This document shows positions 1-37,808 of a stretch of DNA of 37,808 nucleotides, in pieces. The stretch is from the NCBI GenBank assembly GCA_945861965.1, contig CAMAWM010000021.1, positions 1 through 37,808 on the forward strand, in the 5' to 3' direction. This DNA is from Chitinophaga pinensis. Its GTDB lineage: Bacteria > Bacteroidota > Bacteroidia > UKL13-3. Both the position numbers and the translations under genes were made by a program. The notes beneath the pieces were generated by a model, which worked only from the letters and a program-made list of their open reading frames with translations, was not told the DNA's origin and did not search any database. How positions within the stretch are numbered: position 1 is the stretch's first letter; every line of letters begins with the position of its first letter.

Positions 1-507
1 TTGCCACACGGAACCGGAAAAACTGTTCGTGTACTTGCATTGGTTTCTCCTGATAAAGTGGAAGAAGCAAAAGCAGCAGGTGCAGATCATGTTGGATTAG
101 ACGAATACATACTGAAAATATCAGAGGGTTGGGTAGATATTGATATTATTGTAACCATGCCAGCGGTAATGGCAAAATTAGGTAGGCTTGGAAAAATACT
201 TGGACCAAGAAACCTTATGCCAAATCCAAAATCAGGAACAGTAACAACAGAAATTGGTAAAACAATTAGAGAAGTAAAAGCAGGTAAAATTGATTTTAAA
301 GTTGACAAAGAAGGAGCAATCCACACATCAATTGGTAAAGCATCAATGGAACCTGAAAAACTTTATGAAAATGCTGTTGAATTAATTCAAACTATCGCTA
401 AACTCAAACCATCATCAGCTAAAGGAACATACCTTAAAGGAATTCATATTAGCAGCACAATGAGCCCGGGTTTAACTATTGACGCAAAATCAATTCCTGG
501 TATTTAA
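1..507 (+). CDS. rplA: 50S ribosomal protein L1, 5' end outside window
   Basis: Large-subunit protein that forms the L1 stalk at the ribosomal E site; in many bacteria it also binds its own mRNA as a translational repressor. The reading frame is open at base 1 and begins inside the family motif [11 protein letters not shown], so about 65 N-terminal residues lie upstream of the window. The L1 signature around [19 protein letters not shown] is present, followed by a normal C-terminus. The leading TTG codon is internal leucine, not a start. rplJ follows after 20 nt, the usual bacterial order. The identity is certain; only the 5' end is missing. Confidence 0.97.
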
Positions 508-527
508 TTAATTAAAAATTAACAGAT

Positions 528-1049
528 ATGAATAAAGAAGAAAAAGATTTAGTGATATCAGATTTGACTCAGAAACTTGCTGAGTACAAAAATATTTATG
601 TTACCGATGTTGCCAGTTTAAATGCTCAAGAAACAAATAAACTTCGTGCTGAGCTTTTTAAAAACGGAGTCCTTATGCAGATTGCGAAAAATACATTGGT
701 TGAAAAAGCAATGGCAAAAAGCGGTAGAGATTTTGGAAGCTTATCAGATACATTAATTGGCAATACCGCATTGATGTTTTGTCAAGATATGAAAGCACCA
801 GCAAAAGTAATTAAGGCGTTTCGCAAAACTAGCGACAAACCTTACTTAAAAGGTGCATGCATAGATGTAGATGTATTTATTGGCGACAACCAATTAGACG
901 CATTAATGTCACTGAAATCAAAGAACGAGTTGATTGGAGATATTATAGGATTGTTACAATCACCTGCACGCAATGTTATCAGTGCACTTCAGTCGGGTGG
1001 TGGTAAATTAGCAGGAATTGTAAAAACGCTATCTGAGCGTCCTGAATAA
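528..1049 (+). CDS. rplJ: 50S ribosomal protein L10
   Basis: L10 anchors the L7/L12 dimers to the GTPase-associated centre of the 50S subunit. At 173 residues it has the usual length. The N-terminal RNA-binding domain (MNKEEKDLVISDLTQKL onward) is followed by the C-terminal helix that receives L7/L12 dimers (about residues 140-173). It lies between rplA (20 nt upstream) and rplL (62 nt downstream) in the same operon. In other bacteria L10-L7/L12 represses this operon by binding its leader; the relevant leader would be upstream of the window. No purine-rich ribosome binding site precedes the ATG, as expected for Bacteroidota. Confidence 0.97.
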   Translation: MNKEEKDLVISDLTQKLAEYKNIYVTDVASLNAQETNKLRAELFKNGVLMQIAKNTLVEKAMAKSGRDFGSLSDTLIGNTALMFCQDMKAPAKVIKAFRKTSDKPYLKGACIDVDVFIGDNQLDALMSLKSKNELIGDIIGLLQSPARNVISALQSGGGKLAGIVKTLSERPE

Positions 1050-1111
1050 TAAGTCAGAAACAAAAAAATAAATTAATAAATTTAAAAACAATAACTTAAA
1101 AAATAAAAAAC

Positions 1112-1492
1112 ATGGCAGATTTAAAAGAGTTCGCAGAACAGTTAGTTAACCTTTCAGTAAAAGATGTTAACGAATTAGCAAAAATTTTGAAAGACGAATA
1201 TGGTATTGAACCAGCTGCAGCAGCAGTTGCAGTAGCCGCACCTGGAGCAGGTGGTGGCGATGCAGCGGCACCAGCAGAACAAACAGCTTTTACAGTTATT
1301 TTGAAGTCAGCAGGACAAGCAAAATTGAACGTAGTAAAAGTAGTTAAAGAATTAACAGGTTTAGGTTTGAAAGAATCTAAAGAATTAGTTGACGGAGCAC
1401 CAAAAGCTATTAAAGAAGGTGTTGACAAAGCCGAAGCTGAAAGCCTAAAAGCTAGATTAGAAGAAGCAGGCGCTGAAATTGAAATAAAGTAA
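1112..1492 (+). CDS. rplL: 50S ribosomal protein L7/L12
   Basis: Stalk protein that recruits translation factors to the ribosome. The 126 residues show the expected architecture: an N-terminal helical dimerisation domain (residues 1-32), an Ala/Gly-rich flexible hinge (about 33-55), and the C-terminal factor-binding domain with [27 protein letters not shown] and the terminal [11 protein letters not shown]. The 62 nt before the ATG are almost purely A and T, a composition common upstream of highly expressed Bacteroidota genes. The long antisense frame over this gene is a by-product of the alanine-rich hinge and was not annotated. Confidence 0.98.
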
Positions 1493-1506
1493 TTTATTTC
1501 AGCGAT

Positions 1507-1549
1507 ATGCAGACTTGACCCCGGAACTTTCCGCGGGTCAATTCTGCAT
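1507..1549 (+). promoter_or_regulatory. rplL-rpoB intergenic hairpin, possible attenuator or RNase III processing site
   Basis: An extended inverted repeat starts 14 nt after rplL. ATGCAGA (1507-1513) pairs with TCTGCAT (1543-1549); after one C/T mismatch, TTGACCC (1515-1521) pairs with GGGTCAA (1535-1541); a short CGGA/TCCG tip closes the loop. The downstream side has no T-run, so it looks more like a processing or pausing structure than a classical terminator. In Escherichia coli the same gap holds an attenuator and an RNase III site that lower rpoBC expression relative to the ribosomal genes. The same role here is inference. Confidence 0.6.
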
Positions 1550-1680
1550 TTATAACTATTAGTTTCTTAAACGAAATATTAATAGTATAACTTGTTGATT
1601 GATAGCGGGGTTTGAGTCAACCTTTAAAAAATGATTCATAAGCGGTTTTTAGTTTAACCTTTAATAAAATTCTTACAACA

Positions 1681-4600
1681 TTGGCCAATAAAGTTATGAC
1701 CGCGGAAGGCAGAATTACTTTTGCATCCGTAAAACCTATAATTGATTACCCAGATTTTTTGGATGTTCAATTAGAATCGTTTAAAGAGTTCTTTCAGTTA
1801 GACACTACCAGCGAAAGCCGTAGTAACGAAGGACTTTACAAGGTGTTTATGGAAAATTTTCCAATCAGCGACACCCGAAGTATTTTCACGCTTGAATTTT
1901 TAGATTATTTTGTTGATCCACCACGCTATGCAATTCCAGAGTGTATTGAACGTGGATTGACTTATAGCGTTCCCTTGAAAGCTAAGCTAAAGCTTTCGTG
2001 TAACGATCCGGAGCACGAGGATTTTCAAACCATCGTACAGGATGTTTATCTAGGAACCATTCCATACATGACACCTAGCGGCACATTTGTAATTAATGGT
2101 GCTGAGCGTGTAATTGTTTCTCAATTACATCGTTCGCCAGGTGTGTTTTTTGGACAAAGCTACCACACCAACGGAACCAAATTATATTCTGCTCGAGTAA
2201 TTCCTTTTAAAGGAAGCTGGATAGAATTTGCAACCGATGTAAACAATGTGATGTACGCATACATTGACCGTAAGAAAAAATTCCCTGTTACAACCTTGCT
2301 TCGAGCTATTGGTTTTGAATCAGATAAAGATATTTTGAATTTATTTGATTTGGCTGAAGAAATAAAAGTAAGCAAAGCAGGATTAAAAAAAGTTCTTGGA
2401 CGTAAATTAGCAGCACGTGTTTTAAGAACCTGGATTGAAGATTTTGTGGATGAAGATACCGGTGAAGTAGTATCAATTGAGCGTAACGAAGTTATTATTG
2501 AACGCGACACAACAATTGAAGACCAGCACATAGACTTAATTTTGGAGGCAGATGTAAAAACGGTTATTCTTCATAAAAATGAATCAAGCCACAACGAATT
2601 TGCCATCATTTTAAATACACTTCAAAAAGATACATCAAACAGTGCTAAAGAAGCACACGAACATATTTATCGTCAATTGCGTAATGCGGATCCACCCGAT
2701 GAAGAAACAGCAAAAGGTGTAATCGAAAAATTATTTTTCTCTGATAAACGTTACGATTTGGGCGAGGTTGGAAGATACCGTATCAATCGCAAGCTTAATA
2801 AAAACGAAGATTTAAGCAAACGTGTTTTGTCAAAAGACGATATTGTTTCGATCATAAAATATTTAATTGAATTATCAAATTCACGTGCAGATGTTGACGA
2901 TATTGACCATTTGAGCAACAGACGTGTGCGTACCGTTGGCGAACAATTGTATTCGCAGTTTGGTGTTGGATTGGCTCGTATGAGTCGTACCATCCGTGAG
3001 CGTATGAATATTCGCGACAACGAAGTATTTACACCACAGGATTTGATCAATGCAAAAACACTTTCTTCAGTTATTAATTCATTTTTTGGAACCAACCAGC
3101 TTTCTCAGTTTATGGATCAGACCAACCCCTTGGCTGAAATTACCCATAAACGAAGAATGTCTGCCCTAGGGCCCGGTGGTTTGAGCAGAGAGCGTGCAGG
3201 ATTTGAAGTTCGTGACGTTCACTATACTCACTACGGTCGTTTGTGTACCATTGAAACTCCTGAAGGTCCAAACATCGGATTGATTTCATCTCTTTGCGTT
3301 CACGCAAAAATAAATGGAATGGGATTTATTGAAACTCCGTATGTAAAAGTGGAGGAAGGAAAAGTTTTATTCGGCCAACCAGTAGTTTACTTAAGTGCCG
3401 AAGACGAAGAAGGAAAAGTAATTGCACAATCAAATGCGCAATACGATAAAGCAGGAAAATTCATTGATACTAAAGTAAAAGCTCGATACGAAGGAGACTT
3501 TCCAATGGTTGAACCTGAAAAGTTGCAATTTATGGATATTGCTCCCAATCAGATTGTATCTATTGCGGCAAGTATGATTCCTTTTCTTGAGCATAACGAT
3601 GCCAACCGTGCATTGATGGGATCAAACATGCAACGCCAAGCCGTTCCGTTAATGATACCAGAAGCTCCGGTTGTTGGAACTGGATTGGAAGGAAAAATTG
3701 CTCGCGATAGTCGTAATCTTTTATTGTCAGAAGGAACAGGAGTAGTTGAATATGTAGATGGAACTGAAATCAAAATTCGCTATGAACAAACAGAAAAAGA
3801 TAAATTGGTAAGTTTTGTTAACGATAGCAAAACATATAAACTAATTAAATTTTTACGCACCAATCAAAATACGTGTATCAACCTTCGTCCTATTGTTCGC
3901 AAAGGCGATAAAGTTGTTAAAGGCACTGTATTGGTTGAAGGATATGCAACACAAGGTGGTGAGCTAGCTTTAGGCAGAAATTTGAAAGTAGCATTTATGC
4001 CTTGGATGGGAAATAACTTTGAAGATGCGATTGTAATATCTGAGCGCGTTGTGAAAGAAGATGTTTTTACATCGATACAACTTACAGAATACGAATTGCA
4101 GGTTCGTGATACAAAACGAGGTGAAGAAGAATTGACTAATGACATACCAAACGTAAGCGAAGAAGCTACAAAAAATTTGGATGAACATGGATTAATTCGT
4201 GTAGGATGTGAGGTTAGCGAAGGCGATATTCTAATTGGAAAAATTACACCAAAAGGAGAAACTGAACCTTCGCCCGAAGAAAAATTACTTCGTGCTATTT
4301 TTGGTGATAAAGCAGGTGATGTGAAAGATGCTTCATTAAAAGCACCGCCATCAACTAGTGGAATAGTTATAGAAAAGAAATTATTTACACGTGCCAAAAA
4401 AGATAAAGCTTCGAAAGCTGAAGATAAAACAAAAATTGTTAAGCTTACTGACGAGCATACAAAAGTTTTAAAAGGCATCAAAGCGGTATTGGTCGAAAAA
4501 TTATTTTCAATTTTAACAGGAAAAACTTCACAAGGAGTTGTCAATGTTTACAGCGAAGAAATAATTCCGAAAGGAACCAAATTTACCATGAAAAATTTGG

Positions 4601-5496
4601 CCGATGTTGACTTTACAAATGTAAATTCAAACAGCTGGAGCACTGATTCTGAAAAAAATAGTTTGGTAAAACAAATTTTAACAAATTATAAAAACCGTAT
4701 CAACACAGAAACAGCCGAATTTAAACGCAGAGAATATGCAATAAGCGTAGGCGATGAGCTGCCAAACGGAATATTAAAGATGGCTAAAGTTTACATCGCT
4801 AATAAGCGTAAACTTAAAGTTGGGGATAAAATGGCTGGTCGTCATGGAAACAAAGGTATTGTTGCTAGAATAGTGCGTGAAGAAGACCTTCCGTTTATGG
4901 AAGATGGAACACCGGTGGATATTGTTTTAAATCCTTTGGGTGTGCCAAGTCGTATGAACCTTGGTCAGATTTACGAAACCGTTTTAGGTTGGGCAGCAGT
5001 AGAGTTGGGAGTAAAATTTGCTACACCAATTTTTGATGGTGCAAACGATGACAACGTATTAGAATACACTCGTCAAGCAAACATTCCTGATTGGGGAAAA
5101 AGTCATTTATACGATGGATTAACCGGAGTTAGATTTGATCAACCAACCACAGTTGGAGTTATTTATATGATTAAATTAGGACACATGGTTGACGATAAAA
5201 TGCACGCTCGTTCAATTGGACCGTATTCATTAATTACGCAACAACCATTGGGCGGTAAAGCTCAGTTTGGTGGTCAGCGTTTTGGTGAGATGGAAGTTTG
5301 GGCACTTGAAGCGTATGGTGCATCTAATATTTTGCAAGAAATATTGACTGTAAAATCGGACGACATCATTGGTCGTGCAAAAACTTACGAAGCAATTGTT
5401 AAAGGAGACAATATGCCTCAACCCGGAATTCCTGAATCGTTCAACGTATTGTTACACGAATTAAGAGGATTGGGATTGGATATTACTTTAGAATAA
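1681..5496 (+). CDS. rpoB: DNA-directed RNA polymerase subunit beta
   Basis: Catalytic-core beta subunit of RNA polymerase, 1271 residues, normal for Bacteroidota. The rifampicin-binding region is intact at about residues 471-500 ([20 protein letters not shown]), and the residues most often mutated in resistant strains (Q476, D479, the His of THKRR and the Ser of RMSALG) are wild type. [12 protein letters not shown] and the terminal LRGLGLDI segment are also present. The frame opens with TTG (LANKVM in plain reading); an ATG five codons later (1696) is the alternative. The MANK-like N-terminus fits family members, so I kept TTG. The 188 nt gap before it holds the hairpin at 1507-1549. Confidence 0.97.
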
Positions 5497-5513
5497 TTCG
5501 ATACTCGTTTTTT

Positions 5514-5554
5514 AAAACAAGTCAATTTGAAATTGATTTCGGTTGACTTGTTTT
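5514..5554 (+). promoter_or_regulatory. rpoB-rpoC intergenic 12-bp inverted repeat, terminator-like
   Basis: AAAACAAGTCAA (5514-5525) and TTGACTTGTTTT (5543-5554) are perfect reverse complements separated by 17 nt, and the loop itself contains a GAAA/TTTC pair. The A-rich left arm and T-rich right arm resemble an intrinsic terminator, although the stem is GC-poor. It begins 17 nt after the rpoB stop and ends 54 nt before the rpoC ATG. It may be an attenuator, an mRNA-stabilising 3' structure, or a processing site; which one cannot be told from sequence. Confidence 0.6.
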
Positions 5555-5608
5555 CATTAAAAAATTAGTTTTCAATTGTTCAAATTTTTCAAACTGAATA
5601 AAAAAATC

Positions 5609-8600
5609 ATGGCAATAAAAAAAGATCAAAAAATAAAAAGCAATTTCACCAAAATCAGAATCGGATTAGCTTCACCCGAATCAATTTTGCAGCGTTCGCA
5701 TGGTGAGGTAACCAAGCCAGAAACAATTAACTACCGATCATTTAAACCTGAGATGGGAGGATTGTTTTGCGAAAGAATATTCGGGCCCATTAAAGATTTT
5801 GAATGCCATTGCGGAAAATACAAACGCATACGCTACAAAGGAATCGTGTGTGACCGTTGTGGTGTTGAAGTAACAGAGAAAAAAGTTCGTAGAGAGCGCA
5901 TGGGACATATTAATTTAATAGTTCCTGTTGCTCATATTTGGTATTTCCGTTCATTGCCAAACAAAATTGGTTATGTACTTGGAATACCTTCAAAAAAATT
6001 AGACATGGTAGTATACTACGAAAGATACGTAGTATGTCAACCCGGAATTAAATTAGCAGATGGAGTTCAAATGATGGATTTGATAACCGAGGAAGAATAC
6101 TTGGATATTGTAGATTCATTGCCAAAAGAGAACTCGCATTTGGACGATGCAGACCCAAACAAATTTATTGCAAAAATGGGTGGTGATGCATTGTGGTTTT
6201 TGCTTTCTCGTATTAATTTGAATGATTTAAGTTTTGACTTAAGAAACAAAGCCAATACAGAAACTTCGCAACAACGCAAGCAAGAAGCATTAAAACGTTT
6301 GAAAGTTATTGAAGGATTTAGAGGATCACAAGTAAATGGAGAAAACCGCCCCGAATGGATGGTTGTAAAAATTCTTCCTGTAATTCCACCAGAGTTGCGT
6401 CCATTGGTTCCGTTAGAAGGCGGACGATTTGCAACTTCTGATTTAAATGATTTGTACCGTAGAGTAATTATCCGCAACAATCGTTTGAAAAGATTGATTG
6501 AAATTAAAGCTCCGGAAGTAATATTAAGAAACGAAAAAAGAATGCTGCAAGAAGCAGTTGATTCTTTGTTTGACAATACAAGAAGAATTAGCGCTGTTAA
6601 AACTGATGGCAACCGTCCTTTGAAATCTTTAAGTGATATGCTTAAAGGAAAACAAGGTCGTTTCCGCCAAAATTTGTTAGGAAAGCGTGTTGATTATTCA
6701 GGTCGTTCGGTAATTGTAGTAGGTCCAAAATTGAAATTACACGAATGTGGAATTCCAAAAAGCATGGCTGCTGAATTATTCAAACCCTTTATTATTCGTA
6801 AATTATTAGAGCGTGGAATTGTAAAAACGGTAAAGTCAGCCAAAAAATTAGTTGACCGTAAAGAAGCCGTAATTTGGGATATTCTCGAAAATATTTTAAA
6901 AGGACATCCTATATTACTTAACCGTGCTCCAACACTTCACAGATTAGGTATTCAAGCATTTCAACCAAAACTTATTGAAGGAAAAGCAATTCAATTGCAT
7001 CCTTTGGTTTGTACTGGTTTCAATGCCGATTTTGACGGTGACCAAATGGCTGTTCACGTACCGCTTGGCAATGCAGCTATATTAGAAGCACAACTATTAA
7101 TGTTGGCTCCGCACAATATTTTAAATCCTGCTAACGGTGCGCCAATTGCGGTTCCATCGCAAGACATGGTTTTGGGTTTGTATTACATAACCAAAGGCAG
7201 AAAGCACACCAAAAAACACCCAATGAAAGGTGAAGGATTGGTATTTTATTCGCCAGAAGAGGGCATTATTGCTTTTAACGAAGGCAAAGTTGATTTGCAT
7301 GCTTTTGTCAAAGTAAAAGCCAATGTGAAAGAAAATGGAGAGTTGGTAAACAAACTAATCGAAACAACTCTTGGTAAAATTTTGTTCAATCAAGTTGTTC
7401 CTGTTGAGTATGGATTTATCAACGAAATTCTGACTAAAAAGAATTTGCGAGATATCATTGGTGATGTAATCAATGTATGTGGAATGGATAAATGCGCAAA
7501 ATTCTTGGACGATATTAAAGACTTAGGTTTTTATTATGCATTCAAAGGAGGTTTGTCGTTTAACTTAAGCTACGTACAAATACCGGATGAAAAACCAAAA
7601 TTCGTAAAACAAGCACAAGCCGAAGTTGAAGAAATTTGGAGCAGCTACGAACAAGGATTTATTACCAACAACGAAAGATACAATCAGGTAATTGACATTT
7701 GGACACGTATCAACTCGAAATTAGCCGATACGTTATTGAAACAATTGAAAGACGATAACCAAGGATTCAATCCAGTTTACATGATGTTGGATTCTGGTGC
7801 GCGTGGTAGCAAAGAGCAGATTCGTCAGCTTGGAGGTATGCGTGGATTGATGGCAAAACCTCAAAAGAATTTGAGTGGTGGAACCGGAGAAATTATCGAA
7901 AATCCAATTCTTTCAAACTTCAAAGAAGGATTGTCCGTTATCGAATATTTTATATCAACTCACGGTGCCAGAAAAGGTTTGGCCGATACGGCTTTGAAAA
8001 CTGCCGATGCTGGTTACCTTACACGTAGGTTGCACGATGTGGCGCAAGATGTTGTTATCAACCATGCAGATTGTGGAACGCTTCGCGGTATTCCAATCAG
8101 CGCTTTGAAAGATAACGAAGAAGTGGTTGAAAGCTTATACGAAAGAATTTTAGGTCGTACCAGTTTGCACGATATTTACGATCCACTTAGTGGTGAATTG
8201 TTCGTTCGCTCAGGCGATGAAATAGTTGAAGCCATTGCCGAAAAAATTGATGCTTCTCCAATCGAAACGATTGAGATTCGTTCGGCATTGACTTGCGAAA
8301 TAAAATTAGGAATTTGTTCAAGTTGTTACGGACGAAACCTGTCAACTGGCCGCATTGCACAACGAGGCGACTCGGTTGGAGTAATTGCAGCACAATCAAT
8401 AGGTGAGCCAGGAACACAGTTAACACTTCGTACTTTCCACGTGGGAGGAACAGCATCTAACATTGCAAACGAAAGTCAGATGAATGCTAAGTTTGCTGGT
8501 GTTTTGGAGTTTGAAGAAATTAGAACTGTCGAAATGAAAACCGAAGATGGTAAAGTTGGAACTGTTTTAGGTCGTCAGGGCGAAATCCGAATTTTGGACG

Positions 8601-9901
8601 AAACCACTCGCAGCCCAATTATTACAGTTAACATTCCTTACGGTGCACATTTGTTGGTTAAAAACGGACAAAAGGTAGCCAAAGGCGATGTCGTTTGTAC
8701 TTGGGATCCTTACAACGCGGTTATCCTTTCTGAGTTTGCCGGAAAACTTATGTTTGATGGCATCATCGAAAACATTACTTACAAAGAAGAAAGCGATGAG
8801 CAAACAGGTCACAAAGAAAAAGTAATTATCGAATCGAAAGATAAAACCAAAATTCCTTCAATTGTTGTTACTGATAAAAAAGGAAAAGTATTAAAAGAAT
8901 ACAACATTCCGGTAGGAGCACATATTATTGTTGAAGAAAAACACGATGTTATTGCCGGAGAAATTCTGGTAAAAATTCCTCGTGTGGTTGGAAAAACTCG
9001 CGACATTACAGGTGGCTTGCCACGTGTAACCGAATTGTTCGAAGCGCGTAATCCTTCAAACCCTGCAGTAGTTACCGAAATAGACGGAGTTGTTAGTTTT
9101 GGTGGCATTAAGCGTGGTAATCGCGAAATTATTGTTAGCGCTCGCGATGGCGAATCTCGTAAATACATGGTACCGCTTTCAAAACATATTTTGGTACAGG
9201 AAAACGATTTTGCCAAAGCCGGAACTCAATTGTCTGATGGCTCAATTAGCCCGCAGGATATTCTAAGAATTGAAGGACCATTAGCTGTTCAACGCTATAT
9301 TTTAAATGGAATTCAGGAAGTATATCGTTTGCAGGGTGTAAAAATATCGGACAAACACATCGAAATTATTGTTCGTCAAATGATGCAAAAATTAGAAGTG
9401 GTTGATCCTGGAGATACTTTGTTTTTGGAAGGTGAATCTGCAGATCGTTTCAACTTTAAGGCAACCAACGATTGGATTTACGATAAAAAAGTAGTTACCG
9501 AAGCCGGTGATTCAGCTATCTACAAATCAGGAGAGATTGTTAGCGTTCGAAAATTGCGTGATGAAAACTCACAGCTAAAACGCAAAGATTTGAAATTGAT
9601 TGAAGTGCGCGATGCAAATCCAGCTACTGCTACTCAAATTATAATGGGTATAACCAAAGCAAGTTTGGGTACGCAAAGCTTTATGAGTGCCGCATCGTTC
9701 CAAGAAACTACGAAAGTATTGAACGAAGCTGCTATCAATGGCAAAGTAGACCACATGCTGGGTTTGAAAGAAAATGTAATTGTTGGACACCTGATACCAG
9801 CCGGAACAGGTATGCGCGAATACGAAAAACTAATAGTTGGAAGCAAAGAAGAATACCAAGCACTGATGGCTTCGAAAGAAGAAGCAGAGCTGGAAGCTTA
9901 A
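5609..9901 (+). CDS. rpoC: DNA-directed RNA polymerase subunit beta'
   Basis: Catalytic beta' subunit, 1430 residues from the ATG at 5609. The frame extends to a TTG at 5576, but that adds a lysine/phenylalanine-rich stretch unlike the family; [20 protein letters not shown] is the normal start. The N-terminal zinc site has C66, C68, C81 and C84. The absolutely conserved Mg-binding loop NADFDGDQ carries D474, D476 and D478. The bridge-helix/trigger-loop region ([19 protein letters not shown]) and the second zinc site ([14 protein letters not shown] with an upstream DCGT) are intact. A terminator follows within 25 nt, ending the operon. Confidence 0.97.
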
Positions 9902-9924
9902 AACATTCTTAACTTTCATTAATT

Positions 9925-9958
9925 AAAAACCCGCTTCAAAACTGATGCGGGTTTTTTT
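9925..9958 (+). terminator. Intrinsic terminator of the rpl-rpoBC operon
   Basis: AAAAACCCGC (9925-9934) pairs with GCGGGTTTTT (9946-9955), with an 11-nt loop and a continuing T-run, 23 nt after the rpoC stop. The GC-rich top of the stem and the flanking A and T runs make it a strong, probably bidirectional, intrinsic terminator. Confidence 0.9.
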
Positions 9959-9976
9959 ATTCTGTAACCCTTAGTT

Positions 9977-10108
9977 TGACGAAGGGTTGATTGATTGATT
10001 GGTCTTCGTCAGGCTCAGACTGACACAGCTGGTTAAGCGAAGAATCTTCATTTAGAATCTTCGCTTTTGACAAAAGAGTAAAGATGCTTCGTCAGGATCA
10101 GCATGACA
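9977..10108. repeat. Degenerate intergenic repeat cluster with nested inverted repeats
   Basis: Two 22-nt units, at 10004-10025 and 10087-10108, both start CTTCGTCAGG and end TGACA; they agree at 19 of 22 positions, with an 83-nt period. The reverse complement of the first eight bases (TGACGAAG) occurs at 9977-9984. Between the units AAGCGAAG (10035-10042) pairs with CTTCGCTT (10059-10066), and the stem extends inward past one A/A mismatch. A GATT microsatellite lies at about 9988-10000. The pattern resembles the short dispersed palindromic elements found between genes in many Bacteroidota genomes, but copy number cannot be judged from one window. Confidence 0.6.
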
Positions 10109-10144
10109 ACAAAACCCGATAGCAATGGTTGCGGGTTTTGTTGT
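10106..10144 (-). terminator. Bidirectional terminator of the sigma/PKD operon
   Basis: ACAACAAAACCCG (10106-10118) is a perfect reverse complement of CGGGTTTTGTTGT (10132-10144); the 13-nt loop can form a further CAA/TTG pair. It is placed downstream of the minus-strand operon that ends at 10271, and read on that strand it ends in a T-rich tract. From 10145 to 10270 I see only AT-rich sequence with no gene or convincing motif. Confidence 0.75.
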
Positions 10145-10270
10145 AAAATCGAATAATTATACAAAAATAAAATTTAAATAAATACTTTAGATAAACTTAT
10201 TTAAAAATTTGATTAACAGAAAGATAGAATTAGTAAGTAATGTATAAATTCAATAAAAAACTATACTTGA

Positions 10271-11410
10271 TTATGGATACGCAACAGCAATGTTGGCTTC
10301 CATGTTTTTTAAATCTTTGCTTGTTAATCCATTCGAAACGGTACAATTAAACTCTACTTTTATCATTCGGGTTTTTTGTCCTTTATCGTTTAGCAAAAAG
10401 TCTTTTGAAGAAAGTACTCTGAAATAATCCTTCGCTATGTCCTGATTTGCCTTTTGGCTTGTATAAGTTCCGCTGGCATCGGTAAATTCAATAATTACTC
10501 TAGACAGCTGAATGGTATCAATCACAGGATTTACCTGATAATCAAAATTAGCGACCAATGGATTGGGGTCTGGAAAATCACCTGTAACTATTTTTTTCCG
10601 AATGGCCATAATGGTATCCCTGGTGCCTTTGAGCAAAATGCCTAAAGTTACGGTGTAAATACCCGATGAAACGTAGGTGTAAACAGGGTTTACCGTGTTG
10701 AACTGTTTGGTAATTCCATCGCCAAAAATCCAAACAATGTCGTGTGTTAAGGTATCGGTTCCTTTTAATAAAAAGTTACAAACTCGCTGGTTTGTAATAG
10801 AATAGTCGAAATCAAGTTTGTTGTTTATGGCTTTATCGTCAACTTCAATATAGCTTTCGAGGGTATTGTAATTGCCAGAATTGCTGATTCGGTGCTTAAG
10901 TTTATAAATCCCTGGCCAGCGATAGGTTTTTTCGGGGTCAATACCCAACACAAAATTGTTTCCATCGTTGAAATCCCACCATTGAATTTTGGGGTCAGGG
11001 CCAATAGATTTGCTAGTAAAATGAACTGTATAGCCAATGGTATCGTTTTTCGAGTGGTTATAATACAAATAGGAGTTGTTGGCCGAAAATGTAGAATCAA
11101 TTTCATAGGTTTCATTGCCAATCAATGCTTTGTAATTGCGAATGCTAATCTGAATTCCTTCTTTACACGAAGTGCAATTTTTTCTAATATTTCCAATAAA
11201 CGAAAGTACATTGAAGGAGTCGTTTGAGTAATCGCTATACATGAAATAATCATTAGATCCCGCCTCAACCCTGTAGCTTTCATTTTGAATGCTTCCTTTG
11301 ACATAAAAGGTAGTCGTTTCGGAAATAGTGCCAAAAGGCTCAATTTTTTTTTCGCATGAAAAAAGAAATGACATGAAAATAAAAACGACTAATGAAATTA
11401 AAAAACGCAT
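10271..11410 (-). CDS. PKD-domain lipoprotein in an ECF sigma operon
   Basis: 379 residues with a lipoprotein signal peptide: hydrophobic residues 3-18, then a lipobox-like LFSC with the candidate lipidated Cys19. Two PKD-type beta-sandwich domains are suggested by WWDFNDG (about 144-150) followed by KTYRWPGIYKLKHRI, and by VWIFGDG (about 226-232) followed by VYTYVSSGIYTVTL. A CTSC pair sits at residues 79-82. PKD domains usually mediate protein or glycan contacts at the cell surface. The gene starts 1 nt after the stop of the membrane protein upstream, so the two are almost certainly cotranscribed. I infer a surface or periplasmic role in the same circuit; the ligand is unknown. Confidence 0.75.
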   Translation of the reverse strand: MRFLISLVVFIFMSFLFSCEKKIEPFGTISETTTFYVKGSIQNESYRVEAGSNDYFMYSDYSNDSFNVLSFIGNIRKNCTSCKEGIQISIRNYKALIGNETYEIDSTFSANNSYLYYNHSKNDTIGYTVHFTSKSIGPDPKIQWWDFNDGNNFVLGIDPEKTYRWPGIYKLKHRISNSGNYNTLESYIEVDDKAINNKLDFDYSITNQRVCNFLLKGTDTLTHDIVWIFGDGITKQFNTVNPVYTYVSSGIYTVTLGILLKGTRDTIMAIRKKIVTGDFPDPNPLVANFDYQVNPVIDTIQLSRVIIEFTDASGTYTSQKANQDIAKDYFRVLSSKDFLLNDKGQKTRMIKVEFNCTVSNGLTSKDLKNMEANIAVAYP

Positions 11411-11411
11411 T

Positions 11412-12632
11412 TTATTTTATAAAATACTGAATGCCAAGTTTTACTCCAGAGTTTGTATAGATATCGTTGCTTTTAAAAGCGATATTGTCTGTAATATCTT
11501 TCAATCCTGCAAGATAGCTGATGCTAGACGTCACCTTCTTCGACAGTCGATATTGATACGAAGCACTAATTTGAATATCATTTTGATTAAATACTTTTCT
11601 ATAGCCACTAGTGTTTTTATTGCTAATGACTTTCCCGAATTCATCGTATTCAATAAGATCATCGTTTGAATTGATTAAGTAAGCATATTGAATACCAGCG
11701 CCAATAGAATGGTTTTTGTAGGCATGATATAAAGTATGTAATCCAATGGATGCATATTGAAGAGCATTTGTATTTACAGTTGTTTTGGTGCTGTGAGTTC
11801 CGCTAAAATCAGAATAAATTGTAATGTATTCGCGATGTGGTACGTTTTGCTTTATATCTTCATAGTGCAATGCCAACAATCCGCTAAATCTTGAACCCAC
11901 ATGCAGATAGGTTCTGAGGCCCGCAAAGTATGAAAAAGAGTTATTGTCAAAAGCTTGATTGAATGAATTTGCTCCGGCTTCTAATGCGATATTCCATCCA
12001 ATAGCACAGGTTTTTTTGACAGGGTTTGGGCGTGTCGCAATACTCGAAGTTGTAGATACAACATGGCTTTGCAATCCAACTGCGATATATTTCCATTCAA
12101 ATGATTTTGAATCTAAAATAGTTATCCAATTGCTCTCGATTGGAACCCAACTTTCTAATTCTTCTAAGTGGTTTTGGTTGTTTGAAACAGAAGAATTTGA
12201 GGATTGAATAGATTGAACTTCGTTTGAAAGCAGCTTTGTTTTTTCAGTTTTTTCGATTGCAATTTTTTGAGTGTTATTAGTTGTTGAAATGCTTGTTTCA
12301 ATTGCACTTGAATTTTCGGTTTTTGCTTGGGTGTTTATTTCTTCATTTGCAATTGTAGTTGGCGCAATGCTTGTAATTTGAGGTTTCGTTGCTTTGTTTG
12401 GGCTATCAGAAAAATAGGTATAAGCAGCGCCTACACCAATAACCGCAACAGCTGCAGAAATTAAAATTGTTTTTCCTGCACCCCAAATGCCTGCGCCCGC
12501 ACTTCCGCCAAACCCACGCTGCGCAATCAGAATGGCCTCTAAATGATGCCAATAAGCCAACTTAAACTTGTGGTTTTTCTTGACTAATTTATTTCTAAAA
12601 AGTTCATCAATTTGCTCGTCTTTCATATTCAC
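11412..12632 (-). CDS. Probable dual-membrane-spanning anti-sigma factor with C-terminal outer-membrane barrel
   Basis: 406 residues with an unusual layout. A charged soluble N-terminus (residues 1-50, starting MNMKDEQIDELFRNKL) has the look of a short cytoplasmic anti-sigma domain. A single hydrophobic helix follows at about 54-73, then a Ser/Thr/Asn-rich linker to about residue 210, then about 195 residues of alternating beta-strand pattern ending in GVKLGIQYFIK, typical of an eight-stranded outer-membrane barrel. Anti-sigma factors spanning both membranes (Dma proteins) are known from Bacteroides thetaiotaomicron; this protein fits that design and overlaps the ECF sigma gene by 26 nt. A second ATG lies two codons in (12626). 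The anti-sigma function is inference from architecture and context. Confidence 0.65.
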   Translation of the reverse strand: MNMKDEQIDELFRNKLVKKNHKFKLAYWHHLEAILIAQRGFGGSAGAGIWGAGKTILISAAVAVIGVGAAYTYFSDSPNKATKPQITSIAPTTIANEEINTQAKTENSSAIETSISTTNNTQKIAIEKTEKTKLLSNEVQSIQSSNSSVSNNQNHLEELESWVPIESNWITILDSKSFEWKYIAVGLQSHVVSTTSSIATRPNPVKKTCAIGWNIALEAGANSFNQAFDNNSFSYFAGLRTYLHVGSRFSGLLALHYEDIKQNVPHREYITIYSDFSGTHSTKTTVNTNALQYASIGLHTLYHAYKNHSIGAGIQYAYLINSNDDLIEYDEFGKVISNKNTSGYRKVFNQNDIQISASYQYRLSKKVTSSISYLAGLKDITDNIAFKSNDIYTNSGVKLGIQYFIK

Positions 12633-13203
12633 GTTTCTTTGCTTTTATATTTGGAAATACCTTTGATAACTGGGCTATTAATAATTGTCGTGCATGCGAT
12701 ACATGCCATTTTGAGGTTCCTTCACTTATGTCTAATTGCTTGGCAATTTCTTTGTGACTTAAACCATCAAAAACAAACAGGTTGAATACAATTTTGCTCG
12801 ATTCAGGTAATAAACTTATTTGCTTCTGAACATCTTCGGCAGTTAGTTTTGCTTCGGCTTCGTTTAAATCAAACGGATGATATCCTTGTTGAATGTTTTC
12901 GGTTTCTTCGTGCGAAAACATAGCTTGCCTTTTATTGTTTACCCTAAATTCGTCAATTAATGTATTTACAGTAATTGTTTTAGCCCAAGAATCAAATAAC
13001 TTTTGCTGATCGTATTTTTTCAGATTAGTTAAAATCTTAAGAAAAGCTTTGTTCAACATTTCTGCTGCATCGTCCTCGTTTCGCATGTACCGATAGCATA
13101 TTGGCATCAGCATATTGAAACAAAACTTATACAAAGCAAATTCTGCCTTGCGGTTATGTTTGATGCACTCATCAATAAGCTCAATTAGCTTCTGCTTTGT
13201 CAA
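12607..13203 (-). CDS. ECF-type RNA polymerase sigma factor
   Basis: 198-residue sigma-70 family protein with only regions 2 and 4, the hallmark of ECF sigma factors. Region 2 covers about residues 15-90 (YKFCFNMLMPICYRYMRNED onward to the SWAKTITVNTLIDEFR helix). Region 4 covers about 120-180 and contains the helix-turn-helix LSHKEIAKQLDISEGTSKWHV. No ATG is available upstream of the sigma domain; the start is a TTG at 13203, an in-frame TAA lies 7 codons further upstream, and the first ATG is within region 2. The 3' end overlaps the putative anti-sigma gene by 26 nt, which suggests translational coupling. Target promoters are unknown; self-regulation is common in this class. Confidence 0.88.
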   Translation of the reverse strand: MTKQKLIELIDECIKHNRKAEFALYKFCFNMLMPICYRYMRNEDDAAEMLNKAFLKILTNLKKYDQQKLFDSWAKTITVNTLIDEFRVNNKRQAMFSHEETENIQQGYHPFDLNEAEAKLTAEDVQKQISLLPESSKIVFNLFVFDGLSHKEIAKQLDISEGTSKWHVSHARQLLIAQLSKVFPNIKAKKREYERRAN

Positions 13204-13230
13204 GTTTGGATGCGGTAAAGTTTAGTCCAA

Positions 13231-13259
13231 ATTTTACTATTTTTTTTGATTTTACTATT
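13231..13259. repeat. Direct repeat upstream of the ECF sigma gene
   Basis: ATTTTACTATT occurs at 13231-13241 and again at 13249-13259, an 18-nt period, in the divergent gap between the sigma gene and the M1 peptidase. The period is close to two helical turns, so a protein-binding site is possible. The region is AT-rich, so chance is not excluded. Confidence 0.35.
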
Positions 13260-13354
13260 ATCTATACGAAATTTTTTCCGTCTCGTTGGGCATTCCTTAA
13301 TTTTCATTATGAAAACAAAGAAAAAAAATGTTTTTAATTGTGCTTCATTGGTTA

Positions 13355-13362
13355 TTAATTTG
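13355..13362 (+). promoter_or_regulatory. -7 box-like element 5 nt before the M1 peptidase ATG
   Basis: TTAATTTG matches the Bacteroidota -7 consensus TAnnTTTG except at the second base. A TTG 15 nt upstream (13337-13339) could be the -33 element. The box ends 5 nt before the ATG, implying little or no leader. Confidence 0.4.
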
Positions 13363-13367
13363 CTTGC

Positions 13368-16300
13368 ATGAAAAAAATCTATTTTACAGCCATCATTTTA
13401 TTTGTTGCTGTTGCAATATCAGCACAAGTTGACAATTGGTATCGCTCTACAGAAAACACTTTGTATTGGAAAAATCGCAAACCATTTGAAGGATATTGGC
13501 AACAAGACGTACAATATAAAATAAAAGCATCGCTTAGCGAACAAACCGATATTGTGGATGGAGTACTTAATTTAACTTATTACAACAATTCGCCCGATAC
13601 GCTTTCAATAGTGTATTTTCATTTGTATCAAAATGCATTTATCAAAGGTTCGTATCTCGAGAAATTGAATATGAAAAACGGCTTCAAGCAAAAGTTTGGT
13701 AAATACGAAAACAATCAGCTTGGAACCGCCATAGAACGCATGCAAGTTAACGGACAAGATGCCCCATCGTATTGGGATAATACTATTTATAAAGTGGAGC
13801 TTCCACAGGCATTATTGCCCAATACATCCTGCCTGATAACTGTAAAATTTAAAACCTATTTTGACGATGGTGGAACACAAAGAAGAAGAATGAAACTGTT
13901 TAAAGATGCTTGGGGAAATAAACAATACGATGGAGTGCATTGGTATCCGCGTATTTGTGTGTACGACAGAAAGTTTGGTTGGGAAACAGACCAACATTTA
14001 GGAAAAGAATTTTATGGCGATTTTGGAAGCTACGATGTGGAGTTGACATTGCCAAGCCATTATGTACTGGATGCAACGGGAGTTTTACAAAATCGTGATG
14101 AAGTATTGCCAGCGGAGCTTAGAGCAAAATTAGATCTGAAAAATTTCAAAGATAAAAAATGGGATTCCGCTCCAGATTCAACTATTTTACCTAAAAACGG
14201 AACTACGAAAACATGGAAGTTTCATGCCGACAATGTGCATGACTTTGCGTGGGTTGCCGATCCTACATTTCGAATTGGTGAGCAAGAATTGATATTGCCC
14301 AATGGACACAAAATATCTTGTGTTGCTTTGGCTCAAGAACCACATGCTTCGGGTTGGCAAGATGCAGCTATGTTTACTTCAAAAGTGATTGAAATTTATA
14401 GCCGTGATATTGGTGCTTACGCATACCCAAAAATGATAGTGGCCGATGCCCGAGACGGAATGGAATATCCAATGCTTACGCTTGATGGTGGTAGCAGTCC
14501 GGGATATTATGGTTTGCTTGCTCACGAGGTTGGACACAACTGGTTTTTTGGAATGGTGGGAAACAATGAAACTTACAGAGCAAGTTTAGACGAAGGATTT
14601 ACGCAATTTTTGACTCATTGGAGCATGAGCAGAATTTTGCCCGAACAGCCCAAAGTGCATTCAAAAAATAAATATATTCAAAAATATTACCGTCCATTGC
14701 CACAGCGCGAGCAATCCATTTACCTTGGTTATATACGCGATGCAATGGTAAATAACGATGTTCCGCTAAATACACACAGCGATGATTTTGATGGTGCCTT
14801 GAATCACGGTGGTGGCTACGGACATGTGTATTACAAAACGGCAACAATGCTTTATAATTTGCAGTATGTGCTTGGCGATGAACTTTTTTTGGCATCAATG
14901 CAGCATTACTTTGAACAGTGGAAATTTTGCCATCCGTATTTTGAGGATTTTAGAAGTTCAATTATTCATTATTCGCATGTTGACTTGAACTGGTTTTTTG
15001 ATCAGTGGCTTGAAACTACAAAAAACATAGATTATTCAATTACTAAAATTGAAAAAGATAAAGGCGTTACTAGTTATATCGGATTTGATAACGGATACAG
15101 AATAACATTACAAAGGGTAGGTACTATGCAAATGCCCATTGACTTGCATGTTACGGATGTACTGGGAAACAACTACACATTTCTAATTCCAAATACATAT
15201 TACCATAAGCCAATTAAGAATTCAATTACATTTTTGTTGCCCATTTGGAAAGGTTGGGGGATTTTGAATAAAACCTACCAAACTTCTTTTTCATTAAAAG
15301 CGCCTATTCAATCAGTAATTATTGATAGTTCATACAGGTTGGCAGATGTAAATCTGATGGACAATTCAACCAGCAAACGCACGCTTTTTACTTTCGATCA
15401 TCAAATCAGAAATCCATTGGATCGCAAACATTATATTTTAAAGTGGAGACCCGATGTTTGGTACAACAGCATTGATGGATTAAAGGTTGGACTTCATATA
15501 AATGGAAACTACATGAAACATTTTGATGGATTTAGTGCAACGATTTGGTACAACTCGGGCCTTGCAAAAGATTACATTGGAGGAGCTGCAGAAAATGAAA
15601 TTAATTTCAATCTAAATTACCGAACACTTATTGCAGATGATCTTAGTTTTTACGAACAAATTAAATTTGTTGATGGACTTTATGCATTCAAATTAGGGGT
15701 TGAGAAAATTAGTGGTCAAACATCAATAAATTTCTATTACAAATCTATTCATAGAGAAGGTGAACACAGCAGCGATTATCTTTTATATCCAAGCCAATGG
15801 ATTGTCAATAAAGAAAACAGCAGCATTAATTTGGATTTGAAAAGAAACTATTCATACTCAAATGGATCTGGAGAAATTGTCGAAGCTTTCAGAACAACTT
15901 TGCTGTCTGATTATAACTATTCAAGTGTAACAATGCATTGGATCAATCACCACAATTTGGGAAAATTAGAACTGCATTCACGCGTATTTTTTCAAGTTAT
16001 GAACGGCACAGACATTGCGCCCGAAAGCATGTTGAATTTAGCAGGAGGGAACAACGAAGAAATGATGGAAAACAAATTTGTTCGTTCAAGGGCTTTCGTT
16101 CCAACTGATTGGCAAGGATACGGAAATAGTACCAATCATTTTCAATTTGGCGGAGGATTAAACATTAGAGGATATGCAGGATATTTAGTTCCGGTGCAGT
16201 ACGAAAATTCTCAGTTTCATATGTACAATGGAACGAGCGGAGCATCCATTAATGCAGAATTGGATTTTGAAAAATTAATTCCGTTTTCGCCAAAACGATT

Positions 16301-16589
16301 AAGCCAGTATTTTCACATTGACTGTTACTTATTTGGCGATGCTGGATTTATTGAAAATAAGTGGAGTGCTGGTACGAATGGATTAAACGAAACGAAATAT
16401 TTAAAAACAGATTTATTAGCAAGCGCAGGTTCAGGTGTGGCATTTACCATTAAAAAATGGAGTTTTTTGGATGAAGTAAAACCGCTAACTTTTCGTTTTG
16501 ATATGCCTTTGTATTTAAGCAATGCACCTTTTGTTGATGGTGAAAATTTCAAATTTCGTTGGCAAGTTTCAATCAACAGAGCGTTTTAA
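13368..16589 (+). CDS. Exported M1 metallopeptidase fused to a C-terminal Omp85-like barrel
   Basis: 1073 residues with signal peptide MKKIYFTAIILFVAVAISAQ. The gluzincin zinc site is complete: HEVGH (386-390) and, after exactly 18 residues, the third ligand E409 in LDEGF. A GMEYPM segment (364-369) stands at the position of the M1 substrate-binding GAMEN loop, and Y488/Y489 is the likely transition-state tyrosine. M1 domains normally end near residue 600-650. The remaining 400 residues look like outer-membrane beta strands, with GGGLNIRGYAGY (IRGY at 933-936) resembling the Omp85 lumen motif, a later FGDAGF, and a C-terminal strand ending in F. I infer an outer-membrane-anchored aminopeptidase. 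The stop overlaps the convergent mltG stop by 4 nt. Confidence 0.85.
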   Translation: MKKIYFTAIILFVAVAISAQVDNWYRSTENTLYWKNRKPFEGYWQQDVQYKIKASLSEQTDIVDGVLNLTYYNNSPDTLSIVYFHLYQNAFIKGSYLEKLNMKNGFKQKFGKYENNQLGTAIERMQVNGQDAPSYWDNTIYKVELPQALLPNTSCLITVKFKTYFDDGGTQRRRMKLFKDAWGNKQYDGVHWYPRICVYDRKFGWETDQHLGKEFYGDFGSYDVELTLPSHYVLDATGVLQNRDEVLPAELRAKLDLKNFKDKKWDSAPDSTILPKNGTTKTWKFHADNVHDFAWVADPTFRIGEQELILPNGHKISCVALAQEPHASGWQDAAMFTSKVIEIYSRDIGAYAYPKMIVADARDGMEYPMLTLDGGSSPGYYGLLAHEVGHNWFFGMVGNNETYRASLDEGFTQFLTHWSMSRILPEQPKVHSKNKYIQKYYRPLPQREQSIYLGYIRDAMVNNDVPLNTHSDDFDGALNHGGGYGHVYYKTATMLYNLQYVLGDELFLASMQHYFEQWKFCHPYFEDFRSSIIHYSHVDLNWFFDQWLETTKNIDYSITKIEKDKGVTSYIGFDNGYRITLQRVGTMQMPIDLHVTDVLGNNYTFLIPNTYYHKPIKNSITFLLPIWKGWGILNKTYQTSFSLKAPIQSVIIDSSYRLADVNLMDNSTSKRTLFTFDHQIRNPLDRKHYILKWRPDVWYNSIDGLKVGLHINGNYMKHFDGFSATIWYNSGLAKDYIGGAAENEINFNLNYRTLIADDLSFYEQIKFVDGLYAFKLGVEKISGQTSINFYYKSIHREGEHSSDYLLYPSQWIVNKENSSINLDLKRNYSYSNGSGEIVEAFRTTLLSDYNYSSVTMHWINHHNLGKLELHSRVFFQVMNGTDIAPESMLNLAGGNNEEMMENKFVRSRAFVPTDWQGYGNSTNHFQFGGGLNIRGYAGYLVPVQYENSQFHMYNGTSGASINAELDFEKLIPFSPKRLSQYFHIDCYLFGDAGFIENKWSAGTNGLNETKYLKTDLLASAGSGVAFTIKKWSFLDEVKPLTFRFDMPLYLSNAPFVDGENFKFRWQVSINRAF

Positions 16590-17623
16590 TAAATCTGCCT
16601 ATTGTTTAATTCTTTCTGATATCTCTTTGCGTTTTGGTTGTGAAGTTTCAATGTTTCGGCAAACACATGGTATCCGCTGAAATCCTCTTTAGCACAAAAA
16701 TATATATAGTTGTGTTTTGCTGCATTCAGAACTGCATCAATTGCCTGAATGCTTGCTGAACAAATGGGTCCGGGCGGAAGCCCTAAATTTAAATACGTAT
16801 TGTAAGGCGATAGAATTTCTGTGTGAGCCAACAGAACTCGATGAATGGATTTGTCATTAAGCGCAAAAATAAGTGTAGGGTCGGCCTGTAATGGCATGTT
16901 GCGATCAATTCTATTTAAATAAACTCTGGCAATCAAAGGCATTTCACTCAGCTTATTTGTTTCTTTTTCTACAATAGATGCGAGTGTGCTAACTTGCTGT
17001 GGCGACAAATGAATAAGGTACGCTTTTGTCAATCTTTCTTTGTTCCAAAACTTATGGTATTCTTTTTTCATTCGATGAAAAAGTTGGATAGAGCTAGTAT
17101 TCCAGTACATGTTATAAGTGTTGGGCAAAAACAAACTGATGATGTTGCTGCTATCAAAACCATATTCATTAAATATTGCGGTATCGTTTAATAATATCGA
17201 AAAATAATTGGTATCTAATTCCAAGTGTTTTGAGAAAATGCTTGGCAACTCGCTTTTTCTCTCAGCATGATTAAATACGAGGTTGATAGTTTCTTGTGTG
17301 CCAGACTTTAGTTTTCTAATAATTTGTTGATTGTTCATTCCAACATCAAGTTTGTATTTCCCAGGTTTAAGGTTTAGGTCTAAATTCATCAACTTGGCTA
17401 ATCTTCTGAAACCATCCACATTAAAAATCAGTTTATTTTTATCCAAATCATTCAACAAAAAATCGAAACTTTTTCCGGTACGAATAAAAACATAAACCGG
17501 TTTTCCGTCAGTAGAATTTACATTTGCCGTAAATACATCGTTGTAAAACTTGTAGGCAGCAAAGCCCACAAGTAATATTGCCAAGCAAGTGAAATATTTG
17601 ATACGAATGTTTTTTCTGAACAT
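16586..17623 (-). CDS. mltG: Endolytic murein transglycosylase MltG
   Basis: Inner-membrane enzyme that cuts nascent glycan strands and releases a 1,6-anhydro end, limiting strand length. The 345 residues from the ATG at 17623 begin with a short cytoplasmic tail and one membrane helix (about 10-26), followed by a LysM-like region (KPGKYKLDVG) and the YceG catalytic domain. The catalytic Glu is in LASIVEKET (E219), followed by LQADPTLIFAL and the hallmark SPYNTY...GLPPGPICS. The frame could start at a TTG four codons earlier (17635), but ATG is preferred. It converges on, and overlaps, the M1 peptidase gene by 4 nt. Confidence 0.93.
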   Translation of the reverse strand: MFRKNIRIKYFTCLAILLVGFAAYKFYNDVFTANVNSTDGKPVYVFIRTGKSFDFLLNDLDKNKLIFNVDGFRRLAKLMNLDLNLKPGKYKLDVGMNNQQIIRKLKSGTQETINLVFNHAERKSELPSIFSKHLELDTNYFSILLNDTAIFNEYGFDSSNIISLFLPNTYNMYWNTSSIQLFHRMKKEYHKFWNKERLTKAYLIHLSPQQVSTLASIVEKETNKLSEMPLIARVYLNRIDRNMPLQADPTLIFALNDKSIHRVLLAHTEILSPYNTYLNLGLPPGPICSASIQAIDAVLNAAKHNYIYFCAKEDFSGYHVFAETLKLHNQNAKRYQKELNNRQIY

Positions 17624-17735
17624 ATTTGTCGGCAATTAAATTAAAAAAATACATTTTTTGGGTAGTTATTATTTAATGGATAAACCTCACTAAGCAATTT
17701 GTTGACAACACTTTTTAGAAATTTTATCAACTCGC

Positions 17736-17765
17736 TTGTAAATAAAAAAATATCCCTTACTTTTG
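17736..17765 (+). promoter_or_regulatory. rplS promoter, Bacteroidota sigma-A type
   Basis: TACTTTTG (17758-17765) is an exact TAnnTTTG -7 box, with a TTG -33 element at 17736-17738 and a 19-nt spacer, within the known 17-23 range. The box ends 26 nt before the rplS ATG, so a leader of about 20 nt is expected. Confidence 0.75.
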
Positions 17766-17791
17766 CCTCCCGAATTTTAAGGATTTAAGAT

Positions 17792-18148
17792 ATGAACGCA
17801 ACAGAGGCAATAAAATTAGTTGAAGCTGAATTTACTACAGGCAGGGATATTCCAGCTTTCAAAGCAGGGGATACCATCAATGTTTATTACAAAATACGTG
17901 AAGGTGTAAAAGAGCGTATTCAGCAATATCAAGGAGTTTGTCTTCAAAGAAGAAATTCTGGATTAAACGAAACATTTACAGTTCGTAAAATGTCAAACGG
18001 AGTTGGTGTTGAGCGTATTTTCCCGCTTTACAGTCTAAACATCGACAAAATTGAAGTGATAAGCAGAGGTAAAGTTCGTAGAGCTAGATTGTTCTACTTG
18101 CGCAAATTGACTGGTAAAGCTTCAAAAATTAAAGAAAAAAGAGGTTAG
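17792..18148 (+). CDS. rplS: 50S ribosomal protein L19
   Basis: L19 sits at the interface of the two ribosomal subunits. At 118 residues it matches the family and shows [52 protein letters not shown] and [20 protein letters not shown]. In many bacteria it ends the rpsP-rimM-trmD-rplS operon. Here it is a single transcription unit with its own consensus promoter and its own terminator, and rpsP-rimM lie 3 kb downstream beyond valS. Confidence 0.97.
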
Positions 18149-18176
18149 TTTTTCATAGTTATACAAATAACAACAA

Positions 18177-18206
18177 CCCTGATTCAGCAATGAGTCAGGG
18201 TTTTGT
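18177..18206 (+). terminator. rplS intrinsic terminator
   Basis: CCCTGATTC (18177-18185) pairs with GAGTCAGGG (18192-18200) through one T-G wobble, around a 6-nt loop, and is followed by TTTTGTTTTT. It lies 28 nt after the rplS stop and separates rplS from valS. Confidence 0.88.
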
Positions 18207-18270
18207 TTTTAAATTGCTAAATAAAATAAATAATAATCTAAGCGAATTATTTAAATAAGGTACGAATAAT

Positions 18271-18278
18271 TATTTTCG
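18271..18278 (+). promoter_or_regulatory. valS -7 box-like element
   Basis: TATTTTCG agrees with TAnnTTTG at all but one fixed base and ends 10 nt before the valS ATG. There is no convincing -33 TTG and no room for a T-box leader. Confidence 0.4.
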
Positions 18279-18288
18279 CAAAGATTTT

Positions 18289-20943
18289 ATGTCAATAGAA
18301 ATTTCAAAAATATACTCAGCCAAAGAAATTGAAGATAAATGGTACAGCTATTGGATTGAACAAAATTATTTTCATAGCGAACCAGATAGCCGCGAACCTT
18401 TCAGCATTGTAATTCCACCGCCAAATGTTACGGGAGTTTTGCACATGGGACACATGCTCAACAATACCATACAAGATGTGCTAATCAGGCGTGCCAGAAT
18501 GAAAGGCAAAAATACTTGTTGGGTTCCAGGAACTGATCATGCCAGCATTGCTACCGAAGCAAAAGTGGTACAAATGCTTCGCGAAAAAGGAATTAAAAAA
18601 TCAGACTTAAGTCGCGAAGATTTTTTAAAATATGCTTGGGAATGGAAAGAAAAATATGGTGGGATAATTTTAGAACAACTTAAGAAGTTGGGTGCAAGCT
18701 GCGATTGGCAACGTACAAGATTTACTATGGAGCCAAAATTGAGCGGAGCTGTGACGGATGTTTTTATTGATTTGTTTGAAAAGGGCATGATTTATCGCGG
18801 ACTACGAATGGTAAATTGGGATCCACAAGGGAAAACAGCTTTGAGCGATGAAGAGGTTATTTATAAAGAAGTAAATTCAAAACTGTATTTCATAAGGTAT
18901 AAGTTTTCTGGCGATGAGAATTCAAGTTTTATAACAATTGCTACGACTAGGCCTGAAACAATTTTGGCTGATACTGCTGTTTGTGTTAATCCAAACGATG
19001 AACGATACAATCAATTTATAGGAAGAACTGTGTTAGTTCCATTTATCAATAGACCGATACCAATTATTGCCGATGAGTATGTAGCTATGGATTTTGGAAC
19101 TGGTTGTTTAAAAGTTACTCCAGCGCACGATATCAACGATTATGCATTGGGACAAAAATTCAATTTGCCAATAATAGATATTCTAAATGATGACGGAACT
19201 TTAAATGAAAAATGCGAAGTAGAAAAATATAATAATAAAGATCGCTTTGCTGTAAGAAAACAAATTGCCATAGATTTGGAAGATGGCGGATTTATTCAAA
19301 AAATTGAAGAGTACAAAAATCAAGTAGGAACAAGCGAAAGAACAGGAGCTGTAATAGAACCTCGATTGAGTTTGCAGTGGTGGGTTGACATGAAAAAATT
19401 TATGGCCAAAAACCCACAAGTGTTAGATTCAGTAATGAATGATGAAATAAAATTTCATCCTGCAAAAATGAAAAACACCTACAAACACTGGTTAGAAAAT
19501 ATTAAAGACTGGTGTATTAGCAGGCAATTGTGGTGGGGACAAAGAATTCCGGCTTGGTATGATAGTAAAGGAAATTTTGTAGTTGCAAAAACAATTGATG
19601 AAGCCATTTCAAAGTTTAAAGTTCAAGGATTAAAGGTAGAGGAATCTGAAATAAAACAAGACGAAGATGTATTGGATACTTGGTTTTCATCATGGATTTG
19701 GCCTATTTCGGTGTTTGATGGATTTGATGACAAAAGCAACAAGGATATCAATTATTATTATCCGACTAACGACTTAGTTACAGGGCCTGATATTATCTTT
19801 TTTTGGGTGGCGCGAATGGTTATGTCAGGGTATGAATTCAAACAGCAAAAGCCATTTAACAATGTTTATTTCACAGGATTGATTCGCGATAAACAGCGAA
19901 GAAAAATGAGCAAAAGCTTGGGAAATTCGCCTGATCCTTTAGAGCTAATTGAAAAATTTGGTGCCGATGGAGTAAGAATGGGAATGTTGCTTTGTAGTCC
20001 TGCCGGAAATGATATTTTGTTTGACGAAAGTTTACTTGAACAAGGGAGGAATTTTTCAAATAAAATTTGGAATGCATTTAGGTTAATAAAAGGATGGGAA
20101 ATAAAACCTGATTCGCAATTTGATTTAGAATTATTGAAAAGCAACCAAATTTCAGCACAATGGTTTGATAATCGATTGGACGAAATATTGAATGATATTG
20201 AAAACAAATTTTCTGATTACAAATTAAGCGAAGCCTTAATGGCAATTTATAAATTGATTTGGGACGATTTCTGTTCGTGGTATTTAGAAATGATAAAGCC
20301 AAATTTTGGTGATCCTATCAATCAATCAACGTATACAAAAACCATTGAATTGTTTGAAAAATTGATGAAGATATTGCATCCATTTATGCCATTTGTTACC
20401 GAAGAGATTTGGCAAAATCTTGACAGTAGAAAAAAAGGAGAAAGTATTTGCATAGCTTCTTATCCTAATATAAATACAAGTAAAGTAAATAGTGAAAATA
20501 ATTTAGAACGAGCATTTGAAACAATTTCGAAAATTAGAGAACTGCGAAATAAAAATGGAATCAGCCCGAAAACTTCTTTTGAAATTTCGGTTAAAACCAA
20601 CGAAGAAAAGTTGTACAAACCATATGAGTTTTTAATAAAAAAATTAGCAAATATTTCATCCATTGTATATGCTGAAGGCGCAAGCAAAAGCAATGTATTG
20701 GCTGTAGCAACTGATCAAGTTTTTGTCGAGTTGAATATTCAGTTAGATGTCGATGCAGAGAAAGGAAAAGCAATTCAGGAAATCAAGTATTTAGAAGGAT
20801 TTTTGCAATCGGTAGACCAAAAACTTTCGAACGCAAAATTTGTTGAAAATGCCAAGCCCGAATTGATTGAAAAAGAAAAACAAAAGAAATTAGATGCCGA
20901 AATTAAAATGGCGTTATTGAAATCAAAACTGAATAAATTATAA
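18289..20943 (+). CDS. valS: Valine--tRNA ligase
   Basis: Class I aminoacyl-tRNA synthetase that charges tRNA-Val and edits mischarged Thr. The 884 residues include the class I HIGH-type motif as HMGH (H52-H55, in PNVTGVLHMGH) and the KMSKS motif at 539-543. The connective editing domain lies between them (TTRPETILADTAVCVNP region). DWCISRQLWWGQRIPAWY and the anticodon-binding domain follow. The last 65 residues form the Lys/Glu-rich coiled coil that binds the tRNA elbow (YLEGFLQSVDQKLSN region). All expected parts are present and nothing is unusual. Confidence 0.97.
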   Translation: MSIEISKIYSAKEIEDKWYSYWIEQNYFHSEPDSREPFSIVIPPPNVTGVLHMGHMLNNTIQDVLIRRARMKGKNTCWVPGTDHASIATEAKVVQMLREKGIKKSDLSREDFLKYAWEWKEKYGGIILEQLKKLGASCDWQRTRFTMEPKLSGAVTDVFIDLFEKGMIYRGLRMVNWDPQGKTALSDEEVIYKEVNSKLYFIRYKFSGDENSSFITIATTRPETILADTAVCVNPNDERYNQFIGRTVLVPFINRPIPIIADEYVAMDFGTGCLKVTPAHDINDYALGQKFNLPIIDILNDDGTLNEKCEVEKYNNKDRFAVRKQIAIDLEDGGFIQKIEEYKNQVGTSERTGAVIEPRLSLQWWVDMKKFMAKNPQVLDSVMNDEIKFHPAKMKNTYKHWLENIKDWCISRQLWWGQRIPAWYDSKGNFVVAKTIDEAISKFKVQGLKVEESEIKQDEDVLDTWFSSWIWPISVFDGFDDKSNKDINYYYPTNDLVTGPDIIFFWVARMVMSGYEFKQQKPFNNVYFTGLIRDKQRRKMSKSLGNSPDPLELIEKFGADGVRMGMLLCSPAGNDILFDESLLEQGRNFSNKIWNAFRLIKGWEIKPDSQFDLELLKSNQISAQWFDNRLDEILNDIENKFSDYKLSEALMAIYKLIWDDFCSWYLEMIKPNFGDPINQSTYTKTIELFEKLMKILHPFMPFVTEEIWQNLDSRKKGESICIASYPNINTSKVNSENNLERAFETISKIRELRNKNGISPKTSFEISVKTNEEKLYKPYEFLIKKLANISSIVYAEGASKSNVLAVATDQVFVELNIQLDVDAEKGKAIQEIKYLEGFLQSVDQKLSNAKFVENAKPELIEKEKQKKLDAEIKMALLKSKLNKL

Positions 20944-20982
20944 GATATTTTTCAGGTATTTTTATTTTTAACTGAAAACCTG

Positions 20983-20990
20983 CATATTCG
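20983..20990 (+). promoter_or_regulatory. Possible rpsP-rimM promoter -7 box
   Basis: CATATTCG, followed by CACCCCG, resembles a TAnnTTTG box with two mismatches, 58 nt before the rpsP ATG. Just upstream, TTTTCAG (20949-20955) and CTGAAAA (20972-20978) form a weak inverted repeat that may end valS transcription. Confidence 0.35.
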
Positions 20991-21048
20991 CACCCCGTTT
21001 GAGTGGAGATCAAGCGTATTTTTTTAACAAAACTAAAACAAAAACAAA

Positions 21049-21618
21049 ATGTCAGTAAAAATCAGGTTACAGCGTCATGGACGCAAACAAGCCCCTTACT
21101 ACCATGTTGTGGTGGCGGATGAACGTGCTCCGAGAGATGGTAAATTCATTGAACAAATAGGTTATTACAAACCTCAAACCATCCCGGCAACTATCGAATT
21201 AAACGTTGACAAAGCTGTAAGTTGGCTCGAAAAAGGAGCTCAACCAACAGAAACTGTCCGTGCCATACTTTCGTACAAAGGCGCATTAATGAAAAAACAT
21301 CTTAATGGAGGTGTTCGTAAAGGCGTATTAACTCAAGAGCAGGCAGACGAAAAATTTGCTAATTGGATTGAAGATAAAACTTCTAAAGTTGCAGCTCATA
21401 TTGAGAAACAAGGGAATAAAGCCAAAGACAATGCAACGTCAAAACATGCTGTAGAAGTTAAATTAAACGCAGCAAGAGTTGAAAAATTAGCTGCAAAGTT
21501 AGCTGCTGCACAAGCTGCAGAAATTGTAGCTGAAGAAGTAGTTGCAGTTGCTGAAGAATCAGCGGATTTAGTTGAAGCACCAGTTGCAGAAGAAACAACT
21601 GAAACTCCGCTTGTATAA
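21049..21618 (+). CDS. rpsP: 30S ribosomal protein S16 with long C-terminal tail
   Basis: S16 stabilises the body of the 30S subunit. The conserved core is residues 1-80 (MSVKIRLQRHGRKQAPYYHV, ERAPRDGKFIEQIGYY, KPTETV-like AQPTETVRAILSYKGA). At 189 residues it is about twice the length of the E. coli protein; the extra 100 residues are a Lys-rich helix followed by an Ala/Glu/Val-rich acidic tail. Such tails are common in Bacteroidota S16 and are likely solvent-exposed. rimM follows after 15 nt, so the two are cotranscribed. Confidence 0.96.
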   Translation: MSVKIRLQRHGRKQAPYYHVVVADERAPRDGKFIEQIGYYKPQTIPATIELNVDKAVSWLEKGAQPTETVRAILSYKGALMKKHLNGGVRKGVLTQEQADEKFANWIEDKTSKVAAHIEKQGNKAKDNATSKHAVEVKLNAARVEKLAAKLAAAQAAEIVAEEVVAVAEESADLVEAPVAEETTETPLV

Positions 21619-21633
21619 AATTTGAATAATACA

Positions 21634-22140
21634 ATGAAGTCAATACATAAAAAAGACTTCGTATCTGTAGGATTTATTTGCAAAACGCATGGCACAAAAG
21701 GCGAGTTGCGAATAGATTTGAAATCAGAAATTGAATTAAAGGAATGGGTAATGATTGAAATTAATCAAAAACCTGTTCCTTTTTTTATTGAAAAATTTAC
21801 AGCAACACACAGCGATGAAGCCATCATTAAACTGCGCGATATAAATTCGTTAATTGATGCTGAAGTTTTAAAAAATCGCAATCTTCTTTATCCTAAAAGT
21901 GAAGTGGAAAAAACTTCAAGTGGATATTATGGGCAAGAAATTATTGGATATAAATTAATAGATAAAAAGTTGGGCGAGATTGGTTTTGTTGAAGAAATTG
22001 AAGAATTTCCTTTCCAAACAATTTTAAAATCTACGTTTAAAAATAAAGAGGTTTTAATTCCTGCAGTCAACGAATTTATTGTTGAAATTAATGACGATGA
22101 ACAACTAATTTTTCTTGAATTGCCTGATGATTTGATTTAA
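21634..22140 (+). CDS. rimM: 16S rRNA processing/maturation protein RimM
   Basis: Assembly factor that binds S19 and helps mature the 30S head. The 168 residues have an N-terminal RimM beta-barrel (VSVGFICKTHGTKGELRIDL) and a C-terminal PRC-barrel (YYGQEIIGYKLIDKKLGEIG onward, with VLIPAVNEFIVEIN). The frame could begin at a TTG at 21622, 12 nt earlier, but the ATG at 21634 is the natural start. It lies directly behind rpsP, its usual partner. trmD, normally next, is 9.4 kb away on the other strand. Confidence 0.95.
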   Translation: MKSIHKKDFVSVGFICKTHGTKGELRIDLKSEIELKEWVMIEINQKPVPFFIEKFTATHSDEAIIKLRDINSLIDAEVLKNRNLLYPKSEVEKTSSGYYGQEIIGYKLIDKKLGEIGFVEEIEEFPFQTILKSTFKNKEVLIPAVNEFIVEINDDEQLIFLELPDDLI

Positions 22141-22145
22141 TCAAA

Positions 22146-23000
22146 TCAATCTAACTTTGCAATACTCATGTGCTTTATTTTTGGGTATTGATAGTCTGGA
22201 TTATTTTCTACATCCCAAATTTCATAAGTTTTATAAATAGTTGAATCGTTTGGTTTTTGATACTCTGTTTGAATTTTTAATTTATACACATTCGTATTTA
22301 CCAATTCAACAAAAATATCGGTAATTTTATAGTGTTGATTTTTGCGTTTGTAAAGCCATTTTGTAAATTCAATCCAATTATTTATTTTAGTTGAATCATC
22401 AAATTCAATACAAAATTTCAAAGGAATAATAGCTTTGAAATTTTCTGGATTTGATTCAAATGTATTTAAGCAATGAAACCAATAATATGCCAAAGATTTT
22501 GATCGATTGACGTGGTAAGAATGAATAAATACTGGCTTTTCGCCTGAACAATATTTTACATTATTTGTAGCAATGTGTTTTATAAGAGGCAAACCGTTTT
22601 CGGGTATTACAAATTCGACTAAATGTTGTAATGTATATTTACTTGTTTCATTATTGGGCAAAATATTTAAATACAAAATATCTGTTTCGACAAAAAACCT
22701 GTTGTTTTCTTTTTCGATAAAATTAACTGATAAAATATGTCGTGCATTTTTCCACGAACCTAAAATATTTATTCTCCTTAGATAATCAACCTTACTTTTT
22801 ATAATACCGTCAACTGAATTTAATATGAAATCGTTAGTAAGCAAATTCATATGACTCTGAATTCTACTATCGTTTAGTTCAAATTCAAGTAAGGAAAGGA
22901 ATTTAAAATACTGAGAGAAAAACGCATTGCAATCAAAATTTAAAGCAGCTTTCTCAATCTGATCAGTCTTGGGTTGATTTAGTACTTCTGTAAGTTCCAT
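22146..23000 (-). CDS. Uncharacterised protein, possibly two NTF2-like domains
   Basis: 284 residues, no signal peptide or membrane segment, so probably cytoplasmic. I do not recognise the family. Each half seems to follow one pattern: helices, then a run of strands ending in a tyrosine-rich strand and a closing KH-type motif (LIKHIATNNV near 162-171; KIKHMSIAKL at the C-terminus). That order is typical of the NTF2/SnoaL-like cone fold and suggests an internal duplication, but the halves are very diverged. It is convergent with rimM (5 nt between stops). No catalytic residue can be proposed. Confidence 0.6.
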   Translation of the reverse strand: MELTEVLNQPKTDQIEKAALNFDCNAFFSQYFKFLSLLEFELNDSRIQSHMNLLTNDFILNSVDGIIKSKVDYLRRINILGSWKNARHILSVNFIEKENNRFFVETDILYLNILPNNETSKYTLQHLVEFVIPENGLPLIKHIATNNVKYCSGEKPVFIHSYHVNRSKSLAYYWFHCLNTFESNPENFKAIIPLKFCIEFDDSTKINNWIEFTKWLYKRKNQHYKITDIFVELVNTNVYKLKIQTEYQKPNDSTIYKTYEIWDVENNPDYQYPKIKHMSIAKLD

Positions 23001-23145
23001 AATAATTAATTCTTTATAATTAAGAAATTTTCAACAAAAAATCTTTGTAAAGTTAACTAGATATATTTTGAATAAAAATAAAAAAGGTTTAATCGAAAAA
23101 AAAAATATTATCCACACATTTCTTTCATTGACAATCAAAAATAAT

Positions 23146-23153
23146 TAGGTTTG
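23146..23153 (+). promoter_or_regulatory. -7 box of the PASTA/T9SS cluster
   Basis: TAGGTTTG is an exact TAnnTTTG box ending 6 nt before the ATG at 23160. A TTG lies at 23128-23130, 15 nt upstream, slightly short spacing. The expected transcript starts at or within a few bases of the ATG. Confidence 0.6.
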
Positions 23154-23159
23154 TAAGAT

Positions 23160-23903
23160 ATGAACTTTCTTAAAGCGTTTACAATTAATACTTTAATTAT
23201 TTTATTGTTTGTTTTTGTACTAGGTATAGTTGGAGATTTTGTGCTTAATTCTTTTACCAGGCACGGAATGTCATTAACCTTACCCAATTTAAAGAGTTTA
23301 AGTTTTAATGAAGTTGAAAGAATATTACAACAGAAAAAATTACGCTACTTAATTACTGATACCGCCTTTGTTGATAATATGCCAAAAGGATCTGTAGTTG
23401 AACAAAATCCTGCGCCTAATACCAAAGTTAAAGAAGGAAGGATTATTTATTTAACACTGAATAGTTCCTCAGAAATTGGTGTCGAGATTCCAAACCTAAT
23501 CAATAGTTCCTTGCGATATGCAGAAACGGTTTTATTAGGACTTGGATTAAAATTAGGAACCATTACCGAACATCCCGACATTGCCCAAGGAGCAGTTTTG
23601 GATATGCAATACAGAAACAGAAGTATTCAGCCGGGAATTAAAGTGCCAAAGGGCTCATCAATTGATTTTGTTGTTGGAAATGGAATGGGTGGTTCTAATG
23701 TTTCAATTCCAGATTTGACAGGATTAACCCTGTTTGAAGCCAAAAAGGTATTAGAAAGCAATATGTTGCTTTTAGGGAAAGTTATTTTTGAAGGAAACGG
23801 AAAAGATACATCATTAGCAATTGTCAGAAAACAAAGCCCTGCATACGATGAAGAGTTAAGCATTCGTTCAGGAGAATCAATAGATATATTTTTAGGACAA
23901 TGA
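23160..23903 (+). CDS. Membrane-anchored protein with three PASTA domains
   Basis: 247 residues: one membrane helix near the N-terminus (about 7-28), then three PASTA repeats in the periplasm, about 38-105, 108-175 and 180-247. Each has the pattern of a Pro-rich entry (LPNLKSLSFNEVERIL, IPNLINSSLRYAETVL, IPDLTGLTLFEAKKVL), a central QNP- or QSP-type strand and a final IYLTLN/IDFVVGN/IDIFLG strand. PASTA domains bind peptidoglycan or nascent muropeptides. Unlike the Gram-positive proteins there is no kinase or transpeptidase domain attached. Its stop overlaps the next start in an ATGA, so it is coupled to the T9SS protein. Confidence 0.88.
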   Translation: MNFLKAFTINTLIILLFVFVLGIVGDFVLNSFTRHGMSLTLPNLKSLSFNEVERILQQKKLRYLITDTAFVDNMPKGSVVEQNPAPNTKVKEGRIIYLTLNSSSEIGVEIPNLINSSLRYAETVLLGLGLKLGTITEHPDIAQGAVLDMQYRNRSIQPGIKVPKGSSIDFVVGNGMGGSNVSIPDLTGLTLFEAKKVLESNMLLLGKVIFEGNGKDTSLAIVRKQSPAYDEELSIRSGESIDIFLGQ

Positions 23904-26782
23904 AAAAGTTTCTGCTTTTAGTATTTATAAATTTGTTTTCGTTTTTTGTGTTTTCTCAAGAAATCCGAGTTCCGCTTAAGTACAATTCTGTTTTACAGGA
24001 ATTGAACGCTACTGAATTAAATGCTCAAAATTCAGAATTAGGGAAAACAAATTCCGGAAATTTTCCATTTTACGATTATTTTAACAACACAAATTCACAA
24101 GTTCCCGATTCTGCAATTTGGCTAAATTCTGGAACTGAACTTAAACCTCTTTGGGTTGTATTTAACGGCAAAGACTTGAATGGCACACATTATCAAACAG
24201 GTTTTTCGCAGGCCGATGTATTGACAAGTAGAACAATTCAAACAGTGAATGCTCCTGACATTGCATTTATTCACTTCGTTTATTCAAGCGGAAAAGATTG
24301 GCAAATGGGCGATAGTTTAGTTTTGCAATTTTGGAGTGATAAGGGTGATTGGCAAAACATTTGGGTTTCTGCTCAGCAAAAAGTAGAATCAAAAGATGTA
24401 TTTGTAAATATAAAATTTGGACTTTTGAGAAGCAACGAAATTCGATTTGTAAATTATTGCAATACAGATTCAATTATTGACGAGGATTTTTTAGTCAGTC
24501 GTTTTGTTTTTTCGTCAAAAAACGCTGTTCCGTTTTACGAAAATTTTAGAGTTTTTGATAGCAAAACACAATTGCCAAATAAAAATTCGTGGATTACTTA
24601 TAGAAACGAAGTCACAAATGGAGATAGTGTTGCTATGAAATCGGGAAATGCTTTGGTATTTAATTCAATTACTGACAAAAAAGATTCGGCTTATTTTAAT
24701 TCAAACAATCAATATGGAGGATGCGATACATTAATTTCAAATCCATTTGATTTTACAACTTTTACTGCAGACGAAAATTTATATTTAAGTTTTTCGTACC
24801 GCGCATTTTCAAATACTAAACTAAGCGATTCATTAACGCTTGACGTATTTGATAATTTGGGTAGATGGCAGCGAGTTTGGGCAGTTAGAGATTCGTCAAA
24901 GCAATTTAAAAAAATTACAATTCCATTAAATGTGGGTAGATACAGGCATTCGTTGTTTGCCTTTCGATTTATAAATAAAGGAAATTATACATCGAACGAC
25001 ACATTAAATTATGCATTGGCTTCAGTAAAAATTACAAGCAAACAGTTTCTGCCTTTTATTGATGATTTTTCTTCATCATCAATTTATCCTGACAAAATAA
25101 AGTGGACAGATAGGGATGTATTTATCAATAACAATTTTCCAATTGCACAGCCCAGTTTGAATGTCGCAACTTTTGATGGATTGAATGAGTATGGCTCGCC
25201 TTACGAAATTTATTCAACAATTGGCGTTCGAGGTTCTGCCGATAAATTAAGTTCAAAAGGATTTAATTTAGCAGGACTCACAGATGCGGATTCTGTTTAT
25301 TTAAGTTTCTATTATCAATACGAACCGCAAGGAAACACACAAGATATATTTCCGTTTGATTCTTTAGTGCTTGAATTTAAATCAAATCCAAACGAAAAAG
25401 ATTCGTTTGAAACGGTATGGATGCAATCTGCATTGGATACACCTTTGAATATTTTTAGAACAAAATTTATTCTCGTTAGTTCAAAATACTTACACGATGA
25501 TTTTCAATTTAGATTTAAAAACATTGGAAGTTTAAGCGGAAACGTAAGTCAGTGGCATTTAGATTATGTTAGATTGGATAAAAATAGAAATAGAACTGAT
25601 TTGTCGTACAACGATGTTACGATTTCATCAACACCTTCGCAATTATTAAAAAATTACCGTTCGATGCCTTGGAGTCATTTTGTTTTAGACTCTGCGAATT
25701 CTATAAACGACACACAATTTTTCAGCATAAAAAACAACGATAGCAATCCGAGAGGAGTTGATTATTTTAGAAAAATTTACAATCCATCAGAAACAATTAT
25801 TGATTCGATTGGAAATGTAAAGGGCAATGTTTTGGCTGGAAATATGGAAAATTTATTTCTTTCGAAACATGTACCTTTTGCTACATCATCAACTGCAGAC
25901 GAAAAAATATTTAAAAGCAAATTCGCAATCAGTTACAATAATTTTGTATCCAACGATGATATACCAAGCAATGATACCATTTCAACAAAAACAATTTTCT
26001 CAAATTATTTTGCTTACGATGACGGATCTGCAGAAGCAGGGTATGGAATTGAAGAAAAAATAAATTGCGGTGCAGCTTTGGGTTTTGAAATTGCGATGCC
26101 TGATACATTGCTTGGAGTTCAAATATTTTTCAATCGCTCAGAATTTGATGTTAGTTTACGCAGTTTTGATTTGGTAGTTTGGGATAAAATTTCAACACTA
26201 GGAACTGGAACTTCTGAAGATGTTGTAGTAACAAAAATTAGAAATTTAAAACCAGTTTATACCAATACTATAAATGGATTTACAGCATTTAAATTTGATC
26301 AAGCAATTTTGGTCCAAAAATATTTTTTGGTAGGATGGGAGCAAACGCAAAAATTTGTTTTGAATATTGGCATGGACGAAAATTATTCGGTTCAAAACAT
26401 TCCGGCAGCAAATAAAAATCTATTTACAAAATACGATGGTGTGTGGCATCAGGCAGAAAATATGGGCGCTTTGATGATTCGTCCAATGTTTGGAAAATAT
26501 ACCAATCCATCAATTTCAGTGAATGAAATAAAAAATCAAACTTCAAAAAACGAAATTGAAATTTATCCAAATCCTGCAAAAACGTATTTTAGAATTAACA
26601 CACAATTGAAGAATTCGTTTCAAATTTATATGTATGATTTGATGGGAAAACTTGTATTCGAAACCGAAATTAAAACGGATAAGGATAGTGTAAATTTGCC
26701 TAGTTTAAATTCCGGAATTTATATTTTGAAACTTGTAGCAGAAGATGGAAGTATAGTAAATAAAAAAATTATAATTGAGTAA
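23900..26782 (+). CDS. T9SS-secreted protein with tandem modules and type A sorting domain
   Basis: 960 residues with signal peptide (about 1-19, ending FSQ). The C-terminal 75 residues are a T9SS type A sorting domain: IYPNPAKTYF from residue 888, then IYMYDLMGKLVFETEI, SLNSGIYILKL and VNKKIIIE. It is therefore exported across the outer membrane by the type IX system and cleaved or attached at the surface. The body shows three tandem modules beginning FPFYDYF (55), VPFYENF (210) and LPFIDDF (384), each rich in strands with YLSFSYR/YLSFYYQ segments, reminiscent of jelly-roll or MAM-like adhesion domains. The ATG overlaps the PASTA gene stop by 4 nt. The ligand is unknown. Confidence 0.88.
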   Translation: MKKFLLLVFINLFSFFVFSQEIRVPLKYNSVLQELNATELNAQNSELGKTNSGNFPFYDYFNNTNSQVPDSAIWLNSGTELKPLWVVFNGKDLNGTHYQTGFSQADVLTSRTIQTVNAPDIAFIHFVYSSGKDWQMGDSLVLQFWSDKGDWQNIWVSAQQKVESKDVFVNIKFGLLRSNEIRFVNYCNTDSIIDEDFLVSRFVFSSKNAVPFYENFRVFDSKTQLPNKNSWITYRNEVTNGDSVAMKSGNALVFNSITDKKDSAYFNSNNQYGGCDTLISNPFDFTTFTADENLYLSFSYRAFSNTKLSDSLTLDVFDNLGRWQRVWAVRDSSKQFKKITIPLNVGRYRHSLFAFRFINKGNYTSNDTLNYALASVKITSKQFLPFIDDFSSSSIYPDKIKWTDRDVFINNNFPIAQPSLNVATFDGLNEYGSPYEIYSTIGVRGSADKLSSKGFNLAGLTDADSVYLSFYYQYEPQGNTQDIFPFDSLVLEFKSNPNEKDSFETVWMQSALDTPLNIFRTKFILVSSKYLHDDFQFRFKNIGSLSGNVSQWHLDYVRLDKNRNRTDLSYNDVTISSTPSQLLKNYRSMPWSHFVLDSANSINDTQFFSIKNNDSNPRGVDYFRKIYNPSETIIDSIGNVKGNVLAGNMENLFLSKHVPFATSSTADEKIFKSKFAISYNNFVSNDDIPSNDTISTKTIFSNYFAYDDGSAEAGYGIEEKINCGAALGFEIAMPDTLLGVQIFFNRSEFDVSLRSFDLVVWDKISTLGTGTSEDVVVTKIRNLKPVYTNTINGFTAFKFDQAILVQKYFLVGWEQTQKFVLNIGMDENYSVQNIPAANKNLFTKYDGVWHQAENMGALMIRPMFGKYTNPSISVNEIKNQTSKNEIEIYPNPAKTYFRINTQLKNSFQIYMYDLMGKLVFETEIKTDKDSVNLPSLNSGIYILKLVAEDGSIVNKKIIIE

Positions 26783-26800
26783 AAGAAAATCCTTAAAACA

Positions 26801-27103
26801 ATGAACGATATTACAACTGACGAATTAAAAAAACGCATGGATGAAGGCGAGAAATTAAACATTTACGATGTTCGTGAGCAGTACGAATACGAAGAGTTTA
26901 ACATTGGTGCTGTACTTATTCCATTGGGCGATTTGCCTTCGCGATTGGCAGAGCTGGAGCATCTAAAAAACGAAGAGATAATACTTCATTGCCGTTCAGG
27001 CAAAAGAAGTGGCCAAGCCAAAATGTTTATGCTTGAATATGGTTTTGCAAATGTTCGAAATCTTATTGGTGGAATGGTAGATTGGCAAGAAAAATTCTCC
27101 TAG
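26801..27103 (+). CDS. Single-domain rhodanese-like protein
   Basis: 100 residues covering one rhodanese domain: NIYDVREQYEYEEFNIGAV, then the active-site loop HCRSGKRS with the catalytic Cys in the CxxGxR form, and GGMVDWQ near the end. Such proteins carry sulfur as a persulfide. No signal peptide, so cytoplasmic. It starts 18 nt after the T9SS gene and 24 nt before the cytochrome gene, which suggests a shared transcript, though a functional link with either is not evident. Confidence 0.9.
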   Translation: MNDITTDELKKRMDEGEKLNIYDVREQYEYEEFNIGAVLIPLGDLPSRLAELEHLKNEEIILHCRSGKRSGQAKMFMLEYGFANVRNLIGGMVDWQEKFS

Positions 27104-27127
27104 AAATTTGATTTAATAAAATGGTTT

Positions 27128-29104
27128 ATGAAAAAGTCCCTGACATTATTTTTGGTTTTATGTGTCGTTGCTTTTTTTAATTACTTCTGCAATTTACAGT
27201 CAAATTCCGATGCCAATAAAAGTGAATATTTAAATCACAATGACACGGTAAAGTATGTTGGAATGCAACAATGCCGTTCATGTCATGAAGATAAATATAA
27301 AACATTTATCGAAACGGGCATGGGAAAATCTTTTGACATTGCATCAAAAAGCAAATCGTCTGCTGATTTTTCAACCCATCAAATTGTGTACGATAAATTT
27401 CGCGATTTTTATTATGCGCCAATATTAAAAAACGATTCCTTGTATGTTTTCGAATTTCGTTTGTTTGGTAAAGACACAATTTATAAACGCTTTGAAAAAG
27501 TTGATTTTATAATTGGTTCTGGACAACATACCAACTCGCATTTTACAAATGTTAACGGATATTTATTTCAATTGCCTTTAACTTGGTACGCACAAAAAAA
27601 GCGTTGGGATTTGCCACCTGGTTATGAAAACAATCACAACGTTAGATTTAATAGAAGTATCGAATTTGAGTGCATGAGTTGTCATAATGCAATGCCAACA
27701 GTTGCCGATTTTACATCAAATAAATTCATGCAAGTTCCAAATGGAATTGATTGCGAAAGATGCCATGGTCCTGGCGAATTGCATGTAAAAGAAAAGTTGG
27801 CGGGCAATAAAGTAGATACAGCAAACGAAATAGATTATACCATTGTAAACCCGCGAAAATTAAGTTGGGAAAGACAGATTGATGTTTGTCAACGATGCCA
27901 TTTGCAAGGCAATGCGGTATTGAAAGATGGAAAATCCTTTAATGATTTTCGTCCTGGAATGAAACTGAGTGATTATTGGGAAGTTTACATGCCAAAACAA
28001 AAAGATTCGGAGGATGAATTTATTATGGCAAGCCATGCTCAGCGTTTGCAAATGAGCAAATGTTTTATTGAATCAAATAAAAAGGAAAATACGAACTCGA
28101 ATAAATTTGCAACATTCAATTTAACTTGTGTAAGCTGTCATAATCCACATATAAGTGTGAAATTGACAAGCAATCAAGTTTTCAATAATGCATGTATGAA
28201 ATGCCATGACAACAAAAATATTCAATCGTGTAATGAAAAGTCAGTTGTCAAATTAATTAGTAAATCATCAGAGAAAAAAAATATTGAAAATGTAAACTGT
28301 GTTAATTGTCATATGCCAAAATCAGGAACAATTGATATTCCACACGTAACGGTACACGATCATTGGATTCGTAAAAATAGTAATAAGCATAAAATGGATA
28401 ATGCTAAAGAATTTATCGCTTTGTATTGCATTAATAATTCAAATATAAATGAGATTTCAAAAGCAAAAGCATACCTCAGTTATTATGAAAAATTTGAACA
28501 AAAAAATGAATTGCTTGATAGTGCAGATTTGTTTTTAACTTTAAATAAAAAAAATGGGAGTCTTAATTTTGACACAAGAATTCATTTAGCATTTTTGAAA
28601 AATAAATTTGAAAATATAATTGAATTCGTAAAAAATAATAATAAAACTGAAATTAATAACGCGTGGACTTCTTATCGTATTGGTCAATCTTTTCAGTATG
28701 CAAGCAAGTTTATTGAAGCAGAATTGTATTACAAAAATGCAATTCGAATTTCGCCAGAAAGTTATTTGTTTTACGACAAACTTGCTTCGGTTTTGATACA
28801 ACAGGGTAGGATAGAAGATGCCATTTTGCAATTGAATATATCATTACAAAAAAATCCAAAACAAGAAAGTGCGTTAACTAATTTGGGATATGCTTTTATG
28901 TTAAAATCGGATACGAAAAATGCGAAAAAATATTACGAAATGGCTTTGAGTTTAAATCCAGACCACGAACAAGCATTATTAAATATGGTTGGATTGTTTA
29001 TTTATTTAAACGATACAAAATCAGCCAAAATTTATTTATTAAAAGTTAGAAAACGAAATGATTTAAACAATGAGGCAATGAATGCAATAAAACTCTTGCA
29101 ATAA
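27128..29104 (+). CDS. Exported seven-haem c-type cytochrome with TPR domain
   Basis: 658 residues. A hydrophobic N-terminal segment (3-20) precedes Cys21 in NYFC, a poor lipobox, so it is either an ordinary signal sequence or a lipoprotein. Seven CxxCH haem-binding motifs start at C49, C182, C209, C254, C334, C356 and C391. The spacing is wide, as in multihaem proteins of the cytochrome c554/nitrite-reductase-like class. Residues from about 510 to the end are TPR repeats (YYKNAIRISPES, AILQLNISLQKNP, YYEMALSLNPDH), a protein-binding scaffold. Likely periplasmic electron transfer within a complex; no partner oxidoreductase is visible here. Confidence 0.88.
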   Translation: MKKSLTLFLVLCVVAFFNYFCNLQSNSDANKSEYLNHNDTVKYVGMQQCRSCHEDKYKTFIETGMGKSFDIASKSKSSADFSTHQIVYDKFRDFYYAPILKNDSLYVFEFRLFGKDTIYKRFEKVDFIIGSGQHTNSHFTNVNGYLFQLPLTWYAQKKRWDLPPGYENNHNVRFNRSIEFECMSCHNAMPTVADFTSNKFMQVPNGIDCERCHGPGELHVKEKLAGNKVDTANEIDYTIVNPRKLSWERQIDVCQRCHLQGNAVLKDGKSFNDFRPGMKLSDYWEVYMPKQKDSEDEFIMASHAQRLQMSKCFIESNKKENTNSNKFATFNLTCVSCHNPHISVKLTSNQVFNNACMKCHDNKNIQSCNEKSVVKLISKSSEKKNIENVNCVNCHMPKSGTIDIPHVTVHDHWIRKNSNKHKMDNAKEFIALYCINNSNINEISKAKAYLSYYEKFEQKNELLDSADLFLTLNKKNGSLNFDTRIHLAFLKNKFENIIEFVKNNNKTEINNAWTSYRIGQSFQYASKFIEAELYYKNAIRISPESYLFYDKLASVLIQQGRIEDAILQLNISLQKNPKQESALTNLGYAFMLKSDTKNAKKYYEMALSLNPDHEQALLNMVGLFIYLNDTKSAKIYLLKVRKRNDLNNEAMNAIKLLQ

Positions 29105-29184
29105 AAATAAAATGTTTTTATTGGCAAATTTCATGTAATATGTAACAATTTAACAAATTCAAACTTGCTTAAACAGAAATATAG

Positions 29185-29577
29185 TTAATTATCTTTTTTA
29201 TCCTTAATTAGTTTTAATAATTCATTTTGAAATGCACTTGTTTGAGTGATTTGTCTCTCAATTAACTGAAATATTTTGTTTTGATTTTTAATTAATTCTT
29301 CTCCAATATTTTGATTTTGTTGATTATTTATAATGTTACTATTTGAATTATCATTGAATGTTTTTAAGTAATTTATTTTATTGTCAAATTGCTCAACAGA
29401 TTCTCTTGATATATTAAGTATATGTAAAATCTTATCTACTCGTTCTTCTGTAAGTTTTGTTTCATTTCTTTCTAGGCGTGAGTATGTAGATTCATCCATT
29501 TCTAGCCTAGATGCCATATCCTTTATAGGAATATGCTTTAATTGTCTAATTGTTCTGATTTTATTGCCTGTAATCAT
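29185..29577 (-). CDS. XRE-family transcriptional regulator with helical tail
   Basis: 130 residues. The N-terminal 57 residues are a lambda-repressor-like helix-turn-helix: IRTIRQLKHIPIKDMASRLEMDESTYSRLERNE, with the recognition helix near MDESTYSRLE. The rest is Asn/Gln-rich (NSNSNIINNQQNQNIGEE) followed by an amphipathic helix that could dimerise (KIFQLIERQITQTSAFQNEL). It is divergent from the small secreted protein at 29682. A perfect palindrome directly abuts its start codon, so it probably represses itself and may control the divergent genes. Targets are not shown by sequence alone. Confidence 0.85.
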   Translation of the reverse strand: MITGNKIRTIRQLKHIPIKDMASRLEMDESTYSRLERNETKLTEERVDKILHILNISRESVEQFDNKINYLKTFNDNSNSNIINNQQNQNIGEELIKNQNKIFQLIERQITQTSAFQNELLKLIKDKKDN

Positions 29578-29596
29578 AACTTTAAAAATTAAAGTT
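29578..29596. promoter_or_regulatory. Palindromic operator candidate at the XRE start
   Basis: AACTTTAA and TTAAAGTT form a perfect 8-bp inverted repeat with a 3-nt AAA centre, ending exactly at the base before the XRE start codon. On the minus strand a partial -7 box, ATAATTTG (29598-29605), lies just upstream, so the palindrome covers the expected transcription start. That is where an autorepressor would bind. Confidence 0.55.
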
Positions 29597-29681
29597 GCAA
29601 ATTATGCATAAAAAAGTTTAAAAATGCTTTGAAAAATATAATTGATGTAATAATATTTGAATTCCTAATTAATTAAACACA

Positions 29682-29993
29682 ATGAAAGAATTATTAAAGT
29701 TGAAAACAATACAAGTGTGGGTTGTATTAAGCATTTGTTTAATTCAGGCAAATCAAGTTTATTCTCGGGTTACCTTTCACTATGGCACTGCTGTAATTAC
29801 ATGGGTACATACTTCTGATGGTAGATTAACTGGTACATTACGTTGCCCAGGTACTGGTTATTGTTATGCAAATTATGGTGACAGGATGTGGATTTATGGT
29901 TATCAAATTTGGGTAACGGCTAGTCCAGTATTACCTGATGACCCAGATACTCCAGAAAATGAGGAGGTAATTGACATAACGGTAATTGAATGA
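29682..29993 (+). CDS. Small secreted two-cysteine protein of unknown function
   Basis: 103 residues. Residues 1-28 are a signal peptide (MKELLKLKTIQVWVVLSICL, cleavage likely after QVYS). The mature part, about 75 residues, is rich in Tyr, Trp and Gly and has just two cysteines, C55 and C61, in RCPGTGYCYANYG. These could form a disulfide loop. The C-terminus is acidic (DDPDTPENEEVID). I do not recognise the family. It resembles in plan the small exported Cys-containing peptides that Bacteroidota often encode beside propeller or thioredoxin-like proteins, but no conserved leader such as NVEALA is visible. The next gene, 86 nt downstream, encodes an exported CxxC protein. Confidence 0.6.
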   Translation: MKELLKLKTIQVWVVLSICLIQANQVYSRVTFHYGTAVITWVHTSDGRLTGTLRCPGTGYCYANYGDRMWIYGYQIWVTASPVLPDDPDTPENEEVIDITVIE

Positions 29994-30041
29994 ACCTACT
30001 TTTAAAAGATTATTTTTAATTGCAAACTGCCCTAATAATAT

Positions 30042-30067
30042 CTTACAACGCTTAATTTTATTGTAAG
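30042..30067 (+). promoter_or_regulatory. Inverted repeat before the exported CxxC protein gene
   Basis: CTTACAA (30042-30048) and TTGTAAG (30061-30067) are perfect reverse complements with a 12-nt spacer. The right arm runs into AGACTTTG (30069-30076), a partial -7 box that ends 3 nt before the ATG at 30080. It could be an operator or a weak hairpin between the two genes. Confidence 0.4.
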
Positions 30068-30079
30068 AAGACTTTGAAT

Positions 30080-31534
30080 ATGAGAAAAATAATATTTTTA
30101 CTATTAACTTTATTTAGTTGCCTGCAAGCCATTGGCAATGATTTGGGTTATAAAATCTATGTGCGGCTAACTTTAAACGACTGCATAACGTGTTACCAAA
30201 AATTTCAGTATTTGGATAAATACAATAAAGATTTGTTTTTGGTTTTAGAAACAAAATATAAATTAAGACATGAAGAATTAATTAATGAAATCTTAAGATA
30301 TTGTTTACCTGACAATAAATTTATATACTCAGATTCCTTATTTAATATTTTAGATAGTAATACATTATCCACAGTTCATTTGTATAAAAACAAAACAGAG
30401 ATATTTAAATGTTATCTAAAAGATATTAACAAACTAATAAATAAATTAGAGAAATATATGTCTGTTAATAACGATACAATATTTTTCAATACACCACTAC
30501 CATATGATTTTGATTTCACCTTTTCGCCTAATAAAATTTATTTACAAGATAAAAAATTCAATTCTATAACAATTGTTCCTAGAGATGGTAAATCAAATTC
30601 AACAACAATAAAACCTTTAAATAGGCTGCCAAATATTATTATCAATAAATTTAATCGTGGAGATACAACTAAATTTCACAAAATCAATGAATATTATCGT
30701 AGTAGAAACTTAAAAATGCCAAATAGGTTTGAATCATTTTTTGTGGATAACAATGATACACTATTTGTAACTACTTACACAGAACAGTTTGAGCTATTCA
30801 AAAGTGGGCCTATGATGATTGATACTGGATTGTATCCTGTTATTGGTCTTGTAAAAATATATAATGGGCAATTTGTATCTATTGAGCCTATAATAATTTC
30901 TTTATTGAAAGATAATTATTTCATTAATCATTTTTGTTTTTATTACTCTAATGAGTTTAAGTTATTTTCATTAGGTAAAAGTGCAACAGGCTTTAATACT
31001 CCGACTCCCCAATATAATAAAAATGAAAAATACGTTTTTTTAACTACAGTTATAGACTCCAATGGTTACATATATAGAAAAAAAATATTGCCCTTTGAGT
31101 TATCCGATATTTATAAAAGAAATAAATTAGGTACAAATAATTACGCATCATTTGTTATCTCATATCCTTATTTAATGACTCAACTTAGCAGTACATTGTA
31201 TATTTTAAATGAAAATAAGATTGTACGACTTGATTTAGATACAGGTAATTCAACTTTCAATAATATTTATGAATTTGGTGCTAAAATTGAATTTGTGATT
31301 GTTGATATTCATAAAAGCAAAAATCTATTGAAAGTTATGTATTTTAAAAAAGATAAGTATTTTCAAGCTACTTTTGGGATTCCAAGATATAATAAATTAA
31401 GTGACGAGGCTATTTTTCCTGAATTTCTTAAAGATCATGATGAAATAAAACTTTCACCTAAGTTTGATGCTGATTCACATGTGTTATTCTTTCCAAAAAA
31501 ATGCAATTGTATAGTTAGAAAAGCGCTAAACTAA
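30080..31534 (+). CDS. Exported protein with N-terminal CxxC, possible thioredoxin-like plus propeller-like domains
   Basis: 484 residues from the ATG at 30080; a TTG two codons earlier sits inside the -7-like box and is rejected. The signal peptide covers about 1-19. Just after it, YVRLTLNDCITCYQKF carries a CxxC (C35, C38) at the end of a beta strand, the position of the redox site in thioredoxin folds; about residues 22-125 could be such a domain. The rest is strand-rich with recurring segments (KIYLQDKKFNSITIV, TLYILNENKIVRLDLDTGN), like beta-propeller blades. Near the C-terminus there is a CNC. I do not recognise the family. Probably cotranscribed with the two-cysteine protein upstream. 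Confidence 0.6.
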   Translation: MRKIIFLLLTLFSCLQAIGNDLGYKIYVRLTLNDCITCYQKFQYLDKYNKDLFLVLETKYKLRHEELINEILRYCLPDNKFIYSDSLFNILDSNTLSTVHLYKNKTEIFKCYLKDINKLINKLEKYMSVNNDTIFFNTPLPYDFDFTFSPNKIYLQDKKFNSITIVPRDGKSNSTTIKPLNRLPNIIINKFNRGDTTKFHKINEYYRSRNLKMPNRFESFFVDNNDTLFVTTYTEQFELFKSGPMMIDTGLYPVIGLVKIYNGQFVSIEPIIISLLKDNYFINHFCFYYSNEFKLFSLGKSATGFNTPTPQYNKNEKYVFLTTVIDSNGYIYRKKILPFELSDIYKRNKLGTNNYASFVISYPYLMTQLSSTLYILNENKIVRLDLDTGNSTFNNIYEFGAKIEFVIVDIHKSKNLLKVMYFKKDKYFQATFGIPRYNKLSDEAIFPEFLKDHDEIKLSPKFDADSHVLFFPKKCNCIVRKALN

Positions 31535-31574
31535 TTTTATAAAGTTTCCAGATTTCGTAAACGTGCCTCTGTAT

Positions 31575-32255
31575 CTATAACTTCTCACCCAAATTTGGTC
31601 TCCGTTTTTTTGTGCGCTCAATACTTTTTTCTAATTTCCATTCGTCAATTTTTTTTTCGTGTCCGCTTAATAAAATCTCTGGCACTTTCCAAGTTTTGTA
31701 TTCGGCTGGTCTTGTATAAACCGGAGGACTAATTAAATCGTCTTGAAACGAATCGCTCAATGCAGATGTTTCATCATTTAATACTCCTGGAATTAATCTG
31801 GCAATAGTATCAACTAGCACAACTGCTGCTGGCTCACCTCCAGAAAGCACATAATTGCCAATTGAAATTTCGGCACTGATTAAGTATTCTCTAACTCGCT
31901 CATCAATTCCTTTGTAATGGCCACATAATACTATCAGATTTTTTTTAAGTGATAAAGTATTTGCCATGTTTTGATTTAATAATTTACCATCTGGGCAAAG
32001 AAAAATTATTTCATCATACTCTCTTTCCAACTTTAATTTACTTATACAAAGATCAATTGGCTCAATCATCATCACCATTCCCGCACCTCCGCCAAAGGCA
32101 TAATCATCTGCATTTTTATGTTTCCCTTGTGCGTAATCGCGCACATTGTGCAAGTGTATTTCTAGTATATTTTTTTCTTGAGCTCTTTTTAATATTGAAT
32201 GCTCAAATGGGCTTTTGAGCAATTCGGGATGTAAGGTTAAAATATCAATTCTCAT
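31575..32255 (-). CDS. trmD: tRNA (guanine-N1)-methyltransferase TrmD
   Basis: Methylates G37 of tRNAs that read CNN codons, preventing frameshifting. The 226 residues show the SPOUT trefoil-knot motifs: [13 protein letters not shown] and [13 protein letters not shown], plus the N-terminal [11 protein letters not shown] and [13 protein letters not shown]. The C-terminal domain with [26 protein letters not shown] is complete. It is separated from rpsP-rimM and on the opposite strand. Its leader of about 28 nt begins after a minus-strand -7 box at 32284-32291. Confidence 0.97.
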
Positions 32256-32283
32256 AGTATGGTTTCAAGTTTATACCTTTATA

Positions 32284-32311
32284 CAAACTTAAAATTATAT
32301 TTATAAATTTG
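32284..32311. promoter_or_regulatory. Back-to-back promoters between trmD and the barrel-like gene
   Basis: On the minus strand TAAGTTTG (complement of 32284-32291) is an exact TAnnTTTG box for trmD. On the plus strand TAAATTTG (32304-32311) is another exact box and ends 4 nt before the ATG at 32316. Only 12 nt separate them, so the two polymerase footprints must compete. Clear -33 TTG elements are not seen for either. Confidence 0.55.
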
Positions 32312-32315
32312 AGTA

Positions 32316-32927
32316 ATGAAAAAGTGTTTTCTTTTGTTGCTTTTTATCAAACTTGATTTTTTTGCAATTGCTCAGCAAAACAATACGTCATCAAATTATG
32401 TTAAAGCAAAATACATTAAATACAATGCATTTGGAATGGGCGCAATGCCTTATAAAGACTTGATGTTTGGTGGCAATCATATTTTTTATCGTAAGATTGG
32501 ATTTTGCATTTCGTATAGAGCTGGAATTCGTGATTTATTAGAGCCGAAATATATTTCGGACATACCCTACGCTAAATTAGTACAATCACAAATTAACACC
32601 TCAACAGGCAACACGCTTTCTACTTATGCATTTTCTGTTGTTCCTGGATTTGCTTATGCATTGACCAAAAAAATCCCGATTTATGGAGGTGTAGGAATTG
32701 TTAAAAACAGACATTATTCTGAATTTATAAATACAATTGATAGCAGCACCGCTTGGGCTGAAAATACAAATTTATCGAATTTGCAACTTACTTTTACTGC
32801 AGGTATTTTTATTCCGCTTTTTTGGAGAGTAGTATTAAATGTTGCTTATGATCATGCTCCGCAAACCGTTTTTATTGGACTTACGATTCGCTCATGGGAT
32901 GCTTACGAGGATTTAGATTTGTATTAA
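32316..32927 (+). CDS. Outer-membrane beta-barrel-like protein, uncharacterised
   Basis: 203 residues with a signal peptide (1-19, ending FAIAQ). The mature part has alternating hydrophobic strands with glycine and aromatic residues (NAFGMGAMPYKDLMFGG, FCISYRAGIRDLL, YALTKKIPIYGGVGIVKNR, RVVLNVAYDHAPQTVFIGLTIR), the look of a small outer-membrane barrel. It does not end in the usual aromatic residue but in DLDLY, whose last residue is Tyr. No named family recognised. It has its own promoter with almost no leader. The HAD protein follows after 46 nt, with its own promoter. Confidence 0.65.
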   Translation: MKKCFLLLLFIKLDFFAIAQQNNTSSNYVKAKYIKYNAFGMGAMPYKDLMFGGNHIFYRKIGFCISYRAGIRDLLEPKYISDIPYAKLVQSQINTSTGNTLSTYAFSVVPGFAYALTKKIPIYGGVGIVKNRHYSEFINTIDSSTAWAENTNLSNLQLTFTAGIFIPLFWRVVLNVAYDHAPQTVFIGLTIRSWDAYEDLDLY

Positions 32928-32961
32928 TTTTTCTCATAATGTTTACTTTCATAACTAAATG

Positions 32962-32969
32962 TATTTTTG
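32962..32969 (+). promoter_or_regulatory. -7 box 4 nt before the HAD gene
   Basis: TATTTTTG is an exact TAnnTTTG box ending 4 nt before the ATG at 32974. A -33 TTG is not evident. Confidence 0.5.
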
Positions 32970-32973
32970 AACA

Positions 32974-33672
32974 ATGAATCAAACCGAAGCTATTTTTACA
33001 CAAATTGGTGGAGTATTTTCAACTCCAGCTCAAACTATAACAAGTAAACTTAAAACAATTAAAGCGTTTATTTTTGATTGGGATGGTGTGTTTAACAATG
33101 CAACAAAAAACGAAAACAAGAGCAGTACATTTAACGAAGTTGATAGCATGGGAACTAATTTACTTCGTTACAATTATTTTTTTCGTAATCAACAATTGCC
33201 AGCAACAGCAATAATCTCGGGAGAAAAAAACGAAATGGCATTTTATTTTTCGCAGCGCGAGCATTTTAATTCATCGTACTATAAAATTCCACATAAAATT
33301 ATTGCAGCCGAACATTTTTGTCAATTGAAAAATATTTTGCTCGAAGAAGTTTGTTTTGTTTTTGATGATGTTTTGGATTTGTCGCTTGCTGAAAAATGCG
33401 GAATCAGAATTTTAATTAACCGAAAAGCAAATCCATTGTTTTCAAATTATGTTGTTAAAAACAATTTGGTTGATTATGTAACCTCAAGCGAAAGTGGAAA
33501 TTTTGCAGTGCGCGAAGCCTGCGAAATGTTGATAGGATTGACTGGAAGCTACGATGATATTTTAAGTGAACGAACTAAATTCAGTAAAAACTATTCGGAT
33601 TATTTTAATCAAAGACAATCTGTCGAAACAAAAAATTATACAATGAGCAATGAGAAAATAATTGAAGGGTAA
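32974..33672 (+). CDS. KdsC-like HAD-superfamily protein
   Basis: 232 residues. HAD motif I is FDWDGV with the nucleophile/acid pair D35 and D37; motif II is the Ser in IISGEK (S82); motif IV is FDDVLD (D131, D132). The C-terminal segment SSESGNFAVREACEMLIG closely follows the KdsC signature GGxGAVREVCExIL, so it belongs with the C0-type (capless) KdsC phosphatases that act on KDO-8-phosphate-type sugars. However, motif III, a DK in KdsC, reads AAEHFCQL here, and the usual GDD is FDD. No KdsD or KdsA gene is nearby. A sugar-phosphate phosphatase is likely by family, but activity and substrate are uncertain. Confidence 0.75.
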   Translation: MNQTEAIFTQIGGVFSTPAQTITSKLKTIKAFIFDWDGVFNNATKNENKSSTFNEVDSMGTNLLRYNYFFRNQQLPATAIISGEKNEMAFYFSQREHFNSSYYKIPHKIIAAEHFCQLKNILLEEVCFVFDDVLDLSLAEKCGIRILINRKANPLFSNYVVKNNLVDYVTSSESGNFAVREACEMLIGLTGSYDDILSERTKFSKNYSDYFNQRQSVETKNYTMSNEKIIEG

Positions 33673-33690
33673 AATCTTTTCAATTGTTTT

Positions 33691-34812
33691 TTAATGAAAA
33701 TATTCTCTCATTCTTTCAAAAAATCCTTTATCATTTTTTCCTGGGTTTGGTTTAAAATTCTCCGAATTGCGAAGTTTTTCTAAAATTAATTTTTCTTCGT
33801 TGTTTAATTTTTGAGGAGTCCAAACATTGATATGTATAAGTTGATCGCCTTTGTAATTGTTATTCAACTCAGGCAAGCCTTTTCCTCGAAGTCGTAAAAT
33901 TTTTCCGGCATGTGTTCCAGCATCTATTTTAACTTTTACTTTTCCGTCAACAGTTGGAACTTCAATACTTGTTCCTAAAGCAACATCAGCAAAATTTATA
34001 TGCAAATCATAAACTATATTATTGCCATCTCGTTTTAAAACTGGATCTTCTATTTCTTCTATTAAAATAATTAAATCGCCAGCTGGTCCTCCCATTGGTC
34101 CAGAATTTCCTTTCCCGCTCATACTAAGTTGCATTCCGTTTGATACGCCAGCTGGTATATTAACGGTTGCAATATCTTCTTTGCTAACCAAACCATCCTG
34201 AGCAACGCCAGAAGGACGCTTGCCTAATGTTTTTCCACTTCCACCGCACGAAGAACAAGCAGCAGTAGTTGCCATTTGTCCCAAAAAAGTTTGTTGTACC
34301 CTTCTAATTTGTCCTGTTCCGCGACAAGTATTACATGTTTCAAACGAAACCCCTTCAGCTAAAATTTGACGGTTGTACTTTAATTTTTTTTCAACGCCTT
34401 TTGCGATATCATTTAAAGTTAAGCTAACGCGAAGTCTAATATTGCTTCCTCTTACGCCTCTGCCTTGGCTTCTTCCACCACCTCCACCAAAAAATGATTC
34501 AAAAGGATTTCCATCGCCAAACACATCGCCAAAATTTGAAAAGATGTCTTCCATATTCATGTGGCCGCCACTATATCCGCTTGCTCCACTCATTCCTTTA
34601 TGGCCAAATCGATCAAATTGTGCGCGTTTTTGCGAGTCGCTTAATACTTCGTATGCCTCGGCTGCTTCTTTAAATTTTTCTTCTGATTCTAAATTCCCTT
34701 GATTTTTATCTGGGTGATATTTTATCGCCATTTGACGATACGCTTTTTTCAAATCCGTTTCAGAGACATTTTTACTAACGCCTAATATTTCATAATAATC
34801 TCTTTTTGCCAT
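33691..34812 (-). CDS. dnaJ: Chaperone DnaJ lacking one zinc-binding site
   Basis: Hsp40 co-chaperone that delivers substrates to DnaK and stimulates its ATPase. The 373 residues contain the J domain with HPD (33-35), a Gly/Phe-rich linker (about 70-120) and two C-terminal substrate-binding domains. Class I DnaJ has four CxxCxGxG motifs; here only two are present, CNTCRGTG (160-167) and CSSCGGSG (186-193), equivalent to motifs 2 and 3 (zinc site 2). Where motifs 1 and 4 should be, the sequence reads RQILAEGVSFE and KRPSGVAQDGLV with no cysteine, so zinc site 1 is lost. It lies 67 nt downstream of grpE. Confidence 0.93.
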   Translation of the reverse strand: MAKRDYYEILGVSKNVSETDLKKAYRQMAIKYHPDKNQGNLESEEKFKEAAEAYEVLSDSQKRAQFDRFGHKGMSGASGYSGGHMNMEDIFSNFGDVFGDGNPFESFFGGGGGRSQGRGVRGSNIRLRVSLTLNDIAKGVEKKLKYNRQILAEGVSFETCNTCRGTGQIRRVQQTFLGQMATTAACSSCGGSGKTLGKRPSGVAQDGLVSKEDIATVNIPAGVSNGMQLSMSGKGNSGPMGGPAGDLIILIEEIEDPVLKRDGNNIVYDLHINFADVALGTSIEVPTVDGKVKVKIDAGTHAGKILRLRGKGLPELNNNYKGDQLIHINVWTPQKLNNEEKLILEKLRNSENFKPNPGKNDKGFFERMREYFH

Positions 34813-34836
34813 AAACTAATTTTCAAAATTTTTAAA

Positions 34837-34868
34837 TGCTGAGTTGATGAATAATTAACAACTCAGCA
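34837..34868 (-). promoter_or_regulatory. grpE-dnaJ intergenic 10-bp inverted repeat
   Basis: TGCTGAGTTG (34837-34846) and CAACTCAGCA (34859-34868) are perfect reverse complements with a 12-nt loop. In the direction of transcription it is followed by ATTTAAAAATTTT. It lies between the grpE stop and the dnaJ start and could be a partial terminator or an mRNA-stability element. Confidence 0.6.
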
Positions 34869-34879
34869 GAATGCGTTAA

Positions 34880-35470
34880 TTATTCGCCAACAACAACTTT
34901 TGCGTGACGTATTACTCGATCGTTTAAAATGTATCCTTTTTCAACTGCATCTATTATTTTTCCTTTTAAGTCATTAGTAGGAGCAGGGATTTTTGTAATG
35001 GCATCGTGTAAATCCACATTAAATTCTTTTCCAATGGATTCCATTTCCTTCAATCCTTTTGAGATTAAAATGGATTGTAGTTTTTGATTTACTAATTCAA
35101 TCCCTATTTTTATTGATGCAACATCCGCAACATTTTCCATTGATTTAATTGCTCTCTCAAAATCATCTAATACTGGCAGCAATGAAATTAAAACTTCTTT
35201 ATTTGAAGTCATGATTAACTCAATTCTTTCTTTAGCAGTTCTTCGTTTGTAATTTTCAAATTCGCTATACAATCTCAAATGCTTGTCTTTTATTTCATCA
35301 AAATCCTTTTGCAATTTTTGTTCTGCGGTTAATTCTTCTGCCTTTTGTTCAGTGTTTTCAATTTCAATTGATGACGAATTTTCATCTGCCACCATTTCCA
35401 TTTCATTATCAGGCCTTGTAGTTTCATTCAATGTAGAATCCTTTAAATCCTCATTATTCTCATTATTCAT
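34880..35470 (-). CDS. grpE: Nucleotide exchange factor GrpE
   Basis: Releases ADP from DnaK. From the ATG at 35470 it has 196 residues: an acidic disordered N-terminus (about 1-55), the long dimerising coiled coil (EQKLQKDFDEIKDKHLRLYSEFENYKRRTAKER) and the beta domain ending in GYILNDRVIRHAKVVVGE. The frame extends to a TTG at 35515, but that codon lies in the -7 box of a consensus promoter, so it cannot be in the mRNA. grpE-dnaJ is a common pair; dnaK is not in the window. Confidence 0.95.
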   Translation of the reverse strand: MNNENNEDLKDSTLNETTRPDNEMEMVADENSSSIEIENTEQKAEELTAEQKLQKDFDEIKDKHLRLYSEFENYKRRTAKERIELIMTSNKEVLISLLPVLDDFERAIKSMENVADVASIKIGIELVNQKLQSILISKGLKEMESIGKEFNVDLHDAITKIPAPTNDLKGKIIDAVEKGYILNDRVIRHAKVVVGE

Positions 35471-35512
35471 CGGTTTAATTGTATTATTTTTTAATTGTTT
35501 TAATTTATCGGA

Positions 35513-35542
35513 CAAAGGTAGTCAAATGCCTTGCCATTGCAA
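35513..35542 (-). promoter_or_regulatory. grpE-dnaJ promoter, exact Bacteroidota consensus
   Basis: Read on the minus strand: TTG (35542-35540), a 19-nt spacer, then TACCTTTG (35520-35513), an exact TAnnTTTG. The ATG at 35470 follows with a leader of about 35 nt. No CIRCE inverted repeat is seen. Confidence 0.8.
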
Positions 35543-35601
35543 TTTTGGCAGTGAAAGTCAGTTTCTTGATTGTAGTTTAAAACACATTAAAATTCATACT
35601 G

Positions 35602-36810
35602 CTATTTGGCTTCCGCAAGTTTATTTTCTTTCCATTTTAGTAAATGAAGGGAAGTGTTTTGTAATCCTTGGCCATCAAACTTTTTTTTAATTAAATACTG
35701 ATTTGACAACAAACGTTGCGCTTTTTGATTCTCCAATAAATGAAGGTTTCCTTTAGTGTTTTCAAGTCCTTTCATGAAAAATAAAAATTGTTCGTAGCCG
35801 CAAATAGCGTATTCGCTTGGTTCAGTATTGTATTTGCTTCGATATTTTTCGACAAATTCACTTACAATTTTTTGAGCATAATCAACAAAATAAGGTGTAA
35901 TAATATTAATGTTTGCTGATTCCCATTTTTCAGGATTTATCGTTTTGAAATCTAACCAAGAGCGCAAGCCAAACGTGGTAATATCGTATTCGCCAAGTGT
36001 ATCAATTATGCTTTTTAATGTGGCATCAATCATATATTCTTCATCGCATGTAACAACAATTTGGTTTGGTCTTGTTGTGCTATAATATTTCTTTACATCA
36101 GCGTGTTTTGAAAATTCAAGAACTTTTAATTTAATGCCAGACTCAGGTTTTATTAGTGTTTTCATTCGATCAGCAAAAATTTTCGAGCTTGAACTTTTGC
36201 CCGAAATAACAATCAAATTGCATTCGCCAACTGAATTATTTAATCTCGACACTAAAAAATCTGCATAAAAACTAAAATCTGGATTGGCAGAAATAAGAAA
36301 GGGGTCTTCTATTTTTGTTTTGGTAAATGTAAATAGAGGAGAAATGTGGAATTTATTTTTTTCGGCAGCAAATTTTATAATGGAAAGTTGCGCATCTTTA
36401 TTTGCTGGTCCGAAAATTAAATCTGCATTTTGGACTATATCTTTTTTTAAAATATGTAAAAATTTGCTTGAATCTTTTTCGGTGTCAAACACAGATAAAG
36501 TTAACTTCATACCGGATTTTGTTAGCGTATCGGCAGCAAGTAAAAGCCCTTGATAATACTCGCGACAGCTATTTCCTAATTCTGCATTTTTGTGATTTGG
36601 ATTTTCAAGAATTTGCTTTGAACAAAAAGGCATTATTAATGAAATGTTGTAATTTTTATTTTCAACAGTAGAATCTGTAAGTTGTATTTGAGAAAAAATA
36701 TTTGATTGAAAAAAAATAAACAAAATTAAAAATAAACTCAATTTTGCCTGATAAGAAAGCAATATTCTGACACCAGAAATCTGAAACGCAACACGTCTTT
36801 TTATTCCCAT
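35602..36810 (-). CDS. Exported protein with type 1 periplasmic-binding fold
   Basis: 402 residues. A positively charged N-terminus and a hydrophobic stretch (about 23-40, ending NIFSQ) form a long signal peptide. The body begins [10 protein letters not shown] and shows the order of a type 1 periplasmic-binding (Leu/Ile/Val- or LpoA-like) fold: [63 protein letters not shown] and [13 protein letters not shown]. Bacteroidota often encode such proteins fused to LysM, but no LysM is present here. The ATG overlaps the end of guaA by 10 nt, so translation is probably coupled. No ABC permease or ATPase is adjacent, so a solute-uptake role is doubtful. Confidence 0.75.
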
Positions 36811-37808
36811 TCTATTGTTGCTGGTGGCTTGCTGCTTATATCATACACAACCCGATTAATTCCCTTTACTTCATTTATAATTCGGTTTGAAACATGTGCA
36901 AGAAATTCATGAGGCAAATGGCAAAAGTCTGCAGTCATTCCATCAACAGAAGTTACAGCTCTTAAACAAATTACATTTTCATAAGTTCGTTCATCGCCCA
37001 TTACACCAACCGATTGGATGGGCAAGAAAATAGCACCTGCCTGCCAAACATCTTTGTATAGATTTTTGTTTTTTAGTTCGTTAATAAAAATTTCATCTGC
37101 ATCCTGCAAAATTTTAATTTTATTTTCTGTAATGTCCCCAAGAATTCGAATTGCCAATCCTGGTCCTGGAAATGGATGTCTGTCCAAAATATTTTTGTCA
37201 ATTCCCAATGCAGTTCCAACATTTCTAACTTCATCTTTAAATAACATACGAAGTGGTTCTACTATTTTTAGGTGCATTTTTTCAGGCAATCCTCCAACAT
37301 TATGATGAGATTTAATGGTAGCTGACGGTCCTTTTACGCTTATGCTTTCAATCACATCAGGATAGATTGTTCCTTGTGCCAACCATTTTATGTCGTCTAG
37401 TTTTTTTGCTTCTTCTTCAAAAACTTCAATAAAAACTCTTCCGATTGTTTTTCTTTTTTGTTCGGGATCTGAAATGTTTTTTAGTTCATTCAAAAATCTA
37501 TCGGAAGCATCAATGCCAATTACATGCAAACCCATTTTTTCATAGACATTCAATACAGCTTCAAATTCGTTTTTTCTGAGCAAACCGTTGTTTATAAAAA
37601 TGCCTTTAAGGTTTTCTCCAATGGCATCTTTTAGTAGCACGGCCGCTACTGTTGAGTCTACGCCACCAGATAATCCTATAACAACTTTATCGTTTTCTAA
37701 TTTTTGTTTTAATTCAGATGTCGAACTTTCAATAAAATGTGTTGGTGTCCAATTTTGTTTCAGTTTTGCAACTTCGCTTATAAAATTATGCAACAAAGTT
37801 TTTCCATC
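36801..37808 (-). CDS. guaA: GMP synthase (glutamine-hydrolysing), C-terminal part
   Basis: Converts XMP to GMP using ATP and ammonia from glutamine. The window holds the ATP-pyrophosphatase and dimerisation domains: PP-loop [63 protein letters not shown] and the C-terminal PPATIEWE. The frame is open to the last base of the window and reads [10 protein letters not shown], matching the linker after the glutaminase domain, so the N-terminal GATase half (about 190 residues) lies beyond. The TTG at 37796 is an internal Leu. The next gene starts inside its 3' end. Confidence 0.96.

Follow-up and report, generated by a model that had tools for sequence, protein, structure and literature searches.

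Do a divergent regulator and two exported proteins, lying together between unrelated genes, represent an undescribed functional module, and, if so, what might the exported proteins do to each other? The question is raised by a locus in a 37,808-nucleotide stretch of DNA (the window), drawn from a Chitinophaga pinensis genome (G000) of 2.1 Mb in 61 contigs with a completeness of 96%. The initial annotation had proposed that an XRE-type repressor gene and the genes for a 103-aa and a 484-aa exported protein possibly form a three-gene module unrelated to its flanks; all three ORFs lie at the positions it had given, between unrelated flanking genes.

On the minus strand, positions 29185..29577 code for the 130-aa XRE-type regulator, in which an N-terminal HTH_3 domain (E=8e-10; 39.1 bits against a curated cut-off of 23) is followed by a C-terminal helical tail. 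Diverging from it on the plus strand are the gene for the small exported protein (29682..29993), with a signal peptide at about residues 1-28 and the cysteines C55 and C61, and that for the large exported protein (30080..31534, from an ATG at 30080), which combines a signal peptide, a predicted thioredoxin-like domain and a predicted all-beta propeller-like domain at about residues 133-482. The upstream flank (26801-29104) comprises genes for a single-domain rhodanese and then a TPR-containing multihaem c-type cytochrome, and the downstream flank is a convergent gene read as trmD (31575-32255); neither is related to the exported pair. Both exported proteins were without a match in Pfam, NCBIfam, PADLOC and PHROGs, the PADLOC search for a defence role returning generic HTH matches only. 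An Rfam search of the region found no RNA, and its count of promoter-like sites was not above that of shuffled sequence.

A recurrent pair of exported genes

A single-sequence search with the large protein across 64 genomes of the window's family recovered one convincing full-length relative, in G042 with 25% identity, besides a truncated one in G039; an independent search with the small protein led to a G042 gene that immediately precedes this large relative in the same orientation. A three-row profile added G014, G029, G055 and G063 and revealed that the window's own genome has a second copy. Wider profiles extended the family to G007, G096 (two copies), G130, G137 (two, later three), G175 and G200 in a sample of the class, and to G787, G805, G812, G856, G868, G880, G894, G901, G936, G988, G992 and G1007 in the family of G137. 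These iterated profile searches place relatives of the large protein in six families of the class with a patchy distribution: 7 of 64 genomes in the window's family, 11 of 395 in the class sample and 13 of 246 in the G137 family. A last scan, run with three Edaphocola-type sequences, assigned two of the G137/G894 loci to Edaphocola flava and E. aurantiacus (Chitinophagaceae), each species having three copies. A scan of genome contigs with the window's large protein as a single sequence gave no match, and the 8-row alignment offered no segment of sufficient conservation for scanning. Plasmid and phage sequences, queried by tblastn with the large protein, contained no match. Among the early weak matches of the family search (L005-L012), those that were read proved to be MurD-like (L007, L008, L011), MutS-like (L006) or glycosyltransferase-like (L005) and were set aside.

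Of the 30 large genes, 26 (19 genomes, six families) have immediately upstream, in the same orientation, a gene for a small exported protein carrying two or more cysteines. Applied to other genes of these loci, the same rule, which asks for such a small exported ORF in the same orientation and no more than 160 bp upstream, gives 3 of 181. The denominator of 30 comprises the full large genes with intact upstream DNA. Applied mechanically, the rule yields 24 of 32 large genes, the 32 including the propeller-only copy of L033 and the partial gene of L034, both of which are left out of the 30. Two further pairs were added by hand, one with an ATT start (L031) and one with an in-frame TGA (L032), and two of the 24, L055 and the second pair of L096, had been moved by hand from the other-gene set. 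The arrangement has its variants: four complete large genes (L089, L091, L071, L098) have no small gene beside them and retain the CxxC motif, L054 and L059 have two small genes each, and L096 has two complete small-large pairs in tandem. In L033 (7049-8197; G063), a tandem relative devoid of the thioredoxin-like domain lies directly downstream of a complete pair. The similarity matrices of the partners correlate (Pearson 0.71, with 0 of 5000 permutations; 0.30 among divergent pairs), a figure that includes shared ancestry.

That some large genes stand alone could be taken to mean that the two genes are neighbours by descent or chance, with no functional link; the contrast of 26 of 30 with 3 of 181, across six families and differing surrounding genes, renders this extremely improbable. 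Separate occurrence of the homologues, the outcome that the initial annotation had named as speaking against a module, is thus not what is seen. Given the repeated adjacency of the genes, and cysteine pairs that stay invariant where little else does, the association exceeds chance, and the two exported genes make up a genuine, undescribed module to which a regulator is an optional addition.

The proposed third member fared differently. Unlike the exported pair, the XRE gene occurs at few loci: a divergent copy adjoins the pair in the window, in L054 (G130) and in L096 (G880) only, the window's protein being 30-32% identical to the first and 21% to the second. It is an optional part of the module, because it is absent at the remaining loci; where present, it probably represses the pair. 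Abutting its start codon in the window is a perfect inverted repeat, AACTTTAA-AAA-TTAAAGTT (29578..29596, unstranded), a weak operator candidate that has a single match in the window with up to two mismatches, 0.31 being expected in shuffled sequence; L054 has a direct repeat, GTAATAATTTAT twice, at the same place. Other regulators near the loci are a histidine kinase with a response regulator (L029, L030, L059) and single response regulators (L035, L053).

Several additional features of the loci may be recorded here. The small gene of the second pair in the window's genome (L032 7550-7837; G000:C6) carries an in-frame TGA at codon 46, ahead of the cysteine pair, beyond which the frame runs on as LWCSGDGTCAEV..., which points to a disrupted gene or to a fault in the assembly. 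Downstream of the pair in G042 and G039 (L029 5923-7584 and L030 3347-5008) lies a gene for a protein of 553 aa that has a CarboxypepD_reg-like domain and is nearly identical in the two genomes. In G029 (L035 5885-6436), a gene approximately 1.5 kb upstream of the large gene encodes an exported protein of 183 aa in which cysteines are densely clustered (SCPCPKCKCSGCPCALGMCACG) and for which Pfam has no match, and in G936 (L098 6156-7340) the partnerless large gene is followed by two genes for exported EGF-like cysteine-rich lipoproteins.

Predicted folds and invariant cysteines

The CxxC motif of the large protein, C35-I-T-C38, lies directly behind the signal peptide. Its two cysteines are the only invariant residues in an alignment of 14 large proteins, and in one of 26, which display about 14-23% identity to the window's protein, only the start methionine joins them. 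An AF2 model built on an 8-row alignment (mean pLDDT 70) predicts for residues 24-127 (30149..30460, plus strand) strands and helices in the order expected of the thioredoxin fold, namely a strand at 24-29, helix at 36-51, strand at 52-56 and helix at 58-74, and then strands at 98-103 and 106-112 and a helix at 113-127, with C35 placed after the first strand and immediately before the helix at 36-51. The initial annotation had suggested looking for a thioredoxin fold at residues 20-125 and had counted the lack of a redox fold, together with a buried or non-conserved CxxC, against its proposal; the model contains a predicted thioredoxin-like domain over 24-127, and the motif is retained in 26 of 26 proteins. 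Curated thioredoxin models gave no significant match to the family, the best being Thioredoxin_9 with E=0.03 in one of 14 proteins.

This domain is unusual in one respect. Thioredoxin folds frequently, even if not universally, possess a cis-proline before strand 3. At the aligned position, 97, the 26 large proteins have serine in 18, threonine in 4, alanine in 2, asparagine in 1 and proline in 1, such that the residue is Ser/Thr in 22 of 26 and the proline is replaced in 25 of 26; the window's protein has Ser97. The replacement could signify metal binding instead of redox catalysis, with the CxxC, in a domain that has Ser/Thr in place of the cis-proline, binding the metal and the cysteine pair of the small protein serving as donor or acceptor. 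Besides the near-general loss of the proline, such a role would accord with the multihaem cytochrome gene that precedes the pair in the window; however, this neighbor is not kept at other loci, and neither alignment has a conserved His or Met beside the cysteines, which makes metal handling very unlikely in our estimate.

The remainder of the large protein is modelled as all-beta, with about six strand groups and several segments below pLDDT 50. Foldseek with the large protein returns beta-propellers at low TM-scores (0.2-0.34 by query length). From this model of moderate confidence, the C-terminal part appears to be propeller-like.

In the small protein of the window, the mature chain is approximately 75 aa long, and a third cysteine, C19, falls inside the signal peptide. 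The single pair C55/C61 noted earlier is indeed present and coincides with the only invariant columns in alignments of 14 and later 24 small proteins, in all of which the spacing is C-x5-7-C. The pair lies 16-27 residues into the mature chain, except in L035, where the lead is longer, and the small proteins of the window and G042 have CPGxGxCY...IYG in common. The mature small proteins are putative beta proteins of about 70-100 aa; for that of the window, AF2 predicts a compact beta fold (pLDDT 88-91 over mature residues 1-50) with the cysteines, C27 and C33 in mature numbering, at both ends of a hairpin loop. A fold search against the PDB found no relative of the small protein (best E 0.6).

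An entirely different relationship between the two proteins might also be envisaged, wherein the small protein serves as a signal, secreted or at the surface, whose disulfide is purely structural; it would be bound by the propeller-like protein, with the thioredoxin-like domain having a structural or sensing role. Both partners diverge fast, as ligand and receptor might, and regulators occur near several loci (XRE, histidine kinase/response regulator), at a frequency that may not exceed background. Yet the CxxC is invariant, no other part of the large protein is as well conserved, and this would be hard to explain without thiol chemistry; hence, we regard this alternative as unlikely.

A putative thiol-disulfide system and its nearest counterparts

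We therefore lean slightly towards the large protein being a dedicated thiol-disulfide handler and the small protein its client. Both would be exported by the Sec pathway to the cell envelope, where the propeller-like domain would hold the small protein and the CxxC-bearing thioredoxin-like domain would exchange disulfides with its cysteine pair, by making, isomerising or reducing them, such that the small protein would mature or be switched. The handler may be atypical, holding its client rather than turning over fast, given that the usual cis-proline is replaced by Ser/Thr. The window's genome encodes a full-length DsbD, a possible source of electrons for thioredoxin-like proteins of the envelope; a search of the same genome for VKOR found none. 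More tentatively, with the balance of probability somewhat against it, we propose a class-wide Bacteroidota envelope system in which a thioredoxin-propeller protein lacking the cis-proline, as a dedicated partner, loads, holds or switches the single disulfide of a small, fast-evolving secreted protein, of signaling or competitive function, under XRE repression where that regulator is present.

The envelope disulfide chemistry of Bacteroidota is poorly charted. If confirmed, the proposal would provide these bacteria with a dedicated redox handler and its client, and would also furnish a thioredoxin-like family that gave up the normally well-kept cis-proline. The two protein families have no entry in the curated libraries searched and are linked to each other by adjacency and by their invariant cysteine pairs; they co-occur in six families of the class, culturable Edaphocola species among them.

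Among known proteins, NHLRC2 and SOQ1 resemble the predicted plan of the large protein: in both, a thioredoxin-like domain bearing a CxxC-type motif forms the N-terminal part, and a six-bladed NHL propeller stands where the large protein has its putative propeller-like domain. In NHLRC2, the motif lies in a cleft beside the binding face of the propeller, and bacterial homologues of NHLRC2 are without conserved neighbours (PMC6107167). The differences are considerable: the motif is CCINC in those proteins as opposed to CxxC here, NHLRC2 has the cis-proline where the window's protein has S97, and the large protein, unlike NHLRC2 and SOQ1, is exported and tied to a small gene. Compared by profile, the large family matches SOQ1 (7djj) weakly and below significance (E=0.16), and Pfam detects no NHL repeats in it.

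A likeness of another kind is to the bacteroidetocin loci, where a thiol oxidoreductase is encoded beside the peptide (PMC6671954). Both are Bacteroidota systems that combine a small, cysteine-containing exported product with a dedicated adjoining thiol oxidoreductase, the latter being proposed in our case. This precedent, together with the sporadic distribution (13 of 246 genomes in one family and 11 of 395 in the class sample), fast divergence and tandem copies of the pair, raises the possibility of antagonism, with the small protein acting as a bacteriocin-like toxin for which the large protein provides maturation or immunity. Bacteroidetocins, however, are 42-aa peptides with a double-glycine leader, four cysteines in A and B, an ABC peptidase-transporter and a TM protein (PMC6671954), whereas the pair described here has a Sec signal peptide rather than a GG leader, a larger mature beta protein of about 70-100 aa, a single constant cysteine pair and a propeller-like fusion. 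At the loci read, no transporter, and hence no ABC peptidase-transporter, was found beside the pair and no double-glycine leader was seen, and PADLOC and PHROGs were without a match. We accordingly consider antagonism distinctly unlikely and retain the handler-client reading.

NVEALA loci, too, consist of a small exported cysteine-containing product adjoining a propeller-like protein. The initial annotation had claimed a likeness to Bacteroidota peptide/propeller loci in plan and not in sequence, and this holds, given the all-beta propeller-like prediction, a row of genes in G666 described below and the lack of any NVEALA match. Membership in NVEALA itself (PF14055) was rejected, since 14 small proteins gave no match at E 1, nor did the genome at E 0.01; the large family further differs from these loci in its own fused thioredoxin-like domain.

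The G666 row, from another class of the phylum (L067 3134-5107), codes successively for an exported peptide of 66 aa with CPGVFGSC at its C-terminal end, a lipoprotein of 374 aa and a thioredoxin-like lipoprotein of 151 aa. The last scores above the Pfam AhpC-TSA cut-off and weakly to ResA, and in profile comparison it aligns with the N-terminus of the large family (E=2.2e-6, prob 89), thereby relating the latter to the TlpA/ResA-type proteins of the AhpC-TSA clan. The large family differs from these in lacking a significant thioredoxin-model match and the cis-proline, and in its fusion to a propeller-like domain. The G666 peptide has no match to the small-protein profile, and an early reading of the 374-aa lipoprotein as a six-bladed propeller was dropped as propeller evidence, no library or profile comparison supporting it. 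The G666 row is possibly a split form of the module.
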